Below are positions 1 to 64,000 of a stretch of 64,000 nt of DNA, in pieces (within the stretch, counting starts at the first letter, position 1; each line of letters begins with the position of its first letter). Origin of the DNA: Desulfosediminicola flagellatus. Its GTDB lineage: Bacteria > Desulfobacterota > Desulfobulbia > Desulfobulbales > Desulfocapsaceae. The notes under the pieces are model-generated. The model was not told the DNA's origin and ran no database searches. It saw nothing but the letters and a program-made list of their open reading frames with translations. The DNA lies in assembly GCF_005116655.2 (NCBI RefSeq), contig NZ_CP050698.1, positions 6,218,501 to 6,282,500 on the forward strand, written 5' to 3'. A program made the position numbers and the translations under genes.

Positions 1-517
1 GGCGCTGTCGGAATAGTTCCTGTTGCAGCTCGTCAAGCGGAATAGCCACTCTGAAATAGCCTTCCAGTTTGCTGTTATTAAATAGAATGGCCACATAAAG
101 CAGGTCAATGTTGAGAGTTGAACTATAGCGTCTGGAAATACCAACCCCTTTCTCCCGAGCCCTAATGATTTCCGATCGATCGGCGTGATTCTCAACAGAT
201 TTAACTTCATGAACCGATAATCTTGAATCGCCAAGAACAGTCCCGGATATATCAATGACTGTTGTGCGGAACCTGCTGTCTCCCGAGAACGTATCTGAAA
301 AACTGTCAATTTCCGGAATGAGCGGGTTGTCATCAAGGAAATTGAGCGTCTTTATTCCAATTCTCGCTATTTGAAGAAGATTATTTTCATACCTTTGGGA
401 TGCGATCCTGCTGAAATACAAATCGATAAACCAAAAACCACAAAATGTGAACGCAGTTACCAGAAGGAGAGGGAAGATAATGATGCGCTGCGAGGTCGAT
501 GAACTGCTTGGTTGCAT
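1..517 (-). CDS. PhoR-like sensor histidine kinase, N-terminal part (cut by window edge)
   Basis: Only about 172 N-terminal residues lie in the window; the gene runs off the left edge without a stop. The protein begins MQPSSSSTSQRIIIF, then a hydrophobic segment of about 20 residues (one membrane helix), then an extracytoplasmic stretch. That stretch contains DISGTVLGDS and HADRSEIIRAREKGVG, followed by RRYSSTLNIDLLYVA. These are typical of the periplasmic sensor part of PhoR-type phosphate or cell-envelope kinases in Desulfobacterota. The HAMP, PAS and kinase domains should lie outside the window. The ATG at 517 has only a weak ribosome site, and an in-frame GTG three codons upstream is possible. 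It shares its strand with the LytS/LytTR pair but is separated from it by 143 bp. The PhoR assignment is by resemblance of the sensor only. Confidence 0.75.
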   Translation of the reverse strand, partial: MQPSSSSTSQRIIIFPLLLVTAFTFCGFWFIDLYFSRIASQRYENNLLQIARIGIKTLNFLDDNPLIPEIDSFSDTFSGDSRFRTTVIDISGTVLGDSRLSVHEVKSVENHADRSEIIRAREKGVGISRRYSSTLNIDLLYVAILFNNSKLEGYFRVAIPLDELQQELFRQR

Positions 518-660
518 AGGCTGCACTGGTTGCGGGGAATAGTATTACTTCTTCAGATCAATTGTAGCGTAGAATATATTCTGATACCAGAGAGGGGCGC
601 GCGATTTAGTGAATTAGTATCATCGCTTTGAGTGCACAGGACGTTCAGTTGGGTGGCAAC

Positions 661-1371
661 TTATAAGAGTAACTTCTTTTTTATGGTTTTCAGGTAACGT
701 CTGCTCACGGGCACCATTTTTGCCGATAACGTTCGGATTTTTGCAAGGCCCGCTTCCATCAGGATGATTTCATCGATGGAATCGAGATTGATAAGATACT
801 GTTTATGGCACCTGAGTAGTGGAGTACGTTCTTCCAGGACTTTGAGAGTGACCTCGGTGAAGTATTCTCCGTGTGAGGTTGCTATATGCACACCTGCAGG
901 TTCAGTAAAGATAAACTCAACATCAGCAAGACTAATGAGTTTAATGCGATTGCCAAGCAAGCAGGGGATGCGCTCAATCGCCTCAGTTTCATAGGTGGGA
1001 TGGCGGTTTTCAACGATGGTTCGCTGGAGTTTGGTAATGGTTTTTGCAAGCCTGGCTTTATCGACCGGTTTGAGTAAATAGTCGAGGGTTTTTTCTTCAA
1101 AGGCTTTGAGCGAATAGTGATCATAGGCGGTGACAAAGACCACATGGGGCATGATTCCTGGATTGATCATGTTGAGAAGTTCAAAACCGTTGATCACTGG
1201 CATCTCAATGTCGAGAAAGAGTACTTCCGGCTTAAGGCGATTAATGAGTTTTAAAGCATCAATAGCGTTACTACAGGTGCCTAATATCTCGACTTTCCCG
1301 GTTTCCGTAAGCAGTGCTTCCATCTCGTCGCGTGCGTGAAGTTCATCATCGATAATGAGTGTTCTAATCAT
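661..1371 (-). CDS. LytTR-family response regulator (BtsR/YehT-like)
   Basis: This is a 236-residue response regulator. Residues 1-120 form a receiver domain with acidic pocket D8-D9, phospho-acceptor D54 in LFLDIEMPVINGF, and the conserved KP of LLKPVDKARL. Residues about 135-236 form a LytTR DNA-binding domain (IKLISLADVEFIFTE, RCHKQYLINLDSIDEI, VPVSRRYLKTIKK). The start is the ATG at 1371, which overlaps the stop of the upstream kinase gene by four bases (ATGA), so the two are translationally coupled. LytTR regulators bind pairs of short direct repeats about two helical turns apart. Three repeats matching the BtsR consensus lie at 6300-6347 upstream of the TRAP operon. Family assignment is firm; the target is inferred. 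Confidence 0.92.
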   Translation of the reverse strand: MIRTLIIDDELHARDEMEALLTETGKVEILGTCSNAIDALKLINRLKPEVLFLDIEMPVINGFELLNMINPGIMPHVVFVTAYDHYSLKAFEEKTLDYLLKPVDKARLAKTITKLQRTIVENRHPTYETEAIERIPCLLGNRIKLISLADVEFIFTEPAGVHIATSHGEYFTEVTLKVLEERTPLLRCHKQYLINLDSIDEIILMEAGLAKIRTLSAKMVPVSRRYLKTIKKKLLL

Positions 1372-3065
1372 TGCTTGCTGCACCCCTTTTCCGGCACGGA
1401 GATGGTGATGACTGTTTTTTCCTGCGGAATGCAGGATATTTGAATACCGTGTTCTTCTCCGCAAAGATTTTTAATACGCTTTTCAACGATGTCCATGCCC
1501 AACCCTTTTCTGTCTCGTTTCACAAAGTTTCCGGCATTATCTTCAATGATAATACACATGCGATCTGACTTCTGACGGGCGGATATGCGGACTATACCCT
1601 GGCCGAGCATCTGCGAGATACCATGCTTGATAGCATTTTCAACAATCGGTTGAAGGGTGAAAACCGGTAGCTTTCGCGAGAGCATAGTTTTGTCGATATC
1701 CATTTCTAGCTGCAACTTATCTTCAAACCGTGCCTTCTCTATGACAAGGTATGAGTTGACATGATTAAGCTCTTCTTCGAGAGTGGCGAGATCGCCGGTT
1801 CGTTTAAGATTTTTCCTGAAAAAGTTTGAGAGGTGCATAAGCAGGTCACGCGCACGATCACCGTCTTTTCTGATAATGGCACTGATAGTATTGAGCGCAT
1901 TAAAGAGAAAATGCGGGTTGACCTGAGCCTGGGCAAGTTTGAGTTCTGATCGGGTCAGTAAATCCTTTTGTTCAACATAACGTGAGTAGAGAATCTGGTC
2001 GGAGAGGATTTTTGTGATTCCTTCACCAAGTGTTCTATTGGTAACCAGGAAGAGTTTATTTTTCGGTTCAAAGAGGTTTATGGTCCCAACAAGTTCGTTA
2101 TCAACCCGAAGCGGAACGCAGAGAACAGAACCGAGTGGACAGTTATCGGAGAGATTACATCGCCACTTCTTTTTACCGCCATCTGCATAGATGATCCGGT
2201 TTTCACGAATAGCTTTTTTGGTTTGGGATGAACTGATTGCCTGACCTATCTGGTGGTGGTCGTGGCCATCTCCAACGAATGCTAAAACTTTTTCCCTGTC
2301 AGTGATGGCAACAGCGCCAACGCCTGTCTCCTCGCGGATAACTGAGGCGACCTCCGAGGCTGTGTCCATGTTCAGCCCCCGACCGAGAATCGAGACGGTT
2401 TTCTCAGCCATTTTAAGAGCTTTTGCAGAAAAGGTGACACTTAACTCATCGTACATTTTTCGCTGGTCCCGGATGATGGAAACAAAAATTGCAGCACCTG
2501 TTGCGTTGGCGAGCATCATCGGCAGGGCGATGATTCGAACTAGGGAATAGGCGCTTTCAAATGGTTTCGCAAATGTCAGAATGATCAACATTTGGCTTAT
2601 TTCGGCAACAAGTGTCGTGAGAAATGCTACCCAGGGGCTGAGAAGCTTATGCTGCTGATAGCTGCGTATAAGATAGATGTGCACCAGACCGCCAATTAGT
2701 CCTTCTGCTGTTGTGGAAAGACCGCAGGAGAAGGCCGTGAATCCTCCAAGGGAAAAGCGGTGGAGGCCAGCCGTAAATCCGACAGCTCCGCCGAGAAGGG
2801 GCCCACCTATAATTCCGGCAAGAACTGCACCTATTGCCCGGGTGTTAGCAATGGCATCGTTTATTGGCAGACCGAAATAGGTGCCAAGTATCGAGAATGT
2901 AGAAAAGACAGCGTACAGGAGGAGTAATTGCTGCCAGTGGAGTGTGTGGATATGGAACGATTTAAAGAAAGGGGATTTGGTAAAGAGATAGGCGATAACC
3001 AGAAATACTGACATCTGTTGCAACAGAGCAAAAATATTGTTGATAGAAAATGTCAGCAGATCCAT
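1368..3065 (-). CDS. LytS/BtsS-type sensor histidine kinase (5TM-LYT, GAF, HisKA_5)
   Basis: This 565-residue membrane kinase has residues 1-190 as the 5TM-5TMR_LYT sensor, with several helices and the signature INDAIANTRAIGAV plus the Gly-rich GPLLGGAVGFTAGLHRFS. Residues about 220-360 form a GAF-like domain containing CNLSDNCPLGSVLCVPL. The phospho-acceptor is H385 in QAQVNPHFLFNALNTI, followed by an HATPase domain with VENAIKHG and GLGMDIVEKRI. This architecture is that of LytS and of E. coli BtsS (YehU), a high-affinity pyruvate sensor. The gene lies 144 bp downstream of dctM on the same strand, and its last bases overlap the response regulator start. Ligand identity is inferred from BtsS homology and from the 2-oxo-acid-type transporter next to it. 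Confidence 0.93.
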   Translation of the reverse strand: MDLLTFSINNIFALLQQMSVFLVIAYLFTKSPFFKSFHIHTLHWQQLLLLYAVFSTFSILGTYFGLPINDAIANTRAIGAVLAGIIGGPLLGGAVGFTAGLHRFSLGGFTAFSCGLSTTAEGLIGGLVHIYLIRSYQQHKLLSPWVAFLTTLVAEISQMLIILTFAKPFESAYSLVRIIALPMMLANATGAAIFVSIIRDQRKMYDELSVTFSAKALKMAEKTVSILGRGLNMDTASEVASVIREETGVGAVAITDREKVLAFVGDGHDHHQIGQAISSSQTKKAIRENRIIYADGGKKKWRCNLSDNCPLGSVLCVPLRVDNELVGTINLFEPKNKLFLVTNRTLGEGITKILSDQILYSRYVEQKDLLTRSELKLAQAQVNPHFLFNALNTISAIIRKDGDRARDLLMHLSNFFRKNLKRTGDLATLEEELNHVNSYLVIEKARFEDKLQLEMDIDKTMLSRKLPVFTLQPIVENAIKHGISQMLGQGIVRISARQKSDRMCIIIEDNAGNFVKRDRKGLGMDIVEKRIKNLCGEEHGIQISCIPQEKTVITISVPEKGCSKQ

Positions 3066-3140
3066 ATACTACCTTATTGCCTTTGTGGTTGAGCACTTTA
3101 AACGATTACGAGTGTAACATATCATAAACACTATGGATCT

Positions 3141-3194
3141 GAAAGTTATCCCCGCCATCCGTCGATATGGTGGTGGCGGGGATAGTCGACTTTC
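3141..3194 (-). terminator. stem-loop after dctM
   Basis: An inverted repeat (TATCCCCGCCA at 3147-3157 against TGGCGGGGATA ending at 3184) is extended by GAAAGT/ACTTTC at the outer edges. It lies between the dctM stop and the lytS start. The following T-tract is weak, so it may be a partial terminator or an mRNA-stabilising hairpin that lets some transcription continue into lytS. Confidence 0.55.
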
Positions 3195-3208
3195 AGAGAA
3201 TAGTCTTT

Positions 3209-4537
3209 TTACAGGCCATATTGACCAGGAAAAATGATAATTGAGGCCAGAACCAATATCTGGATAACAATAAATGGGAGAACTCCACGGTATATATCGA
3301 CTGTCTGCACTCCAGGTGGACACACCCCTTTGAGGTAAAAGAGTGAGAAACCAAACGGCGGCGTAAGAAAAGAGGTTTGCAGGTTCATGGCAACAAGGAT
3401 CGCAAACCACATCGGGTTTATCCCGATGGCTTCTGAAATTGGTAGCAGAATGGGCACTACAATGTACGATATTTCTATAAAATCAATAAAGAAGCCGAGG
3501 AGCATGATGGCTAACATCGAAAGAATAAGAAATCCCCATTTTTCACCCGGGAGGTTCAGCATGAACTCTTCCACAAGGAGATCAGCGCCTGTGTAGACAA
3601 AGACCATGGAAAATGCGGTTGCACCGATCAGGATGGCAAAAACCATTGCTGTAATCTTTACCGTCTCAAGCGAAGAATCAATGACGATATCCAAACTGAG
3701 TTTTCTGTACATTGCGGCGAGAATCATTGCTCCCAGAGCACCAACTGAAGCGGATTCTGTTGGTGTCGCAATTCCGGCAAAGATCGAACCGAGAACCATG
3801 ATAATCAGGGCAAGCGGCGGAATGATGGCCAACAGAGCTCGTTTGATTGAGCCTTTTTGATCTTCTTCGGCGATGAGAATCTCTGGTGCTACCGTCTTGT
3901 CAAAGAGAGCGATCAGAACGATATAGAGGATATAACAGCCTACCAGAACAAGCCCGGGAACCAGTGCTGCCTTAAAGAGATCACCTACAGGTAATTGGAA
4001 TACGTCACCAAGAATGATCAGCACTATAGATGGCGGAATGATCTGTCCTAATGTTCCTGCGGCACAGATGGTTCCCGTGGCAAGTTTCTTGGAATAGCCA
4101 TATTTCAGCATCACAGGTAGAGCTATCACTCCCATGGCTACAACTGAGGCACCGACAACACCGGTTGATGCGGCAAGTAGTGTACCAACAAGCACAGTGC
4201 TGATTGCCAGGCCGCCACGTACTTTACCAAAGAGGATACCCATTGATTCAAGTAATCGCTCAGCCAGTTCTGATCGCTGCAGAATGATACCCATCAGGAT
4301 AAAGAGGGGCACAGCCATCAGGATGGTGTTGGTCATTATTGAGTAGATCCGGAACGGCATCATGGAAAACATCGAGAAAAATTCTTCCGCGACCATTATG
4401 AGGCCAGCATCGGGTTGCAATTCGATAAAGGCTGCAATTGCACCGAAAAACAGTGCCACCGCCCCGAAGGTGAAGGCCACGGGGTAACCTACGACCAGGA
4501 GAACAAGGGCCGCAAAAAACATTATAATACCGGTCAT
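3209..4537 (-). CDS. dctM: TRAP transporter large permease
   Basis: A 442-residue polytopic protein of the DctM family, the sodium-coupled transport subunit of a tripartite ATP-independent periplasmic transporter. Family motifs visible are AVPLFILMGIILQRS, LLAASTGVVGASVVAMG, CAAGTLGQIIPPSI and the C-terminal MNLQTSFLTPPFGFSLFYLK. About 12 membrane helices are evident from hydrophobicity. The start is well fixed by AGGAGAGG a few bases upstream, and the ATG overlaps the dctQ stop by one base. It is the last gene of dctP-dctQ-dctM. The substrate is set by the DctP subunit, here of the TakP (2-oxo acid) type. Confidence 0.96.
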   Translation of the reverse strand: MTGIIMFFAALVLLVVGYPVAFTFGAVALFFGAIAAFIELQPDAGLIMVAEEFFSMFSMMPFRIYSIMTNTILMAVPLFILMGIILQRSELAERLLESMGILFGKVRGGLAISTVLVGTLLAASTGVVGASVVAMGVIALPVMLKYGYSKKLATGTICAAGTLGQIIPPSIVLIILGDVFQLPVGDLFKAALVPGLVLVGCYILYIVLIALFDKTVAPEILIAEEDQKGSIKRALLAIIPPLALIIMVLGSIFAGIATPTESASVGALGAMILAAMYRKLSLDIVIDSSLETVKITAMVFAILIGATAFSMVFVYTGADLLVEEFMLNLPGEKWGFLILSMLAIMLLGFFIDFIEISYIVVPILLPISEAIGINPMWFAILVAMNLQTSFLTPPFGFSLFYLKGVCPPGVQTVDIYRGVLPFIVIQILVLASIIIFPGQYGL

Positions 4538-5037
4538 TATCCTCTCCTGAAGTTATTGATATTCTGCAGGACGTAGCCTGTCGCGCTCAAAAGTAAAAAT
4601 ACAAATGATACAGGGATCATACTTTTGATAATCCACCGATAAGGCAGACCGCCGGGGTCTTCAGAGATTTCATTCATTGAATATGCGTCATAAACAAAAT
4701 CCACGGAACCAAAAAGGATCAGAAGGGAGAGAGGCATTAAAAAGAGTAGAGTACCGAAGATATTAATCAGGGCTTTGGTTTTCGGTCGCATACGGTCATA
4801 GAGAAAATCGACGCGTACGTGCGCTTCATGTTTAAGGGCATATCCGACTCCGAAGAGGATAACGATAGTAAATAGATGCCACTCAAGTTCCTGCATGCCG
4901 ACAGAACTCGCGCGGAAGAGGTATCGCATCATAACGTCAAAGGCGACATTAAGTACCATCAGCAGTAGGGCGATTGCCAGCACGATGCCCATGGCATCAA
5001 CAATTCTGCCGATGAATTTTTCAATTTTTTCCAACAT
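4537..5037 (-). CDS. dctQ: TRAP transporter small permease
   Basis: A 166-residue DctQ-family membrane subunit with four predicted helices (residues about 15-35, 45-65, 90-110 and 135-155). The family signature HLFTIVILFGVGYALKHEAH precedes VRVDFLYDRMRPK. It forms the membrane complex with DctM and links to the binding protein. It is placed between dctP, after a 99-bp gap holding a stem-loop, and dctM, with which it overlaps by one base. Confidence 0.95.
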   Translation of the reverse strand: MLEKIEKFIGRIVDAMGIVLAIALLLMVLNVAFDVMMRYLFRASSVGMQELEWHLFTIVILFGVGYALKHEAHVRVDFLYDRMRPKTKALINIFGTLLFLMPLSLLILFGSVDFVYDAYSMNEISEDPGGLPYRWIIKSMIPVSFVFLLLSATGYVLQNINNFRRG

Positions 5038-5070
5038 GATGGTAGTTCGCTCTGAGAGAAAATAGAAAGG

Positions 5071-5098
5071 TGCCGCCCGGAAAGGTGACCGGGCGGCA
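5071..5098 (-). terminator. intercistronic stem-loop between dctP and dctQ
   Basis: A perfect 10-bp GC-rich stem (TGCCGCCCGG / CCGGGCGGCA) with an 8-base loop lies just after dctP. No T-run follows, so it probably protects the dctP message from 3' exonucleases or partly attenuates read-through, making binding protein more abundant than permease. A similar hairpin lies in the same place in the second TRAP operon (51947-51972). Confidence 0.6.
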
Positions 5099-5136
5099 TC
5101 CAGGGTGCTGATGGGGTTCGCAGGCGTCAGATCCTG

Positions 5137-6207
5137 TTATTCCAATTCCTGAGAAGTCTTGATGTAGTTATACTCAGAGATGGTGGTCCAGTTTCTGGCC
5201 TTGGCCATATAGGCACGCTGAGAGGCAAGGATCTCTTTGAAGCTCTCATCTTTTGCTGCATACTCTTCATAGAGTTCGTCAGCGGCTTTTTTCATTGCTT
5301 TAAGAACTTCTGGTGGGAAGGTTTTAACCTTGATATTCGGGAATTCGGTTTTCATCTGTTCCCAGGCTTCAGCACTTTCTGCGAAGTTGTCTGTAGTCAT
5401 ATCTGTGCTTGCTGCTTTCATAGCAGTGATCAGCATTGCCTGATATTCTTTAGGCAACTTGTCGTAGGCGCGCTTGTTAATGAGAAATTGCAGCTCGGTG
5501 GCAGGCTCATGCCAACCGGTGTAGTAAAAGGGCGCAATTTTATGAAAACCCATTTTGATGTCCATACCAGGTCCAACCCACTCGAGAGCATCGATGGTTC
5601 CGCGGTCAAGAGAGGTGTACAATTCGCCAGCAGGGATATTGGTAACGTTAACGCCAAGTTTTGCAAATACTTCTCCTGCGAGACCGGGAATACGCATTTT
5701 CAGGCCCTGCAAGTCGTCAAGAGAGTTGATCTCTTTCTGAAACCATCCACCCATCTGGACACCGGAGTTGCCGCCGGGAAAGCTCATTACCTCGAATTTA
5801 TCATAGGTTTTCTGCATCAATTCCATACCGCCGCCATGGTAAAACCAGGCGTTCTGCTCATCGACATTCATGCCGAATGGAACTGTGCAGAAAAATACGG
5901 TGGACATGTCCTTGCCTTTCCAGTAATAGGATGCGCTGTGAGCCATCTGGTACTGACCGCCTTTGGTCATGTCGAGAACACCGAGTGCAGCTTTATGTTT
6001 CTCTGCACCTTCAATGCGAATGGTGAAGTCTCCACCACTCATTTCCTCTACCATCTTGGCGAGGTACATTGGAGCATTGGCAAACGGGGTAAGGGTGGAA
6101 GACCAGCTCATTGCCAGTTTCCAGCGAACTTTTTTGGCCGCAAAGGCCGGTGTGGCGAGAAATGCGAGAACGATGAATACAGATGAAATGCGTAAAACCA
6201 ATTTCAT
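5137..6207 (-). CDS. dctP: TRAP transporter solute-binding protein, TakP-like
   Basis: A 356-residue periplasmic binding protein. The start ATG at 6207 is fixed by AAGGAGG six bases upstream and by a signal peptide ending ATPAFAAKK. The family pattern is that of TakP-type 2-oxo-acid binders: WKLAMSWSSTLTPF, HSASYYWKGKD, VPFGMNVDEQNAWFY, FPGGNSGVQMGGWF, KMRIPGLAGEVFAKLG and TIDALEWVGPGMD. In TakP the arginine of the MRIPG segment and a tryptophan/glutamate region bind the 2-oxo carboxylate together with sodium; that is family knowledge, while the residues are seen here. Likely ligands are pyruvate or other 2-oxo acids. The upstream region carries three BtsR-like operator repeats and a TATAAC -10 box. 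Confidence 0.94.
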   Translation of the reverse strand: MKLVLRISSVFIVLAFLATPAFAAKKVRWKLAMSWSSTLTPFANAPMYLAKMVEEMSGGDFTIRIEGAEKHKAALGVLDMTKGGQYQMAHSASYYWKGKDMSTVFFCTVPFGMNVDEQNAWFYHGGGMELMQKTYDKFEVMSFPGGNSGVQMGGWFQKEINSLDDLQGLKMRIPGLAGEVFAKLGVNVTNIPAGELYTSLDRGTIDALEWVGPGMDIKMGFHKIAPFYYTGWHEPATELQFLINKRAYDKLPKEYQAMLITAMKAASTDMTTDNFAESAEAWEQMKTEFPNIKVKTFPPEVLKAMKKAADELYEEYAAKDESFKEILASQRAYMAKARNWTTISEYNYIKTSQELE

Positions 6208-6255
6208 TGCAACCTCCTTTGGATGGATTGAAAATGTTCCCCCCACGGGAACAGC

Positions 6256-6261
6256 GTTATA
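6256..6261 (-). promoter_or_regulatory. probable -10 box of the dctPQM promoter
   Basis: Read on the minus strand the hexamer is TATAAC, within an extended TAGTATAAC. It would give a 5' UTR of about 40 nt before the dctP ATG at 6207. The sequence 17 bp further upstream (TTTCGC) is a poor -35, as expected for a promoter that needs an activator bound at the repeats just upstream. Confidence 0.5.
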
Positions 6262-6299
6262 CTACCCAAAGCGGACTGGCGAAAAAACACTGTCGCCGT

Positions 6300-6347
6300 T
6301 AAGTGGTCGAATGTCAGGCTAAGCGGTTACTGTTGAAGTTAAGTGGT
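6300..6347 (-). promoter_or_regulatory. three BtsR/LytTR-type direct-repeat operators
   Basis: On the minus strand the octamers ACCACTTA (6347-6340), ACCGCTTA (6327-6320) and ACCACTTA (6307-6300) recur at an exact 20-bp period with 12-bp spacers. All three match the published BtsR (YehT) consensus ACC(G/A)CT(C/T)A, which occurs as a pair with a 13-bp spacer in E. coli. The proximal repeat lies about 40-50 bp upstream of the TATAAC box, a good place for an activator. A LytTR regulator is encoded downstream in the same block. Confidence 0.75.
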
Positions 6348-6878
6348 TTATACCTCGTATTTTTCCAGGATAAAAGCTGAAAATATATTTGAGGCCGTGT
6401 GGTTAGCGTAGATTACGACCGATAATGAACTTTGCGGGGGGATGCATCCAATCAGTTGCGTACGAAGCTTGTATTGGTCAGACCATAGTGGATATTTTGG
6501 TAGTACCAATTTTGCAACATAGTGCTTTTGCGGTATGGAAGATATACTTTCTGTAAATAAATTCTTATAACTCGTGATCAGACCGGAGCAATCGCATAAC
6601 AAGTAAGAACGGGCCCTTTGCAGAGCTGAGTGGTAATCTGGTCTGATTAAGAACCGAGTTTCTAACCGGAATATCGTCGAAAAGAGTTGTTTCCCTATAA
6701 TTTGTCGGCTAATATGCAGCGGTATTTTGTGTGGCACATAGTGACATTGCTCGTGAAGAATTCTTTTTTTGCAATGTCACATCCCCTAAAGTGATTATTG
6801 TCTCCCTTCGCGTGTCGGTGGACCGGTACGTTGTGAGGGGTTCTTTTTGTTTGCGCTGATGACAGGGCGGGAAAGGTT
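6348..6878. other. intergenic region between dctP operator and pta
   Basis: These 530 bp between the operator repeats and pta hold no convincing gene. Short open frames here lack ribosome sites and family features. The region should hold the pta-ackA promoter, but I could not pick one with confidence. Confidence 0.5.
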
Positions 6879-9005
6879 ATGTCGACGAATTTGTATATAA
6901 TGGCAACCGAGGAACGGAGCGGCAAATCCGCTATTGTTCTCGGTGTTATGCAGATGTTACTGAAATCTATTGATAAGGTGGCATTTTTCAGGCCGGTGAT
7001 CCATGAGACTGAACCCGGTTGGGAAGATCCTGTGATCAGCCTGATTCTTGAGCATTTCGATATTGATATCAATTACGAAGATACCTACGGCCTGACTCTT
7101 CAGGAAGCCCAGGAGCTTGTAAATTCAGGTCAGGAAACCTTGCTCCATGATATCATTCTTAATAAATATAATGCTTTAAAGGCTGAGTTTGATTTCATTC
7201 TCTGCGATGGCACTGATTTTCGCGGAAAAGATATTGCTTTTGAATCGAACATCAACACTGATATTGCAGCAAACCTCGGCGCGCCTGTACTGCTTGTTTC
7301 TTCAGGCAGGAAAAAAGAGACGGAAGAACTTGTCAGGTTAACACAGCTGAGCATTGATGCATTGATTGAAGAAGGCGTTGATGTTATCGCCTGTGTCGTA
7401 AATCGCGCTGCTGAGGGTGTTGTCGCAGATGATTTTGGCAGAATCCAGACAAAGGCTACTGGTGATAACCGGCTGCCTGTTTATGTTATCCCGGAAAACC
7501 ATGAGTTGGCCAATCCTACTGTTGGCGATGTAAAGCGCTGGCTCGGTGCACGCACTATGTATGGTGAAGAGGGCATGACTACTCTGGTTGAGAACTATGT
7601 GGTCGCAGCCATGCAGATCGGGAACTACCTCGATTACATCAAGCCGGGTTCCATGATCATCACTCCGGGTGACCGCTGTGACATTATCCTCTCAACAATC
7701 TCTTCCAGACTTTCCACTACCTATCCTGATATCTCCGGTATTATCCTCACTGGTAACCTGCTGCCTTCAGAAAATGTTTTACGACTTCTACAGGGTTTAA
7801 GCACTACTGTTCCTGTGCCTATTCTGGCTGTTGAAGGTCACACCTATCAGACCATCGAAAAAGTCGGGGAATTGTACGGGTATATCGAGGCACATGATAC
7901 CAAGCGTATCGCTACTGCCATCGGTGAGTTCACCAAACATGTTGACTTAAAAGAGCTTGGCAGAAGAGTTGTGTCAACCAGGCCGACCCGTGTTACTCCG
8001 AAGATGTTTGAGTTTGCCCTGATGGAAAAGGCGGGGCGCAACCTTCAGAGGATCGTACTACCCGAAGGTACCTGTGACCGTATCCTCCAGGCTGCTGATA
8101 TTTTGATGCGCCGTGGTGTTGCCAATCTTGTTTTGCTTGGTGACGAAGAAGAAGTTCGGATGCGCGCAACCGGATGCGGCCTTGATCTGAAATGGGTTGA
8201 AATAATTGACCCTTCCAAATCGAGCCTGCTCGACTCATTTGTTGCCGAGTATATGGAGTTGCGTAAGCATAAAGGTGTAATTGAAGAAGTGGCACGTGAC
8301 AGAATGTCTGACCCGACCTATTTTGGTACTATGATGGTCCATAAAGGTTTGGCAGACGGCATGGTCTCGGGCGCCGAAAATACTACCGCACATACCATTC
8401 GTCCTGCTTTCGAGTTTATAAAAACCAAACCGGGAATATCTGTTGTTTCTTCAGTATTTATCATGTGCCTCAAAGATCGGGTGTTGGTATACGGCGATTG
8501 TGCTGTAAATCCCAACCCGAATGCCCGTCAACTCGCCGAGATAGCACTCAGTTCAGCAGCTACCGCCAGAATATTCGGAGTAGAGCCACGGGTAGCCATG
8601 CTCAGCTACTCAACAGGTAGTTCAGGTAAAGGCGAGGATGTTGAACGCATTGTTGAAGCGACCGCGATTGCAAGGGAACTCATTCTGGAGCGTGGCATGG
8701 ACCTGCCTCTGGAAGGTCCACTGCAGTATGATGCTGCCATCGACCCGGATGTTGCCGCGACCAAGTTACCTGGTTCACTGGTTGCAGGTAAGGCGACTGT
8801 TTTCACGTTCCCTGACCTCAATACTGGCAATAATACCTACAAAGCTGTGCAGAGATCAGCGAATGCTGTGGCCATCGGGCCGATATTACAAGGATTGAAT
8901 AAACCTGTTAACGATCTTTCCCGTGGCTGCACGGTCGACGATATTGTTAACACTGTTGCTATAACCGCCATTCAGGCACAAGCAGAAAAAGAGGAAAAAA
9001 AGTGA
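6879..9005 (+). CDS. pta: phosphate acetyltransferase (long form)
   Basis: A 708-residue enzyme interconverting acetyl-CoA plus phosphate with acetyl phosphate plus CoA. Residues 1-220 form a BioD-like P-loop domain (MATEERSGKSAIVLGVM), 220-330 a DRTGG-type domain, and about 375-700 the catalytic PTA/PTB domain. The catalytic domain carries MVSGAENTTAHTIRPA, MLSYSTGSSGKGEDVE, LQYDAAIDPDVAATKLPGS and FPDLNTGNNTYKAVQR. The length equals that of the E. coli-type long Pta. GGAAAGG precedes the ATG. The stop overlaps the ackA start by four bases (GTGA), so the two are coupled. In an anaerobe this pair yields ATP from acetyl-CoA or activates acetate. Confidence 0.97.
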   Translation: MSTNLYIMATEERSGKSAIVLGVMQMLLKSIDKVAFFRPVIHETEPGWEDPVISLILEHFDIDINYEDTYGLTLQEAQELVNSGQETLLHDIILNKYNALKAEFDFILCDGTDFRGKDIAFESNINTDIAANLGAPVLLVSSGRKKETEELVRLTQLSIDALIEEGVDVIACVVNRAAEGVVADDFGRIQTKATGDNRLPVYVIPENHELANPTVGDVKRWLGARTMYGEEGMTTLVENYVVAAMQIGNYLDYIKPGSMIITPGDRCDIILSTISSRLSTTYPDISGIILTGNLLPSENVLRLLQGLSTTVPVPILAVEGHTYQTIEKVGELYGYIEAHDTKRIATAIGEFTKHVDLKELGRRVVSTRPTRVTPKMFEFALMEKAGRNLQRIVLPEGTCDRILQAADILMRRGVANLVLLGDEEEVRMRATGCGLDLKWVEIIDPSKSSLLDSFVAEYMELRKHKGVIEEVARDRMSDPTYFGTMMVHKGLADGMVSGAENTTAHTIRPAFEFIKTKPGISVVSSVFIMCLKDRVLVYGDCAVNPNPNARQLAEIALSSAATARIFGVEPRVAMLSYSTGSSGKGEDVERIVEATAIARELILERGMDLPLEGPLQYDAAIDPDVAATKLPGSLVAGKATVFTFPDLNTGNNTYKAVQRSANAVAIGPILQGLNKPVNDLSRGCTVDDIVNTVAITAIQAQAEKEEKK

Positions 9006-10207
9006 AAGTATTAGTCATCAACTCAGGAAGCTCTTCTATTAAATTCCAGCTTCTTGATATGCAGGATGAGTCTGTCCTGGCTTCCGGCCTTGTAGAGCGA
9101 ATCGGAGAACCGGAAGGTTTGATCAAGTGTGAGCTTCGCCCTGATACAGATGCAGAAGAAGTAATCAAGATTCAGGAGCCTGTTCCAAATCACGAGCATG
9201 GTATGCGTAAGGCTGTTGACCTGCTCTGTGACCCAGACAAAGGTGTTATCGCTGATCGTAATGAGATTGCAGCAGTTGGTCACAGAGTTGTACATGGTGG
9301 TGAAGATTTTCATCAGCCAACCCTCATTACTGAAGAAGTTATTGCCGCAATCACCAAGAACGTTCCACTTGCACCTTTGCATAATCCTGCAAACCTTGAT
9401 GGTATTAGTGTAGCACGTGAGCTCTTCCCAGAAGCTCCACAGGTTGCTGTATTTGATACCGCGTTTCATCAGACCATTCCTGCTCATGCTTTCCATTACG
9501 CGTTGCCTAAAGAGCTTTACGAGAATCATCGTGTACGCCGTTACGGTTTTCATGGTACCTCCCACGCGTTTGTTGCCGGTGAATGTGCAAAATTAATGGG
9601 ACGTCCTGCAGAAGAGCTGAACATCATCACCGTTCATCTTGGAAACGGTTGCTCAATGACTGCAGTTAAAAATGGTAAATCCATTGATACTACTCTTGGA
9701 CTTACCCCGCTTGAGGGCCTTGTAATGGGAACCCGCAGCGGTGACGTTGACCCTGCAATCTACGCATTTCTTGCAAGAAACTGCGATATGGATATTGATC
9801 AAATCGACAACATGCTCAACAAAGAGTCCGGCCTTAAAGGACTTTGCGGCTTAAACGATATGCGTGATATTCATGACGCAATCGCAAAAGGCGATGAGGC
9901 AGCTAAGCTCGCTCTCGATGTTCAGACCTACCGTAACCGTAAATATATCGGTGCATACATGGCAGCCCTTGGTAGCGTTGATGCGATTGTTTTCACTGCT
10001 GGTATTGGTGAGAATGACGACATCGTTCGCGCGAAGTCTGTTGAAGGCCTTGAGCAGTTCGGTATCGTTATGGACGATGAGGCAAATGCACAGCGTGTAA
10101 AGAAGCCTACTCTGCTTAGCAGCAGCGACAGTAAAGTTCAGATCTGGGGTATCCCGACCAACGAAGAGCTTGCTATTGCTCGTCAGGCGGTTGAAGTTAT
10201 CGGTTGA
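9002..10207 (+). CDS. ackA: acetate kinase
   Basis: A 401-residue acetate/butyrate kinase family protein catalysing acetyl phosphate plus ADP to acetate plus ATP. It shows the N-terminal INSGSSSIKFQL, then GHRVVHGGEDF, VAVFDTAFHQTIP, RRYGFHGTSHAFV, HLGNGCSMTAVKNG, DTTLGLTPLEGLVMGTRSGD and FTAGIGEND near the C-terminus, so it is complete. Translation starts at a GTG at 9002 overlapping the pta stop. Codon choice is noticeably enriched in GTT and CTT and other preferred codons, consistent with high expression. Confidence 0.97.
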   Translation: MKVLVINSGSSSIKFQLLDMQDESVLASGLVERIGEPEGLIKCELRPDTDAEEVIKIQEPVPNHEHGMRKAVDLLCDPDKGVIADRNEIAAVGHRVVHGGEDFHQPTLITEEVIAAITKNVPLAPLHNPANLDGISVARELFPEAPQVAVFDTAFHQTIPAHAFHYALPKELYENHRVRRYGFHGTSHAFVAGECAKLMGRPAEELNIITVHLGNGCSMTAVKNGKSIDTTLGLTPLEGLVMGTRSGDVDPAIYAFLARNCDMDIDQIDNMLNKESGLKGLCGLNDMRDIHDAIAKGDEAAKLALDVQTYRNRKYIGAYMAALGSVDAIVFTAGIGENDDIVRAKSVEGLEQFGIVMDDEANAQRVKKPTLLSSSDSKVQIWGIPTNEELAIARQAVEVIG

Positions 10208-10608
10208 TATCTTGTGGGGTATATAATCCCATTTTTTTGGTACAGGTGTAATAGTATTAATGTGTTACAGTATTTTGCACCTGTGCCAATATCATATCAA
10301 GTTTTTTTTATTTTCTGGTGAGCATCAAGTCTGCAGCATAATAGCTCTTGCCAAATAATCCCCCTCCCCCTCTTGCTCAATCAAAGAACAATCCGGGTGC
10401 AAATAAACATGAACCGTCTATGTAGGTGCACAGGTACTATCTAAAATTCATAAATATTTAAGATAGTAAGATCTTGGGACTGGCGACCTTGGCACTTTGC
10501 TATTTAAGCTAGAGTCAAAATATATTGGAAATACATTGACTATATGAATAGATTAGCTCTGATTTCTCATGGTAAATTGGTATCAGGTCTAATGTTTCAT
10601 TTGGGCTG
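10208..10608. other. gene-free region between convergent ackA and a hypothetical gene
   Basis: No coding sequence is seen. It contains an imperfect inverted repeat GGTACAGGTG/CACCTGTGCC (10239-10248 and 10278-10287), followed by TTTTTTTT at 10302-10309, a possible ackA terminator. A second A/T-rich inverted repeat, TACTATCTAAA ... TTTAAGATAGTA, lies near 10436-10470. Confidence 0.5.
10239..10309 (+). terminator. possible pta-ackA terminator
   Basis: An imperfect 10-bp stem with a long A/T-rich loop is followed 15 bases later by a run of eight T. The loop is longer than usual and the stem has one mismatch, so this is a weak call. Confidence 0.35.
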
Positions 10609-11943
10609 TTATTTCGCTTTGTATTTCACGTTGTAATAAAGCTGGTAGAACTGGCCGGATGAATCTTCAAATGCCGTGAGCAGGTTATATGCGGTAATGA
10701 TATAGCCGCCGTTACTCACTGGAAGATTGTTCGAGCATTTTATCACGCCGGGCTCTCCAACTATTTCTAAATTTTTATACACTATTTCTGCAGGTTTCCC
10801 CAGTTGTGGTACAGGAAGGATCTCCTGAAAATCCAAGGCTAAACCGGCCTGGATAAATCCTGTTTCCCCTTCTTGTGCTTCGAACTCTCTTTCTGTCATT
10901 CCATATATATATCGGGGAAAAAGTTTACCATTTTGCTCAAGTTGCTTAAAGAGGTTGAACTTATGGTAATTGAAATAATCTCTATAACTATCTCCTGCTG
11001 ATCGGGCCACTACGCCTCTCAAGTAGTAGATATCAGAGAGTTGTGGCTCAAGGTGTTGGGCTTTATCCAAATCACTATAATATTTATCTGAATATCCTTG
11101 AATCCTTGACGCCGCATCGGCTCTTACAACGTAGAGTAAGGCAATATTCGGATTGAGCTCAATTGCCCGTGACATGAGATCATATGCTTCGAAAGCGTTG
11201 TTTTGTTGAAGTTTTTCCAGTGCGTTTTTATAGAGTTTTGTTGTTTCATCATTGGCATTCTCGAATACCGATGCCTTTACCGCTGTATCAATCTCAGAGC
11301 AGGTTTCATCTGTATTGCACGAAAAAGCTATCATGGCCATTAGCCCTTTAATTTCTGCAGTATAAATCATATCCCTTATCAACACCGCGCGTGTCTGTGG
11401 ATTCAGGATGGAGAAATGAAGGCTATAAAATTCGATACCTCCAATTGTTGCTTGCGATTCTTCATACGCAACCTCGGTGCCATCCTGCTTTGCAGACTGC
11501 TCGTATGCTTCTGATAATGTCTGATGAAAAAATGGAATAGTCTGTTGAAATTCCGGGAACCGAACTTTGTCATATTCCTGATATTTATAATTCAGCGTGT
11601 TACCAGGGCTATGAATAAGTGCCAGTTCACCGGAAGGTTTTGAAGAGGGTCGAACTCGTTGACCGCTTGATGACTCAATCATCTTCTTGCTTTCTTCATA
11701 TAACTCTTGGGCAAGCTGCTCGCTCTGTACCTGCCATCCTTCAGGAATTACAAATCGCCAGCCTGATGGCTGGTGGTAAAAGCTGCGTTCTTCGACAGTG
11801 GTAGAGGAGATTTGCGGTTCTGTAGTGGCAACATTCTCTTCAGCCTCCGGGAAGAAGACAATAACAATAACGATGAAACCTATGCAGATAATTACGAGAA
11901 GGGCAACACCGTAGAGAATGAACTTGAAGAGTTTCTTCAGCAT
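10609..11943 (-). CDS. membrane-anchored protein with PsbP/DcrB-like domain and TPR-like repeats
   Basis: A 444-residue protein of unknown role. It starts with one transmembrane helix (residues about 8-31). A domain at about 50-215 begins PSGWRFVIPEGWQ and ends MAMIAFSCNTDETCSEIDTAV. Tetratricopeptide-like helices follow at about 225-320 (LYKNALEKLQQNNAFEAYDLM, NIALLYVVRADAASR), then a C-terminal region. The first domain recurs twice in the secreted protein encoded divergently at 12543-13607, sharing the G-W-x(3)-P-x-x-W opening and a C-x(4,5)-C pair near the end. The fold assignment is by look only. It is probably anchored in the inner membrane facing the periplasm. The ATG at 11943 lacks a clear ribosome site. 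Confidence 0.7.
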   Translation of the reverse strand: MLKKLFKFILYGVALLVIICIGFIVIVIVFFPEAEENVATTEPQISSTTVEERSFYHQPSGWRFVIPEGWQVQSEQLAQELYEESKKMIESSSGQRVRPSSKPSGELALIHSPGNTLNYKYQEYDKVRFPEFQQTIPFFHQTLSEAYEQSAKQDGTEVAYEESQATIGGIEFYSLHFSILNPQTRAVLIRDMIYTAEIKGLMAMIAFSCNTDETCSEIDTAVKASVFENANDETTKLYKNALEKLQQNNAFEAYDLMSRAIELNPNIALLYVVRADAASRIQGYSDKYYSDLDKAQHLEPQLSDIYYLRGVVARSAGDSYRDYFNYHKFNLFKQLEQNGKLFPRYIYGMTEREFEAQEGETGFIQAGLALDFQEILPVPQLGKPAEIVYKNLEIVGEPGVIKCSNNLPVSNGGYIITAYNLLTAFEDSSGQFYQLYYNVKYKAK

Positions 11944-12542
11944 ATGGGAGGTCTTTTGTAGAGATTAACGGCATCTTTTCATGGTTCGTCAAATCCGGTT
12001 ATTCAGTGCATATGCCTCTAATTCTATATCATACGCAGCCAAAAAGGAAATTGTCTTCACTGCACCTTACCGCCAGGAAGATTAGCATCCAGAAATGTCA
12101 CAGATAAACGATACTAGTTTCGAGAAAATGTGGGATATACAGCCGGTCTGTTAGCCACCGTGAGCTAAACACGATTATCAACAGGCTAGCAGTTTAAGAG
12201 GAGCTCTCCGGGCTGGTAGAGCCGGATACGCCTGAAGATAAGCAGAGCCATGCAATATAACGGAATGTAGTTTTAGAGATCAATCACCCATGGAGCAGTT
12301 TTGAGCGATAATCCGTTAGCCATGGCGCGATTTCAATTACTAGGTAATGGCCTTACGGAATTTGACACATTGTCGGTCAGGAAGATAAGGTAAATGATGC
12401 GGTTGTATTTTTGGATCATAACCATTCTCTGGATTAAAACGGTGCAAACCGTGTAGTGGATAGGTCGGCATGCGATCTGTCAACGGTAGGGGAGCATCGC
12501 AAGTAGTTTGTCGAGTCTGAAACTCTGCTCAGGAAAGTCGAA
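11944..12542. other. gene-free region between two divergent genes
   Basis: About 600 bp without a convincing reading frame on either strand and without a recognisable RNA. It presumably holds the promoters of the two flanking, distantly related genes. I could not identify any insertion-sequence remnant. Confidence 0.4.
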
Positions 12543-13607
12543 ATGCTGAAAAAAGCCGATTGGGTATCACCGTTGCTCCTTGTTTTCACATGCCTGTTTC
12601 CCACTGCTTCTCTACTTGAGGCTACCACGTTCTCAGGTTCGAAGTTCGGTTGGCAGATTCACCTGCCGAACGAATGGAAGATAGAGGTTCTGCAGGATAC
12701 CGGCGGCTCGGTATCTGGGGCTCCGGCAAAGGCCTGGATGATCAAAAAAGACCCGATGACGTATGTTATCTATCAGATAGAAGATTCAGATATACGAAAC
12801 AGCATGCGGCTTGATGAGTTTAAAAACAAAAGTTTCGAACTTATCTCGGCGTCGATGCAGCATACTGCCCGGCAGGTGAGTGCCAGTCCATTCTCAAATA
12901 TTGACCAGATCGTGGTGGGCAACCAGGTTTTTGATACTTTAGTCTGGATCCTGGAGGCACCCGGCCGGCCGGATCTCAAATCCATGACTCTTGTAGCACC
13001 AATGGCAGATAAGGCTGTGACCATAAATGTTTCCTGCACGGGTGCCGATTGCGACACTGTATTCAGGGCAATCGATAACTCTCATTTCAGCAATCCCGAT
13101 GGGAAAGGGGTGGTTATACCCGCACCGCCGCCGCTACCGCCGACAGCCTTACGGAGTACTCGTGATCCCGTCTGGGATTTCACTATACCACTGGGGTGGC
13201 AAAGGGTGGCCGTTTCTTCACCGGAAGATAAGCTGGCTATTGAAAAAGGAGAAGGTAACAGCCTTTCCTACTCACTTATGGCGGATGAAAAACATGAACT
13301 TGCATTGATGACGATCAATGACCTTAAAGGTGAGATTTTCAAAGAGACAATGACCCAGTTTCAACAAATTGCTCATGAGAACGGTCTACTTTTCGGGAGT
13401 GAAGAAGAAGTGATAATGCTGGGCAAAGCCCCCTTTCAGACGCTTTCCCTCAGCCTGGTGGATCCAAATACTCAGGAGCCTGTTATGGTTGTCGCCCACC
13501 TTATTTCGATGCTCAACGATAAATTGGCGATGATTATGATAACCTGCATGGACGAACTTAGTTGCGTCGAAGTGCAGGAGGCTGTTGAGGATTCATCATT
13601 TCGATAG
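12543..13607 (+). CDS. secreted protein with two tandem PsbP/DcrB-like domains
   Basis: A 354-residue exported protein of unknown function. A signal peptide (residues 1-27, LLLVFTCLFPTASLLEA) is followed by repeat 1 (about 30-180) and repeat 2 (about 210-354), joined by a proline-rich linker (VIPAPPPLPP). Repeat 1 opens FGWQIHLPNEWKIEV and closes VNVSCTGADCDTVF-like (written here as TINVSCTGADCDTVF). Repeat 2 opens DFTIPLGWQRVAV and closes MITCMDELSCVEVQ. Each repeat keeps a pair of cysteines 4-5 residues apart, which may form a disulfide outside the cytoplasm. The same domain occurs once in the divergent gene at 10609-11943. Two small membrane-protein genes follow closely. Confidence 0.72.
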   Translation: MLKKADWVSPLLLVFTCLFPTASLLEATTFSGSKFGWQIHLPNEWKIEVLQDTGGSVSGAPAKAWMIKKDPMTYVIYQIEDSDIRNSMRLDEFKNKSFELISASMQHTARQVSASPFSNIDQIVVGNQVFDTLVWILEAPGRPDLKSMTLVAPMADKAVTINVSCTGADCDTVFRAIDNSHFSNPDGKGVVIPAPPPLPPTALRSTRDPVWDFTIPLGWQRVAVSSPEDKLAIEKGEGNSLSYSLMADEKHELALMTINDLKGEIFKETMTQFQQIAHENGLLFGSEEEVIMLGKAPFQTLSLSLVDPNTQEPVMVVAHLISMLNDKLAMIMITCMDELSCVEVQEAVEDSSFR

Positions 13608-13626
13608 CAAGACCTAAAGAGTCAAG

Positions 13627-14085
13627 ATGCAGAGCCAGGTTTCCTTATACAGGTTTTGGTTTGTCTTTGTTTTTTCGGTTCTTTTCTGCAATGAGTACAA
13701 TCTGCAGTGGCTCGCTGCGGTTGTTGTGGGGAAGTTAAGCCTCATCGGCGGCTTTAAGGATGCATATCAGTTCCTCAGCTTTGACTCCTACGCATTTTTT
13801 ACCGCAGCGAGGTTGCCCCCCTTTCTCGTGTTGGCCATTATGGTCTTTCTTACACGAAAAAAGGATAGTTCAGTGGTCCATGCAATCGCATGGGGAGGAT
13901 TGATCGGTGTTGTCGGCACAATTGTCATCGTTGAGTGGTCGATAGTAAAAACATATTATATAAATATCCATGTACCCTCAACATCCGCAATAGGGCTGCT
14001 GGTTGCACCGATACTTGCCATCCCGTCATGTCTTGTCGGTGGATTGCTCGGTCGTATTACGTGTTGGATTTGCTGTCATAAATAA
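13627..14085 (+). CDS. hypothetical four-helix membrane protein
   Basis: A 152-residue protein with about four hydrophobic segments (residues 8-25, 60-75, 90-110 and 125-148). It is not recognised as a known family. The start ATG at 13627 lies 19 bp after the preceding stop, with AAAGAG upstream, so it is likely co-transcribed with the secreted double-domain protein. The C-terminus ends ITCWICCHK, with clustered cysteines of unknown meaning. Confidence 0.6.
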   Translation: MQSQVSLYRFWFVFVFSVLFCNEYNLQWLAAVVVGKLSLIGGFKDAYQFLSFDSYAFFTAARLPPFLVLAIMVFLTRKKDSSVVHAIAWGGLIGVVGTIVIVEWSIVKTYYINIHVPSTSAIGLLVAPILAIPSCLVGGLLGRITCWICCHK

Positions 14086-14139
14086 GAAAATTTGTACGGT
14101 GGATTGATAAGAGAAAAATCGAGAAAGAGGAGACGTGAT

Positions 14140-14541
14140 ATGCATAGCAGCGATAAAGAAAGGGTTTTTGACGAGGCAGCTCCGGATACCATGAATCTGC
14201 TCACTGTTGGCAGCAGGCAGAAAGCGCTCCTTAGGGCATTGCTGGTCTACCTGCTTGTAATAGTCGGGTCTGTTTTTCTACCTGCGGTCAGGGAATTTGA
14301 ACAGCTTCTTCTGCTTCTTGTCGGAATTGTAATTGTTTATCTGACAGCTCGTCTCTGCTGGGCACTTTATGGCAGGGGGAGCGCGATACTGTTGACACTG
14401 TTGAGTTGTATTCCCTATGTCAATATAGTTATTATTCTTTTGGCGAGCGGTAAAGCAACCAGGATACTGAAAGGAAAAGGTTTCAAGGTTGGTCTGCTCG
14501 GAGCGAATTTGTCAGAAGTGGAGGGGAGGGGGGAAGGATAG
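14140..14541 (+). CDS. hypothetical small membrane protein
   Basis: The preferred start is the ATG at 14140, because AGAGGAG lies about 9 bases upstream; a TTG start 48 bases earlier is less likely. The 133-residue product has a charged N-terminus (MHSSDKERVFDEAAPD) and about three helices (residues 30-50, 55-75 and 85-105), then a Gly/Glu-rich tail. The pattern of a four-helix-like small protein with a glycine tail does not match a family I can name. It probably forms a unit with the two genes before it. Confidence 0.6.
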   Translation: MHSSDKERVFDEAAPDTMNLLTVGSRQKALLRALLVYLLVIVGSVFLPAVREFEQLLLLLVGIVIVYLTARLCWALYGRGSAILLTLLSCIPYVNIVIILLASGKATRILKGKGFKVGLLGANLSEVEGRGEG

Positions 14542-15356
14542 CCGAGGTGCCCCGGATGATCCGCTTCCGCTCAGCAGTTTTGGTATGTGAATGGTATGAG
14601 CCACCAAAACAAAATTACCCGTGTGCAGATCCTGCATGACCAGTACTACTCTTATCTCTTGCATGACTACGCATTGGAAGGAGATCTACACCACAGTCGA
14701 ATCAAGCAGACATCAACTTGAGAGATCTAGTGTAAACCCCAGGGGAGGCCGGCCCCATACCCGCTTTCGCTCTCTTGCAGGGATAAACAGGGGTTGTCAG
14801 GCAAATGAGACGTCATTGCAGGATTTAGCTTTACTATTTTCCTACACGTAACACACAGAAAATACAAGTAAAGAGGGTGTAGCAAAGGCAGGGGACCTAC
14901 GAAAAAAGAGATGACCGCTTTTGTGAAAAGATATTGCGATTAATCCGGATTATCGTTGGTCTAACTGTCCATCGGAAATCCGTTTTTTTTTTATTGTGAA
15001 TCATGGTAACGGAAAAGCCGTAGTTGGGGCAGGTCTCAGTATGTCTTACGTCATTTAAAGCAAAAAAAAAGTGTGTTACACATCTGATGAAGAGTTTCAA
15101 TATATCCTGATACTCGCTGTTGCTCTAACGGAATACGATTTGTCGGCCTTGTAAAATTGGACCATATGCAATAAAGTAAGCGCGGAATTTACAGTCAGGA
15201 TGGCTGTGTTCGAACACCTGGTGATCTTTCCGTTTTTTTCACAATATTTTTCTGAATATCTTCACCTATATCATATAGTTTTTACACAGAGAGCACGAAA
15301 ACAGGTGCATTCTCCTGTTTTTGCAGAGAGATGTAACCGTAAATCAGGAGTATATA
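14542..15356. other. gene-free region
   Basis: About 815 bp with no supportable gene. A 76-codon open frame at 14621-14851 has no ribosome site and no family features. Several A- and T-runs occur (14990, 15060). The 3' part must hold the promoter of the nitroreductase gene. Confidence 0.4.
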
Positions 15357-15968
15357 ATGAGTAGGGTTTTCGGCAACGATACATTGGAAACCATCTATAA
15401 TCGACGTTCAATTCGACAGTTTCAGGACAAGCCGGTTGACGATGAAACGATCAAATTGATCCTTGATGCCGCCAACCAGGCGCCATCAGCCCATAACCAG
15501 CAGTCATGGCAGTTTATAGTAGTCCGCGGGGAAAAAAAACAGGAATTGGCGCAATTGGTGAGCAGCAAAGCTGCAGCTTTTCCAAAACCTTCGGCGGCAA
15601 TCCTTCGTATGGCCGCAAGAAGTCTTGCAAATGCGCCTGTTGTTATTGCTGTTAAAAACACAGGGAGTCTAATCAGTCACGGGAGTGAACTCTTCCAGAT
15701 AGAAAAAGAGCGATCATTTGATTTTTTTAGAACAATGGAAATCCAGAGCTCTGCAGCGGCGGTTCAAAATCTGCTATTGGCAGCATCTTCTCTTGGCCTG
15801 GGGAGTGTCTGGCTTGGGATTCTTTACTTGATTAAAAATGACGTGCTCGAATTCCTTGGTGAAGAAAAAGGTGAATTTATGGCTGTTATTCCGATTGGAT
15901 ATCCTAAAAAGGAATCCGGCGGGCCTAAGAAGGTATCGCTTGAATATGTTCTCAAAGAGCTTGAATAG
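15357..15968 (+). CDS. nitroreductase family FMN-dependent oxidoreductase
   Basis: A 203-residue member of the nitroreductase superfamily. It opens with ETIYNRRSIRQFQDKPVD, in which the R-R-S-I-R motif contacts FMN phosphate, followed by APSAHNQQSWQFIVV. Later come SSAAAVQNLLLAASSLGLGSVW and VIPIGYPKK, typical of the family. Such enzymes reduce nitroaromatics, quinones or other electron acceptors with NAD(P)H; the natural substrate cannot be read from sequence. The ATG at 15357 has AGGAG eight bases upstream. A PIN-domain gene follows after 23 bp. Confidence 0.92.
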   Translation: MSRVFGNDTLETIYNRRSIRQFQDKPVDDETIKLILDAANQAPSAHNQQSWQFIVVRGEKKQELAQLVSSKAAAFPKPSAAILRMAARSLANAPVVIAVKNTGSLISHGSELFQIEKERSFDFFRTMEIQSSAAAVQNLLLAASSLGLGSVWLGILYLIKNDVLEFLGEEKGEFMAVIPIGYPKKESGGPKKVSLEYVLKELE

Positions 15969-15991
15969 GTTTCTCTTTTATCCACTATAAG

Positions 15992-16561
15992 ATGGATAAT
16001 ATACTACCTCAAAACACCTTGAATCCGGTTCGACAGAAAAACGATGTCCTGCCGGATTCGTCCTCTCTCATTCTTCTGCAATCTGCCGGAATTTTGGAGC
16101 TTGTCTGTCACTATTATACCCTGTTGCTGGTGCCTTCAGTATTTGAAGAGATAACAGAAGCTGAAAAACCGGGGGCCAATTTTTTCGTATATCTGCAAAA
16201 GAAGAATCTGCTTCATCTGCTTACGGGTTCTGATATTTCCAATACCCCCATGCAAAGAGCAGAACTTGGTAAAATGGGGAAGGGCGAGAGTGAACTCCTT
16301 GCAAATTTTCTTTCAGGGGCTGGCTCGTTTGTTGTGGTTGATGACCTGCGGGCGGCTAAGTTTTGCGTGAGGCATGAAATACCGTTTATCAATGCATTAT
16401 TGATACCACGGATTCTTATGTTTGCAGATGTACTTTCAGGTGAGAGTGCAGATGAATACTTTAGTCTGATTCAACAGCGCGGCCGTTATTCTGTTTCTAT
16501 TCTGAAAAGAGCTGAGTCGTTTCAGCATGAAGATTTAGAACGATTTTTTCCAGACAGCTAA
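15992..16561 (+). CDS. PIN-like domain protein
   Basis: A 189-residue protein resembling the PIN nuclease fold. An early Asp with serines (LPDSSSLILLQSAGILELV), a VPSVFEEI segment, the MGKGESELL motif with its acidic residue, and FVVVDDLRAAKFCVRHEIPF correspond to the usual acidic positions of PIN domains. Many such proteins are RNase toxins, but no small antitoxin gene is adjacent. It lies 23 bp after the nitroreductase gene and is probably co-transcribed. Its role is unknown; it could be a solitary PIN protein of the DUF3368 type. Confidence 0.7.
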   Translation: MDNILPQNTLNPVRQKNDVLPDSSSLILLQSAGILELVCHYYTLLLVPSVFEEITEAEKPGANFFVYLQKKNLLHLLTGSDISNTPMQRAELGKMGKGESELLANFLSGAGSFVVVDDLRAAKFCVRHEIPFINALLIPRILMFADVLSGESADEYFSLIQQRGRYSVSILKRAESFQHEDLERFFPDS

Positions 16562-16705
16562 GCAGAGTGTAACTCTTTAAGTGCAATGTTGTATTGCATG
16601 AGTTTGTGCTTTCTCTGTATTGGTGGCGAATATTGTTGGTTAAACCTGACAACTAGCGGGGAACTATTATGCGGCTTAGGATAACTAGAACCTCCTATTG
16701 ATATA

Positions 16706-16741
16706 ACAAAGGCAAAGCCAGAGGAATGGCTTTGCCTTTGT
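16706..16741 (-). terminator. strong stem-loop after PEP-CTERM gene
   Basis: A perfect 15-bp inverted repeat (ACAAAGGCAAAGCCA / TGGCTTTGCCTTTGT) with a 6-base loop lies 29 bp past the PEP-CTERM gene stop. It also lies after the PIN gene on the other strand, so it could serve both convergent genes. T-runs are short on both sides. Confidence 0.75.
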
Positions 16742-16769
16742 GAAAAGCAATCAATGTTACAGATTGAAA

Positions 16770-17357
16770 TCAGCTTTTTTTTCTTCTACGTACTGCAGCC
16801 AGTCCGGCTAGACCCGTTCCAAAGAGCAACATCGTGGTTGGTTCCGGTATCGGAGCTGAGGTTTCTGCGATGTACCCTTCAATGATACCATTAATGGAGT
16901 TAGTGTTGTCGTTCCATTGCCAATTGAATCTGTTATCGAGTGCTATGAAGCCTTCATTACCGCCAGCATTGTTCGGTTCGCCGCTGTACCAGTTAGTATA
17001 TGTAAATGTCTCTCCGGTAACCCATTGCCACCCACCTGCCGGTTCAGCTGAACCCGATGGCTGGTAGCCACCAATCCAGTATTCATCAATTTTTTCACCA
17101 TCATATTGGGCTGCCGGTAAGATGTTGGAGTATATGAAGTCAAATTCTGCCTGGGATGTAATTGTAGCAAGATACCAGTCAGATCCTTTTAAACCTAATA
17201 GATCTGTATTAGCATCACTCCAGGATTTATCTTCTAATACAATCAGTTCATACCAGTGACCATTTGCGCCCCATTGCATAGGTGTGGCATTTGCTGTTCC
17301 AACAAAACCACTTATAAGTAATCCAATTGCTAAGCCTGCTAAATGCTTCTTTGTCAT
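16770..17357 (-). CDS. PEP-CTERM protein with C-type lectin-like domain
   Basis: A 195-residue exported protein. A signal peptide ends near FVGTANAT. Residues about 35-165 resemble a C-type lectin-like domain (WYLATITSQAEFDFIY, EYWIGGYQPSG, WQWVTGETFTYTNWYSGEPNN, NWQWND). The C-terminus is a canonical PEP-CTERM sorting signal: PEPTTMLLFGTGLAGLAAV followed by RRRKKS. Exosortase/EpsH systems process such signals in bacteria making exopolysaccharide matrix. No exosortase gene is in this window. A -24/-12 sigma-54 promoter (17448-17464) lies about 90 bp upstream. Confidence 0.92.
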   Translation of the reverse strand: MTKKHLAGLAIGLLISGFVGTANATPMQWGANGHWYELIVLEDKSWSDANTDLLGLKGSDWYLATITSQAEFDFIYSNILPAAQYDGEKIDEYWIGGYQPSGSAEPAGGWQWVTGETFTYTNWYSGEPNNAGGNEGFIALDNRFNWQWNDNTNSINGIIEGYIAETSAPIPEPTTMLLFGTGLAGLAAVRRRKKS

Positions 17358-17447
17358 ATTTTTTACCTAACAAAAAATTATACAACTGCTACCCTGTCAG
17401 ACCGTAATTGTAATCAGTTCAGAGTTCTGGTAACTGTTATTACTTGA

Positions 17448-17464
17448 TAGCAATTATTGTACCA
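17448..17464 (-). promoter_or_regulatory. sigma-54 promoter of PEP-CTERM gene
   Basis: Minus-strand sequence TGGTACAATAATTGCTA matches the -24/-12 consensus TGGCAC-N5-TTGC(A/T) with one mismatch and the exact 12-bp GG-to-GC distance. Transcription would start about 80 nt before the ATG. PEP-CTERM genes are known in other bacteria to be controlled by sigma-54 and PrsR-type activators. Confidence 0.7.
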
Positions 17465-17855
17465 GGACGAAGGGATATTAATGTTAGGTGTCTATGTTTA
17501 CGTTTTTCTTCCAAAATAGGAAAGATTATTAGGAAACTGTCTTTTAAAAATTCTAAACACGCATTTCTGTATTTCGCCAATACGTCAAAATTTTCCACAA
17601 TTGCGGAAGTTTCAAGCGATTAGCCGATAATGTGTCTAATTTCGAATCTGAAATAGCTATTGGTTAGCGCGCAAACACGGATTTTTCCTCTATGCACTTA
17701 AATTTGTGTATCTACTTATTATAGGCTACAATTTCATGAATAAGTCATGTGATAACTACTACATGGTGGTCTTTTTGTTTGTGTAATCCGTGTTACGCTG
17801 AACATATTTCAACAGTGTCCTATTATCTATACTCATCAATGCAAAGGAGACATCA
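17465..17855. other. intergenic region between divergent genes
   Basis: Apart from the sigma-54 promoter next to it, I see no gene or RNA here. It should hold activator sites for that promoter and the promoter of the DsrE-like gene. Confidence 0.4.
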
Positions 17856-18293
17856 ATGAAGGTTGTTAATGCTGCTCTATGTCTGATTTTTGTCCTTGGT
17901 ATGTTCGTCCAGAGTCCGCTGGCGTCAGAGGCAGAGAAAAGCCTGTTTGTGAACCTAACCAGCAATGAGATTAATAGAGCTGCAATGGCCATAAATATTA
18001 GTACCCGTGTACTGAGGCAGAAGAAAATTCCAGTAACGATATTTCTGAATGTAGATGGGGTAAGGCTGGTAGATAAGGATGGTGCTGAGCATAAACATGC
18101 GAGTGGCAAATCGCTAAAACACATGCTGACTGAATTTATAGATGCCGGTGGCACAGTGCTGGCGTGCCCTATGTGTATGAAGAACGTTGGTGGTCTTACA
18201 AAGGATGACCTGCTGACCGGTGTTGTGGTAGGTGGTTCCGATACTACCTGGCCTGCCTTGTTTAAAGATGGTGTTACAGTTTTGAGCTATTGA
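17856..18293 (+). CDS. secreted DsrE-like protein
   Basis: A 145-residue protein with a signal peptide (residues 1-25, LCLIFVLGMFVQSPLASE). The mature part resembles DsrE/DsrF-like sulfur-relay proteins: KSLFVNLTSNEINRAAMAI, VTIFLNVDGVRLVDK, and a cysteine motif in GGTVLACPMCMKNVGG where the DsrE active-site Cys sits. DsrE family members are usually cytoplasmic sulfur carriers; an exported version suggests a role in periplasmic sulfur or redox chemistry, which is inference. AAAGGAG lies 8 bases before the ATG. Confidence 0.82.
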   Translation: MKVVNAALCLIFVLGMFVQSPLASEAEKSLFVNLTSNEINRAAMAINISTRVLRQKKIPVTIFLNVDGVRLVDKDGAEHKHASGKSLKHMLTEFIDAGGTVLACPMCMKNVGGLTKDDLLTGVVVGGSDTTWPALFKDGVTVLSY

Positions 18294-18437
18294 TGTTGTT
18301 ATTTGAATCGTTCGAAATCAACACGTTACGGGGGAGTAATATTTATAAAAAAATGAAATATCGATCGGCCAGAATGGTGTTGTTGCTATTAACGCCATAG
18401 CGTCGGAATTACAATACAACCAAGAGGAGACGTTCTT

Positions 18438-19163
18438 ATGAAAGTGTGCATGACCCTGACAGTTGTTGCGATACTGTGTATGGTATCAGTAGCTTTTGCA
18501 TCACAGAACAGGTTTCAGCAGTTCAACACTGATGTTCAGCATGCCTACGCTAATTACCGTATTGCATTATTTCAGACGAATAAAAACGATGGAGAAAAAT
18601 CTCAAATAGCTGTTCAGCAATTTCAGCAGGATTGGGAACTGATTATTGAGACGTACGGCGTTGTTCCTCCAGAGGTTTTCAGCACTGATCCACAATGGAA
18701 AATAACCCTCAAGAGTATTAATGATATAGCGAAGAAGAGCGCCGACCAGATTGAGCAGAATGAGTTAGATAAGGCGCATGAAACTCTGGAGGGGATTCGG
18801 GACGAGTTAAGCAACCTGCGGCATAGAAACTCTGTTGTTGTTTTCAGTGATCATGTCAATAACTACCATGAGGTGATGGAGGGACTGCTGCTTGCGGGCT
18901 ATAGCCCTGAAAATCTTGATGCAGATGCCGTGGATCATATCCGCGGAGAACTTGCAGTCTTAAAGTATCTGGCGAAGCAGATTAAAGAGAATGCACCACC
19001 GCAGTATGGTGAGAATGTTAAATATCAGCAACTGATTCAGGAGTTGTCAAGGTCTTTGGAAAAGCTCGAAATGGCGGTTAAAGACAATACGCCTGAAAAA
19101 ATAAGCAACGCAGTTAAAGGCTTGAAGCCGGCATATTCCAAACTTTTTGTGAACTTTGGTTAG
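18438..19163 (+). CDS. secreted helical protein of unknown function
   Basis: A 241-residue exported protein with a signal peptide (about residues 1-21, ending VSVAFAS) and then an all-helical mature part rich in Gln, Glu and Lys (NRFQQFNTDVQHAYANYRIA, SINDIAKKSADQIEQNELDK, IRDELSNLRHRNSVVVFSDH). The layout recalls periplasmic four-helix bundles such as cytochrome c', but there is no CXXCH motif, so no covalent heme. It contains two helical halves of similar length. GAGGAG precedes the ATG. It lies 144 bp after the DsrE-like gene and before a strong terminator. Confidence 0.68.
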   Translation: MKVCMTLTVVAILCMVSVAFASQNRFQQFNTDVQHAYANYRIALFQTNKNDGEKSQIAVQQFQQDWELIIETYGVVPPEVFSTDPQWKITLKSINDIAKKSADQIEQNELDKAHETLEGIRDELSNLRHRNSVVVFSDHVNNYHEVMEGLLLAGYSPENLDADAVDHIRGELAVLKYLAKQIKENAPPQYGENVKYQQLIQELSRSLEKLEMAVKDNTPEKISNAVKGLKPAYSKLFVNFG

Positions 19164-19181
19164 TGAATTGAAATACTTTTA

Positions 19182-19230
19182 AAAGCGAGATAGCCGGCCA
19201 ATTTGGCCGGCTATCTCGCTTTCGTATTTT
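19182..19230. terminator. bidirectional terminator
   Basis: A long, nearly perfect inverted repeat (AAAGCGAGATAGCCGGCC / GGCCGGCTATCTCGCTTT) lies between two convergent genes. It has A-rich sequence on the left and T-rich sequence on the right, so it can end transcription from both sides. Confidence 0.88.
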
Positions 19231-19238
19231 AGCAGCAG

Positions 19239-21236
19239 TTACTGAGTACATTCAGCATGCGGATAGGGGATATTATCCACAAAGTCAGTTGCATTGGGGT
19301 CACAGGGACCAATACCGCCGCGCTCAGCCTGACGGCTGAAATCATGGCAGAACAGACAGTCCATACCTGCGCCCTTGTTGATGTGATTGTGCATGCCGGA
19401 GTGACTGGCTTTGAGATTTTTCTCACGGTGACACTGAGAGCATATCTGACTCTTGGCACCTTTCAGTTTGTACCCGAGTAGATCAAGCTCACTATCATTG
19501 TCGACATCAAGTGAAGAGTGACATTTTACGCAATCAACGCTTGCAGCAGTAGCTACACCGTGATTGATCAATTGATAGGTGTCAGTGGTAACCCATTCGA
19601 CAGGTTCATCGGCAGGATATCCCATATTAACGAGGCCGGATTGGACAGCTGCATTTACATCGCCGCTTACACTCAGATATTCAAAAGTGTCGAGAGCTAC
19701 AAGTTTATTGCCGTTAGTGATCATTGGCTGAACAGCAGTCTTATACTTGAAAGGATAAAGCTTGCCGTCATTAATGTTTCCCTTAGGCCGTGATGTCGGA
19801 TATGTACCGGTTTCAGGATCAATAACTGCTGTATCTCCGAGAAGATAATTGTCGCTTGTGCGGTTCCAGAATTTGTAGACTGGTTTGAGGCTATCAGCGA
19901 CAGTGAGTTCAGGGTGACCCGGACCGGAGGTGCCGTCAGCAGGGAGGCCACTATGATTGTATCTCCAATCACGATTGGTCTCTGTTGCGACTTTAGCATA
20001 ACTGTCAATATGACAGGATTGACAGGCTACCCGTGAAACGTGACGATCTGCGTCAGTACGGTTGGCACCTGCGGCTGCATGACCGCCGTTTGCTTCAAAA
20101 CCGGTATGGCAGGTGTAACATGTAATTTCACTGCCACGAACAAGGTCATCTGTAGGCCTCAGGTCGGATCCGCGTCCAATGGTTTTATGATTTTGGAATA
20201 CATGACAATCCTGGCACGACAGGTTCGAGGCCGCTGTATTCATATGAACATCAAAGTCCGGATCGGTATTGTTGTTTGTACCCTCAAAAAGAGGAGAACC
20301 ATAGAGGTCACTTCCGGACATGGACAGATCACCTCGTTTTACACCATTGCCGCCACCGGCGAATGCATGACATTTCAGACAGTTAGTTTTTGTCGGTTTG
20401 GCAATGTTCTGAGTATAACTATCAAGGGTGGTCAACTCTGCCGGGGTTGGGTTTTCAACAGCCGCCAGTGCGGGAGCCAGGGTTCCGTCGGCCAGGCGGC
20501 CGCGAGCCAGGGCATAGTCCTCATTATGACACATCAGGCAGTCAATATTAGAATTGTCAGCCAATTGATCATCAGGACGTAATCCACGGCCGACGTGACA
20601 CTTGCCGCAAATTGGCCAGTCACCGACAATGTTAATGCAGTAGCTGTTAACAGCGTTGGTCAGTTTTCCCTGTACCGTGCCGTTTTGATTTGCCATTTCA
20701 GTGGTGTCCCCAACCCATTTGTAATGCGTGGAATTTGCCATTTCATTGAACTGAGTATCATGACAGCTCATACAGTCTACCGGATAATTAGACCAGCTAT
20801 TTGCTGCGTGTGGGTTTGATCCACAATATGGATCAACCGAGTCGGTCAATCCGTCGCAATTGTCATCTATACCGTTATCACATATCTCAGAAGCTCCGGG
20901 GGAGACGCTAGAGAGTGTATCGTTGCAATCTTCTTCGGCATAGGTACACGAAGGGTCTGCAGGGAATCCGTATCCGTCTCCGTCAGTATCTGAACAGGTT
21001 GGCGTTCCGCAGGCGGGATCGGAGCTGTCAATGAGCCCGTCACAGTTGTTGTCTACATTGTCTGAGCAGAGTTCAACAGCACCTGGGTAGATTGCAGGAT
21101 TGTTATCGTTGCAGTCAACCCTGCTTTTAAACCCGTCACCGTCATTGTCGACAGGTTTGGCTGCATGGGCCGGGGCGAGGGAAAGAGCCAGCAGAAAAGT
21201 GAAAGCCACAGCTTTCGTCCACATCGTGTTCATCAT
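19239..21236 (-). CDS. decaheme c-type cytochrome with N-terminal MopE-like metal-binding repeats
   Basis: About 665 residues, exported (hydrophobic signal ending LAPAHAAKP). Residues about 28-130 hold two copies of the MopE-type putative metal-binding motif: DGDGFKSRVDCNDNNPAIYP, DNVDNNCDGLID and again DTDGDGYGF, DDNCDGLTDSVD. After that come ten CXXCH heme-binding motifs (CMSCH, CGKCH, CLMCH, CLKCH, CQDCH, CYTCH, CQSCH, CVKCH, CSQCH, CLFCH) spread over about 500 residues. Such proteins carry electrons across the periplasm or to the cell surface. Start choice: ATG at 21236; GTG at 21242 or a later ATG are possible. No partner oxidoreductase or porin gene is adjacent. Confidence 0.9.
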   Translation of the reverse strand: MMNTMWTKAVAFTFLLALSLAPAHAAKPVDNDGDGFKSRVDCNDNNPAIYPGAVELCSDNVDNNCDGLIDSSDPACGTPTCSDTDGDGYGFPADPSCTYAEEDCNDTLSSVSPGASEICDNGIDDNCDGLTDSVDPYCGSNPHAANSWSNYPVDCMSCHDTQFNEMANSTHYKWVGDTTEMANQNGTVQGKLTNAVNSYCINIVGDWPICGKCHVGRGLRPDDQLADNSNIDCLMCHNEDYALARGRLADGTLAPALAAVENPTPAELTTLDSYTQNIAKPTKTNCLKCHAFAGGGNGVKRGDLSMSGSDLYGSPLFEGTNNNTDPDFDVHMNTAASNLSCQDCHVFQNHKTIGRGSDLRPTDDLVRGSEITCYTCHTGFEANGGHAAAGANRTDADRHVSRVACQSCHIDSYAKVATETNRDWRYNHSGLPADGTSGPGHPELTVADSLKPVYKFWNRTSDNYLLGDTAVIDPETGTYPTSRPKGNINDGKLYPFKYKTAVQPMITNGNKLVALDTFEYLSVSGDVNAAVQSGLVNMGYPADEPVEWVTTDTYQLINHGVATAASVDCVKCHSSLDVDNDSELDLLGYKLKGAKSQICSQCHREKNLKASHSGMHNHINKGAGMDCLFCHDFSRQAERGGIGPCDPNATDFVDNIPYPHAECTQ

Positions 21237-21554
21237 TGCCACCAGGGGGTAAAATTGGCATTTCAGGACATTCCTTGAGAATGTCCCCCGAGTACGTGCA
21301 TAATTATTTAAGCAAGTACTTTAGCGTGGCTTTGGTAAAAAAACAACACATTGTAGTACGTATAAGCGGTTTTTAAGGATACTGATTTTTTTTACTAGAG
21401 AGATACTGGCTGGGGAAAAATGCCTGAAAGTTTGCAGGAACACTCCTAACGTATTGTTACAACTTGACCTCTCATATTGAGCGTGGTTAGGCTACAATAC
21501 AACTCAACCAAAATCTTGAAATCAACCCTGCTACAACCTGTATGGGAATAGTTT
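21237..21554. other. divergent promoter region
   Basis: 318 bp between the decaheme cytochrome and the RsbU-like gene. I see A/T-rich stretches but no clear sigma-70 or -24/-12 promoter and no RNA element. Confidence 0.4.
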
Positions 21555-23660
21555 ATGAAGTTACAATGGAAATCATTCATAATCCTGCTTTTGGCCAGCT
21601 TGATACCTATGATGCTGGTTACAAGTTTTACACAGAAGGCCTCTATAGAATTGGGTGCAGCTATTTCGGACCAGACTCAGGACGCTTTGACAGAAACAGT
21701 CCGAAGGGAGATTGTCTCTGCTACTGAGAATTATGCCATGATTACTTTAGGGGCCAAGTCATCAGTGGAATTTGCCTTGCAACTCCTGGCTAAAGAGGCT
21801 GCAGAGGTATTGAACAGCCCCGTCTCCGAGACAGAAAAGCTTTATTTTGCACATGACTTTGATCAAATAGAATCAGCACCGGCAGACCTTGCACCGTCAG
21901 AAATTCATTTCAAAATCGGAGATGATGGAAAACAGACGAAACGTCTTGTGAGCTTTGAGCAGCCCAGTTTTTTATTGGCTCCCGGTGTTGTTCGTGATGA
22001 AGTGAAAGATGATATTGTAAGATTATCGGGTCTGGCACCTGCTTTAAGGCGCATTGCAGGAGGCTTGGAGCAGAGGGGATTCTGGATCTATACCAGTCTT
22101 GAGAGTGGTGTGCATATATCTTATCCAGGTCATGGTGGCTATCCTCCAGGCTATGATCCCCGTCAACGTCCCTGGTATATTCGCGCCAAAAATGAACAAA
22201 CGCTGAATTGGGGGACACCTATTGCTGATCCAACAACTAACCAGCTGACATTTTCTCTCTCTGCACCCATTTATGATGCTGATGGAACGTTTGCCGGGGT
22301 AAGTGCTATCGATGTCCTTATTCCAGACGTCTTGCTGGCGAGTGAGATTTCTTCGCAGTGGTCAAATAAGATGCAGTCATTTCTCCTTGGTCAAAGTGAT
22401 AAGGCAAACGGCAAACAGCATCATTGGGTACTGTCGAAAACGTCTAAAAACAGATTGGACAACACCAATAATGAAACTGGGATGTTCTGGGTAGAAGATC
22501 AACAGGATTTTGTTATTCTTATTGATAACATAGGTAGTGAGAAGTCCGGCAGCCTTGAAATGCAATATAAGGGAGTGGATAGTTTCTGGTCATATGCTGA
22601 AGTCTTTCCCGGGCTCTATTTTGTGATTGTTGCTCCGACATCTATACTTATGGAATTGCCTGAGGCTGTTGGTAAACGTTTTTCTGAATATACACAAACT
22701 CTTAAAGTTGTTTCCGCGTTGGCCGTTATTCTGGTTGTTTTTGTTATCGCTGGATTGGCCTTTCTGTTTTCGCGTTCAAATACCAGAAATATCATAGGTA
22801 TAGCTGATGGATTTAAACGCCTTGAGCAAGGAGATTACTCAGCAAGGCTGGGAATACGATTTAATGATGAGCGTGATCTTATCGTCGATACGTTTAATCG
22901 AATTGTCCCGAAGATGGAGGAACATCTTCGGATGAGCAGAGCCCTTGGGATTGCAAAAGAAGTGCAGCAGAGTCTGTTGCCGGCGGAGAACCCTATGCTA
23001 AGTGGTTACGATATCGCCGGCACAAGTGTCTATTGTGAAGAGACAGGTGGCGATTATTATGATTTTATCAGGATCAGCGATGATCGGCTGGCGGTGGTTG
23101 TAGGGGATGTCTCAGGGCACGGTGTGTCCTCTGCGCTACTGATGGCGACAGCCAGAGGGCTGGTTATGTTGCGTGCATCAATGCCGGGACCCGCAGCTAG
23201 CATCATTAATGATGTGAATAAGCATCTCAGTCATGACACATCTCATACCGGCAATTTCATGACCTTTTTCTATTGTGAACTCACAACAGAAAAACATGAA
23301 ATCCGTTGGGTGCGTGCTGGTCATGACCCTGCTCTGATCTACGACCCGACGAGTGATGAGTTTACTGAACTTAAAGGTACAGGAGTTGCCTTCGGCCTTG
23401 ATTACACATTTGAATATGAAGAGTTTGAACGAACACTTTCTGCAAACCAGATCATTCTGATAGGTACAGACGGTATATGGGAAATGCGTAATAATGGTGA
23501 TGAAATGTTTGGTAAAGAGCGGCTCAAGACGATCATCCGCCAGAATTCTACCTGTACCTCAAAAGAACTGCTGCGGATAATTACCACAAGTCTGAATGAA
23601 TTCCGCGGCAATATGATTTTAGAAGATGATGTGACAATGGTTGTTGTTAAGGTCGTTTAG
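21555..23660 (+). CDS. RsbU-like PP2C phosphatase with extracytoplasmic sensor and HAMP
   Basis: A 701-residue membrane receptor phosphatase. TM1 is at residues about 7-27. An extracytoplasmic dCache-like sensor spans about 30-375 (YDPRQRPWYIRAKNEQTLNW is typical of Cache domains, with FAGVSAIDVLI). TM2 is at about 385-408 and HAMP at about 410-465. The SpoIIE/PP2C catalytic domain spans about 470-700, with metal-binding aspartates in GGDYYDF, GDVSGHGVSSALLM, GTDGIWEM and LEDDVTMVVV. These enzymes dephosphorylate anti-sigma-factor antagonists in partner-switching systems. No antagonist or anti-sigma gene is adjacent. The ATG is preceded by GGGAA. Confidence 0.93.
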   Translation: MKLQWKSFIILLLASLIPMMLVTSFTQKASIELGAAISDQTQDALTETVRREIVSATENYAMITLGAKSSVEFALQLLAKEAAEVLNSPVSETEKLYFAHDFDQIESAPADLAPSEIHFKIGDDGKQTKRLVSFEQPSFLLAPGVVRDEVKDDIVRLSGLAPALRRIAGGLEQRGFWIYTSLESGVHISYPGHGGYPPGYDPRQRPWYIRAKNEQTLNWGTPIADPTTNQLTFSLSAPIYDADGTFAGVSAIDVLIPDVLLASEISSQWSNKMQSFLLGQSDKANGKQHHWVLSKTSKNRLDNTNNETGMFWVEDQQDFVILIDNIGSEKSGSLEMQYKGVDSFWSYAEVFPGLYFVIVAPTSILMELPEAVGKRFSEYTQTLKVVSALAVILVVFVIAGLAFLFSRSNTRNIIGIADGFKRLEQGDYSARLGIRFNDERDLIVDTFNRIVPKMEEHLRMSRALGIAKEVQQSLLPAENPMLSGYDIAGTSVYCEETGGDYYDFIRISDDRLAVVVGDVSGHGVSSALLMATARGLVMLRASMPGPAASIINDVNKHLSHDTSHTGNFMTFFYCELTTEKHEIRWVRAGHDPALIYDPTSDEFTELKGTGVAFGLDYTFEYEEFERTLSANQIILIGTDGIWEMRNNGDEMFGKERLKTIIRQNSTCTSKELLRIITTSLNEFRGNMILEDDVTMVVVKVV

Positions 23661-23685
23661 CTTAAAGTCGAGTGATAGGCAAAGC

Positions 23686-23876
23686 TTAATAAAAGAGGGG
23701 AAGATTTTCCGGTGGCGCGGTTACGTCTGCATCACTGTTTTTTGTTGTATGGTCAAAAAGTTCCTGAATATCCCGAATGGAGGTGAGCAGGTCTGAGAGG
23801 ATGATGACATCATACGGTCTACCCAGGTCAATATCTTCGGCAATACCACAGATAAACTGCTGGCGAGATGCTGAAA
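23686..23876 (-). pseudogene. C-terminal-like remnant of a SAM methyltransferase
   Basis: On the minus strand an open frame reads RQQFICGIAEDIDLGRPYD, then VIILSDLLTSIRDIQELF, then a short unrelated tail ending at the TAA at 23686-23688. The segment looks like the acidic-loop and post-motif region of class I SAM methyltransferases found beside glycosyltransferase genes. The preceding codons contain stops, so the N-terminal motif I is missing and the gene is a fragment. The identification is by pattern memory. Confidence 0.5.
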
Positions 23877-24124
23877 TTTACTAAAAATGTAAAAAAAATA
23901 ACTCAGGATGTCATATCCAATACCTTTTTTCTCGCTGATCTGATATCTTGGCGAATTCAGTTGTATGAGACTCCCTACCGCCTGCTTTCCCAGACCTACC
24001 CCCTAGGAGTACATTACGGGCCAATCAGCGTAACATCTTGTTGACACATTCGGTAAGGGATAACTATGTAGTAATTTCTATCCCAAGGCCCTTGGGAACC
24101 CCAAAATCCTTTATGGAGGCACAT

Positions 24125-25321
24125 ATGTGGAAAAATATTGAGGCTGCTCCGGCAGATTCGATCCTCGGCCTGACAGAGGCCTTCAGAAATGACAGTAATC
24201 CTGCGAAGGTAAATCTTGGTGTTGGCGTTTATAAAGATGACGCGGGCACTACCCCTGTGCTGAAAAGTGTAAAGGATGCTGAAAAAATCCTGCTCGACAA
24301 AGAGAAAACCAAAAGCTATCTGCCTATCTCTGGTGATCCGGGCTACGGCGTGTGTGTTCAGAAACTTCTTTTTGGCGAAGCAAGTGAAGTTATTTCCTCT
24401 GGTCGTGCAGCAACAGCTCACGCACCTGGTGGAACCGGTGCCTTGCGTGTTGGTGCTGAACTGCTGAAAAAGTTCAATACTACAGCAAAAGTATGGATCA
24501 GCAAGCCAACCTGGGCAAATCACAAAGGTATTTTTGGTGCTGCCGGTTTTGAACTTGATGAGTATGCATACTATGATGCTTCTTCCATGAGCCTTGATTT
24601 CCCGGCTCTGGTGAACAGCCTTGAGAATGTGCCAGCAGGAGATATCGTTCTTCTTCATGCATGTTGCCATAATCCGAGTGGTGTTGATTTAAACGAAGAG
24701 CAGTGGAGTCAGGTTGTAGAAATTGCAAAAGCAAAAAATTGGATTCCTTTTCTCGACTTTGCGTATCAGGGATTCGGCGCAGGCGTAAACGAAGACCGTT
24801 TCGCTGTAGAGCAGTTCGCGGCAGCGGGAGTTGATTTCTTCGTGGCCAGTTCGTTCTCTAAGAACTTTGGCTTGTATAACGAGCGTTGCGGCGCTATCAC
24901 CGTAATCAGCCCGAGCCGTGAGGAGTCAGTTGTGGCGATGAGCCATCTGAAGACCACTGTCCGTGTACTCTATTCGAATCCACCGGCACATGGTGGTTTG
25001 GTTGCTGCAACCATTCTCAGCGATCCTGCCCTTTATGAGCAGTGGATTGGAGAACTTGCAGAGATGCGTCAGCGTATTGTTGCAATGCGCAGTGCACTCG
25101 TTGACGGTCTTGCAGCACGTGGTGTTGATCGCGATTTCTCGTTTATTAAAGAGCAGCGCGGTATGTTCTCGTTCAGCGGTCTTAACGATGATATCGTCAA
25201 ATGGTTGCGTGACAACAAAGCCATATATGTTGTTGGTGGAGGCCGGATAAACCTGGCAGGACTTACCACTGCAAACATCGATTATGTCTGTGATGCCATT
25301 GCCGAAGCAATAAAAGCGTAA
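24125..25321 (+). CDS. aspartate/aromatic amino acid aminotransferase (class I)
   Basis: A 398-residue PLP enzyme of the E. coli AspC/TyrB type: MWKNIEAAPADSILGLTEAF, VNLGVGVYKDDAGTTPVLKS, HAPGGTGALRVGAELL, LLHACCHNPSGVDL, DFAYQGFGAG and the PLP-binding lysine in VASSFSKNFGLYNERCGA. Near the C-terminus GGGRINLAGL carries the substrate-carboxylate arginine. The enzyme exchanges amino groups between aspartate, or aromatic amino acids, and 2-oxoglutarate. The ATG at 24125 is fixed by GGAGG five bases upstream. A strong terminator follows. Confidence 0.95.
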   Translation: MWKNIEAAPADSILGLTEAFRNDSNPAKVNLGVGVYKDDAGTTPVLKSVKDAEKILLDKEKTKSYLPISGDPGYGVCVQKLLFGEASEVISSGRAATAHAPGGTGALRVGAELLKKFNTTAKVWISKPTWANHKGIFGAAGFELDEYAYYDASSMSLDFPALVNSLENVPAGDIVLLHACCHNPSGVDLNEEQWSQVVEIAKAKNWIPFLDFAYQGFGAGVNEDRFAVEQFAAAGVDFFVASSFSKNFGLYNERCGAITVISPSREESVVAMSHLKTTVRVLYSNPPAHGGLVAATILSDPALYEQWIGELAEMRQRIVAMRSALVDGLAARGVDRDFSFIKEQRGMFSFSGLNDDIVKWLRDNKAIYVVGGGRINLAGLTTANIDYVCDAIAEAIKA

Positions 25322-25344
25322 AGCACTACATCCTGGATGTAATA

Positions 25345-25385
25345 AAGGCTGCTTAAGAGAAACTCTTAAGCAGCCTTTTTTGTTT
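25345..25385 (+). terminator. Rho-independent terminator of aminotransferase gene
   Basis: A perfect 15-bp stem AAGGCTGCTTAAGAG / CTCTTAAGCAGCCTT with a 3-base loop, followed directly by a T-run. Confidence 0.92.
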
Positions 25386-25399
25386 TAATGCTTTTCATT

Positions 25400-25544
25400 G
25401 GAGGTTTGTCCGAGAATAGGTATTTGGGTCAAAATCGAGGCATTATCAAAAATCAAGCGAAGCCATATGTATGATATTGCGAGCGTTGTTTTTTGATAAT
25501 AACGAAGAGTTTGGAACAAAGGCCATTGTCGGACAACCTTCTAG
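25400..25544 (+). repeat. dispersed inverted-terminus element, copy R1
   Basis: A 145-bp element with imperfect terminal inverted repeats: left GGAGGTTTGTCCGAGAATAG, right (reverse-complemented) CTAGAAGGTTGTCCGACAAT. The interior TTTGGGTCAAAATCGAGGCA and GATATTGCGAGCGTT also occur in copy R2. It lies between two convergent genes. It has no coding capacity. The structure suits a MITE or a non-autonomous terminator-like repeat. Confidence 0.78.
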
Positions 25545-25549
25545 TGTTT

Positions 25550-26695
25550 TTACTTGAAAAATTTTCTTTCCACCTGCGCATTTATTACGACATCCGGAGT
25601 GTAAATATCAAAAATTTCCTCGACATTTTTCTGGTCATAATCTTTCCACAGATAGACAACATGTCTGAAGTTTTCTGATAAAAATGGCTGAAGTTCTGTG
25701 AAAAATGAGTCTCGGAACACCAGAGCTGTGAGGTTTCTGTCAGAGCATCCTATGGCATAGGACGGTTTGGCGCGATCCCTGGTATAGTTTGAAAGGTGGT
25801 AATGATTAAAGTTTCGTGGATTGGCACATTGTTTAAAATTTTCAAGGGAATGGAAGATTACACTGGTCTCATTGTGACGCATTGCCATCCTGGCGAGATC
25901 GCAGCTTTTCGGCACCTCACTGCATTGCTGTTCACGTTCTTTACCAAATGTGAACTCTGTGACAAACTCCTCTTCAGGAAACCGTTCTTTCAATGCATCA
26001 ATTATTGCAAGAAATGCAGCATATGCTCCCCGTTTGTTCCAGTGAGTGTCAGTCTTATAGAAAAGTTGTGCGGTCGATTTCGCTGTGCGTAGCGGTTCGT
26101 GCAGGTCGATAAGATAAGGGAGTGGATTATCAGCTGTATAGTTGACCAGTTGCTCAAGCCGTGTCGTTCCGCGCATTTTCTGAACTTCATCGGGTAGGTA
26201 TTCCGTATAGATTGTATGTTTTCCAGGTGGTGCCATAGTCAAATATTCAATACCGAGTGAACCAAGCCACTCATATCTCCGATTTTGGTCAGCAATCCAG
26301 GAGTCAAGTTCCTTCTCGGTGAAAGTAACTTTTCCCAGAAAATCATTGAGTTGGTTCTGGGCCGTAAAAAAGTACCAACCATCTTTTCCCTCCAGCACTT
26401 TTGATTCAAGCCCTGTTTTACCGAACCGTTTGGACATCTCCCGGTAATAGCGTGAGATAAGGAAATCTCTATAGCCAAAATGGTCGCCCAGGTAGGTGTC
26501 CAGCTGCAGAAAGTAGTCTTTTATCTGTTGAATTGAGTCAGGCCATTCGGGTAAATCCGCAAGCTTTCGTTTTTCGCTCTGTGACCAGTTCTCCTTCGGA
26601 GAAAGCAACATTTTGGCAGGCGGAAGAAAGATCAGCGAAAGAAACATGAAAATAACCAATGTATTAAAAAGCTTTTCAATTGATATAGTTTTCAT
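25550..26695 (-). CDS. AlgJ/AlgX-like SGNH acetyltransferase-associated protein
   Basis: A 381-residue protein with one N-terminal membrane helix (residues about 9-28) and an extracytoplasmic domain of the AlgX/AlgJ (SGNH hydrolase-like) family. Visible motifs are GKDGWYFFTAQNQLNDFLG, TMAPPGKHTIYTEYLP, FYKTDTHWNKRGAYAAF (the D-x-H-W-N catalytic signature) and ALVFRDSFF with the catalytic Ser. Such proteins O-acetylate exported polysaccharides using acetyl groups passed on by the MBOAT partner encoded immediately upstream with an 8-bp gap. It could modify alginate-like polymer or another EPS. Confidence 0.9.
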   Translation of the reverse strand: MKTISIEKLFNTLVIFMFLSLIFLPPAKMLLSPKENWSQSEKRKLADLPEWPDSIQQIKDYFLQLDTYLGDHFGYRDFLISRYYREMSKRFGKTGLESKVLEGKDGWYFFTAQNQLNDFLGKVTFTEKELDSWIADQNRRYEWLGSLGIEYLTMAPPGKHTIYTEYLPDEVQKMRGTTRLEQLVNYTADNPLPYLIDLHEPLRTAKSTAQLFYKTDTHWNKRGAYAAFLAIIDALKERFPEEEFVTEFTFGKEREQQCSEVPKSCDLARMAMRHNETSVIFHSLENFKQCANPRNFNHYHLSNYTRDRAKPSYAIGCSDRNLTALVFRDSFFTELQPFLSENFRHVVYLWKDYDQKNVEEIFDIYTPDVVINAQVERKFFK

Positions 26696-26703
26696 ATTCC
26701 GTC

Positions 26704-28152
26704 CTAAAATCTAAAGTAAATGAACGGGTTATAGGCTCCGGCTGCAAGGCTTATAACGGTAAAATAGGTGAGCGTAACGGTAAGGGTGAACTGGACTAAG
26801 TAGAATCCCGCAAGCCCTGCATTCCCGCCGGGAACTGTTTTTTGCGTAAGAGAATCCCGTATACGTACAAAGAGCGGAAAAAGTGGTACTGACATTAGCA
26901 TAGCCATAAATAGTTCAAAGATAATTTTATAGTCAAGCAGTACAGCAATCGGATATGCGCTTATCTGCTTGTCGACTAAGCCAGACATCATTGCAAAAAA
27001 GTTCATCGCCTGGGCGGGACTTTCCGATCGAAAAATGACCCAGCCAAAGATAATCAGCACTATGGTTATAAGGTGTTGGAGCGGTGACCACAGTTTTTGC
27101 AGCAGGTTGCCGATAACTGTACGCTCAACTGTCAGGAACAAGCCGTGATACAATCCCCAGAGCACAAAGGTCCAGCTGGCACCATGCCATAGTCCGCAGA
27201 GAAAAAAGACTGTGAGCAGGTTAACGCTTGTCCGGGTATTCCCATGACGATTACCGCCCATGGGAATATAGAGATAATCCCTGAACCAGCTGGAAAGCGA
27301 AATATGCCATCTACGCCAGAATTCCCGGATTGATCTGCTGATATACGGATAGTTGAAGTTCTCGGGGAAGTGAAAACCAACCATTCTGCCGAGTCCGATA
27401 GCCATATCGGAATATCCGGAAAAATCAAAAAATATCTGAAATGTGTAGCAGATAGCCCCCAGCCAGGCTACAGAAAATGAGAGTTCGTTTCCCGGCAATG
27501 AAAAAACCTGATCTGCCATAGCTCCCATTGGGTTTGCCAGCAGTACTTTCTTTGAGAGTCCGTATAGAAATCGTTGTGCACCAGCCGCAAAATCGCCTGT
27601 GGTTATTGTACGTTCGGCCAGCTCACGGGCGATATGATGGTAACGGACAATAGGGCCGGCAATCAATTGCGGGAACAGACTTATATAGAGGCTCAAGCGT
27701 ATCAGGTTCTGCTGTGGTTCAACATTTTTCCGGTAAACATCAACAATGTAGGAAACCGCCTGAAATGTGAAAAACGAAATCCCAATAGGAAGGTGGACCG
27801 GGTCCAGCAATACGACAGGCAGTGAGAGGGCATCAAACAGGCTATTCAGGTTATCAACGATAAAATTTGCATATTTGAAAAATGCAAGAATACCTATGTT
27901 GGCAACGATACCGGAGGCCAACACAAATCGTGATGGGGAATCAGAGCCTTTACGGATAATGGATATCCCACAGAGATAGTTAAGCAATATAGAAACCAGC
28001 ATAACCAGTAGATATATTCCTTCTCCCCAGGAGTAGAATAGCAGGCTGGCGAAGAGCAGAATAATGTTTCTAAATTTTCTTCCGGCTATTACGTAAATCA
28101 ACAGCGTGAGAGGCAAAAAGAAAAAGAGAAAGGTAATAGAAGAAAAAACCAT
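26704..28152 (-). CDS. MBOAT-family O-acyltransferase (AlgI-like)
   Basis: A 482-residue polytopic membrane protein of the membrane-bound O-acyltransferase family. It has MVFSSITFLFFFLPLTLLIY at the N-terminus, LPIGISFFTFQAVSYIVDVY, RSIREFWRRWHISLSSWFRD, YIPMGGNRHG and the catalytic His of CGLWHGASWTFVLWGLYHG. In AlgI, PatA and DltB-like systems it moves an acyl group across the membrane to the AlgJ/AlgX partner, encoded here just downstream. Both genes act on an exported polysaccharide; no polymerase genes are in the window. Confidence 0.95.
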   Translation of the reverse strand: MVFSSITFLFFFLPLTLLIYVIAGRKFRNIILLFASLLFYSWGEGIYLLVMLVSILLNYLCGISIIRKGSDSPSRFVLASGIVANIGILAFFKYANFIVDNLNSLFDALSLPVVLLDPVHLPIGISFFTFQAVSYIVDVYRKNVEPQQNLIRLSLYISLFPQLIAGPIVRYHHIARELAERTITTGDFAAGAQRFLYGLSKKVLLANPMGAMADQVFSLPGNELSFSVAWLGAICYTFQIFFDFSGYSDMAIGLGRMVGFHFPENFNYPYISRSIREFWRRWHISLSSWFRDYLYIPMGGNRHGNTRTSVNLLTVFFLCGLWHGASWTFVLWGLYHGLFLTVERTVIGNLLQKLWSPLQHLITIVLIIFGWVIFRSESPAQAMNFFAMMSGLVDKQISAYPIAVLLDYKIIFELFMAMLMSVPLFPLFVRIRDSLTQKTVPGGNAGLAGFYLVQFTLTVTLTYFTVISLAAGAYNPFIYFRF

Positions 28153-28737
28153 AATATAGCAATTTCGTGGAGTTGCAAATGTATTGATAGTGTAATGATT
28201 GAGAATAATAGAGTTATAGCATACTCTGGCCGGAGATGCAGTAATGAATCGTAAAGATTGTCAGGTAGTGGTAAGGTGACGGCAGATGCTGCATCCGGTC
28301 TTATTCGTGAAAAATGGTAACAATATATCTTCATTATGTGACTAATAGTTTTTTGTCGCTGCTTGGCTTTATCGCTCTATATGTCACTTTGTTGGTGATG
28401 AATGTAAGCTGATTACGCTACTGCGGTTATCAGAAATAGAAAACTGCTACACAGTCACAACCGCATGTGCAACATGCATTACCCGGATTTTTCATCAAAA
28501 CAGTTTTCGCTGATCGAGGCACCAGAACCGCCGCTATAGACAGCTGGCATAAGTGGCTTAACGCTGTAGCAACTGGAACATCTATTGACCCGAAGGGTGA
28601 GCTTTTTGATTTCAAACGAAAAACTCGCTGGTATTTAACGCGATCATTTTTTTAATATAAAATTAAACAGTTGAGCTTGTAATCAGAGAGATAATGAGAA
28701 TTGCGGGGTAGTGCCCCCCCCCTTATAAGGAGATGCA
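28153..28737. other. gene-free region between divergent genes
   Basis: About 585 bp without a convincing gene. A 62-codon open frame at 28467-28655 has no ribosome site and no family features. AAGGAG at about 28727 belongs to the next gene. Confidence 0.4.
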
Positions 28738-29232
28738 ATGAACCTGCTGAAGAGACAGATGTTTTTTAGTGGTAGTGCACTGCTGTGTATTTTGATCTGT
28801 TCTATCCCGTGTTCTGCTATGATAGACGGCCATTACCAAAAGGCTGAACGTCTACTGGTTCTCACCGAGTTGCCTGTCAACCTTGAGCAGTTGTCAGCAA
28901 TTGCGATCACTATCCAGATGGAGGAGGAACCTAAGCTGAAAAAATATGAAAAGATTTTCAATGAGTATGTCAGCAAGTATGTAAGCTGGGAAGTATTGAA
29001 AGACGACTTTGTTGATGTGTACATGGAGACGTTCAGCGAGAGTGAACTCGATCAATTGATCGAGTTTTACTCATCTCCCCTTGGCAAAAAATCAATACAA
29101 CTCGCACCATCTCTTATGAATCAGACATCTTTTATAGTCCAGCAAGCCTTTATCAACAATGAAAGACGCCTTGAGAAAATGATCAAGGAGTACGATCGTA
29201 AGTCGAGGAAAGCTGCTAAGAGTAAGAAATGA
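28738..29232 (+). CDS. DUF2059 secreted protein
   Basis: A 164-residue exported protein with a signal peptide ending near SIPCSAM, possibly lipid-free. The mature part fits the DUF2059 pattern: KAERLLVLTELPVNLEQL in the first helix pair and the hallmark FSESELDQLIEFYSSPLGKK near residue 95, followed by a Lys-rich tail (RKSRKAAKSKK). DUF2059 proteins are periplasmic and of unknown role. AAGGAG lies seven bases before the ATG. Confidence 0.85.
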   Translation: MNLLKRQMFFSGSALLCILICSIPCSAMIDGHYQKAERLLVLTELPVNLEQLSAIAITIQMEEEPKLKKYEKIFNEYVSKYVSWEVLKDDFVDVYMETFSESELDQLIEFYSSPLGKKSIQLAPSLMNQTSFIVQQAFINNERRLEKMIKEYDRKSRKAAKSKK

Positions 29233-29416
29233 TTAATCTTCCGATAGAAATGACTTCAGCGCCAGTAATCACCGGACTACGAGTTTTCACCGTGTCAGTC
29301 TGAAATGTTCTTGTGTTAGTTTCTGTTGTTTAGAGCCGATATATTAATTACTTTCATCTCGCAAGGGTACCGGCCTCGTCTTTATTCTCTTCATTACTCT
29401 TCAATCTCCAATACCT

Positions 29417-29755
29417 TCAATTACTATCACTCCTTCGCTCGCGTGATCTGATAGCCGAGCTGTAGATATTCTGAGCTCTATTCATAGCTTCTTGAGATTC
29501 AAGTGCAATTCGATAGGCTTTATCCCATTTGTTCTCCTGCCAGAAATCTTTGGCTTCACCCAGAAGTTCGTTGGATACCTGTATTTGAGATTTCATTCCA
29601 AATGGAAAATATGTGCGGGTACGCGCCCAGTCCAGACGTCCTTCAATATCGATAATGGCGTCTTCGTATTCTTCCTGTATATATTCTTGTCGTGCAAACT
29701 GAATGAGATAATAAACAAATACGACGAGGAGTCCGGTTGCTAAAACAGTGTTCAT
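29417..29755 (-). CDS. small single-pass membrane protein, hypothetical
   Basis: I chose the ATG at 29755 because GGAG lies seven bases upstream; the open frame extends further, to 29881, without a ribosome site. The 112-residue product begins MNTVLATGLLVVFVYYLIQ (one membrane helix) and continues as a soluble, helical, acid-rich region (YIQEEYEDAIIDIEGRLD) with tryptophans. It is not recognised as a known family. Confidence 0.55.
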   Translation of the reverse strand: MNTVLATGLLVVFVYYLIQFARQEYIQEEYEDAIIDIEGRLDWARTRTYFPFGMKSQIQVSNELLGEAKDFWQENKWDKAYRIALESQEAMNRAQNIYSSAIRSRERRSDSN

Positions 29756-30004
29756 AGCTGTTCTCCAAAAGTGATCCTTAAATATCCCCATGGTTATGCC
29801 GCAGATGGCCGGGAGAGGCTTTGCTGTATTTTTTATTAGAGACCTTATATCAGAATACTGTATTTTGATGGTAAATCCCAAGTTGAGATTTTAGATGATC
29901 GTATTATGAAATGAGAGGTATGTCTGGCTGTCAGTGCAGCATAACGTACTTTAGCGGTCTAATATTATATGACATGATTTCTTTGTTTCGAGGAGTTGTC
30001 CTGT

Positions 30005-30877
30005 ATGGCTACGGTCCTTCATATTGTTAATGGTGATGGTGCAGGGGATAGTCTGAAAAAAACGGGTATTTCAGGTGATTTTCTGATTTGTCGCGATCTG
30101 CTTTACGATGGGCCTCGAAACCTCGGCTGGCCTGATGAAGCGACCCTGGCTGCTCGGGCAGAGTTCCTTGAGGAATTTACCGGCGGTGGGATGGATACGA
30201 GTAGCATCCTGGAAATCCTGCAAAGCCATTATCAACAATTTTTGACCGCTAAAACCTATGACAATATCGTGCTCTGGTTTGATGGATGTTTATGTGATCA
30301 AACTATGCTGGCACATACCCTTGTTTGTCTCGATATTCTGCAAATAGACCAGGTTGAACTTATCTGTATTAATTCTTTTCCCGGTGTTGAACGCTTTAAT
30401 GGTCTTGGGCAGCTTGACCCGTCTCAACTAGCATCTCTGTATGGTACGCGTCAGCATGTGACAAAAGAGCAGATAGATTATGCGAAACGTGTAAACACGA
30501 TTTTTGTAACTCAGGATCTACAGTTATTAAAAGAACTTGCAGCTGATGTTAATGCTCCTTTACCCTTTGTCCCTGCCGCGGCCGCGCGATGGATCCAGGA
30601 GCAACCCGACCCCGATACCGGTTTAGGACGACTTGAGAGTCTGGCCCTTGAGGCAATTGTTGGCGGCAGGAATACGCCGGGAGAAATTTTTAGAAGCGTG
30701 GCTGATGCAGATGTTCCACCGCAGTTCTGGGGCGATATTACCTTATGGCAGAAAATCAATTCTCTGACATTACGCACTCCACCGTTAGTGTGTATTGATG
30801 GTCCCTCAACAATGCTTCCCCAAGGTGGGAATCCCGACGAATTGAAGAAATACAGAGTTTATCCATCAAAGACGTGA
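30005..30877 (+). CDS. DUF1835 domain protein
   Basis: A 290-residue cytoplasmic protein opening with TVLHIVNGDGAGDSLKKTG and DFLICRDLLYDGPR, the signature of DUF1835. Next come IVLWFDGCLCDQTMLAHTL and a conserved LGQLDPSQLASLY region. The family has no settled function. The start at 30005 is supported by AGGAG nine bases upstream. The TGA stop (30875-30877) abuts repeat copy R2. Confidence 0.85.
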   Translation: MATVLHIVNGDGAGDSLKKTGISGDFLICRDLLYDGPRNLGWPDEATLAARAEFLEEFTGGGMDTSSILEILQSHYQQFLTAKTYDNIVLWFDGCLCDQTMLAHTLVCLDILQIDQVELICINSFPGVERFNGLGQLDPSQLASLYGTRQHVTKEQIDYAKRVNTIFVTQDLQLLKELAADVNAPLPFVPAAAARWIQEQPDPDTGLGRLESLALEAIVGGRNTPGEIFRSVADADVPPQFWGDITLWQKINSLTLRTPPLVCIDGPSTMLPQGGNPDELKKYRVYPSKT

Positions 30878-31055
30878 GGTGTTTTTTCGTTATAAGGGGA
30901 ATGCCTTGCTGGTCTTTGCTATCTGCTCTGCTGTCAACTCTTTCAATTTTAGGCGCTCAAAAAATAATGCTCGCAATATCATCTGAATGGCTGTGCTTAT
31001 TTTTTGAAAATGTCTCGATTTTGACCAAAACCCTTATTTTCGGACACCCTCCTAG
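30878..31055 (-). repeat. dispersed inverted-terminus element, copy R2
   Basis: Read on the minus strand from 31055, the element starts CTAGGAGGGTGTCCGAAAAT and continues TTTTGGTCAAAATCGAGACA and GATATTGCGAGCATT, closely matching copy R1. Its other end (GAGGTGTTTTTTCGTTATAA at 30876 on the plus strand) is an imperfect inverted copy and begins at the stop codon of the preceding gene. A 91-codon open frame crossing the element is an artefact of it. Confidence 0.72.
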
Positions 31056-31264
31056 ATGTTCAGGCCCTGTTTTGTCAGAAAAACTCTTGCGAGAAATTCC
31101 TGTAATAGGCGCGCGAGTCAGAAAAGAGTTGGAGAAAAGTGTAAAGTAGATAATGAATGATGCATCGAATTACTTGATCAATTTTATGCTGGAACTATTT
31201 GAATATAAATAAGGAGATGTTCTTCTCAACTGATTGTGACGAGAGGACATAAACGAGTAGAAAT

Positions 31265-31723
31265 ATGTATTTCATTAAATATCACCCGTTAAAAGAACAG
31301 TTACTGAATCGAACACTTACTGAAAAAGAAGCTTTGCCTTATCTCGTAGTTTTTTCGGCCCTTACAACCCTCATATGTTCTCTGCCCTTACTGGATGGCT
31401 ACAATGAGTGGGATGGAATGTCCTCCTTTGCAAATGTTTGTATTGCTGTATGGGGTGCAATATATGCGTATCGCGAGAATGGCGGTGATGAAGGGTTTGA
31501 TTTTATCCAGAAGTTTGTTGTGCTTGGTTGGGTAGTATCAGTACGGTTTTTATGTGCCTTTATTCCGGCGATGATTGTTGTTTCAATTGTTGGCCAGATG
31601 CTGGGTCTTTCTTCACTTGATGCCACAGGGCCTTACGATGTCCTTGTTGCGTCAGTTGCCGAAGTCGTTTTCTATGAGCGGCTTGGAAGACACATACGCG
31701 ATACCGTCAAGATAGCCGAATAA
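31265..31723 (+). CDS. hypothetical membrane protein
   Basis: A 152-residue protein with three or four hydrophobic segments (residues about 25-45, 55-70, 85-112 and possibly 120-135) and a charged N-terminus MYFIKYHPLKEQLLNRTLTE. No family is recognised. It follows repeat R2 and shows no ribosome site of normal strength, so the start is uncertain. Confidence 0.55.
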   Translation: MYFIKYHPLKEQLLNRTLTEKEALPYLVVFSALTTLICSLPLLDGYNEWDGMSSFANVCIAVWGAIYAYRENGGDEGFDFIQKFVVLGWVVSVRFLCAFIPAMIVVSIVGQMLGLSSLDATGPYDVLVASVAEVVFYERLGRHIRDTVKIAE

Positions 31724-31979
31724 CCGGGAGCATACGTAAAGCACCTGGGATAAAAAATAGTTTAGTTCATTTGCACATTATGTCGTGATTTATTTTGTGG
31801 ATCATGCTAACAATCAAAGCGATCAACGTTGTAGATGTGATGTATTGCAGAGTTGCCGATTGGATTGCTGGCTTTAATTCGGAACGTTTGTGAGAACAAT
31901 ATATTCCTAACTGATGCCTGTGCAGCAGAGTTTGTCGTAGCTTGGTTGCATGGCATTGATCCACGTCGAAGAACAGGCT

Positions 31980-32345
31980 ATGAAATCACTACCCGCCGAG
32001 TCGTTTTACAGAGAAGTTTCCGCTACACTCCATCTCTGGTCCATTTCCACAGATGAGGGAGTTCCGACATTTAGTAATCATGACGGGGCGACCTGTCTGC
32101 ATGTATGGTCATCCAGGGAAAAAGTAGAAAAAATTATAGAGTCAGAGAGCTGTTTTCAACAGTTTCGACCTCTGCAAATTCCCTGGTCACACTTTGAATC
32201 ATACTGGATGGCGGAACTGCTGCCCGAGGATGTGGTATTTGCCGTAAACTGGATAGGCAAAAAGCATAAGATCTGGGAAGAGCCGGCGAGCGAGCTGACG
32301 AATCATGTAAATACCCTCATTCACCAGCGCGTTTCGCAAAAATAG
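31980..32345 (+). CDS. DUF2750 family protein
   Basis: About 121 residues from MKSLPAESFYREVSATLHL; a start 30 bases earlier at 31950 is equally possible because neither has a strong ribosome site. LWSISTDEGVPTF, LHVWSSREKVEKI and IPWSHFESYWMAELLP fit the DUF2750 pattern of small conserved cytoplasmic proteins of unknown function. A 15-bp inverted repeat follows. Confidence 0.7.
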   Translation: MKSLPAESFYREVSATLHLWSISTDEGVPTFSNHDGATCLHVWSSREKVEKIIESESCFQQFRPLQIPWSHFESYWMAELLPEDVVFAVNWIGKKHKIWEEPASELTNHVNTLIHQRVSQK

Positions 32346-32348
32346 ATG

Positions 32349-32403
32349 CATTAAAAGAACCATGGAAATCATTGCTGTCGCTGATTTTATGGTTCTTTTA
32401 ATG
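32349..32403. terminator. inverted repeat after DUF2750 gene
   Basis: A perfect 15-bp inverted repeat CATTAAAAGAACCAT / ATGGTTCTTTTAATG with a 25-base spacer lies between two convergent genes. The T-rich right arm could stop plus-strand transcription. The spacer is long for a classical terminator. Confidence 0.55.
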
Positions 32404-32431
32404 TTTGTAATTTTGGCTATTTTTCTCATCT

Positions 32432-32471
32432 AAGAGTTTGGCCAAAACTCCTGTTATCGGACAGGCTCCTA
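32432..32471 (-). repeat. dispersed element, partial copy R4
   Basis: The minus strand reads TAGGAGCCTGTCCGATAACA then GGAGTTTTGGCCAAACTC, matching the terminal 35-40 bp of copies R1-R3 only. The outermost TAG is the stop codon of the glycyl radical enzyme gene. Confidence 0.6.
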
Positions 32472-34829
32472 TGCGTGTTCCTGCTCTGTCCTGCTGATAA
32501 TCTCAGCCTGATGTTCTGCATCAAGATCAACGAAATAATCGCTATAACCTGCCACGCGAACAAGCAGATTTCTATAATCGTCAGGGTGATCCTGTGCCTT
32601 TTTGAGGGTGGCGGTATCGATAACATTGAACTGAATATGATGACCGCCAAGTGCAAAGTAGGTGCGAACCAGACTGCAGAGCTTTTTCAGATCCTCATCT
32701 GTTTTTAACACAGAAGGGAGAAATCGCTGGTTGAGCAGAGTGCCGCCAGATTTGACCTGATCCATCTTGCTGAGTGATTTAATAACCGAAGTCGGGCCGT
32801 GCCTGTCCGCGCCCTGGGAAGGTGAGGTTCCGTCAGAAAGCGGTAAATACGCATTCCGACCATTGGCGCTGGCCCCCAGCATTTTGCCGAAATAGACATG
32901 ACAGGTAGTAGAGAGCATGTTCAGGTGATAGCCGGTTCCTTTGGTGTTGGGCTTGCCATCAATGGCATTAAAAAGGCTGCTGTACACCTGCTGCATGATT
33001 GAATCTGCCGCGTCATTGTCATTGCCGAAAAACGGGGTCTTGTTCCATAGTGTCAGCCGAAGTGGTTCGTTGTCTTCAAAATTGTTCTTCAGAGCCGTTA
33101 ACAGTTCCTTCATACGTATTGAAGGATTATCAAAGACGTGGGTTTTAATGGCTGAAAGTGAATCGGTTATTGTACCGATTCCGCAGCATTGGATGTAATT
33201 GGTATTATAGCGTGGGCCGCCGTTGTAGTAATCTTTTCCATTTGCAATGCAGTCGTCGATGACCACAGAGAGAAATGGCGCAGGAGAGTAGCGTGCATAC
33301 ATCCGTTCGATGTAGTTATTTACGCGAACCTTGAGGTCAACCACATGCTCAAGCTGTTGCTGAAAGGCATGGAGCAAATCATCAAATGATGAGAAATTTA
33401 AAGGATCTCCTGTTGCCAGGCCCACTTTTTTTCCTGTCAGTGGGTCAACACCGTTATTCAGTGTTAGCTCAAGAATTTTAGGAACGTTCAGATAACCGGT
33501 CAGGATGTATGCCTCTTTACCAAAGGCTCCGGTTTCAACGCATCCGCTGGTACCGCCTTCGCGTGCATCTTCAAAGGTTTTACCAACACGAATCTGCTCC
33601 ATGATAACTGTGTCGGTATTAAATACAGAAGGGTATCCGTAGCCCTTACGCACCACATTTACAGCAGCTTTTAAGAATCTGTCCGATGTCTTGTTACTGA
33701 TATGCACACTTGGCTGCGGTTGAAGCAGATGCAGTTCATCCGAAACTTCAAGAGCCAGAAAAGATAGTTCAGAGCAACCATCTGTACCGTCTTTTTTGAG
33801 GCCACCGAGATTGATCTGGGTAAAGTCGTTATAGGTTCCGCTCTCTTTGGCGGTTACACCAACTTTGGGTGGTGCCGGATGGTTGTTTACTTTTATCCAA
33901 AGACAACTCAGCAACTCTTTTGCCATTTCGTTATCAAGTGTGCCTTCAGCAAGTTCCTTTTCGTAAAAAGGCTGCAAATGCTGGTCGAGGTGACCGGGGC
34001 TCATGGCGTCCCAGCCATTTAATTCGGTAATAGTTCCGAGGTGGACGAACCAGTACATCTGAATAGCTTCGTGGTACGTATCTGGTTTATTTGCGGGAAT
34101 CTTACGGCATATCCGCTCAATTTCGATGAGTTCAGCGCGTCTGTCGGGATCTGTCTCATCTTTTGCCATGTTTGCCGCAAGATCTGCGTGACGTTCAGCA
34201 AAAAGAATTGCGGCATCACAGCTGATATCCATAGCCTGTAATTGTTCTGCCTTATCAGATGCTTCGGGGTCATTTTTATAGTCGAGCCGTTGCATGCTAT
34301 CGGCGATGCGCGCTTTGTAATCGAGCATGCCATATTGGTAAATGCTACCGTCCAGAGCGGTGTGACCGGGAGCGCGCTGCTCCATAAACTCAGTAAACAG
34401 TCCTGCCTCATATGCTTCCCGCCATTCAGTCGGCACTTCACTGAAAATTCTGTCACGCATTGACCGTCCTTCCCAGTAAGGAATTACCTTTTCGCGGTAG
34501 GTCTGAATATCTTTTGGTGCAACCTGGTAATTTGTCATGGAACGATCATTTAAAATCTGCAGATCTTCAGCGGTGTGGCAGGTCAGTTCAGGAAAGGTTG
34601 GAACGACTTTCGGTGCAGGTCCACGTTCGCCAACAATAAGTTCATCATCGCCTATGTAGATGGTTTTTCGGGCGCAAAGATGTTCAAAACAGAGAGCACG
34701 TAGTACCGGCAATGAGAATTTACCGTAGTTTTCTGTATAAAAATCCGTTTCGAGTAATGCTCGTTCAATTGAAATTGAAGGCTGGGTCTCGAAACTTTTC
34801 TGCCGTAATCGGGCAATGCGTTCATTCAT
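32469..34829 (-). CDS. glycyl radical enzyme, HypD-like dehydratase group
   Basis: A 786-residue pyruvate formate-lyase superfamily enzyme. The active-site cysteine is C430 in GGTSGCVETGAFG, with the glutamate base E432 two residues on. The glycyl radical residue is G761 in RVAGYSDYF near the C-terminus. The GCVETG motif, APGHTALDG near residue 135 and ELNGWDAMSPGHLDQH near 270 place it with trans-4-hydroxy-L-proline dehydratase (HypD) and close relatives rather than with PFL, CutC or IslA. HypD makes 1-pyrroline-5-carboxylate from hydroxyproline. No pyrroline-5-carboxylate reductase gene is nearby, so another small hydroxylated or N-containing substrate is possible. It is 4 bp downstream of its activase gene. 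Confidence 0.85.
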   Translation of the reverse strand: MNERIARLRQKSFETQPSISIERALLETDFYTENYGKFSLPVLRALCFEHLCARKTIYIGDDELIVGERGPAPKVVPTFPELTCHTAEDLQILNDRSMTNYQVAPKDIQTYREKVIPYWEGRSMRDRIFSEVPTEWREAYEAGLFTEFMEQRAPGHTALDGSIYQYGMLDYKARIADSMQRLDYKNDPEASDKAEQLQAMDISCDAAILFAERHADLAANMAKDETDPDRRAELIEIERICRKIPANKPDTYHEAIQMYWFVHLGTITELNGWDAMSPGHLDQHLQPFYEKELAEGTLDNEMAKELLSCLWIKVNNHPAPPKVGVTAKESGTYNDFTQINLGGLKKDGTDGCSELSFLALEVSDELHLLQPQPSVHISNKTSDRFLKAAVNVVRKGYGYPSVFNTDTVIMEQIRVGKTFEDAREGGTSGCVETGAFGKEAYILTGYLNVPKILELTLNNGVDPLTGKKVGLATGDPLNFSSFDDLLHAFQQQLEHVVDLKVRVNNYIERMYARYSPAPFLSVVIDDCIANGKDYYNGGPRYNTNYIQCCGIGTITDSLSAIKTHVFDNPSIRMKELLTALKNNFEDNEPLRLTLWNKTPFFGNDNDAADSIMQQVYSSLFNAIDGKPNTKGTGYHLNMLSTTCHVYFGKMLGASANGRNAYLPLSDGTSPSQGADRHGPTSVIKSLSKMDQVKSGGTLLNQRFLPSVLKTDEDLKKLCSLVRTYFALGGHHIQFNVIDTATLKKAQDHPDDYRNLLVRVAGYSDYFVDLDAEHQAEIISRTEQEHA

Positions 34830-34833
34830 TGTA

Positions 34834-35751
34834 TTACGCTCCTAAACGGACCTGGAGTCCGAAATCTTTAAATATGTGGGTAACTCGGGCGAGGCATTGA
34901 GAATCCGGGGTGTGATACTGTTCCCCGCGATATTCCCCGCCAAGCTTAAGATATTTATGACTGGCAAAATGATGATAGGGTAGTAGATCGACACCTTGAA
35001 TTCCTTTGAGGTTGCAAATGAAATCAGCTGTAAGGCGGATGTTGTGATCACTGTCGTTTATCCCTGCGAGTAGCGGTACCCTGATCTGTATTTTTGCACC
35101 GCTCTCAGAAAGTACTTTGAGATTTTTCAAGATCAATGTGTTGTCTACGCCGGTATATCTTTTGTGCAGCTCTGCGTCCATTACTTTAATGTCATAGAGG
35201 AAAAGGTCGACATGTTTGGCAATATCTAAAAGTATTGCAGTTGGTGCAAAGCCTGTCGTATCGACAGCTCTGTGAATTCCACGTTCACCGCACCGTTTAA
35301 GCAGTTCGAGCAATGCTTGCGGCTGCATAAGTGGCTCGCCGCCAGAAAAGGTGACTCCGCCACCTGACTGTTCGTAAAAGAGGCGGTCTTTTTCAATTTC
35401 TGCCATCACCTCGTTGATTCCGCTCTGATACCCAACAGCCTCATGGGCCAGAGACGGACATATCTCGACACATTCGAGGCAGGTGGTACATCTGGAAAAA
35501 TCTCTATGAATACCAGTGTCATCAACTGTTAAAGCTGATTCCGGGCAACCATGCAGGCATTCACGGCAACCGATACATTTATCTTTTACAAATATAACTT
35601 CGGCCTTTGGATTGATGCCTTCAGGGTTATGACACCAGAAACAAGATAGCGGGCAACCTTTAAAGAAAACCGTTGTCCGGATATTGGGGCCGTCATGCAG
35701 CGCATATCTTTTAATAGAAAACAGCAGTGGGCTTGGGTTGTTTGTAGTCAT
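34834..35751 (-). CDS. glycyl radical enzyme activase (radical SAM)
   Basis: About 305 residues from the preferred start MTTNNPSPLLFSIKRYALHD at 35751; the open frame extends to 35868 but the extra part is hydrophobic, A/T-rich and unlike the family. The radical-SAM cluster motif is CPLSCFWCHNPEG (CX3CX2C). An inserted ferredoxin-like domain follows with CIGCRECLHGCP and CTTCLECVEICP, giving two more [4Fe-4S] clusters, as in HypD, CutC and glycerol-dehydratase activases. FSGGEPLMQP is the SAM-binding GGE motif. It generates the glycyl radical on the enzyme encoded next in the operon. No clear ribosome site is seen. Confidence 0.93.
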   Translation of the reverse strand: MTTNNPSPLLFSIKRYALHDGPNIRTTVFFKGCPLSCFWCHNPEGINPKAEVIFVKDKCIGCRECLHGCPESALTVDDTGIHRDFSRCTTCLECVEICPSLAHEAVGYQSGINEVMAEIEKDRLFYEQSGGGVTFSGGEPLMQPQALLELLKRCGERGIHRAVDTTGFAPTAILLDIAKHVDLFLYDIKVMDAELHKRYTGVDNTLILKNLKVLSESGAKIQIRVPLLAGINDSDHNIRLTADFICNLKGIQGVDLLPYHHFASHKYLKLGGEYRGEQYHTPDSQCLARVTHIFKDFGLQVRLGA

Positions 35752-35965
35752 AGAAAACAGATAACAAAAAATATCGCTGTACAGCAAGATGATTGTATAC
35801 AATTGCAGTGTATTAATAATAAATATTATTTCCAACTTGACAATATCATACCGATACATAGCTTTCAATTAATAAATGTCCTTATATACCAGGACGTTTG
35901 GTTCCCGCAGGTACACTGCAGTACGGTTGGATTACATCATAAAATATCTGCAATGGTGGATTATC

Positions 35966-36370
35966 ATGGCAAAAATAGCAATGATTGAAGGTATTGGCAA
36001 AAAATACAGTGAAAAACTTGAAGGTGCCGGTGTCGGTACAGTTGAGGCATTACTGGAAAGAGGCTCTACTAAAAAAGGTCGTAAAGAAATTGCTCTGAAA
36101 GCTAATGTCAGTGAGAAACTGGTATTAAACTGGGTGAACAGGGCAGATCTTTTTCGGATTAAAGGCATTGGTTCACAGTATGCAGATTTACTTGAGAATG
36201 CAGGTGTAGACAGCGTGCCCGAACTTGCTCAGCGTAACCCGGAAAATCTGCTACTTATGCTTCAGGAGGTCAATAGTACAAAAAATCTGGTCCGTGCTAT
36301 GCCATATTTGAAACAGGTGCAAAAGTGGGTGGGAAGGGCAAAAGACCTTCCAAGAGTGGTTACTCATTGA
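35966..36370 (+). CDS. DUF4332 helix-hairpin-helix protein
   Basis: A 134-residue cytoplasmic protein made of two helix-hairpin-helix-like units: IEGIGKKYSEKLEGAGVGTV and LFRIKGIGSQYADLLENAGV, each followed by a short helical repeat. The pattern is that of DUF4332. Such HhH units usually bind DNA non-specifically, but no function is established. GGTGG lies eight bases before the ATG. A short GC stem (36418-36442) follows. Confidence 0.85.
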   Translation: MAKIAMIEGIGKKYSEKLEGAGVGTVEALLERGSTKKGRKEIALKANVSEKLVLNWVNRADLFRIKGIGSQYADLLENAGVDSVPELAQRNPENLLLMLQEVNSTKNLVRAMPYLKQVQKWVGRAKDLPRVVTH

Positions 36371-36417
36371 ACAGTTCGTTATAGAGTTGTCCGGTAGATT
36401 ATACCGCAGGGATAAAA

Positions 36418-36442
36418 GGGCTGGTTATTGTAAGACCAGCCC
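36418..36442 (+). terminator. short stem-loop after DUF4332 gene
   Basis: An 8-bp stem GGGCTGGT / ACCAGCCC with a 9-base loop; the downstream T-run is poor, so termination strength is doubtful. Confidence 0.5.
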
Positions 36443-36529
36443 GATATTCTCCACGTAATTTCTCTGTAAGTAAATATATGCCTGGCGTAACTAATCATCT
36501 CAAACGGTCTCCTGGCAAACCTTTAAAAC

Positions 36530-36991
36530 CTAATATACATACGGGAAAAGTTGGGCTAACCTCTGTTCTCTGTAATTAAAGATACGGTCTAGAGTTTTAC
36601 GTATGAAAGCCGAATGGAGCATTGTGCCGATAAAGCCGTAAGGCATTATGTAGGTTACCCTGTCCAATGAGACGACTCCGCCAGCAATTTCTGTTAGCTG
36701 GTGATAGTGATTCCAGAAGCGAAAAGGTCCAGACTGTTGTTCGTCAATAAAAGAGTGTTTTATACGGATGTGCTTGATCTCGGTGAGCCATTTCTGTCTT
36801 CCAAACCCGGGTATGCGGATTGAATACTCAATAAGCAGGCCGTTATACATCTCTTCCGGCACGTTTGTTATAATTTTAAACTGAAGATCCGGAGGGGTTA
36901 TGATGTTGAGGTTTGCAGGGTTTCTCAAAAAATCCCAGCATTGCTCAACCGAGGCTCCCAGCTGTATTTTTCTTTCAAGTGTGTATATCAT
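36530..36991 (-). CDS. SRPBCC (START-like) family protein
   Basis: About 153 residues from MIYTLERKIQLGASVEQCWD; a start six codons earlier sits directly on AGGAGG and is too close to it. The N-terminal pattern, FLRNPANLNIITPP, and PGFGRQKWLTEIKHI then GPFRFWNHYHQL are typical of the polyketide-cyclase/dehydrase-like SRPBCC fold that binds hydrophobic ligands. The tail VSLDRVTYIMPYGFIG is also conserved in this group. The exact role is unknown. Confidence 0.82.
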   Translation of the reverse strand: MIYTLERKIQLGASVEQCWDFLRNPANLNIITPPDLQFKIITNVPEEMYNGLLIEYSIRIPGFGRQKWLTEIKHIRIKHSFIDEQQSGPFRFWNHYHQLTEIAGGVVSLDRVTYIMPYGFIGTMLHSAFIRKTLDRIFNYREQRLAQLFPYVY

Positions 36992-37251
36992 TATATAGGC
37001 CGCGGACATCCTCCTGGTGGCTCGGTAAGAGGTTTTTTTCCTGATCTTTCATGGTAGCATACGTGTGCGTTTAGCTGCAAATTGCAGACTGTATACCTCC
37101 TGTCAGGTCTGACTATGATATACTCTTTTGCAGGGATTCATAAAGTCAATTTGCAGCATCGATATTTTGTGAAATTTGTAAAGATATCGGAAATTCTGAA
37201 CAGTGAATTTTCTATAAGAGATTGTTGAAGTACGTGAGCAGGGAATGGCAT

Positions 37252-38472
37252 ATGCGACTAATCCAGGCAAAGGTGCGATGTGTTGAAGGTGTTGTGGATA
37301 CCGGCTGGCTTGTTCCGGGAAGGCAAACTACCGTAATTTACGGCCCTGTCGGCAGTGGTAAGAAACATTTCCTGAAGGCTTTGGAGGCATTGAATCCTGT
37401 CTATGACATCTCGGTAGAAAATCCATTCGTTAATCATCCTGAAATCTGGCAGCAGGGGAAGTATAAACGACGCGTGTACCCTGAGAAGAAGACTGCTGTT
37501 TTCATGGTTTTTTCGGCGCAGCCGAACCTTGTTCGGGAGCTGGATAACATAGACCCTGCACTTATTGAGACTGATAGAATCGAAGTGGGGAGAAGACTGG
37601 ATCTCAGCAGGTGGATAACCTTCGTAGAGATTTCTGCATCGACCCGCTGGTCCGAGATCGCTGATCAGATGAAAACATTGCGGGAACGATTGCAACACTG
37701 TTCTAAAGGGCGGGATTTTGTGTTGCAGGGAGATTTTATAGATATGCTTGCAGCAACTGACAGGGTTAAGGGAGAGGTCGCAGTTACGTGTGCTAACTGG
37801 CTAAATTCAATCGCTGACGTGCTGACGGAGGAAGACAGGCCCTTACTGGATACCTGCATGCAGAAAACACAGCGTGCAGAACGGTTTATAACAGCACGAA
37901 AAAAGGTTGAAGAGTCGTTGCCGCCAACGATAGCCGTTCACAAAGAGCAGAGCATTCGAGCAGATTACTCGTTCTCATTCCTTGAAAAAGCAGATACGGA
38001 TTGTGATCCTGTTGTTTCTCTATTACGGAATATTTTTCACTCATACCGGCTAGGAAGTAAACATGGTCGCGAAAGATTTTTTTCGACTCTCAAAGAGCCA
38101 TATGCTGACATTAAGTCGCTATTGGTGGCAGGAATTAACTTGCCGGAACTGATGGTGGATGAAAACGGCTTCACACTTACAGCGTATACACCTGACAGCA
38201 TTTTAGCAAAACGGGTTCAATTAATGGGACTTGTAGCACTCTTGTCTACCGTCTGTTATGGACGGCCACCTCTCCTGCTTATTGATCAATTAGATGAAGG
38301 AATGGATGACGAAACAGCAGACACCTTCATTGGCTGGTTGCAAGATTTTAGCGGCTATTGTCAAATTATTCTGGCAACCGGGAGCCGTCGGGTTGCATTA
38401 CGTCCGGGATGGCAGGCGGTAAAGCGAATCGGCCCTGAAGGACTCACTGAAGGCGGAATAATCTCAGAATGA
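37252..38472 (+). CDS. RecF/SMC-like P-loop ATPase, solitary
   Basis: About 406 residues from MRLIQAKVRCVEGVVDTGWL. Near the N-terminus is Walker A GPVGSGKKHFL, and near the C-terminus is Walker B PPLLLIDQLDEGMDDETAD followed by an H-loop-like switch region (IILATGSRRV). The split placement of Walker A and B around a central part resembles RecF/SMC/Rad50-like ATPases, but the middle has no long coiled coil and there is no clear LSGGQ signature. It could be an AAA_15/21-like ATPase of a conflict system or a housekeeping P-loop protein. No partner gene is adjacent. Confidence 0.65.
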   Translation: MRLIQAKVRCVEGVVDTGWLVPGRQTTVIYGPVGSGKKHFLKALEALNPVYDISVENPFVNHPEIWQQGKYKRRVYPEKKTAVFMVFSAQPNLVRELDNIDPALIETDRIEVGRRLDLSRWITFVEISASTRWSEIADQMKTLRERLQHCSKGRDFVLQGDFIDMLAATDRVKGEVAVTCANWLNSIADVLTEEDRPLLDTCMQKTQRAERFITARKKVEESLPPTIAVHKEQSIRADYSFSFLEKADTDCDPVVSLLRNIFHSYRLGSKHGRERFFSTLKEPYADIKSLLVAGINLPELMVDENGFTLTAYTPDSILAKRVQLMGLVALLSTVCYGRPPLLLIDQLDEGMDDETADTFIGWLQDFSGYCQIILATGSRRVALRPGWQAVKRIGPEGLTEGGIISE

Positions 38473-38586
38473 GAGCTGTCGTGCACGATATGACAATGCA
38501 TTTTTCACGCACCCTCAAGGCTTGTAGTCTCTTGCAACTTCCTGTAATTTTTGCCAGTATGAACTATTATTACTGCCAGAAATACT

Positions 38587-38630
38587 GAATACAGATCAAA
38601 TACAGATTAAATACATATCGAATACAACGA
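38587..38630 (+). repeat. four tandem 11-bp repeats upstream of thiD
   Basis: Consecutive 11-mers GAATACAGATC, AAATACAGATT, AAATACATATC and GAATACAACGA share the core AATACA at exact 11-bp spacing, one turn of helix. They end 12 bp before the thiD ATG. They could bind a regulator along one DNA face or affect translation start. Confidence 0.65.
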
Positions 38631-38641
38631 ATGAGAACGAG

Positions 38642-39451
38642 ATGAAAAAGTACACACGATTGCTGACTATTGCTGGGTCGGATAGCGGAGGGGGGGCCGG
38701 GATTCAGGCTGATCTAAAGGCATTTTCTGCCTGCGGTTGTTACGGAATGTCAGCCATTACAGCTTTAACAGCACAAAATACAGTAGGAGTGACGAGTATC
38801 CACCCTGTCCCTGTGCCATTTTTAGAAGCGCAGATTCGTGCTGTCTTTGATGATATTGGTGTTGATGGTGTAAAGATCGGTATGCTCCATTCAACTGAGG
38901 TTATCGAGTGTGTAGCCGGATTGCTCAGTGAGTATGATTGCAGGCGGGTGGTGCTTGATCCGGTTATGGTTGCCACAAGCGGAGATCCGCTCATCAAAGA
39001 AGACGCTATCGAGGCAATGAAGGAGATACTCTTTCCGGTTGTTCATCTTATCACTCCAAACATTCCAGAAGCTGAATTATTACTCGGGCGAAAAATAGGC
39101 GGGGCTGCAGAACTCGGTGATGCTGCCAAAGAGTTGTCGGTTGCCCATTCATTGAATGTACTTCTTAAGGCCGGGCATTTGAGTGATGAGTCGCTTGAAG
39201 ATGTCCTGGTTACGCTAGAATCCGAAAAAATAAATATCTATAGCAATGCCAGACTGAAAACAAAAAATACTCATGGAACAGGGTGCACACTTTCGTCAGC
39301 CATTGCATCGTATTGGAGTAAGGGGCTTGAAATAGCGGAGGCAGTGGCAGAGGCAGAGAGCTATCTGCACAAGGCAATAGCCGCTGGATCTGAATATGCA
39401 ATTGGCGAGGGACATGGGCCGGTGCACCATTTTCATGCCGTTTGGAATTGA
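38642..39451 (+). CDS. thiD: hydroxymethylpyrimidine/phosphomethylpyrimidine kinase
   Basis: A 269-residue ribokinase-fold enzyme phosphorylating HMP and HMP-phosphate in thiamine biosynthesis. It shows TIAGSDSGGGAGIQADLKA at the N-terminus, GMSAITALTAQNT, VKIGMLHSTEV, VLDPVMVATSGDPL, ITPNIPEAELLLG and the anion-hole NTHGTGCTLSSAIAS. No other thiamine gene and no TPP riboswitch is seen upstream; instead the 11-bp repeats are there. The length is normal, and it lies 45 bp before a flavoprotein gene. Confidence 0.96.
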   Translation: MKKYTRLLTIAGSDSGGGAGIQADLKAFSACGCYGMSAITALTAQNTVGVTSIHPVPVPFLEAQIRAVFDDIGVDGVKIGMLHSTEVIECVAGLLSEYDCRRVVLDPVMVATSGDPLIKEDAIEAMKEILFPVVHLITPNIPEAELLLGRKIGGAAELGDAAKELSVAHSLNVLLKAGHLSDESLEDVLVTLESEKINIYSNARLKTKNTHGTGCTLSSAIASYWSKGLEIAEAVAEAESYLHKAIAAGSEYAIGEGHGPVHHFHAVWN

Positions 39452-39496
39452 AATGATGTTGTCATTGCGGGAATAACCAACTTTTAGGGTGAATAT

Positions 39497-40072
39497 ATGC
39501 ACATGGTCATAGTGTTGGGTAGTCCAAGAAGAAACGGTAACAGTGAGATGTTGGCAAAAGCCGTGGCGGAAGGTATGGAGTCTGAAGGTGGAACAGTTGA
39601 ATATCTCCGATTAAATGATCTGGATATTCGCCCCTGCCAGGGGTGCGGTGGTTGCGATAAGTCAGGCGAATGCGTCGTCAAAGATGATATGACCGAAATT
39701 TACGGAAAAGTTGATAACGCAGACAGGTTGTTGTTGGTGACTCCAATATATTTCTATGCAATGTCTGCCCAGGCAAAGATTTTTACTGACCGAATGCAGG
39801 CTCGCTGGTCAAGGCGATACAATCTCAAAAACCGTTTCAGGCAGGGTGAGGGTAGACGCGGATATGTGCTGGCAACCGCTGCAACTGGCGGTGGTAAACT
39901 TTTTGAGAGCACAGAACTGTGTGCCAGATACCTGTTTGATGCGATTGATATGGAGTGTGGCGAATCGCTGCTGGTAAATGGTGTGGATGATCGCAAAGCT
40001 GTACGTGAAAAATTAGATGAACTGACCCGGGCCAGATCATTTGGTGAGAAAATCAGCCGTGGTGAACTGTAG
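39497..40072 (+). CDS. iron-sulfur flavoprotein-like NADPH-dependent FMN reductase
   Basis: A 191-residue flavodoxin-fold protein. The FMN-phosphate loop GSPRRNGNSEMLAK is near the N-terminus, and CQGCGGCDKSGEC gives four cysteines in a CX2CX2CX5C pattern typical of iron-sulfur flavoproteins of anaerobes. LVTPIYFYAMSAQAKIFTDR is the conserved second motif. It probably shuttles electrons between ferredoxin-like donors and small acceptors. AGGGTG precedes the ATG. The stop is followed by a small palindrome (CAGCCTCCTGGGAGGCTG, 40081-40098) leading into repeat R3. Confidence 0.9.
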   Translation: MHMVIVLGSPRRNGNSEMLAKAVAEGMESEGGTVEYLRLNDLDIRPCQGCGGCDKSGECVVKDDMTEIYGKVDNADRLLLVTPIYFYAMSAQAKIFTDRMQARWSRRYNLKNRFRQGEGRRGYVLATAATGGGKLFESTELCARYLFDAIDMECGESLLVNGVDDRKAVREKLDELTRARSFGEKISRGEL

Positions 40073-40090
40073 GCTTTAGACAGCCTCCTG

Positions 40091-40256
40091 GGAGGCTGTC
40101 CGAGAATAGGGATTTTCGCTCAGATCAAGGCAAACTCGCAAAATTACCGGAGGCATATAGTTAATATCTCGGAGTCTCGTCCCTCGCTTACCGGAGGATA
40201 ATTTTTCGAGTTTAACGAAGATATGGGTGAGAAGAGCGTTTTCTGACTGCCTCCTA
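40091..40256 (+). repeat. dispersed inverted-terminus element, copy R3
   Basis: Left end GGAGGCTGTCCGAGAATAGG is nearly identical to the left end of R1; right end, reverse-complemented, reads TAGGAGGCAGTCAGAAAACG. The interior has diverged (GATTTTCGCTCAGATCAAGG). It fills the gap between convergent genes, and the CTA at its right edge is the stop codon (TAG) of the minus-strand hybrid kinase gene. Confidence 0.75.
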
Positions 40257-42698
40257 GCAGGTTGCAGTCACATGCGGCCTTTCTTCTGCTTGTAATACCC
40301 TCTGCAAAGTTGATGCAAGAACTGTTGCATCAACTGGTTTGGTCAGATATTCATCCATCCCGGCAGAGAGAAAATTCTCTCTGTCGCCCTTCATCGCATG
40401 CGCAGTTACAGCAACTATCGGAATAGACATCCCCTTCTTAAGGGTGTTTTTCCGAATAATCTTAGCTGTTTCTATGCCGTCCAGTTCGGGCATCTGAATA
40501 TCCATCAGGATGCAGTCAAATGATGTCGTTTCCAGCAGGTCAATTGCCTTTCTGCCGTCTGTCGCCAAAGTTACATTATGACCAATGTTTTGCAGCATCG
40601 CCAGGATCACCATGGCGTTGATTTTTTCGTCTTCTACTACAAGTATATCGGCTTTGCGAGTCGATGTAGAAGTTACCGGTTTACCCACTTCATTGCCGCC
40701 TGAGGTAAATGCGTCAGGTTGTACGAGGATCGCAAAGTCAGCTATAGTCCCCTGTCCTTCGCTGCTTTTTAATTCTATGGTTCCATCTAAAAGCGTGAGC
40801 AGCTGTTTAACAATAGATAGACCAAGCCCGGTTCCCTTGTATTTACGTTGAAATGAACCGTCCGCCTGGACAAATGGCTCAAAAAGCTGATCAGATAACT
40901 GAACCGGTATTCCGATACCTGTATCTTCAAGTTTGAAGTGGATTTTGATCCTATCTTCTACCTGCTCTTCTGCAGTGACCAAGAGATGGATATGACCGTT
41001 GTTGGTGAACTTTACTGCATTACCCAGCAGGTTGAACAGAATTTGCTGGAGGCGGGATTCGTCTGTCTTTATGCGTCTGGGGACATCATCCGCTATTATG
41101 AGCTGTAAATCGATTCGATTGCTATCAATAAGACTCTCAAATGAATAGAAAATCGTTTTTAGAAATTTTCTTAAATTAAAACAGCTTGGGAGAAGTTCAA
41201 TTTTTCCTGCTTCGATTTTTGAAAAATCGAGAATATCAGTAATCAGGTGAACCAGATTAGACCCGGACTGGATTGCGGTATCGACAAATCCCGCTTGTCG
41301 ACTGTCGAGATCTGTTGCCTGGAGCAGTTGCAACATGCCGAGTATTCCGTTCATCGGAGTTCGTATTTCATGGCTCATATTAGCCAGGAATTCTGATTTT
41401 GCCTTACTGCCTGCCAATGCCTGTTCTTTGGCATTTTCCAATTCTTTTTGAGCTTCGACTCTGGCTGTAACGTCACGACTGACACCGACTACTCCGAAGA
41501 AGTCGCCGTTGTCGTCATACATGGGGGAGGTAATTGTTTCTATCCAGATGAAGGAACCGTCTTTGTGGCGAATCTCAAATTCCCAGAATTGCAGCTCTTT
41601 ACTTGTTGTTTTTCTACGAGATATTCCTTTGTAATGTTTCGAGAATTGCTTGTGGTACGGTATGGAAGATTTTGGGAAATATGTTGAAAAGTTGTTGTTG
41701 AGAAATTCTTGCGGAGTATAGCCGGTAACATCTACAAGCGAAGGAGAGAAAAAAGTGAATGTAAGCTCTGCATCCATAGTCCAGATTACATCACGAACAT
41801 TCTCGGCAAGCAGGCGGTAACGCTGGTCTATTATACGTTTTTCTTCTTTTATTTTGAGGTCCTGAGTGATGTCTCGCCCGGTTCCCACTGTGCCGATGAG
41901 TTTTCCTCCGGTGTCAAACATCGGTGCTTTGTGGACATCAAGCATGATGTATTCTCCGCGAACGAGGCCATCTTCCAGAAAGCGCCCTGGCTCACCTTTT
42001 TCTCTTACCTGTTCATCTGAATTTGTACAGATTTCTCCAAAGGTATGCATATGGCCCAGTGCTCTTTCACGTAGAGCAAAAAAGATGTCATTTTTACCCA
42101 GTGCCTCCTGAGCAGAGTCGCATTTCAGTAGAGTGTTGCAAATCGCCTTGTTGGCAAAAAGATATTGGTCGTCAAGGTCTTTGGCCCAGATCATGTCCGG
42201 GACAGTATCAGCCATTAACCGCATCAGGTTATACAGTGCAAAATACTTCTCTTCACTTTTTCTAAGAGCCAGATCTGTTTCTTTTTGCGCGGTTATGTCT
42301 TTAAAAATTGAAAAGATAGCGGATTGCCCGTCAATCTCTATAACACTGCCTGAGATAGAGACAAATCGGTCATTCCCATCTGAAGTTTTTAGGTGGGCTT
42401 CGTAATCTTCGAGTTTCCCTTCGGCTCCTATATGTTCTACGAAAGTGTGTCTATCCTGTGGATTCGTCCAGAAATCGACAATATTTAAACCGAGAGCATC
42501 TTCAATCTTGATTTGAAAAAACGATGCTGCAGCATTGTTCATATAGAGGATGGTCTGCTTTTTAAGTGATGTTACCACAAGTGGCAACATCGCATTATCA
42601 AGCATCTGCCGGTATTGCTCGTTTAGGGGATCGACAGTGTCTTTTTCTGAATTTGCATTAACGAGTTTCAGCATGGTATCTCTGTGTGCCTTCCGCAT
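40254..42698 (-). CDS. hybrid sensor histidine kinase with three PAS domains and receiver
   Basis: An 814-residue cytoplasmic sensor. PAS1 is at about 25-135 (MLPLVVTSLKKQTILYMNNA), PAS2 about 160-275 (VPDMIWAKDLDDQYLFANKA), PAS3 about 290-415 (VRDVIWTMDAELTFTFFSPS). HisKA carries the phospho-acceptor in ANMSHEIRTPMNGIL. HATPase_c carries LLGNAVKFTNNG, EDTGIGIP and KGTGLGLSIVKQLL. The C-terminal receiver carries CILMDIQMPELDG and IVAVTAHAMKGD. No transmembrane helix is seen. An ATG eight codons in (42674) is an alternative start. The gene ends inside the repeat R3 terminus. Signal and partner are unknown. Confidence 0.94.
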   Translation of the reverse strand: MRKAHRDTMLKLVNANSEKDTVDPLNEQYRQMLDNAMLPLVVTSLKKQTILYMNNAAASFFQIKIEDALGLNIVDFWTNPQDRHTFVEHIGAEGKLEDYEAHLKTSDGNDRFVSISGSVIEIDGQSAIFSIFKDITAQKETDLALRKSEEKYFALYNLMRLMADTVPDMIWAKDLDDQYLFANKAICNTLLKCDSAQEALGKNDIFFALRERALGHMHTFGEICTNSDEQVREKGEPGRFLEDGLVRGEYIMLDVHKAPMFDTGGKLIGTVGTGRDITQDLKIKEEKRIIDQRYRLLAENVRDVIWTMDAELTFTFFSPSLVDVTGYTPQEFLNNNFSTYFPKSSIPYHKQFSKHYKGISRRKTTSKELQFWEFEIRHKDGSFIWIETITSPMYDDNGDFFGVVGVSRDVTARVEAQKELENAKEQALAGSKAKSEFLANMSHEIRTPMNGILGMLQLLQATDLDSRQAGFVDTAIQSGSNLVHLITDILDFSKIEAGKIELLPSCFNLRKFLKTIFYSFESLIDSNRIDLQLIIADDVPRRIKTDESRLQQILFNLLGNAVKFTNNGHIHLLVTAEEQVEDRIKIHFKLEDTGIGIPVQLSDQLFEPFVQADGSFQRKYKGTGLGLSIVKQLLTLLDGTIELKSSEGQGTIADFAILVQPDAFTSGGNEVGKPVTSTSTRKADILVVEDEKINAMVILAMLQNIGHNVTLATDGRKAIDLLETTSFDCILMDIQMPELDGIETAKIIRKNTLKKGMSIPIVAVTAHAMKGDRENFLSAGMDEYLTKPVDATVLASTLQRVLQAEERPHVTATC

Positions 42699-42927
42699 GA
42701 ATTTGGCTGAAGACAGAGTAAACCTAGTTTTGGGTATGGGTTACTCTGGTGTCGTGATATTTCGGAAAGTTAATCTAACACATTATTGAGCCTGTAGGAA
42801 TGAAAGTATTGATATCCCGTAAATAAATAGTATTACACCTTAAATGTCGCATTGTTGCTCAATACGATGTTCGAGATGCCTGTATGTGTAGAATTCTGTA
42901 TTCACTTCTCAAAAGTACTCAATATAT

Positions 42928-44097
42928 TTATATTCTTTCCTGAAGGATGAGTCGGTGATCTTCTTTGGTTAAAGCTGCCGGATTGTATTTATTACCTGTC
43001 TGATTGAGTATTTCATCAAACGAATTTTCAGTGACTCCATAATCGCCAAGGCACGGGATACCAAGAGTAGTTGAAAGATTTGTAAGATATTCGATGAAGA
43101 TGTCCTGAGCTTGATGGTCTGAAATATCCAGCTCTGTTGTTAATCGGCCAAGTTTTGCATATTTTGCAAGCGAGATTCTGTCACCGTCGTTTTCGCGAAG
43201 GTGTTGTAGTGTAAATCTGTTGGCTGCAGCCATCAGCGTTCCGCAGACTACTCCATGGGGGATTTCGCTAATTCCACCGATAGCCGATGCAAAACCGTGG
43301 ATAAGTCCAAGACCGGCATTGGCGAGTACTATGCCGGAGAGATACGAGGCGTACGAGATGTCTGCTCGTGCAGAAATATTGTCACCATCATCACATGCAT
43401 TCTGCAGTGAATGTATAACGCGTTGAATTCCTTCAAGAGCAAGAGCGTCGGTTAAAGGCGACCCGTTGGTTGATAGATATCCCTCAACAAGTTGGGTGAA
43501 TGTGTCCATTCCGCAGGCAACGGTCAGGTTGCGTGGACACGCTGTTGTCAGTTCCGGGTCGATTAAGGCAATGTCCGGGATGTAGTTATCGTGACGAAGA
43601 GACTTTTTAAAGCCGTGATGACCAACACTGCTGATTACAGCATTGCTGGTTGCTTCGCTGCCGGTACCTGATGTGGTCGGAACAGCAATGAATGGGATTT
43701 TTTCTCCGCTTGGCTGTCTGCTACCTACCCCTTCGAGAAAAGTTGTTACAGGTTCCTGTTCAACCAGCATGGCGGAGATTGCTTTTCCTGCATCCAGAGC
43801 GCTTCCGCCACCGATACCGATGACGGCATCGATAGGCTTATCTGAATAGTGTTCGGTAACTGTATCGATATCAGCAGGGGAAGGTTCACCTTCAATATGT
43901 ACGAGATTGAAGGAGTATCCGGATTCAGTAAGGTTACGTTCGAGATCACCCCAATATTTGCCTGAAGTAAAGGATTGACCACCGACAACAATGAGCAGTC
44001 TTGAGCCAAAACGTTTGAGCACTAAGGGAAGTTCTTTATGTCTCCCTACACCGAAAAACAGTTGCGGCGTGGGTTTAAAACTGAAGTCTGGCACCAT
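42928..44097 (-). CDS. iron-containing alcohol dehydrogenase
   Basis: A 389-residue member of the Fe-ADH family. NAD-binding GIGGGSALDAGKAISAM, VPTTSGTGSEATSNAV and the metal-ligand region GLGLIHGFASAIGGISEIPH with the conserved histidines are all present, with a later segment NPAALTKEDHRLIL. It interconverts alcohols and aldehydes with NAD(P)H; the substrate is not fixed by sequence. The ATG at 44097 has AGGAG within ten bases. It is divergent from ilvB and lies alone. Confidence 0.94.
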   Translation of the reverse strand: MVPDFSFKPTPQLFFGVGRHKELPLVLKRFGSRLLIVVGGQSFTSGKYWGDLERNLTESGYSFNLVHIEGEPSPADIDTVTEHYSDKPIDAVIGIGGGSALDAGKAISAMLVEQEPVTTFLEGVGSRQPSGEKIPFIAVPTTSGTGSEATSNAVISSVGHHGFKKSLRHDNYIPDIALIDPELTTACPRNLTVACGMDTFTQLVEGYLSTNGSPLTDALALEGIQRVIHSLQNACDDGDNISARADISYASYLSGIVLANAGLGLIHGFASAIGGISEIPHGVVCGTLMAAANRFTLQHLRENDGDRISLAKYAKLGRLTTELDISDHQAQDIFIEYLTNLSTTLGIPCLGDYGVTENSFDEILNQTGNKYNPAALTKEDHRLILQERI

Positions 44098-44321
44098 TAT
44101 GCATCTCCTGAAATTGGTCTGTCATTAATAGAAAAGTCTGGAACAGGATATAAACATCACTCCTCCAAGGCAAAGGAAAAACATATGACAGAGAAAAATA
44201 GGTATATAAAGAATACCGCTTGACGGTGCCTGTGAATTTTGCTATTTCAAAGGCAGTTACATAATCTATTTCAAATACGGACCAAAAAAACGCAAAGCGA
44301 ATGTTACCTAAAGCCACCAAC

Positions 44322-44408
44322 ATGAATGTAGTTTCTATTCTATCTCTAGCACTAGTCGTACTTAGTGTGGTGGTCGTGGTGCGTAACGTGGAGGGCGCAG
44401 CGCCGTAA
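44322..44408 (+). CDS. ilvB leader peptide (attenuation)
   Basis: A 28-codon open frame reads MNVVSILSLALVVLSVVVVV then RNVEGAAP and a TAA at 44406-44408. Fifteen of 28 residues are Val, Leu or Ile, with five consecutive valine codons (44367-44381) near the end. It stands before a terminator hairpin (44439-44474) and the acetolactate synthase gene, the same layout as ivbL-ilvBN in enterobacteria. An in-frame ATG at 44301 could extend it by seven residues. Confidence 0.85.
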   Translation: MNVVSILSLALVVLSVVVVVRNVEGAAP

Positions 44409-44438
44409 CAGGAATAGAAGAGTAAAATAAATTACTTA

Positions 44439-44474
44439 ACCCCTGTCGGCGCAAGCCGGCGGGGGTTTTTTTTT
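44439..44474 (+). terminator. ilvB attenuator
   Basis: A stem ACCCCTGTCGGC / GCCGGCGGGGGT with a 4-base loop and a run of nine T directly after it (44466-44474), lying 30 bp past the leader stop and 82 bp before the ilvB start. It would stop transcription when branched-chain aminoacyl-tRNA is plentiful. Confidence 0.88.
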
Positions 44475-44556
44475 GCCCTCGCCGAAAATCGCCGGCATAA
44501 AACGCAACCAGCCTCGGAATTGTTCAGGGTTTCGGGCTGGACGGAGGAACCCACCA

Positions 44557-46245
44557 ATGCATACCATGAATGGAGCTGATCTCATTATCCGCCTGTTGGA
44601 GCGGCAGGGAATAACAACTATTGCCGGAATTCCGGGAGGAGCAAATCTGCCGTTGTATGATGCTTTGTACAAGGCACCGCTAATTAATCATATATTAGCG
44701 CGACATGAACAGGGGGCTGGATTTCTGGCTCAGGGAATTGCCCGTTCAACCGGCAAACCGGCTGTATGTTTTGCGACTTCCGGGCCGGGAGCAACAAACA
44801 TAATGACCGCCATAGCCGATGCCTATCTTGATTCAATTCCGATCATTTGTATTACAGGCCAGGTGCCTGTTTCTCTGTTGGGTACTGATGCTTTTCAGGA
44901 AGTAGATACATACGGAATGTCCATCCCGATCACTAAGCATAATTTCATGGCTCGAACTGCCGATGAATTACTTAGCATAATCCCAGAAGCGTTCAGGCTG
45001 GCAATGTCTGGAAGGCCCGGCCCCGTATTGATTGATGTGCCCAAGGATGTGCAGATGGCAGAGGTGTCGTTTGAAGAGTGGCCGGAACCTGGTGAAAAAG
45101 AAGTAGCTGCACGTGCTGATAAAGGCGCACTGAGGCTGGCCGCGAAGCTGATTAATGGTTCCAAGAGACCGGTACTCTGCCTTGGGGGTGGAATAATTCA
45201 TAGTGATGGCTCTGATGCAGCCTTAAAGCTTGCGGAGAAAGGAAATATCCCAACAACCATGACCTTGATGGGCTTGGGAGCAATACCCGCAGACGAGCAG
45301 CTTTCTTTAGGCATGCTCGGTATGCATGCGGCGCGTTCAACAAATATGATCCTTCAGGAGTGTGATCTGTTTATTTCGGCGGGGGCCAGGTTTGATGACA
45401 GGGCAACAGGAAAAATAATGGAATTTTGTCCTGACGCAAAGATTATTCATATGGATATTGATCCAAGTGAAGTCAGTAAATTAAAAACGGCCAATATCGG
45501 CCTTATCGGCGATGTTCGGGATTCACTGGAGCAGCTTTTGCCTCTCATTACAGCAAATAAGCGTTCAGCATGGAAAAATCGTGTGGGTGTATTACAGAAT
45601 GCTTACCCGATGACAACTGGTGATATGACGGTTCCTGAAAAACCATATGGTATAATATTACAGGTTGCAGAGCGTATGGGGCATGACGGCATCATCGCGA
45701 CCGATGTTGGCAAACACCAGATGTGGACAGCGCAGGTCTATCCTTTCTCAAAACCACGGCAATTACTCACTTCCGGCGGTCTAGGTACCATGGGATTCGG
45801 GTTGCCTACGGCAATCGGTGCGGCTATTGCCCACCCAGAAAAGCGTATTGTCTGTTTTAGTGGTGACGGTAGCCTGCAGATGAATATTCAGGAGCTGGCC
45901 ACAGCTGTCGAACAACAACTCGATATCACTGTGATTGTAATGAATAATAATTCGCTGGGGCTGGTTCGTCAGCAACAGGGGCTGTTTTATTCCCAACACC
46001 ATTACGCCTCGGATTTCCAAATCGATATAAATTTTGCCATGATCGCCAGAGGCTTCGGGATGCGGGCTTATGATGTCGGTATAGATGGTAATCTCGATGA
46101 AATACTTGAAACAGCCTTGACTGAAAAGGGGCCTTGTCTCATCAACGCACCTGTTGGCAGAGAAGAAGAGGTTTACCCTATAGTTCCTCCTGGAGCTGCA
46201 AATATCACGATGATTGGAGGTCCTTATGCAAAGCAGACAGCATGA
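44557..46245 (+). CDS. ilvB: acetolactate synthase large subunit
   Basis: A 562-residue thiamine diphosphate enzyme forming acetolactate or acetohydroxybutyrate, the first common step of valine, leucine and isoleucine synthesis. The start at 44557 is fixed by GGAGG nine bases upstream. It shows GIPGGANLPLYDAL, the catalytic Glu in LARHEQGAGFLAQGIAR, FATSGPGATNIMTAIADA, GARFDDRATGK, FGLPTAIGAAIAHP and the ThDP-binding GDGSLQMNIQEL then NNNSLGLVRQQQGLFY. It overlaps ilvN by 20 bases. Confidence 0.97.
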   Translation: MHTMNGADLIIRLLERQGITTIAGIPGGANLPLYDALYKAPLINHILARHEQGAGFLAQGIARSTGKPAVCFATSGPGATNIMTAIADAYLDSIPIICITGQVPVSLLGTDAFQEVDTYGMSIPITKHNFMARTADELLSIIPEAFRLAMSGRPGPVLIDVPKDVQMAEVSFEEWPEPGEKEVAARADKGALRLAAKLINGSKRPVLCLGGGIIHSDGSDAALKLAEKGNIPTTMTLMGLGAIPADEQLSLGMLGMHAARSTNMILQECDLFISAGARFDDRATGKIMEFCPDAKIIHMDIDPSEVSKLKTANIGLIGDVRDSLEQLLPLITANKRSAWKNRVGVLQNAYPMTTGDMTVPEKPYGIILQVAERMGHDGIIATDVGKHQMWTAQVYPFSKPRQLLTSGGLGTMGFGLPTAIGAAIAHPEKRIVCFSGDGSLQMNIQELATAVEQQLDITVIVMNNNSLGLVRQQQGLFYSQHHYASDFQIDINFAMIARGFGMRAYDVGIDGNLDEILETALTEKGPCLINAPVGREEEVYPIVPPGAANITMIGGPYAKQTA

Positions 46246-46528
46246 TAATTCAAAAAATACCACAATGGTTTTGCAACTTGAAGTAAACAACCACCCTGGA
46301 GTGATGTCGCATATCTGCAGCCTTTTTGCACGAAGAGCGTATAACCTCGAAGCGATAGCCTGTGTTCCTGTTGACACCGGTGATATGAGCCGGATCTGGT
46401 TACAGGTAGATGAAGCTGACAGGCTGGAGCAGGTAATAAAACAGATTCGCAAATTGCCGGACGTAATGGACGTAACCCCTCATGAAGGTGAGCATCCTGT
46501 TTTTTCCGGACTGTATACGTTTACTTGA
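46226..46528 (+). CDS. ilvN: acetolactate synthase small (regulatory) subunit
   Basis: A 100-residue ACT-domain subunit of the short E. coli IlvN type: NTTMVLQLEVNNHPGVMSHI, CSLFARRAYNLEAIACVPVD and RIWLQVDEADRLEQVIKQI. It binds valine and stimulates IlvB in enterobacterial isozyme I. The ATG at 46226 has GGAGG six bases upstream and lies inside the end of ilvB. Most Desulfobacterota carry the longer IlvH type (about 160 residues) as their main small subunit, so this shorter form is of interest. Confidence 0.93.
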   Translation: MQSRQHDNSKNTTMVLQLEVNNHPGVMSHICSLFARRAYNLEAIACVPVDTGDMSRIWLQVDEADRLEQVIKQIRKLPDVMDVTPHEGEHPVFSGLYTFT

Positions 46529-46695
46529 ATGGTGGGGGAGTGGATTGGTGCGGCACCTTTTAAATGACAGGGAAATGACAGATAGTGTTTGTGTTTTTGG
46601 CGGCTTTATGTTTATAACAACTTAATGGAGCGTTTTGTCGTTGTCGTCTTTTGTTGTTGGTGTTTGTTGCTATAATCTGAAGAGGAGTTTGAATC

Positions 46696-46896
46696 ATGGC
46701 AGAAGGTAAAGTTAAGTGGTTTAATGATGCAAAAGGTTACGGTTTTATTGAACAGGATGGTCAGCAGGATATCTTTGTACATTACTCAGCCATTCAGGAA
46801 GACGGGTTTAAAACCTTGAAAGAAGGGGAACCAGTGTCTTTTGAAGTTGTAGAAGGTCCCAAAGGACTGACTGCGGAAAAAGTAAGCAAAGTGTAA
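46696..46896 (+). CDS. cold-shock protein (CspA family)
   Basis: A 66-residue single-domain nucleic-acid chaperone. [18 protein letters not shown] holds RNP1 (KGYGFI) and [10 protein letters not shown] holds RNP2 (VHY). AGAGGAG precedes the ATG. The roughly 160-bp upstream region is T/G-rich as in many csp 5' leaders. A strong terminator follows. Confidence 0.96.
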
Positions 46897-46937
46897 AACA
46901 TATCAGCAGGCATGATGTCCTCATGCCCGGTGAATAT

Positions 46938-46979
46938 AGCGCCCTGAAATTATATCATAATTTCAGGGCGCTTTTTTTG
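46938..46979 (+). terminator. Rho-independent terminator of csp gene
   Basis: A 14-bp stem AGCGCCCTGAAATT / AATTTCAGGGCGCT with a short loop and seven T following. Confidence 0.92.
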
Positions 46980-47142
46980 TTTGAGACAGCCTGAACCGGG
47001 TATAATGTGGTTGTACAGGTCGGAATTGTTTACGACGTGCACTTTGAGGCCTTAATCCCGGATTTCTCAAAGCAGCGGGCCGAAATGCATGCTGGGCTAT
47101 CAAGCCTCACGGGATATCAGATAAAAGTAATGTGTTGAGATT

Positions 47143-47973
47143 ATGTCTGTAAATTTAAAAAAGTACCTGCACAATTTACTGTCGCAGGAAGAGCTCGGAT
47201 TACTGGTTCGCTCGTATGATGTTATTGGCGATATTGCGGTAATTATTATACCGCCAGAACTCGAATCCAAAGAGAATGTGATTGGCCAGGCGATTCTGGA
47301 TAATACAAAAAACATTAAAGTCGTTGCGAAACGGGATGGCATATATGGCGGAGAATTTCGGACTATTCCATTAAAAGTAATCGCAGGGGAAAATCGCAAG
47401 GATACTGAGCATAAAGAGTATAGTGTGCAATTACTTGTCAATCCTGAAGAGGTGTATTTCTCTGTACGCAGTGGAACTGAGCGAAAACGCATCGCTTCAT
47501 TGGTAGAGCCGGGAGAGGTTGTTCTGGTGATGTTTTCAGGTATCGGTCCATATCCGCTGGTAATCAGCAAAAACAGTCAGGCAAAAGCAATTGTAGGGGT
47601 TGAGAAAAACCCAATTGCTCACAGTTATGCCTTGAAAAGTCTGGCCCGCAATAAACGGATAAAAAATGTGAGATTCTATAACGGGGATGTGGAGGCAATT
47701 CTTCCTGCACTTAATCGTCTATTTGACCGAGTAGTTATGCCATTACCGAAAGGGGGAGAACTTTTTCTACCCAAAGCGCTGCAGGTATTAAAACCACATG
47801 GCATGCTTCACTATTATGAGATGCAGAATGAAGAGTGTTTCGACGATTCGATAGCAAAGGTTGCGGCAGTATGCCGTCAGCAAAGTAGAGATTTGATTTC
47901 TGCTGAAGTGGTCAAGGCCGGTCATTGCGCTCCGCGGACGTATCGAATCTGTATAGATTGCGTAATTATATAA
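47143..47973 (+). CDS. Trm5/TYW2-like class I SAM methyltransferase
   Basis: A 276-residue protein resembling archaeal and eukaryotic Trm5 rather than bacterial TrmD. It shows RSYDVIGDIAVIIIPPE at the N-terminus, YSVQLLVNPEEVYFSVRSG followed by TERKRIA, SAM motif I VVLVMFSGIGPYPLVI, motif II GVEKNPIAHSYALKSL, NGDVEAILP and RVVMPLPKGGELFLPKAL, in which Trm5 has an N-L-P catalytic motif and here M-P-L-P. It probably methylates a guanine in RNA, perhaps tRNA position 37. Bacteria normally use TrmD for that, so this copy may act on another site. Confidence 0.82.
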   Translation: MSVNLKKYLHNLLSQEELGLLVRSYDVIGDIAVIIIPPELESKENVIGQAILDNTKNIKVVAKRDGIYGGEFRTIPLKVIAGENRKDTEHKEYSVQLLVNPEEVYFSVRSGTERKRIASLVEPGEVVLVMFSGIGPYPLVISKNSQAKAIVGVEKNPIAHSYALKSLARNKRIKNVRFYNGDVEAILPALNRLFDRVVMPLPKGGELFLPKALQVLKPHGMLHYYEMQNEECFDDSIAKVAAVCRQQSRDLISAEVVKAGHCAPRTYRICIDCVII

Positions 47974-48101
47974 TTTCCTACAATTATATAGTAAAGTATT
48001 TGTGTTGATCGTGAAGATTGAAAAAGATTCTGAAGTAAAATTTGTTGGTAATTACATGTTGTAAGACGTTAAAATATATACGTTTACAGGGAGAGTGCAG
48101 T

Positions 48102-49679
48102 ATGCATCTTACATTTCATGGGGCCACCAGAGAAGTCACCGGATCGTTTCATATGTTGACTACAGAGCATGATCGTATCGTTCTGGACTGCGGGCTTTTC
48201 CAAGGTCGGCGTAAAGAAGCCGAGGCGAAAAACAGGGTGCTCCCTGTAGACCCTGAAGGGATAACGAATATAGTGCTATCCCATGCTCATCTCGACCATT
48301 CCGGAAGAATTCCAATGGTTACCGAAAAAGGTTTTAATGGTCGCATTTTCTGTACACGGGCAACAGCGCGAGCCTGCGAATACATGTTGCGTGATTCTGC
48401 GAAAATTCAGGAGGGTGATGCTGCTTACCTGAATTACAAGACTGCGCGAAATTTTTTGTCTAAGCTTAAAAGTGGAGGACAGAAGAAGGTCTCAAAAGAA
48501 GAGATGGCAGAAATTAAGCTTCTTTTAAAGAGAGGGAGGCATCGTCTTAATGATGAGGCAATTGCAGCACTCCTTTTAGAGCATCAACTCGAAATTATAA
48601 CACCGCTGTATTCAATGGAATCTGCGGAGGAGTCTCTCTCGTATTTTAACGGTATTCCGTACAAGCACACTGTGACGATCGGTAAAAATGTAGAGTGTAC
48701 TTTTTATGACGCGGGACATATTCTCGGTTCAGCAATGACCGTGATTGGCAAGGAAACAGAGGGACGACGCAAGAATATACTATTCACGGGTGATATTGGT
48801 AGATTCAACAAACCGATAATTGAGGACCCTACTCTTGAGTTTTCAGATGAGCACCGGGAAATAGATTTGCTAATTATGGAATCGACCTATGGCAACCGGC
48901 TTCATGACCCGGTGAAAGACATGAAGCCACAGCTGAAAAAGGTGTTGAAAGAAACTTTTGCCCGTGGTGGATCGGTACTTATTCCGGCATTTGCATTTGG
49001 TCGTACCCAGGAAATTATCTACTACCTCCATGAACTCTATCTGGAAGGTGAAGTTCCCCCAATGCCGGTCTATGTTGACAGCCCATTGGCAACGAATATA
49101 ACCCATGTCTTTGGCGAGCACCCGGAAACATATGACGAGGATACGCATGAAACATTTTTGGAAGATGGTTTGAATCCGTTCAAATTTGAACATCTGAAAT
49201 TTGTTCAGACTGTTGAAGAATCAATGGCCTTAAATCGAGACACACGGTCACATATAGTCCTTTCAGGCTCGGGAATGTGTGAGGGGGGACGGATTCTACA
49301 CCATTTGCGACACAAGATTCATGATGCCAGGAACACGGTTCTAATTGTTGGATATATGGGGTCGAATACCTTTGGGCGACAGATTCAGGACAAGGCAGAA
49401 GCGTACGAGACAAATAAGCGAAGAGGACCCGCTCCGACGGTACGGTTTTATAACAAAGAATACCCACTTCGTGCGCAGGTTGTAACGCTTGGCGGGTTCA
49501 GTGCCCATGGAGACAGAGATGAACTTCTGAAAGTTCTGACCGGTTCAAATCTTGAGGTTAAAAAAATTGCTCTGGTGCATGGTGAAGAGGAGCAGTCTTT
49601 ATCATTTAAAACTGTTCTGGAAGAGAAAGGTTTTGAAGTTACCGTGCCGTATCAGGGACAGACAATGTATGTTTCCTGA
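48102..49679 (+). CDS. metallo-beta-lactamase/beta-CASP RNase
   Basis: A 525-residue protein from MHLTFHGATREVTGSFHMLT at 48102, with AGGGAGAG upstream; a start 60 bases earlier is not supported. The zinc motif is HAHLDHSGRIP (HXHXDH), with a later DAGHILGSAM and FTGDIGRF. The beta-CASP region carries ESTYGNR, RGGSVLIPAFAFGRTQEI and SGMCEGGRILHHL, and the C-terminal RMM-type motif is FSAHGDRDELL. Such proteins are 5'-3' exoribonucleases or endonucleases of the CPSF/YSH1 type. It follows the Trm5-like gene after 128 bp. Confidence 0.94.
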   Translation: MHLTFHGATREVTGSFHMLTTEHDRIVLDCGLFQGRRKEAEAKNRVLPVDPEGITNIVLSHAHLDHSGRIPMVTEKGFNGRIFCTRATARACEYMLRDSAKIQEGDAAYLNYKTARNFLSKLKSGGQKKVSKEEMAEIKLLLKRGRHRLNDEAIAALLLEHQLEIITPLYSMESAEESLSYFNGIPYKHTVTIGKNVECTFYDAGHILGSAMTVIGKETEGRRKNILFTGDIGRFNKPIIEDPTLEFSDEHREIDLLIMESTYGNRLHDPVKDMKPQLKKVLKETFARGGSVLIPAFAFGRTQEIIYYLHELYLEGEVPPMPVYVDSPLATNITHVFGEHPETYDEDTHETFLEDGLNPFKFEHLKFVQTVEESMALNRDTRSHIVLSGSGMCEGGRILHHLRHKIHDARNTVLIVGYMGSNTFGRQIQDKAEAYETNKRRGPAPTVRFYNKEYPLRAQVVTLGGFSAHGDRDELLKVLTGSNLEVKKIALVHGEEEQSLSFKTVLEEKGFEVTVPYQGQTMYVS

Positions 49680-50733
49680 AACCGGGTGTAAGATATTTAG
49701 AAACCACAGGGGACGGTTCTCTGTGGTTGATGTACAGAGCAATGGTCATGTGTCGCTTATGTATAGATGCATGGGGCTGTCCGATTGGGCGTGTGAGTGA
49801 ATACGTATGTTGCTGTAATTTAGGATTAAGTGCTTGTAGTTGTTCGGTTGTATCTATTCTCTTTGCTGCGTTGTCAGGTCCTTTTGTAGTCCAAAGAACC
49901 AGCTGATTCTCCCTGTAAAATTTTCACTCATTCATAAGCGTGTTGTATTGATATTGGCACGTAATGCGTCATTTAATCCAAAACGCGATAGGTTGAAATA
50001 TCTTAGAATTGTCCTCATAAACACCTCCTGTCCGGGAAAAAAGACAACCTAGTAGCCTGTGATCATATGGAAAAGTTGAAATTCGTCCCTGAGGGCTGGA
50101 TTGTGAGCCCAGTCTTTCGATGCTTTTCGAGGCTCATTTTGGAAACCACAATCTCGTATTGAAAACCAGCTGAGTGCACTGCAATCATACTACTTACCGA
50201 ATTCACGATTATTTGTCTCCAGGAGGTTTGTGTGCGTTAAGTGTTGGTTATTGTGTCTATCTGGTCGTAGAGCAAAATTGGTCTAATGTCTGTTTTATCA
50301 GACATGCTGTTGTTGCCGGTGATCTGCCTGAAATGCTTGATTGCGATCTCGTGGGGTAAATCACACATCGTTGATCATTATACATAGCTAGAAATATGAG
50401 TATTTTTACCGACGATTGTCGGATTACTTCTGTGAATTGACCGTATGAAAGTATTTGCAGCATTCCAGTATTTAAGACAGGTGCTGGAAGGTTTTGGAAA
50501 CCAGGTTTTCGTTAAGCGGCTGTATGTCGTGGAAACTCAGGTGGAAAGTGGAAATATCCAGAACTGGCATGAATTGTGTATATAAAAGAGGCGGTTGGTG
50601 TGAAATACAGCGGTCATCTGTTTCCACACCACTATCCTTGCAATCACGGGGCAAACTGATTGCTTGGAATGAAGGCGTGTCAGGACGCTTGGTCCTGATG
50701 GGCAATCAAATAAAAATAAGGAGGAGTTGTTTC
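49680..50733. other. long gene-free region before the second TRAP operon
   Basis: Over 1 kb without a supportable gene. Short open frames here lack ribosome sites. GGGCTGTCCGA near 49774 and a GACAACCTAG motif near 50043 resemble the ends of the dispersed element, so a degraded larger member may lie between. The 3' part must hold the TRAP promoter, possibly with a TATAAA near 50580. Confidence 0.35.
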
Positions 50734-51885
50734 ATGAAAAAGTTATTTGCAGGTGCTCTTACCGCATGTTTGGCAGTTGGACTCACAGTTGCTACTGCTG
50801 ATGCTGCTAAGCGTGAGAAGTTTGGTGTTGATGAACGTCATAAGATTGCCAAGCGCGTAAAGTTCGAGACCTCTCAGGACAAGATCAAGTGGAAAATGGT
50901 TATGCCATGGTCCAAAGGACTTCTTTTCTACGACATGGCTGTTCACTTTGCTGATAGTGTACGTCTTGCTTCTGCTGGTAGACTTGATATTAAACCTTTC
51001 TCTGCTGGCGAACTCGTTCCTGGTAACCAGTCTTTCGACGCAGTTTCCAAAGGTTCTGTTCAGATCGCACATGCTTCTCCTCTTTACTGGAAAGGTAAGA
51101 ACGAGGCTTTCGTAGCTTTCGGTTCTGTTCCTTTTGGTCTGGATGCTGAGGGTTATAACATCTGGTTGCAGGAAAAAGGTGGTATGGAGCAGCTGAACGC
51201 TCTCTATAAGCCTTTTGGTATCGTATCTCTTGCTGCAGGTCAGACCGGTCAGGAAATGGGTCTTTTTTCTAACAAGAAAGCGACCACCATGGCAGATTTC
51301 AAAGGCATGCGTCTGAGAACTCCAGGTTGGTACATGGATATCATGACAAATCTCGGTGCTTCCGTATCTCCGCTTCCTGGTGGAGAGGTTTATCTTGCTC
51401 TTGAGCGTGGCGTAATTGATGCTGCTGAGTATTCAGTACCAGCTATCAACTATCCAATGGGTTTTGACGATATCACCAAATACGTTATTCAGCCAGGCGT
51501 TCATCAGCCAGGTTTTCAGTGTGACGTAATGATCAACGAAAAAGCTTGGAGTGAACTGCCAGAAGATCTTCAGTGGATCGTAAAGCTTGCTGCTGCTGAG
51601 ACCCAGGCTTGGTCGTACAACTGGATCAACGCACTTAACGCTCAGGCTCTTCTCAAGTTCAAAGAGAAAGTAGAGATCGTGAAGATGGACAAAGATACCC
51701 TTATCGAGTTCCGTAAAGTTGCAAAAACCTATCTTGACGAAGTTAAAGCCAAGAATCCTGACGTGAAGACCGCTCTTGATAGCCAGGAAGCTTTCATTCA
51801 GGAATACTCAGTATGGCGTGAAGCTCGTAGTGGTGCAACTCCTTGGCCATATGAGACCTACATCTCAGGTCAGATCACTGAATAA
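50734..51885 (+). CDS. dctP: TRAP transporter solute-binding protein, TakP-like (second)
   Basis: A 383-residue periplasmic binding protein. The ATG at 50734 is fixed by AAGGAGGAG and a signal peptide ending ATADAAKR. The mature part begins with an extra charged stretch, then KWKMVMPWSKGLLFYD, FSAGELVPGNQSFDAVSKG, HASPLYWKGKN, VPFGLDAEGYNIWLQEKGG, RLRTPGWYMDIMTNLG and VIDAAEYSVPAIN. This is a TakP-type fold but diverged from the copy at 5137-6207, with AEYSVP in place of LEWVGP at the ligand site, so it may bind a different acid. Codons are strongly biased to GTT, CTT and GCT forms, suggesting very high expression. Confidence 0.93.
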   Translation: MKKLFAGALTACLAVGLTVATADAAKREKFGVDERHKIAKRVKFETSQDKIKWKMVMPWSKGLLFYDMAVHFADSVRLASAGRLDIKPFSAGELVPGNQSFDAVSKGSVQIAHASPLYWKGKNEAFVAFGSVPFGLDAEGYNIWLQEKGGMEQLNALYKPFGIVSLAAGQTGQEMGLFSNKKATTMADFKGMRLRTPGWYMDIMTNLGASVSPLPGGEVYLALERGVIDAAEYSVPAINYPMGFDDITKYVIQPGVHQPGFQCDVMINEKAWSELPEDLQWIVKLAAAETQAWSYNWINALNAQALLKFKEKVEIVKMDKDTLIEFRKVAKTYLDEVKAKNPDVKTALDSQEAFIQEYSVWREARSGATPWPYETYISGQITE

Positions 51886-51946
51886 TTCGATTCAAGATAT
51901 CACCTGACGCATAACATGCTCACCGTCTGCTTGTAGTCAGGGACAC

Positions 51947-51972
51947 GGCCCTCTTCTCATGAGAGGAGGGCC
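51947..51972 (+). terminator. intercistronic stem-loop between dctP and dctQ
   Basis: A 12-bp stem GGCCCTCTTCTC / GAGAGGAGGGCC, one mismatch, with a two-base apical loop. There is no T-run, so it likely stabilises the dctP message rather than ending it. It is the counterpart of the hairpin at 5071-5098. Confidence 0.65.
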
Positions 51973-52024
51973 ATCTGGTTTGGGGTTAAGAGTTTATTAA
52001 TTGAGCAATTATAAGGATACTGTG

Positions 52025-52531
52025 ATGTTCTCAAAAATATCCAAAGGCATTGATACGTTTAGCACCAAACAGGGTGAGTATACTTCAATGCTGATACTGC
52101 CTCTGCTTGGAGTTGTTATCTATGAGGTTTTTATGCGTTATGGATTCAACTCTCCAACATCCTGGGGTTTTGAAGCAACAACGTTTCTGTATGGTTGTCA
52201 CTATATGTTCGGTGTGACATACACAGATGTAAAGAAAGGACACGTTCAGGTAGATATCTTTACCGCGTTGGCTCCGAAAAAGGTTCAAGCTGTAATCTCA
52301 TCGCTTTGTACCACAATTCTGTTTCTGCCGGTAATGACGTGTATGACAATATGGTCAGCGAAGTTTGCTTATTCTTCAGTTATCGGCCTTGAGCGTAATC
52401 CGACAAGCTGGGCTCCGCCAATTTATCCCTTCAAGGTGTTAATGGCAGTGTGTTTTCTGTTTTTGCTTCTGCAGGGTGTGTCGAATCTAATCAAAGACCT
52501 GCAGGTTGTTTTCAATAAAGAGGAGCGGTAA
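52025..52531 (+). CDS. dctQ: TRAP transporter small permease (second)
   Basis: A 168-residue DctQ-like subunit from MFSKISKGIDTFSTKQGEYT at 52025, with AAGGA seven bases upstream. Four helices are apparent. HYMFGVTYTDVKKGHVQVDI carries the family signature (the H-V-x-V-D motif). It lies between dctP and dctM, and its stop is 2 bp before the dctM start. Confidence 0.94.
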   Translation: MFSKISKGIDTFSTKQGEYTSMLILPLLGVVIYEVFMRYGFNSPTSWGFEATTFLYGCHYMFGVTYTDVKKGHVQVDIFTALAPKKVQAVISSLCTTILFLPVMTCMTIWSAKFAYSSVIGLERNPTSWAPPIYPFKVLMAVCFLFLLLQGVSNLIKDLQVVFNKEER

Positions 52532-52533
52532 TT

Positions 52534-53877
52534 ATGAGCCCGGAAATCCTGACAGTGGCCATGTTTGCTACTCTCATACTTGCAATTACCTTAGGCCATC
52601 CATTGGCCTATACCCTCGCGGCGGTAGCTACGCTGTTTGGACTCATCGATAACGGGTTTGACGTACCTGCATTGTTCGACATGTTTGCGAACAATACATG
52701 GGGCTTGATGAACAACTATGTTCTTGTTGCAATCCCCCTGTTTATTTTGATGGCCCAGTTACTTGATCGGTCAAAGGTCGCCGATAAACTCTTTGAGACA
52801 CTCTTTGTTGTTCTGGGTGGCTTGAAAGGTGGTCTTGGTCTTGCGGTTGTTGTTGTTTGTACAGTATTTGCTGCTACCACCGGTATTATCGGTGCGTCAG
52901 TTGTTGCCATGGGTCTTCTGGCGACACCTGCACTCATGAAGAAAGGTTATCAGAAAGAGATGTCTGCCGGTATTATCTGTGCTGCCGGTACACTTGGTAT
53001 TCTGATACCACCTAGTATCATGATGGTTGTTTATGGTGGTCTTACCGGTTTGAAGGAAACTTCTGTTGGTAACCTCTTTGCAGCTTCCATCCTGCCAGGT
53101 CTGCTTCTTGCTGGTTTGTATTTTATCTACATCTTCATTCGCTGTACACTTAATCCCAAGCTTGGACCCCCAATCAGTAAGGAAGAAGCGTCGAAGTGGA
53201 GCCCGGTTCAAAAGGTGGTTCTTACTCTTAAGTGTCTGATTCCGCCGATGGCTCTTATCCTTTCAGTTATGGGTACCATCCTCGCAGGTGTTGCAACACC
53301 GACTGAAGCCGCAGCTCTTGGTGCTTTGGGTGCGTTGATTCTTGCAATTTTCAATGGGAAATTTAACTGGACAGTATTGAAGGAATCCTGCCATGCTACC
53401 ATGAGCACTACTGCCATGGTAATGATGCTCTTTATCGGCGGTAAATTTTTCAGTACAGTATTTATGTCAATGGGCGGTGGTGATGTTGTTGCCGACGTTC
53501 TGGTTGGCTCTGGTATGAACAGATGGGCTGTACTTCTCATTATGATGGGTATTGTCTTTCTGATGGGTATGTTTATCGACTGGGCGGCAATTCTGCTCGT
53601 TACAGTACCGATCTTTATGCCGATCGCAATGGAGCTTGATTTTAATCCTCTGTGGTTCTCTATTCTTCTCTGTGTGAACCTGCAGACCTCATTCCTTACT
53701 CCTCCATTCGGTTATGCCCTATTCTACTTCAAAGGTGTTGCGCCTGAAGGCTACACCATGGGGCATATATACAGAGGTATCATGCCCTTCGTTTTGCTAC
53801 AGATTGTTGGTCTTGTAATTCTGGCGATGTTTCCATCAATTATTACATGGCTTCCAAGTATATTCTTCGGAGCATGA
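52534..53877 (+). CDS. dctM: TRAP transporter large permease (second)
   Basis: A 447-residue DctM protein with about 12 helices: VAIPLFILMAQLLDRSK, AATTGIIGASVVAMGLLATP, CAAGTLGILIPPSIMMVVYG and VNLQTSFLTPPFGYALFYFK. AGAGGAG lies about ten bases before the ATG. It completes the second dctPQM operon; a terminator follows at 53921. Confidence 0.96.
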   Translation: MSPEILTVAMFATLILAITLGHPLAYTLAAVATLFGLIDNGFDVPALFDMFANNTWGLMNNYVLVAIPLFILMAQLLDRSKVADKLFETLFVVLGGLKGGLGLAVVVVCTVFAATTGIIGASVVAMGLLATPALMKKGYQKEMSAGIICAAGTLGILIPPSIMMVVYGGLTGLKETSVGNLFAASILPGLLLAGLYFIYIFIRCTLNPKLGPPISKEEASKWSPVQKVVLTLKCLIPPMALILSVMGTILAGVATPTEAAALGALGALILAIFNGKFNWTVLKESCHATMSTTAMVMMLFIGGKFFSTVFMSMGGGDVVADVLVGSGMNRWAVLLIMMGIVFLMGMFIDWAAILLVTVPIFMPIAMELDFNPLWFSILLCVNLQTSFLTPPFGYALFYFKGVAPEGYTMGHIYRGIMPFVLLQIVGLVILAMFPSIITWLPSIFFGA

Positions 53878-53920
53878 TGTTGAGCATGGTATGACGTAGT
53901 ACCTTAGTTCAAAAGTGAAA

Positions 53921-53956
53921 AAGGCTGCAACCGGGATACGGATTGCGGCCTTTTTC
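53921..53956 (+). terminator. terminator of second TRAP operon
   Basis: A 10-bp stem AAGGCTGCAA / TTGCGGCCTT with one G-T pair, a 12-base loop and a T-run after it. Confidence 0.85.
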
Positions 53957-54565
53957 TTTTGTCTAATGTTCTTCTTTTCATCTGTTTCCTCCTCCCCTCC
54001 TGTTTTTTAATCTATGGTGCTGTTAAGCCGGATTTCTTGTCAATCAAGTATCTCGCGGGCTGAGGTACCCACCATTACACGCCATGTGTAAATACATGGG
54101 CGAATAGCAAGGTTGTAAATAACGTGTTTTTCTATTCTCAAATCACATCTTATGATGAGAGAGATAGGTATATATTGTATCGTGATTTTGCTTTTGATTA
54201 TCTGGCGTGATATCCTGAGTAGCAGTTGTCATGAAGGAATTTCAGCTCCTTAAACACTATCATATGCCAACGCGTTTGATATAATTAGGGGATGAGCCTT
54301 TGCCTGAAGTCTTTTGGGGTCTTGCTGCAGTTTGTCCGGAACTATGCGTTCTGTATAATTCTGGAGTGGCTGACTTCCAGAGAAGAAGGATCGATCTTTT
54401 TTTTTGCAGCTGAGAAATCGATTAATCTCTGAATGAAATTATCAAAAAGATGGATCCGAATAGAGTTGTGAAGTGAAGATGTTTTTTGCATGTAGTCATT
54501 ATTGTAAAATGCCAATCTTGAATCTCATTTTTATAAATTTACTCTAGGAATTGCCTACTTTCCTC
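53957..54565. other. gene-free region
   Basis: About 600 bp without a supportable gene, RNA or repeat. It should hold the promoter of the PAS kinase gene, which I could not locate. Confidence 0.4.
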
Positions 54566-56341
54566 ATGTTATCACTATTCAAGAAGTCTGCGAAAACCCA
54601 AATTGCAGTTATGAAGGTTGTTCTTATCTATTCCTTGTTTTCAATGGCCTGGATTACTTCATCCGACCAGTTATTGTTACTTCTCGTGAAGAGTCCAGAA
54701 ATTCTGACCCGGATCCAGACGTTAAAAGGATGGATATTTATCATTGTCACATCCTGTATCATCTATGTTCTGTTATTTAGCGAGATCAACAAGGTCAGGC
54801 GTGCTCAGAAGGAACTTTATGACAGTGAAGAAAAATACCGTTTTATGGCTGAACTGACCGGTTTACTGGTCTACGACTATGATATAGCTACAGGGGAAAT
54901 TAAATGGTCGGGAAGTATTACTGACATCACCGGATATTTGCCAGAAGAGTTTCAGAAAATTGATCTGCAGGATTGGGAACGATTAATTCATGATGATGAC
55001 CGTGAGTATTGCGTTGCTGAACTTAAAAAGGCTATTGCAGGTGGAACGATTTATAAGATTGAATACAGGTTAAGGCGAAAAGACGGGAGCTATATCCATA
55101 TTGATGACAGCGGAAGTTTCGTAAAAGATGATACCGGTAACGTGTATCGTATGCTTGGAAGCATGAAGGATGTATCTGCGAGAAAACAGATGGAAGAGCA
55201 ATATATGCATAGTCAGAAAATGGAAGCAATTGGCACCCTGGCTGGCGGAATAGCTCATGACTTTAACAACATACTCGGGGCGATAGTTGGCTACACCGAG
55301 CTCGCTAAAATTAACGTAAAGACTGATTCCGGTGTTAATGAAAATCTCGATAAAGTCCTTGAGGCAAGCAATCGCGCTAAGGGATTGGTGCAACAGATAC
55401 TTACCTTTAGTCGCAGGAGTCAGTCTGAGCGTTGTGCATTGAAGCCAGCAGAAGTTGTCGGTGAAATTGTTAATATGCTGCGTCCCACAATTCCTGCCAA
55501 TATTAACATACACCTGGACATTGATGCCGGTGACGAGGTGGTTATTGCAGATCCCTCACAACTGAATCAGGTGTTGATGAATCTTTGTACCAATGCGTTC
55601 CATGCTATGGAAAGTTCTGGTGGTACGCTGGGAATCTCTTTGAAGAAGGAAGAGCTCTGTGAAAAGGATTTACAGAACAGGCAAGATGTTAATAGCGGCA
55701 CGTTTGTCAGATTATCGATCACAGACACAGGACATGGGATATCATCAGATATAATAGATAATATCTTTGACCCATTCTTTACGACAAAGGACGTTGGCAA
55801 GGGGACAGGCATGGGATTGTCTATCGCGCATGGGATTGTTAAACGTTATAACGGATTTATCTCTGTAGAAAGTGAACCGGGGAAAGGAGCCACATTTCAT
55901 GTTTTTCTGCCGACAGTACATACATCATTACACGACAATGAGAAAAAAGAAGAAGCGGATCCGCGAGGAACAGAGAGGATACTCCTGGTAGATGATGAGG
56001 AAGCCCTCACTGAAACAGGCCAAAAAATTCTGGAACAGTTAGGCTACAACGTTTCTGTGAGTAACAGCAGTACTGAGGCACTGAGACTTTTTAAGGAGAG
56101 ACCCGGTGAATTTGATCTGGTTATCACTGATCAGGCGATGCCAACTCTCACTGGTGCAGAACTGGCCAGGAGTATTTTGAGTATTCGGGCTGATATTCCT
56201 GTGATTCTTTGTACGGGATACAGCTCGGTCATCACTGAGAGCGAAGCACTATCTCTAGGGATAAAAGCGTTTGCATTCAAACCATTATCAAAAAATGCCA
56301 TTGCCAGATTAATACGTGATGTGCTGGGCGTAGTTGTGTAA
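54566..56341 (+). CDS. membrane PAS sensor histidine kinase with C-terminal receiver
   Basis: A 591-residue kinase from MLSLFKKSAKTQIAVMKVVL; a TTG start 15 bases earlier is possible. It has two helices (residues about 15-36 and 52-76) with a short outside loop (DQLLLLLVKSPEILTR) and a PAS domain at about 85-205 (YDYDIATGEIKWSGSITDIT). The HisKA acceptor is in GTLAGGIAHDFNNILGAIVG. HATPase carries DTGHGISSDI and GKGTGMGLSIAHGIV. A receiver domain at about 475-591 carries ILLVDDEEALTETG, LVITDQAMPTLTGAEL and AFAFKPLSKNAIAR. The receiver makes it a hybrid. The sigma-54 activator follows, but that protein has no receiver, so a direct pair is not certain. Confidence 0.93.
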   Translation: MLSLFKKSAKTQIAVMKVVLIYSLFSMAWITSSDQLLLLLVKSPEILTRIQTLKGWIFIIVTSCIIYVLLFSEINKVRRAQKELYDSEEKYRFMAELTGLLVYDYDIATGEIKWSGSITDITGYLPEEFQKIDLQDWERLIHDDDREYCVAELKKAIAGGTIYKIEYRLRRKDGSYIHIDDSGSFVKDDTGNVYRMLGSMKDVSARKQMEEQYMHSQKMEAIGTLAGGIAHDFNNILGAIVGYTELAKINVKTDSGVNENLDKVLEASNRAKGLVQQILTFSRRSQSERCALKPAEVVGEIVNMLRPTIPANINIHLDIDAGDEVVIADPSQLNQVLMNLCTNAFHAMESSGGTLGISLKKEELCEKDLQNRQDVNSGTFVRLSITDTGHGISSDIIDNIFDPFFTTKDVGKGTGMGLSIAHGIVKRYNGFISVESEPGKGATFHVFLPTVHTSLHDNEKKEEADPRGTERILLVDDEEALTETGQKILEQLGYNVSVSNSSTEALRLFKERPGEFDLVITDQAMPTLTGAELARSILSIRADIPVILCTGYSSVITESEALSLGIKAFAFKPLSKNAIARLIRDVLGVVV

Positions 56342-56678
56342 CTATTTGAATTGCAGTAATTGCGTCGTCCGAGTGTTGTGATGCAACTATTAACTCGCAG
56401 GATTAATCGTGTTTATTAGTTGGAGCTGATAGCCTGACGTGCTAACGCATGTCATTAATGACAGCTACATTTCAATTGGGCCTGTCTTCGTATTCATATT
56501 GTATGCGAATCCTTTTTTCCTTCCGGAAATCTTGAAAAACATTCCATCGAATCTCCATTAAAAGACGGCAGAGAAAAATTGTTCCACCGTTACAGAAAGT
56601 ATCTTGATTCATTGCTATCCAAGCGAGTAGAGTGATGTATCATAATAACTACATGTTGACGATTTGATACGGGGTGGT
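56342..56678. other. gene-free region
   Basis: 337 bp between the PAS kinase and the sigma-54 activator. I see no terminator, promoter or RNA that I can support. Confidence 0.4.
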
Positions 56679-58106
56679 ATGAGCAAAAGAGCGGAAAAAA
56701 ACATTGATCTGTTCGATGAACAGGATAGTGATCGCACGAGAAACCGGCTAAAAGAACTTCAGCGGATTTTTGAGCATATTCAGGATGGTGCATGTGTAAC
56801 CGATGAATATGGGATAATTACGCATTTTAACGGTCCTTACGGAAGATTCCTAGAGGTTGATCCACGTGAGCAAATTGGTAAGCATATAACCGATGTGGTT
56901 GAGAATTCGAGGATGCATATTGTAGCCCGTACCGGCACGGCTGAGATTAACAAAAGCCAGTCAATCAAGGGCCAGAACATGCTTGTCCAACGCATACCGA
57001 TAAAAGAAGACGGCAAGGTTATTGCTGTTTTTGGTCAGGTAGTATTCAAGGATATCAACGATGTCGGCAGGCTGGCGCAAAAACTTACAGAGCTGGAAAC
57101 GCGGGTAAGGTTCTACCAGAAGGAACTGAGTTCTCTGCGTTCAACGCGTTATTCGTTTGAATCGATTATTGGTGAAAGCGAGCCTATGCTGCAGGTGAAA
57201 CACGAAGCTCTTAAGGCTGCTGCCACCAGCCTGTCAGTGTTGATTTCCGGTGAGTCCGGTACAGGTAAAGAGCTGTTTGCCCAATCTATCCATAATGCGA
57301 GTTGCCGAAAGTCCAAACCGTTTATTCGTTTGAATTGCGCAGCCATCCCTAAAGATCTGATGGAATCGGAGCTGTTTGGATATGCGAAGGGAGCTTTTAC
57401 CGGTGCCAAAACAACCGGAAAACCAGGTAAATTTGAACTTGCAGACAAGGGCACTCTCTTTCTTGATGAGATAGGAGATCTTCCACTTGAAATGCAGCCA
57501 AAACTGCTTCGCGCATTGGAAGAAAAAGAGTTTGAGCGGGTTGGCGGAAATCGACTTATTCAGTCAGATTTCAGGCTCATAGCCGCAAGCAACCAGAACC
57601 TTGAGGAAATGGTTGATAGGGGGGAATTCAGGGCTGATCTCTTTTATCGGCTCAATGTTGTTCCCTTACATATCCCGCCTCTTCGTGAGCGAGGCTCAGA
57701 TGTACTGCTACTCGCAAGGCATTTGCTTTACAGAAACGAAGAAGAAACACGTGTTAAAGGAATCGATTTCACTCAGGCGGCAGGGGAATTGTTAGTAAAG
57801 TACTCCTGGCCCGGCAATGTCCGTGAACTGAACAACGTCATTGAGCGAACTATTGCTACCTGTGACGAAGCACAGATAACCCCTTCAGACCTGCCGCTGT
57901 ATCTTCATAAGACTCAGGCTGTCATTGGTGATGCTCATAGTTCGTTACTTAAAGAGGTTGTGGCACGGGCAGAAAAAAATGCTATCGTCGATGCACTGAA
58001 GATTACAGGGTATACCAAGTCAAAAGCCGCAGAATTATTGGGTATCCATAGAACCCTGTTGTATAAGAAGGCGAGGAAGTACGGGATTTCCCTTACTCCG
58101 GAATAG
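56679..58106 (+). CDS. sigma-54-dependent transcriptional activator (PAS-AAA+-Fis)
   Basis: A 475-residue enhancer-binding protein. Residues about 25-140 are a PAS domain (GACVTDEYGIITHFNGPYGR). A short coiled linker (LAQKLTELETRVRFYQKELS) leads to the AAA+ domain at about 160-400 with Walker A GESGTGKELFAQ, the sigma-54-contacting GAFTGA (YAKGAFTGAKTTG), Walker B LFLDEIGDLPLEMQPKLLRA and YSWPGNVRELNNVIERT. The C-terminal Fis-type helix-turn-helix is SKAAELLGIHRTLLYKKARK. The PAS domain probably senses a small ligand directly. Two divergent -24/-12 promoters at 59857-59974 are the obvious targets. The start at 56679 follows GGGGTGGT. Confidence 0.95.
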   Translation: MSKRAEKNIDLFDEQDSDRTRNRLKELQRIFEHIQDGACVTDEYGIITHFNGPYGRFLEVDPREQIGKHITDVVENSRMHIVARTGTAEINKSQSIKGQNMLVQRIPIKEDGKVIAVFGQVVFKDINDVGRLAQKLTELETRVRFYQKELSSLRSTRYSFESIIGESEPMLQVKHEALKAAATSLSVLISGESGTGKELFAQSIHNASCRKSKPFIRLNCAAIPKDLMESELFGYAKGAFTGAKTTGKPGKFELADKGTLFLDEIGDLPLEMQPKLLRALEEKEFERVGGNRLIQSDFRLIAASNQNLEEMVDRGEFRADLFYRLNVVPLHIPPLRERGSDVLLLARHLLYRNEEETRVKGIDFTQAAGELLVKYSWPGNVRELNNVIERTIATCDEAQITPSDLPLYLHKTQAVIGDAHSSLLKEVVARAEKNAIVDALKITGYTKSKAAELLGIHRTLLYKKARKYGISLTPE

Positions 58107-58160
58107 CCGGAGGAAGGGAGTAGGGGAGTGGTTATGGGGGGGGCAAATAACTATTATCTC

Positions 58161-59762
58161 TTACACTTTTAATGCTTGAGCTCCCATTGGCTCATCACGA
58201 AATATTCTGCTATCCATCAATCTCGGGGTCGATTTAATAATTGGCTCAAAGTCCATTTGATCAAGAATATCTTTTTGCAAGTCGATTCCGGGGGCGATCT
58301 CTGTAAGCTCCATGCCTTGCTCAGTAAGGGTGAAGACACAGCGTTCTGTGATATACAGCACTTTTTGCCCTCGTTTAAGAGCGTAGTCTCCGCTGAAAGT
58401 GACATGCTCGACTTCATCCTGAACAAACTTTCTGGCCTTACCTTCCTGAGTGATTTTTAGCTGATGATTTTCAATATCAGCCTTAAGTCCACCTGCTGTA
58501 AAAGTTCCTAGAAATACAACTGTTTTTGCATTCTGGCTGATATTGATAAAGCCGCCTGCCCCTGCGAGCTTGCTGCCAAATTTGCTCACATTAACATTGC
58601 CATGCAGATCTGCCTGAGCCATGCCGAGGAAGGTTATATCAAGCCCGCCACCATCGTAAAAGTCAAACTGGTATGGCTGATCAATGATTGCCTGAGTGTT
58701 AACGGCTGCACCAAAACTCAGGCCGCCCACAGGCACACCACCAATGACGCCCGGTTCTGCAGTAAGAACAATATGGTCAAGCATTCCTTCTTCATTAACG
58801 ACGTCTGACACTCCTTCGGGTACGCCGATACCAAGGTTTACGATATCTCCTTCCTGTAACTCGAACGCGGCTCTTCTGGCAATAACCTTTCGTGGCCCCA
58901 TTTCCATCGGTAAAAAGGATTGAGACGGAACCCGTATCTCTGCACTGTAAGCAGGGCTATATTGTTCTGCAAAGGTCTGCCAATGATTCTCAGGCTCAGA
59001 GACAACAACGTAATCGACAAATATTCCGGGTATTTTTACATTCCGTGGATGCAATGAACCGTTCTCGGCGATTCGCTCTACCTGAACAATGACCTTGCCG
59101 CCCGAGTTACGGACTGCCATAGCTATCGCAAGCACTTCAAGAGTGAGGGCTTCTTTCTCCATGGTTATATTTCCTGCAGGATCGGCTGTAGTTCCACGTA
59201 GCAGGGCAATATCAATCGGCAGTGTTTTGTAGGCAAGATACTCTGTATTATCAAATTCTATCAATTCAACAATATCTTCGGTTGTTGCGGCGTTAATTTT
59301 GCCGCCACCATTACGGGGGTCGACAAAGGTGCCGAGGCCGACACTGCTGATAGTTCTGGGCTTTTTGGCGGCAATGTCGCGAAACATGGTCGAAATAACA
59401 CCCTGGGGCAGGTTGTAGGCAATGATCTTGTTTTCAACTGCGAGCTTTTGCAAAGTAGGAACAAGGCCCCAGTGTCCACCAATAACCCTGGCAACCATTC
59501 CTTCATGACCGAGATGGTTGAGTCCGCGGTGTTGACCATCTCCCTGTCCTGCTGCATATATAAGGCTTAAATCGCGGGGAAATGCTGTGGCGATGAATCG
59601 TTCTTCAAGAGCTATGGTGAGTTGCTCGGCAAATCCTATTCCGACAAAACCGCCGGTAGCAATCGTATCACCGCTTTGTATCACACTTACCGCTTCTGCT
59701 GCGGTAACGACTTTGTTCTTTCTGGGGACTCTATGGGGTTCGTTGTCTGGGGATATCTTCAT
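58161..59762 (-). CDS. fused acyl-CoA:acetate/ketoacid CoA-transferase
   Basis: A 533-residue CoA-transferase with both halves in one chain, as in propionate CoA-transferase and YdiF. The N-terminal half carries ATGGFVGIGFAEQLTIALEE; the C-terminal half carries NLGIGVPEGVSDVVNEEG and the catalytic glutamate E336 in TAEPGVIGGVP, then FDFYDGGGLDITFLGMAQAD and FLGTFTAGGLK. It moves CoA between short-chain acids such as acetoacetate, acetate or propionate. A sigma-54 promoter lies about 85 nt upstream, divergent from the SDR-thiolase unit. It lies convergent with the activator gene. Confidence 0.94.
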   Translation of the reverse strand: MKISPDNEPHRVPRKNKVVTAAEAVSVIQSGDTIATGGFVGIGFAEQLTIALEERFIATAFPRDLSLIYAAGQGDGQHRGLNHLGHEGMVARVIGGHWGLVPTLQKLAVENKIIAYNLPQGVISTMFRDIAAKKPRTISSVGLGTFVDPRNGGGKINAATTEDIVELIEFDNTEYLAYKTLPIDIALLRGTTADPAGNITMEKEALTLEVLAIAMAVRNSGGKVIVQVERIAENGSLHPRNVKIPGIFVDYVVVSEPENHWQTFAEQYSPAYSAEIRVPSQSFLPMEMGPRKVIARRAAFELQEGDIVNLGIGVPEGVSDVVNEEGMLDHIVLTAEPGVIGGVPVGGLSFGAAVNTQAIIDQPYQFDFYDGGGLDITFLGMAQADLHGNVNVSKFGSKLAGAGGFINISQNAKTVVFLGTFTAGGLKADIENHQLKITQEGKARKFVQDEVEHVTFSGDYALKRGQKVLYITERCVFTLTEQGMELTEIAPGIDLQKDILDQMDFEPIIKSTPRLMDSRIFRDEPMGAQALKV

Positions 59763-59856
59763 AACTGTACCGACACATCGTAATGTATTAAAAAATAGCT
59801 TTTCTCTCGGTTAATGAAAATTTAACCGGAAGTTCCTTGTAGATTGTATGTTGTTT

Positions 59857-59873
59857 GAGCAATAATTGTGCCT
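59857..59873 (-). promoter_or_regulatory. sigma-54 promoter of CoA-transferase gene
   Basis: Minus-strand AGGCACAATTATTGCTC matches the -24/-12 consensus in all key positions except the first T, with exact 12-bp GG-GC distance. Transcription should begin near 59847. Confidence 0.78.
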
Positions 59874-59880
59874 GACGCAA

Positions 59881-59911
59881 GTTGCATAAAATTCTGTCGG
59901 AGCAATGCAAC
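59881..59911. promoter_or_regulatory. inverted repeat, possible activator site
   Basis: GTTGCAT at 59881-59887 and ATGCAAC at 59905-59911 form a perfect 7-bp inverted repeat with a 17-bp spacer between the two divergent -24/-12 promoters. A second small palindrome AATGCAACGCATT overlaps it. It is close to the minus promoter (its centre about 25 bp upstream of the -24 element), closer than most enhancer sites. Confidence 0.45.
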
Positions 59912-59957
59912 GCATTCTTCATCCACTCTTTGCTGAAATTGTTATGATGACGAAGGT

Positions 59958-59974
59958 TGGCTCAGAGTTTGCAT
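59958..59974 (+). promoter_or_regulatory. sigma-54 promoter of SDR-thiolase operon
   Basis: TGGCTCAGAGTTTGCAT matches TGGCAC-N5-TTGCA with one mismatch (T for A at the fifth base) and exact 12-bp GG-GC distance. Transcription should begin near 59985, about 50 nt before the SDR ATG. Confidence 0.78.
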
Positions 59975-60036
59975 ATGAGGGGTGGCGTGTGTCGTAAGGC
60001 ATTGACGAATTTAGTTCCCGAAACGTGGAGGAAAAT

Positions 60037-60831
60037 ATGTTGACTGTAAAGGATTCCGTCGCCGTAATAACAGGCGGTAGCGGTGGTATTGGTAACTCAT
60101 TGGCGGAATACTGGCTTAAAGAAGGCGGAAAGGTTGTTATAGCAGATATGCAGGAAAATCTTCTGCTTGCTGCAGAAAAAGAGCTCAAGACGATCAGTGA
60201 TAATGTTGCTTCTATCGTCTGCAATGTAACGAGTGAAGAAGACAATCAACGATTGGCGGAGTTTGCCATTGAGAAATTTGGAGCGATAAATCTGGTGGCT
60301 CCTTTTGCGGGAATTACCGGTGACGGGCTGATGATTAGTACCGATCGTGAAACCGGGAAGGTGGTTGGTAAGATGTCGCTTGAGAAATTTCAGCGAGTTA
60401 TAGACGTTAATCTCACAGGTGTTTTCCTTACAGTCCGAGAATGTGTAGAGCAGATGGTAAACCATGACTGTAAAGGTCTGGTATGTCTTATTTCTTCGAC
60501 AGGTTGTCTTGGGACAGCGGGACAGCTGAATTATTCGTCCTCAAAGGCTGCTGTCGCGGTGATGCCGAAGGTACTGACAGGGGAGTTTTTCAGGCGTAAT
60601 CTTTCAGATAAGATCCGTTGTATGGCAGTGGCTCCAGGTTATGTTGGCACTCCTATGGTTAAAAATATGGATGAGCGTATTGTAGATAAGATCCTTCAGC
60701 AGATTCCGATTGGAAGACTTATTGAGCCGGAAGAGGTGGTATCCCTGGTGAAAGAACTCTATAGAAACGAGGCAATGGCTGGTGAGACGGTGTTTATTCA
60801 TGGTGGCTTACGCCTTGGCTCCAAAGGGTAA
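60037..60831 (+). CDS. short-chain dehydrogenase/reductase
   Basis: A 264-residue NAD(P)-dependent oxidoreductase. The ATG at 60037 has GGAGG five to six bases upstream. The cofactor loop is TGGSGGIGNSLAEYW, the active-site Ser-Tyr-Lys set is in LISSTGCLGTAGQLNYSSSK (Tyr and Lys at its end), and PGYVGTPMVKNM follows. It resembles FabG or 3-hydroxybutyryl/3-hydroxyacyl-CoA dehydrogenases. Being 52 bp before a thiolase gene and under the same sigma-54 promoter, it probably oxidises a 3-hydroxyacyl compound for thiolysis. Confidence 0.92.
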   Translation: MLTVKDSVAVITGGSGGIGNSLAEYWLKEGGKVVIADMQENLLLAAEKELKTISDNVASIVCNVTSEEDNQRLAEFAIEKFGAINLVAPFAGITGDGLMISTDRETGKVVGKMSLEKFQRVIDVNLTGVFLTVRECVEQMVNHDCKGLVCLISSTGCLGTAGQLNYSSSKAAVAVMPKVLTGEFFRRNLSDKIRCMAVAPGYVGTPMVKNMDERIVDKILQQIPIGRLIEPEEVVSLVKELYRNEAMAGETVFIHGGLRLGSKG

Positions 60832-60883
60832 ATTTCTATACATTCCTATATAATACGATCGTTATCTTTTAGAGGAGATACGT

Positions 60884-62167
60884 ATGCGCGATGTCGTAAT
60901 AGTTAGTGGCAAACGCACTGCAATCGGTGCTTATGGCGGCAGTTTGAAAGATGTTCCGGTAGTTGATCTCGGAGCTGGTGTTTTGAAAGAAACCTTGAAG
61001 TCGGTCGGACTCCGCCCGGTTACGAGTGAGGAGTGTATCAAATTTGCTCCAGATGCTATTCGTGATGAAGGTATGATCGAACTTGAGCAGCGATACCATG
61101 AATATGATGAAGGTTTACAGCCGGTAGAAATCGATCAGGTGATCATCGGCAATGTCCTCTCAGCAGGTCAGGGGCAGAATGTAGCCAGGCAGGCGATGAT
61201 CAAAGCTGGTATACCCAAAGAGACCAGTGCGACAACTATCAACAAGCTTTGTGCCTCAGGAATCGAAGCGGTGGCACTGGCCAGTCAGGCGATCCGTTGT
61301 GGTGATGCTGATGTCATCCTGGCAGGCGGTATGGAATCGATGAGTCGTGTGCCTTATGTGTTGCCTGACGCCCGCTGGGGACAGCGTATGGGCGATGGCA
61401 AGATGGTCGACCTGATGATTTATGATGGTCTGTATGAAATGTTTTATGGGTATCATATGGGGCTGACCGCTGAAAATATTGCTGCCAAATATGGAATCAG
61501 CCGTCAGGAGCAGGATGAAATCGGCGCACTCAGTCATCAGCGGGCAATGGCCGCAATTGCCTCGGGTATTTTTAAGGAAGAGATTGTACCTGTCAATATC
61601 CCGCAGCGAAAAGGGGATCCGCGTATTTTTGAAATCGATGAACGCCCGATGGAGACAACTGCTGAAAAAATGGGCAGGCTGCGTCCAGCATTTAAAAAAG
61701 ATGGAACCGTAACGGCAGGAAACGCTTCCGGTATAAATGATGCGGCAGCTTCTTTGCTGGTTATGTCTGCTGAAAAGGCAAAAGAGTTGGGTCTGCAACC
61801 GATGGTAAAAATCAAGGGGCATTCCACCGCCGGGCTTGATCCTGCATATATGGGTCTTGGGCCGATCCCGGCTGTGCGCAAACTCATGGCAAAGCATACG
61901 CTGGCAATAGGAGATTTTGATTCCATCGAATTAAATGAAGCTTTTGCGGTACAGGCAATTGCGAGTATGCGTGAGCTTGGTTGTGATATCGACAAAACCA
62001 ATGTGCTCGGCAGCGGCATTTCCCTCGGACATCCTATTGGCTGCACGGGAACCCGTATTCTGCTGACGCTTATGCAGCAGATGAAACGCGGTAATCAGGG
62101 CCTTGGTCTTGCTTCTCTTTGTATTGGCGGTGGGCAGGGTATGGCTATGGCTCTTGAAAACTGTTGA
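60884..62167 (+). CDS. acetyl-CoA acetyltransferase (thiolase), with N-terminal insertion
   Basis: A 427-residue thiolase joining or cleaving acetoacetyl-CoA and 3-ketoacyl-CoA. The acyl-bearing cysteine is in TINKLCASGIEAVALASQAI, NEAFAVQAIASM and GHPIGCTGTRILLTLM carry the histidines, and ASLCIGGGQGMA carries the second cysteine. A typical thiolase is about 390-395 residues. Here about 33 extra residues (TSEECIKFAPDAIRDEGMIE and more) lie between about positions 45 and 78, before VIIGNVLSAGQGQN. The insertion is in frame and acid-rich, so it looks genuine. AGAGGAG precedes the ATG; a strong terminator follows. Confidence 0.95.
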   Translation: MRDVVIVSGKRTAIGAYGGSLKDVPVVDLGAGVLKETLKSVGLRPVTSEECIKFAPDAIRDEGMIELEQRYHEYDEGLQPVEIDQVIIGNVLSAGQGQNVARQAMIKAGIPKETSATTINKLCASGIEAVALASQAIRCGDADVILAGGMESMSRVPYVLPDARWGQRMGDGKMVDLMIYDGLYEMFYGYHMGLTAENIAAKYGISRQEQDEIGALSHQRAMAAIASGIFKEEIVPVNIPQRKGDPRIFEIDERPMETTAEKMGRLRPAFKKDGTVTAGNASGINDAAASLLVMSAEKAKELGLQPMVKIKGHSTAGLDPAYMGLGPIPAVRKLMAKHTLAIGDFDSIELNEAFAVQAIASMRELGCDIDKTNVLGSGISLGHPIGCTGTRILLTLMQQMKRGNQGLGLASLCIGGGQGMAMALENC

Positions 62168-62238
62168 TCGACTCAACCATATCAAAATCAGGATGAAAAT
62201 CTGTTAACCCGGATAAAGGGTAATCAAATGAACCACAA

Positions 62239-62278
62239 CGGTGGAAAGTGTACATCACACTTTCCACCGTTTTTTTTT
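62239..62278 (+). terminator. Rho-independent terminator of SDR-thiolase operon
   Basis: A perfect 13-bp stem CGGTGGAAAGTGT / ACACTTTCCACCG with a 5-base loop, followed by nine T. Confidence 0.93.
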
Positions 62279-62536
62279 GACAGCGATAGCACTGGGTAAG
62301 GCTCTTTATTCTGGGCATATACCTATACACTGTGGTACTATTTGTTGCGGACCAAAGAGGCTGATCGAGGGAATACGAGAGTGTGATTCATGATATCATT
62401 ACTGTAGATATTGATTGTAGCCCTATAAATGTCTATTGTTTCGCTGAATTTCAGACTCGACAATGGCTGGTGTTCTCCTATTGAATTCCAGCTTAAATGT
62501 ATTCACCACCACAGATTAAAACAGCAGAGTTAGACT
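62279..62536. other. upstream region of NrfD-like gene
   Basis: No gene seen; presumably holds the promoter of the membrane oxidoreductase subunit. I could not identify it. Confidence 0.35.
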
Positions 62537-63721
62537 ATGATATTTTTTGATAAAGCCGCTGAGGCTGATGTCCAAGGCAGAAATTACATTCCGTTGATGG
62601 CTGTGCTCGCACTCCTTACCGTGACCGGGGTCGCTTTCGCTATTCATGCGTTATTTGTAGGCCACGACCACGTTTTTGGTACTTCAAGAGAGGTTCCCTG
62701 GGGCATTCTTATCACTCCCTATGTGTTTTTTGCCTGTCTTTCTACAGGAATTTGTATCATTTCTTCTCTGGGGCAGGTGTTCAATATCAAGCCGTTTGTT
62801 CCTATTGTTAACCGTACAGTTTTCTTGGCAATTATTGCCATGGCAGCTGGATTGATGTCTATCGGTCTTGAGATTGAAAATCCGTGGAATATGGCAATTT
62901 ATGGTTTTCTTTCACCTAACCCGCTTTCAAACATCTGGTGGAAAAGCTCTATCTACACCTTGTTTCTTCTTTTCATGTGTCTGAATTTTATGTTTTTGCT
63001 GATGAAGAGAGATGGTGTGGCAAGAATAATGGCATTCGGAGCCTTGGTGGCTATCACCTGCGGTAATCTGAATATGAATTCGGATATGGCAATTCTTGGT
63101 GCTCGTGGATTCTGGGCAGAGAATTATATGCCGCTCTTCTTCCTTATTGTTTCTACTCTCTCAGCCGCATGTTTTGTTGTCGTGCTGCTCTGGCTCAGCA
63201 GCTGGCTGCAAAAACGAAATATCGAGGAGAAAGTCCGAGGTTCAGTTGGGGCCATCTATAAACTTACCATGGTGCTCGTTATTGGTGCGCTCTGTTTTGC
63301 TGTGATGAAAGCACTTGGTGGATTTTCCGAAAAATTTACAGACAATCCTGAAGCCATGCAAATGCTTGTGCGTGGTGATTTCGCCCTTAACTTCTGGCTG
63401 GGCGAAATTGTCCTTGCCGGAGTATTGCCAATTATTCTGCTTTATCTCAGTAAGGGTGGAAAGAATATTGGTCTGTTTGCTTTAGCAGGATTTTGTGCGT
63501 TGATCGGTATCAGTATCACCTTCTATGACTTGATCATCGTAGGGCAGCTTATACCTCATTTTCACCAGTACAATCTGTTTGGTGAGCCGGCTTTCTATTC
63601 CTATAGCCCGACATTGCATGAATATATGATGGTGATTGGAACAACAAGTTTCTTCTTTCTGGCTTTTCTCGGTGGTGAGTTGTTGTTTAATTCGAAATTT
63701 CTTGAGAATCTGCGATCATAA
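62537..63721 (+). CDS. NrfD/PsrC-family quinone-interacting membrane subunit
   Basis: A 394-residue protein with about 9-10 membrane helices. VPWGILITPYVFFACLSTGI at residues about 53-72 is the conserved opening of NrfD/PsrC/DsrP proteins, and SIGLEIENPWNMAIYGFLSP follows. DFALNFWLGEIVLAGVLPII lies in the C-terminal half. These subunits pass electrons between the quinone pool and periplasmic or cytoplasmic redox partners. No iron-sulfur or molybdopterin partner is seen in the window; the next gene begins 215 bp downstream after a terminator, so it may act with partners encoded elsewhere. No strong ribosome site is seen before the ATG. Confidence 0.88.
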   Translation: MIFFDKAAEADVQGRNYIPLMAVLALLTVTGVAFAIHALFVGHDHVFGTSREVPWGILITPYVFFACLSTGICIISSLGQVFNIKPFVPIVNRTVFLAIIAMAAGLMSIGLEIENPWNMAIYGFLSPNPLSNIWWKSSIYTLFLLFMCLNFMFLLMKRDGVARIMAFGALVAITCGNLNMNSDMAILGARGFWAENYMPLFFLIVSTLSAACFVVVLLWLSSWLQKRNIEEKVRGSVGAIYKLTMVLVIGALCFAVMKALGGFSEKFTDNPEAMQMLVRGDFALNFWLGEIVLAGVLPIILLYLSKGGKNIGLFALAGFCALIGISITFYDLIIVGQLIPHFHQYNLFGEPAFYSYSPTLHEYMMVIGTTSFFFLAFLGGELLFNSKFLENLRS

Positions 63722-63778
63722 ATTTTTTCAGGTAAGAACTGAAGTCTCTTAACCTGATTGTACGATCCCTTCCGCTTT

Positions 63779-63824
63779 ACTATCCCCGATTTACATTGAG
63801 TGTAAATCGGGGATAGTTGTTTTT
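63779..63824 (+). terminator. Rho-independent terminator of NrfD-like gene
   Basis: A 16-17-bp stem ACTATCCCCGATTTACA / TGTAAATCGGGGATAGT with a short loop and a T-run after it. Confidence 0.92.
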
Positions 63825-63935
63825 ACATCCCGTGTTTTTCCTGTAAGGTATATTTGAAGCATGCGGATGTGCGACAATATTGAGTCGGATATAGTAGATT
63901 GATGCAAATCAGATTTTAAGGGGAATTTGAAAAAA

Positions 63936-64000
63936 ATGGTTACCAAGGAGTTTACTTTACATCCTTTTACCGATATTGGAGTGTCGTCACAATTGAGGGT
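63936..64000 (+). CDS. start of an unidentified gene (cut by window edge)
   Basis: An open frame starts MVTKEFTLHPFTDIGVSSQL and runs off the right edge. A TTG three codons upstream at 63927 is an alternative start, with GGGG just before it. Only 21 residues are visible, so no family can be named. Confidence 0.5.
   Translation, partial: MVTKEFTLHPFTDIGVSSQLR

Follow-up and report, generated by a model that had tools for sequence, protein, structure and literature searches.

Three candidate BtsR-type half-sites precede a 2-oxo-acid TRAP transporter operon that encodes a BtsS/BtsR-type system in Desulfosediminicola flagellatus

Introduction

In a 64-kb stretch of the D. flagellatus genome (the whole of which we refer to as the window), a TRAP transporter operon is preceded by three short, regularly spaced repeats that match ACC(G/A)CT(C/T)A (ACCRCTYA), a consensus derived from E. 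coli and not fitted to the D. flagellatus sequence. This locus raises the question of which regulator, if any, recognizes these repeats, and whether a pyruvate-sensing system of the BtsS/BtsR type could control an importer of this kind.

Results

The repeats are located on the minus strand (6347-6300), in the form ACCACTTA-N12-ACCGCTTA-N12-ACCACTTA, 92 bp upstream of dctP, and we confirmed the observation of the initial annotation that the three copies recur at exact 20-bp steps, approximately 39 to 86 bp upstream of the sequence TATAAC (6261-6256). The array is intergenic, with dctP (start 6207) on one side and a divergent pta-ackA pair on the other, and tandem half-sites thus precede the target gene, as in known BtsS/BtsR systems. 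All features of the locus are listed in Table 1.

Table 1. Features of the D. flagellatus locus, in window coordinates
Feature	Position	Strand	Basis
BtsR-type LytTR response regulator	661..1371	-	NCBIfam match and identity to E. coli BtsR
BtsS-type histidine kinase (5TMR-LYT, GAF, His_kinase)	1368..3065	-	domains and identity to E. coli BtsS
dctM, TRAP large membrane protein	3209..4537	-	annotation by sequence
dctQ, TRAP small membrane protein	4537..5037	-	annotation by sequence
dctP, TRAP solute-binding protein, 2-oxo-acid clade	5137..6207	-	sequence comparison
Hairpin TGTTCCC-GTGGG-GGGAACA, presumed 5′ leader	6235..6253	-	sequence
Probable -10 element TAGTAT, 35 nt after the proximal half-site	6259..6264	-	alignment of targets; prediction
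Proximal BtsR-type half-site ACCACTTA (candidate)	6300..6307	-	sequence match and conservation
Middle BtsR-type half-site ACCGCTTA (candidate)	6320..6327	-	sequence match and conservation
Distal BtsR-type half-site ACCACTTA (candidate)	6340..6347	-	sequence match and conservation

It is the tandem arrangement, and not the frequency of single sites, that stands out. Single ACCRCTYA copies are at background frequency in the window (10, vs. 6.1 +/- 2.4 in shuffles), as would be expected if the repeats were functionless and due to chance. Pattern searches of the whole 6.75 Mb genome for exact ACCRCTYA pairs separated by 12 or 13 bp returned two overlapping matches, both in the array, with 0 matches to the reversed-pattern control. 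When triples were sought with 12 bp in each spacer and no more than 3 mismatches in 24 positions, the array was again the sole match in the genome; a triple with spacers of 13 and then 12 bp had no match anywhere in the genome. Simple arithmetic from the single-site rate in the window predicts approximately 1e-6 exact triples per genome by chance. Pairs with one mismatch occur twice elsewhere in the genome, equal to the reversed-pattern control (2), and we therefore claim no wider regulon. A class-wide scan for exact pairs matched 11 of 258 genomes, approximately the reversed-pattern control level once D. flagellatus and its sister genome are excluded, and was uninformative; in most relatives the operator has degenerated too far to be caught by an exact pattern.

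The operon has the gene order dctP, dctQ, dctM, histidine kinase, response regulator, with all five genes on the minus strand. The response regulator scores 321 bits against the NCBIfam BtsR equivalog (PRK11697; cut-off 246) and shares 46% identity with E. coli BtsR, supporting the initial view of this adjacent LytTR protein as BtsR-type and identifying it as a BtsR orthologue. Its DNA-binding domain contains RCHKQYLIN and VPVSRRYLK, where E. coli BtsR has RCHRQYLVN and VPVSRRYLK. Over 557 aligned columns, the kinase is 52% identical to E. coli BtsS and, as a LytS-type kinase, retains Arg72, Arg99, Cys110, Ser113, and His382 (E. coli numbering), the first four of which are reported to bind pyruvate and the last to be the phospho-acceptor (PMC10653868). 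Nearly all the kinases that we examined, family-wide, have the pyruvate-binding residues, which therefore support pyruvate as the ligand without singling it out. In Anaeromyxobacter oryzae, Gly and Ala replace Cys110 and Ser113 in a BtsS-like kinase (locus L046, 8343-9998), for which a changed ligand is conceivable from these substitutions; in the same locus, in GC-rich DNA, an L-lactate permease gene 6 kb from the kinase has a weak array upstream (6 mismatches; 16167-16322).

Our comparison of DctP with solved structures identified 5cm6 and 4pet as the nearest, followed by 7ug8, a ketoacid-binding protein, and 2hzk, which we take to be TakP (its record says SmoM). The ligand of 5cm6 and 4pet is presumably pyruvate, and this was not used as evidence. 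DctP matches 2hzk and 7ug8 over nearly its full length, with other DctP types far weaker, as in TakP-type 2-oxo-acid TRAP transporters; on this sequence comparison, made without a DctP tree, a DctP of the ketoacid clade is encoded together with DctQ and DctM, in line with the earlier description of the operon as a 2-oxo-acid TRAP system. A structure prediction for DctP from a two-row alignment (pLDDT 34) was too poor for use. The products of pta-ackA, which adjoins the operon in divergent orientation, act after pyruvate in metabolism. The predicted TRAP substrate is a 2-oxo acid, probably pyruvate. It is possible, although we consider it unlikely, that the array is a BtsR operator but that another 2-oxo acid or lactate is sensed and imported, since the named relatives of DctP bind ketoacids in general and the sensor residues are conserved family-wide; all four pyruvate-binding residues are intact in this kinase, however, and the operon lies next to genes acting downstream of pyruvate, both of which favor pyruvate.

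Conservation within the family was examined using the genomes of 93 members, of which 8, D. flagellatus included, contain a close BtsR orthologue. In 7 of these 8, BtsR and dctPQM are linked, with the gene order of D. flagellatus (split over two contigs in G050), and in G028 the order is kinase-regulator-dctPQM. The BtsSR-linked loci have three half-sites before dctP at steps of 20-21 bp, kept while the spacers diverged, and whole-locus scans score the place before dctP best, except in locus L038, where the array is degenerate (6 mismatches) and this place is tied with other sites. No comparable signal was found in relatives at steps other than 20-21 bp, the low mismatch values at the 19-20 setting being the same 20-bp steps. 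As a control set, we took the 250 bp upstream of each of thirty family dctP orthologues. The array is present before all 7 that are BtsSR-linked (0-6 mismatches in 24 positions, starting 140-151 bp before the gene), and before none of the 23 in genomes without a BtsR orthologue (best values of 8-11 mismatches, at scattered positions), a split with a naive chance of 1 in 2,035,800, a figure that overstates its significance because the genes are related. Absence of the repeats in front of orthologous dctP genes had been named at the outset as an outcome that would count against the proposal; the repeats are present with BtsSR linkage and absent without BtsR, i.e., target sites were gained or lost together with BtsSR in these relatives. 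Genes without an array include same-genus dctP genes (G036 and G037) with products 79-83% identical to D. flagellatus DctP, and complete TRAP operons in G069 and G054. The second dctP of D. flagellatus (65% identical) also has no array upstream. With an array that is unique in its genome, that co-occurs with BtsSR, and whose half-sites are conserved while spacers diverge, at 20-21 bp steps only, we regard chance repeats as an exceedingly improbable explanation.

These genomes also bear on which protein would bind the array. D. flagellatus encodes a second LytTR protein (L001), and it, or an unrelated regulator, could be proposed as the one that occupies the repeats. In G036 and G037, a relative of this second protein is kept, whereas both a BtsR orthologue and the array before dctP are missing, so that the array tracks BtsSR and not the second LytTR protein, and the motif is that of the E. 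coli BtsR target; we therefore consider binding by another regulator very unlikely, and BtsR remains the predicted binding protein. In these two genomes, dctP is located beside ackA or pta-ackA with no dctQM or BtsSR nearby (L168, 8788-9852, in G037; L169, 8159-9232, in G036), and judged by this gene neighborhood it is an orphan binding protein.

Alignment of 24 targets on the proximal half-site showed a hexamer whose second base is A and whose sixth is T at an offset of 34 or 35 in 20 of them, compared to 0-5 of 24 at each other offset. The initial annotation had named TATAAC as the -10 box, and this sequence is present as described; as the -10 element, conservation across relatives makes TAGTAT (6264-6259), which overlaps it by three bases and lies at the distance from the array common to most targets, more likely. 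No sigma-70-like hexamer pair was found at the dctP promoter region, which has no good -35, in keeping with a promoter that depends on an activator. If the -10 hexamer spans -12 to -7, the half-sites would be centred near -52, -72, and -92. The direction of regulation is not readable from sequence, and BtsR might repress the operon, or only autoregulate, with TRAP expression driven by something else. This we find improbable, as the -10 and the presumed -35 region are left free by the half-sites, all of which are further upstream, no good -35 is present, and E. coli BtsR activates btsT (PMC10653868); activation is thus the direction that we predict. The hairpin in the presumed leader could be an mRNA stabiliser or a site for another regulator. 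Several relatives (L034, L036, L038, and L166) have hairpins at the same place in the leader with quite different sequence, the one in L038 having 13 perfect pairs.

Three copies and a 12-bp spacer had been put forward as what sets this locus apart from the E. coli pairs, and this was not borne out. The btsT fragment used for SPR, containing the E. coli BtsR site (PMC4847170), was located upstream of btsT in MG1655, where the operator reads GCCGCTCA-N12-ACCGCTTA-N13-ACCACTCA, i.e., three half-sites, with one 12-bp spacer. We then examined 30 promoters of TRAP or CstA genes whose best pair has no more than 3 mismatches. Measured from that pair, a third half-site (up to 2 mismatches) was found at 20 or 21 bp in 24 of them, compared to 0-3 promoters for each of the other offsets. 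In Rahnella, all three copies are perfect and follow one another at 20-bp steps. The triplet and the 12-bp spacer are common among BtsR-target promoters and are therefore traits of the family, and we rejected the idea that they are peculiar to the TRAP case. An earlier mention of the third btsT half-site was not found in the open-licence literature. In Photobacterium rosenbergii (L050, 11073-11155), two extra perfect half-sites (ACCACTTA and ACCGCTCA) immediately precede a perfect triple, with a spacing that departs slightly from its register.

Beyond the family, both elsewhere in the phylum and in the Deferribacterota, TRAP-linked BtsSR was also found: BtsSR lies beside dctPQM with an array before dctP in G514, from another family (2 mismatches), and in Denitrovibrio (Deferribacterota; L052; 3 mismatches). 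In G627, a weaker array (5 mismatches) accompanies a distant TRAP system. Many other BtsSR loci that we examined adjoin CstA/BtsT-family genes. The BtsT/CstA genes of BtsSR systems, btsT of E. coli among them, are likewise preceded by the array, with a -10-like hexamer equally far from it. On a kinase tree, three changes of the TRAP label are required (2-3 across bootstrap trees), with L052 forming a long branch of unsure placement, and the importer type was thus switched more than once. The earlier suggestion that the LytTR rule was re-used for a TRAP system holds in so far as the transporter was exchanged under a conserved sensor and operator, with the direction of this exchange not resolved by the kinase tree. 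We favor, with moderate confidence, a general BtsR operator of three half-sites phase-locked to the -10, in a cassette that has been joined more than once, across phyla, to unrelated importers (the CstA family, and at least two kinds of TRAP system).

Arrays were also seen near other genes. A short, possibly misassembled contig of a SAR324 MAG has an array with 1 mismatch in 24 positions before genes for a second BtsS-like kinase, which is fragmentary, and for pyruvate:ferredoxin oxidoreductase (L057, 3407-3456). In G379, besides the array before CstA, a second strong array (L162, 7188, minus strand; 1 mismatch) is found approximately 0.5 kb upstream of the gene for a KefB-like cation antiporter, which may be set beside the targeting of both cstA and kdp by a LytTR regulator in Desulfovibrio vulgaris (PMC3333781).

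Discussion

The sequence evidence supports the initial proposal that the repeats are BtsR-type operators, in that they have the motif of the E. coli BtsR target and co-occur with BtsSR. Our reading, to which we give a probability of about 0.85, is that pyruvate-activated BtsSR switches on the 2-oxo-acid TRAP operon, including its own genes. The BtsS/BtsR-type system, whose genes end the operon, would have the three repeats as its operator. Pyruvate outside the cell, or a closely similar 2-oxo acid, would bind the membrane domain of the kinase, which would then phosphorylate the LytTR regulator. The regulator would occupy the three half-sites, which are approximately two helical turns apart and hence on one face of the DNA, and aid RNA polymerase at a promoter with a -10 at fixed distance and no good -35. 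The dctPQM importer would thereby be switched on and, as part of a presumed single five-gene transcript, the kinase and regulator genes would be co-induced, giving positive feedback.

The closest comparison is E. coli BtsS/BtsR-btsT, with an orthologous kinase and regulator, the pyruvate-binding residues kept, and three half-sites that share the consensus, recur every 20-21 bp, and are followed at an equal distance by a -10-like hexamer. There, btsSR and btsT are far apart on the chromosome and the target is the CstA-family symporter BtsT, whereas the adjacent target in D. flagellatus is dctPQM, bearing out the earlier description of a completely different transporter type. A CstA-family target, absent from this locus, is a trait of the known regulon and not of the two-component family. 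Compared as a LytTR member, the D. vulgaris regulator DVU0596 likewise belongs to a LytTR two-component system encoded beside an importer gene that it targets, in a sulfate reducer, but its targets are cstA copies and kdp (PMC3333781), while the D. flagellatus system adjoins a TRAP operon. We found no paper on LytTR or BtsS control of TRAP transporters in the open-licence literature, which mostly leaves out subscription papers, and the novelty of the BtsSR-TRAP link is claimed only against this searchable literature.

With these findings, the BtsR operator, hitherto pictured as a pair, is corrected to three half-sites, and the range of a well-studied pyruvate-sensing system is extended to a TRAP importer, found both in anaerobic relatives of sulfate reducers and in Deferribacterota. 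They also predict a regulator and an inducer for a class of importers whose control is mostly unknown. D. flagellatus shares with E. coli the sensor, regulator, and DNA target sites of a pyruvate-sensing switch, which here most likely controls a completely different kind of importer.
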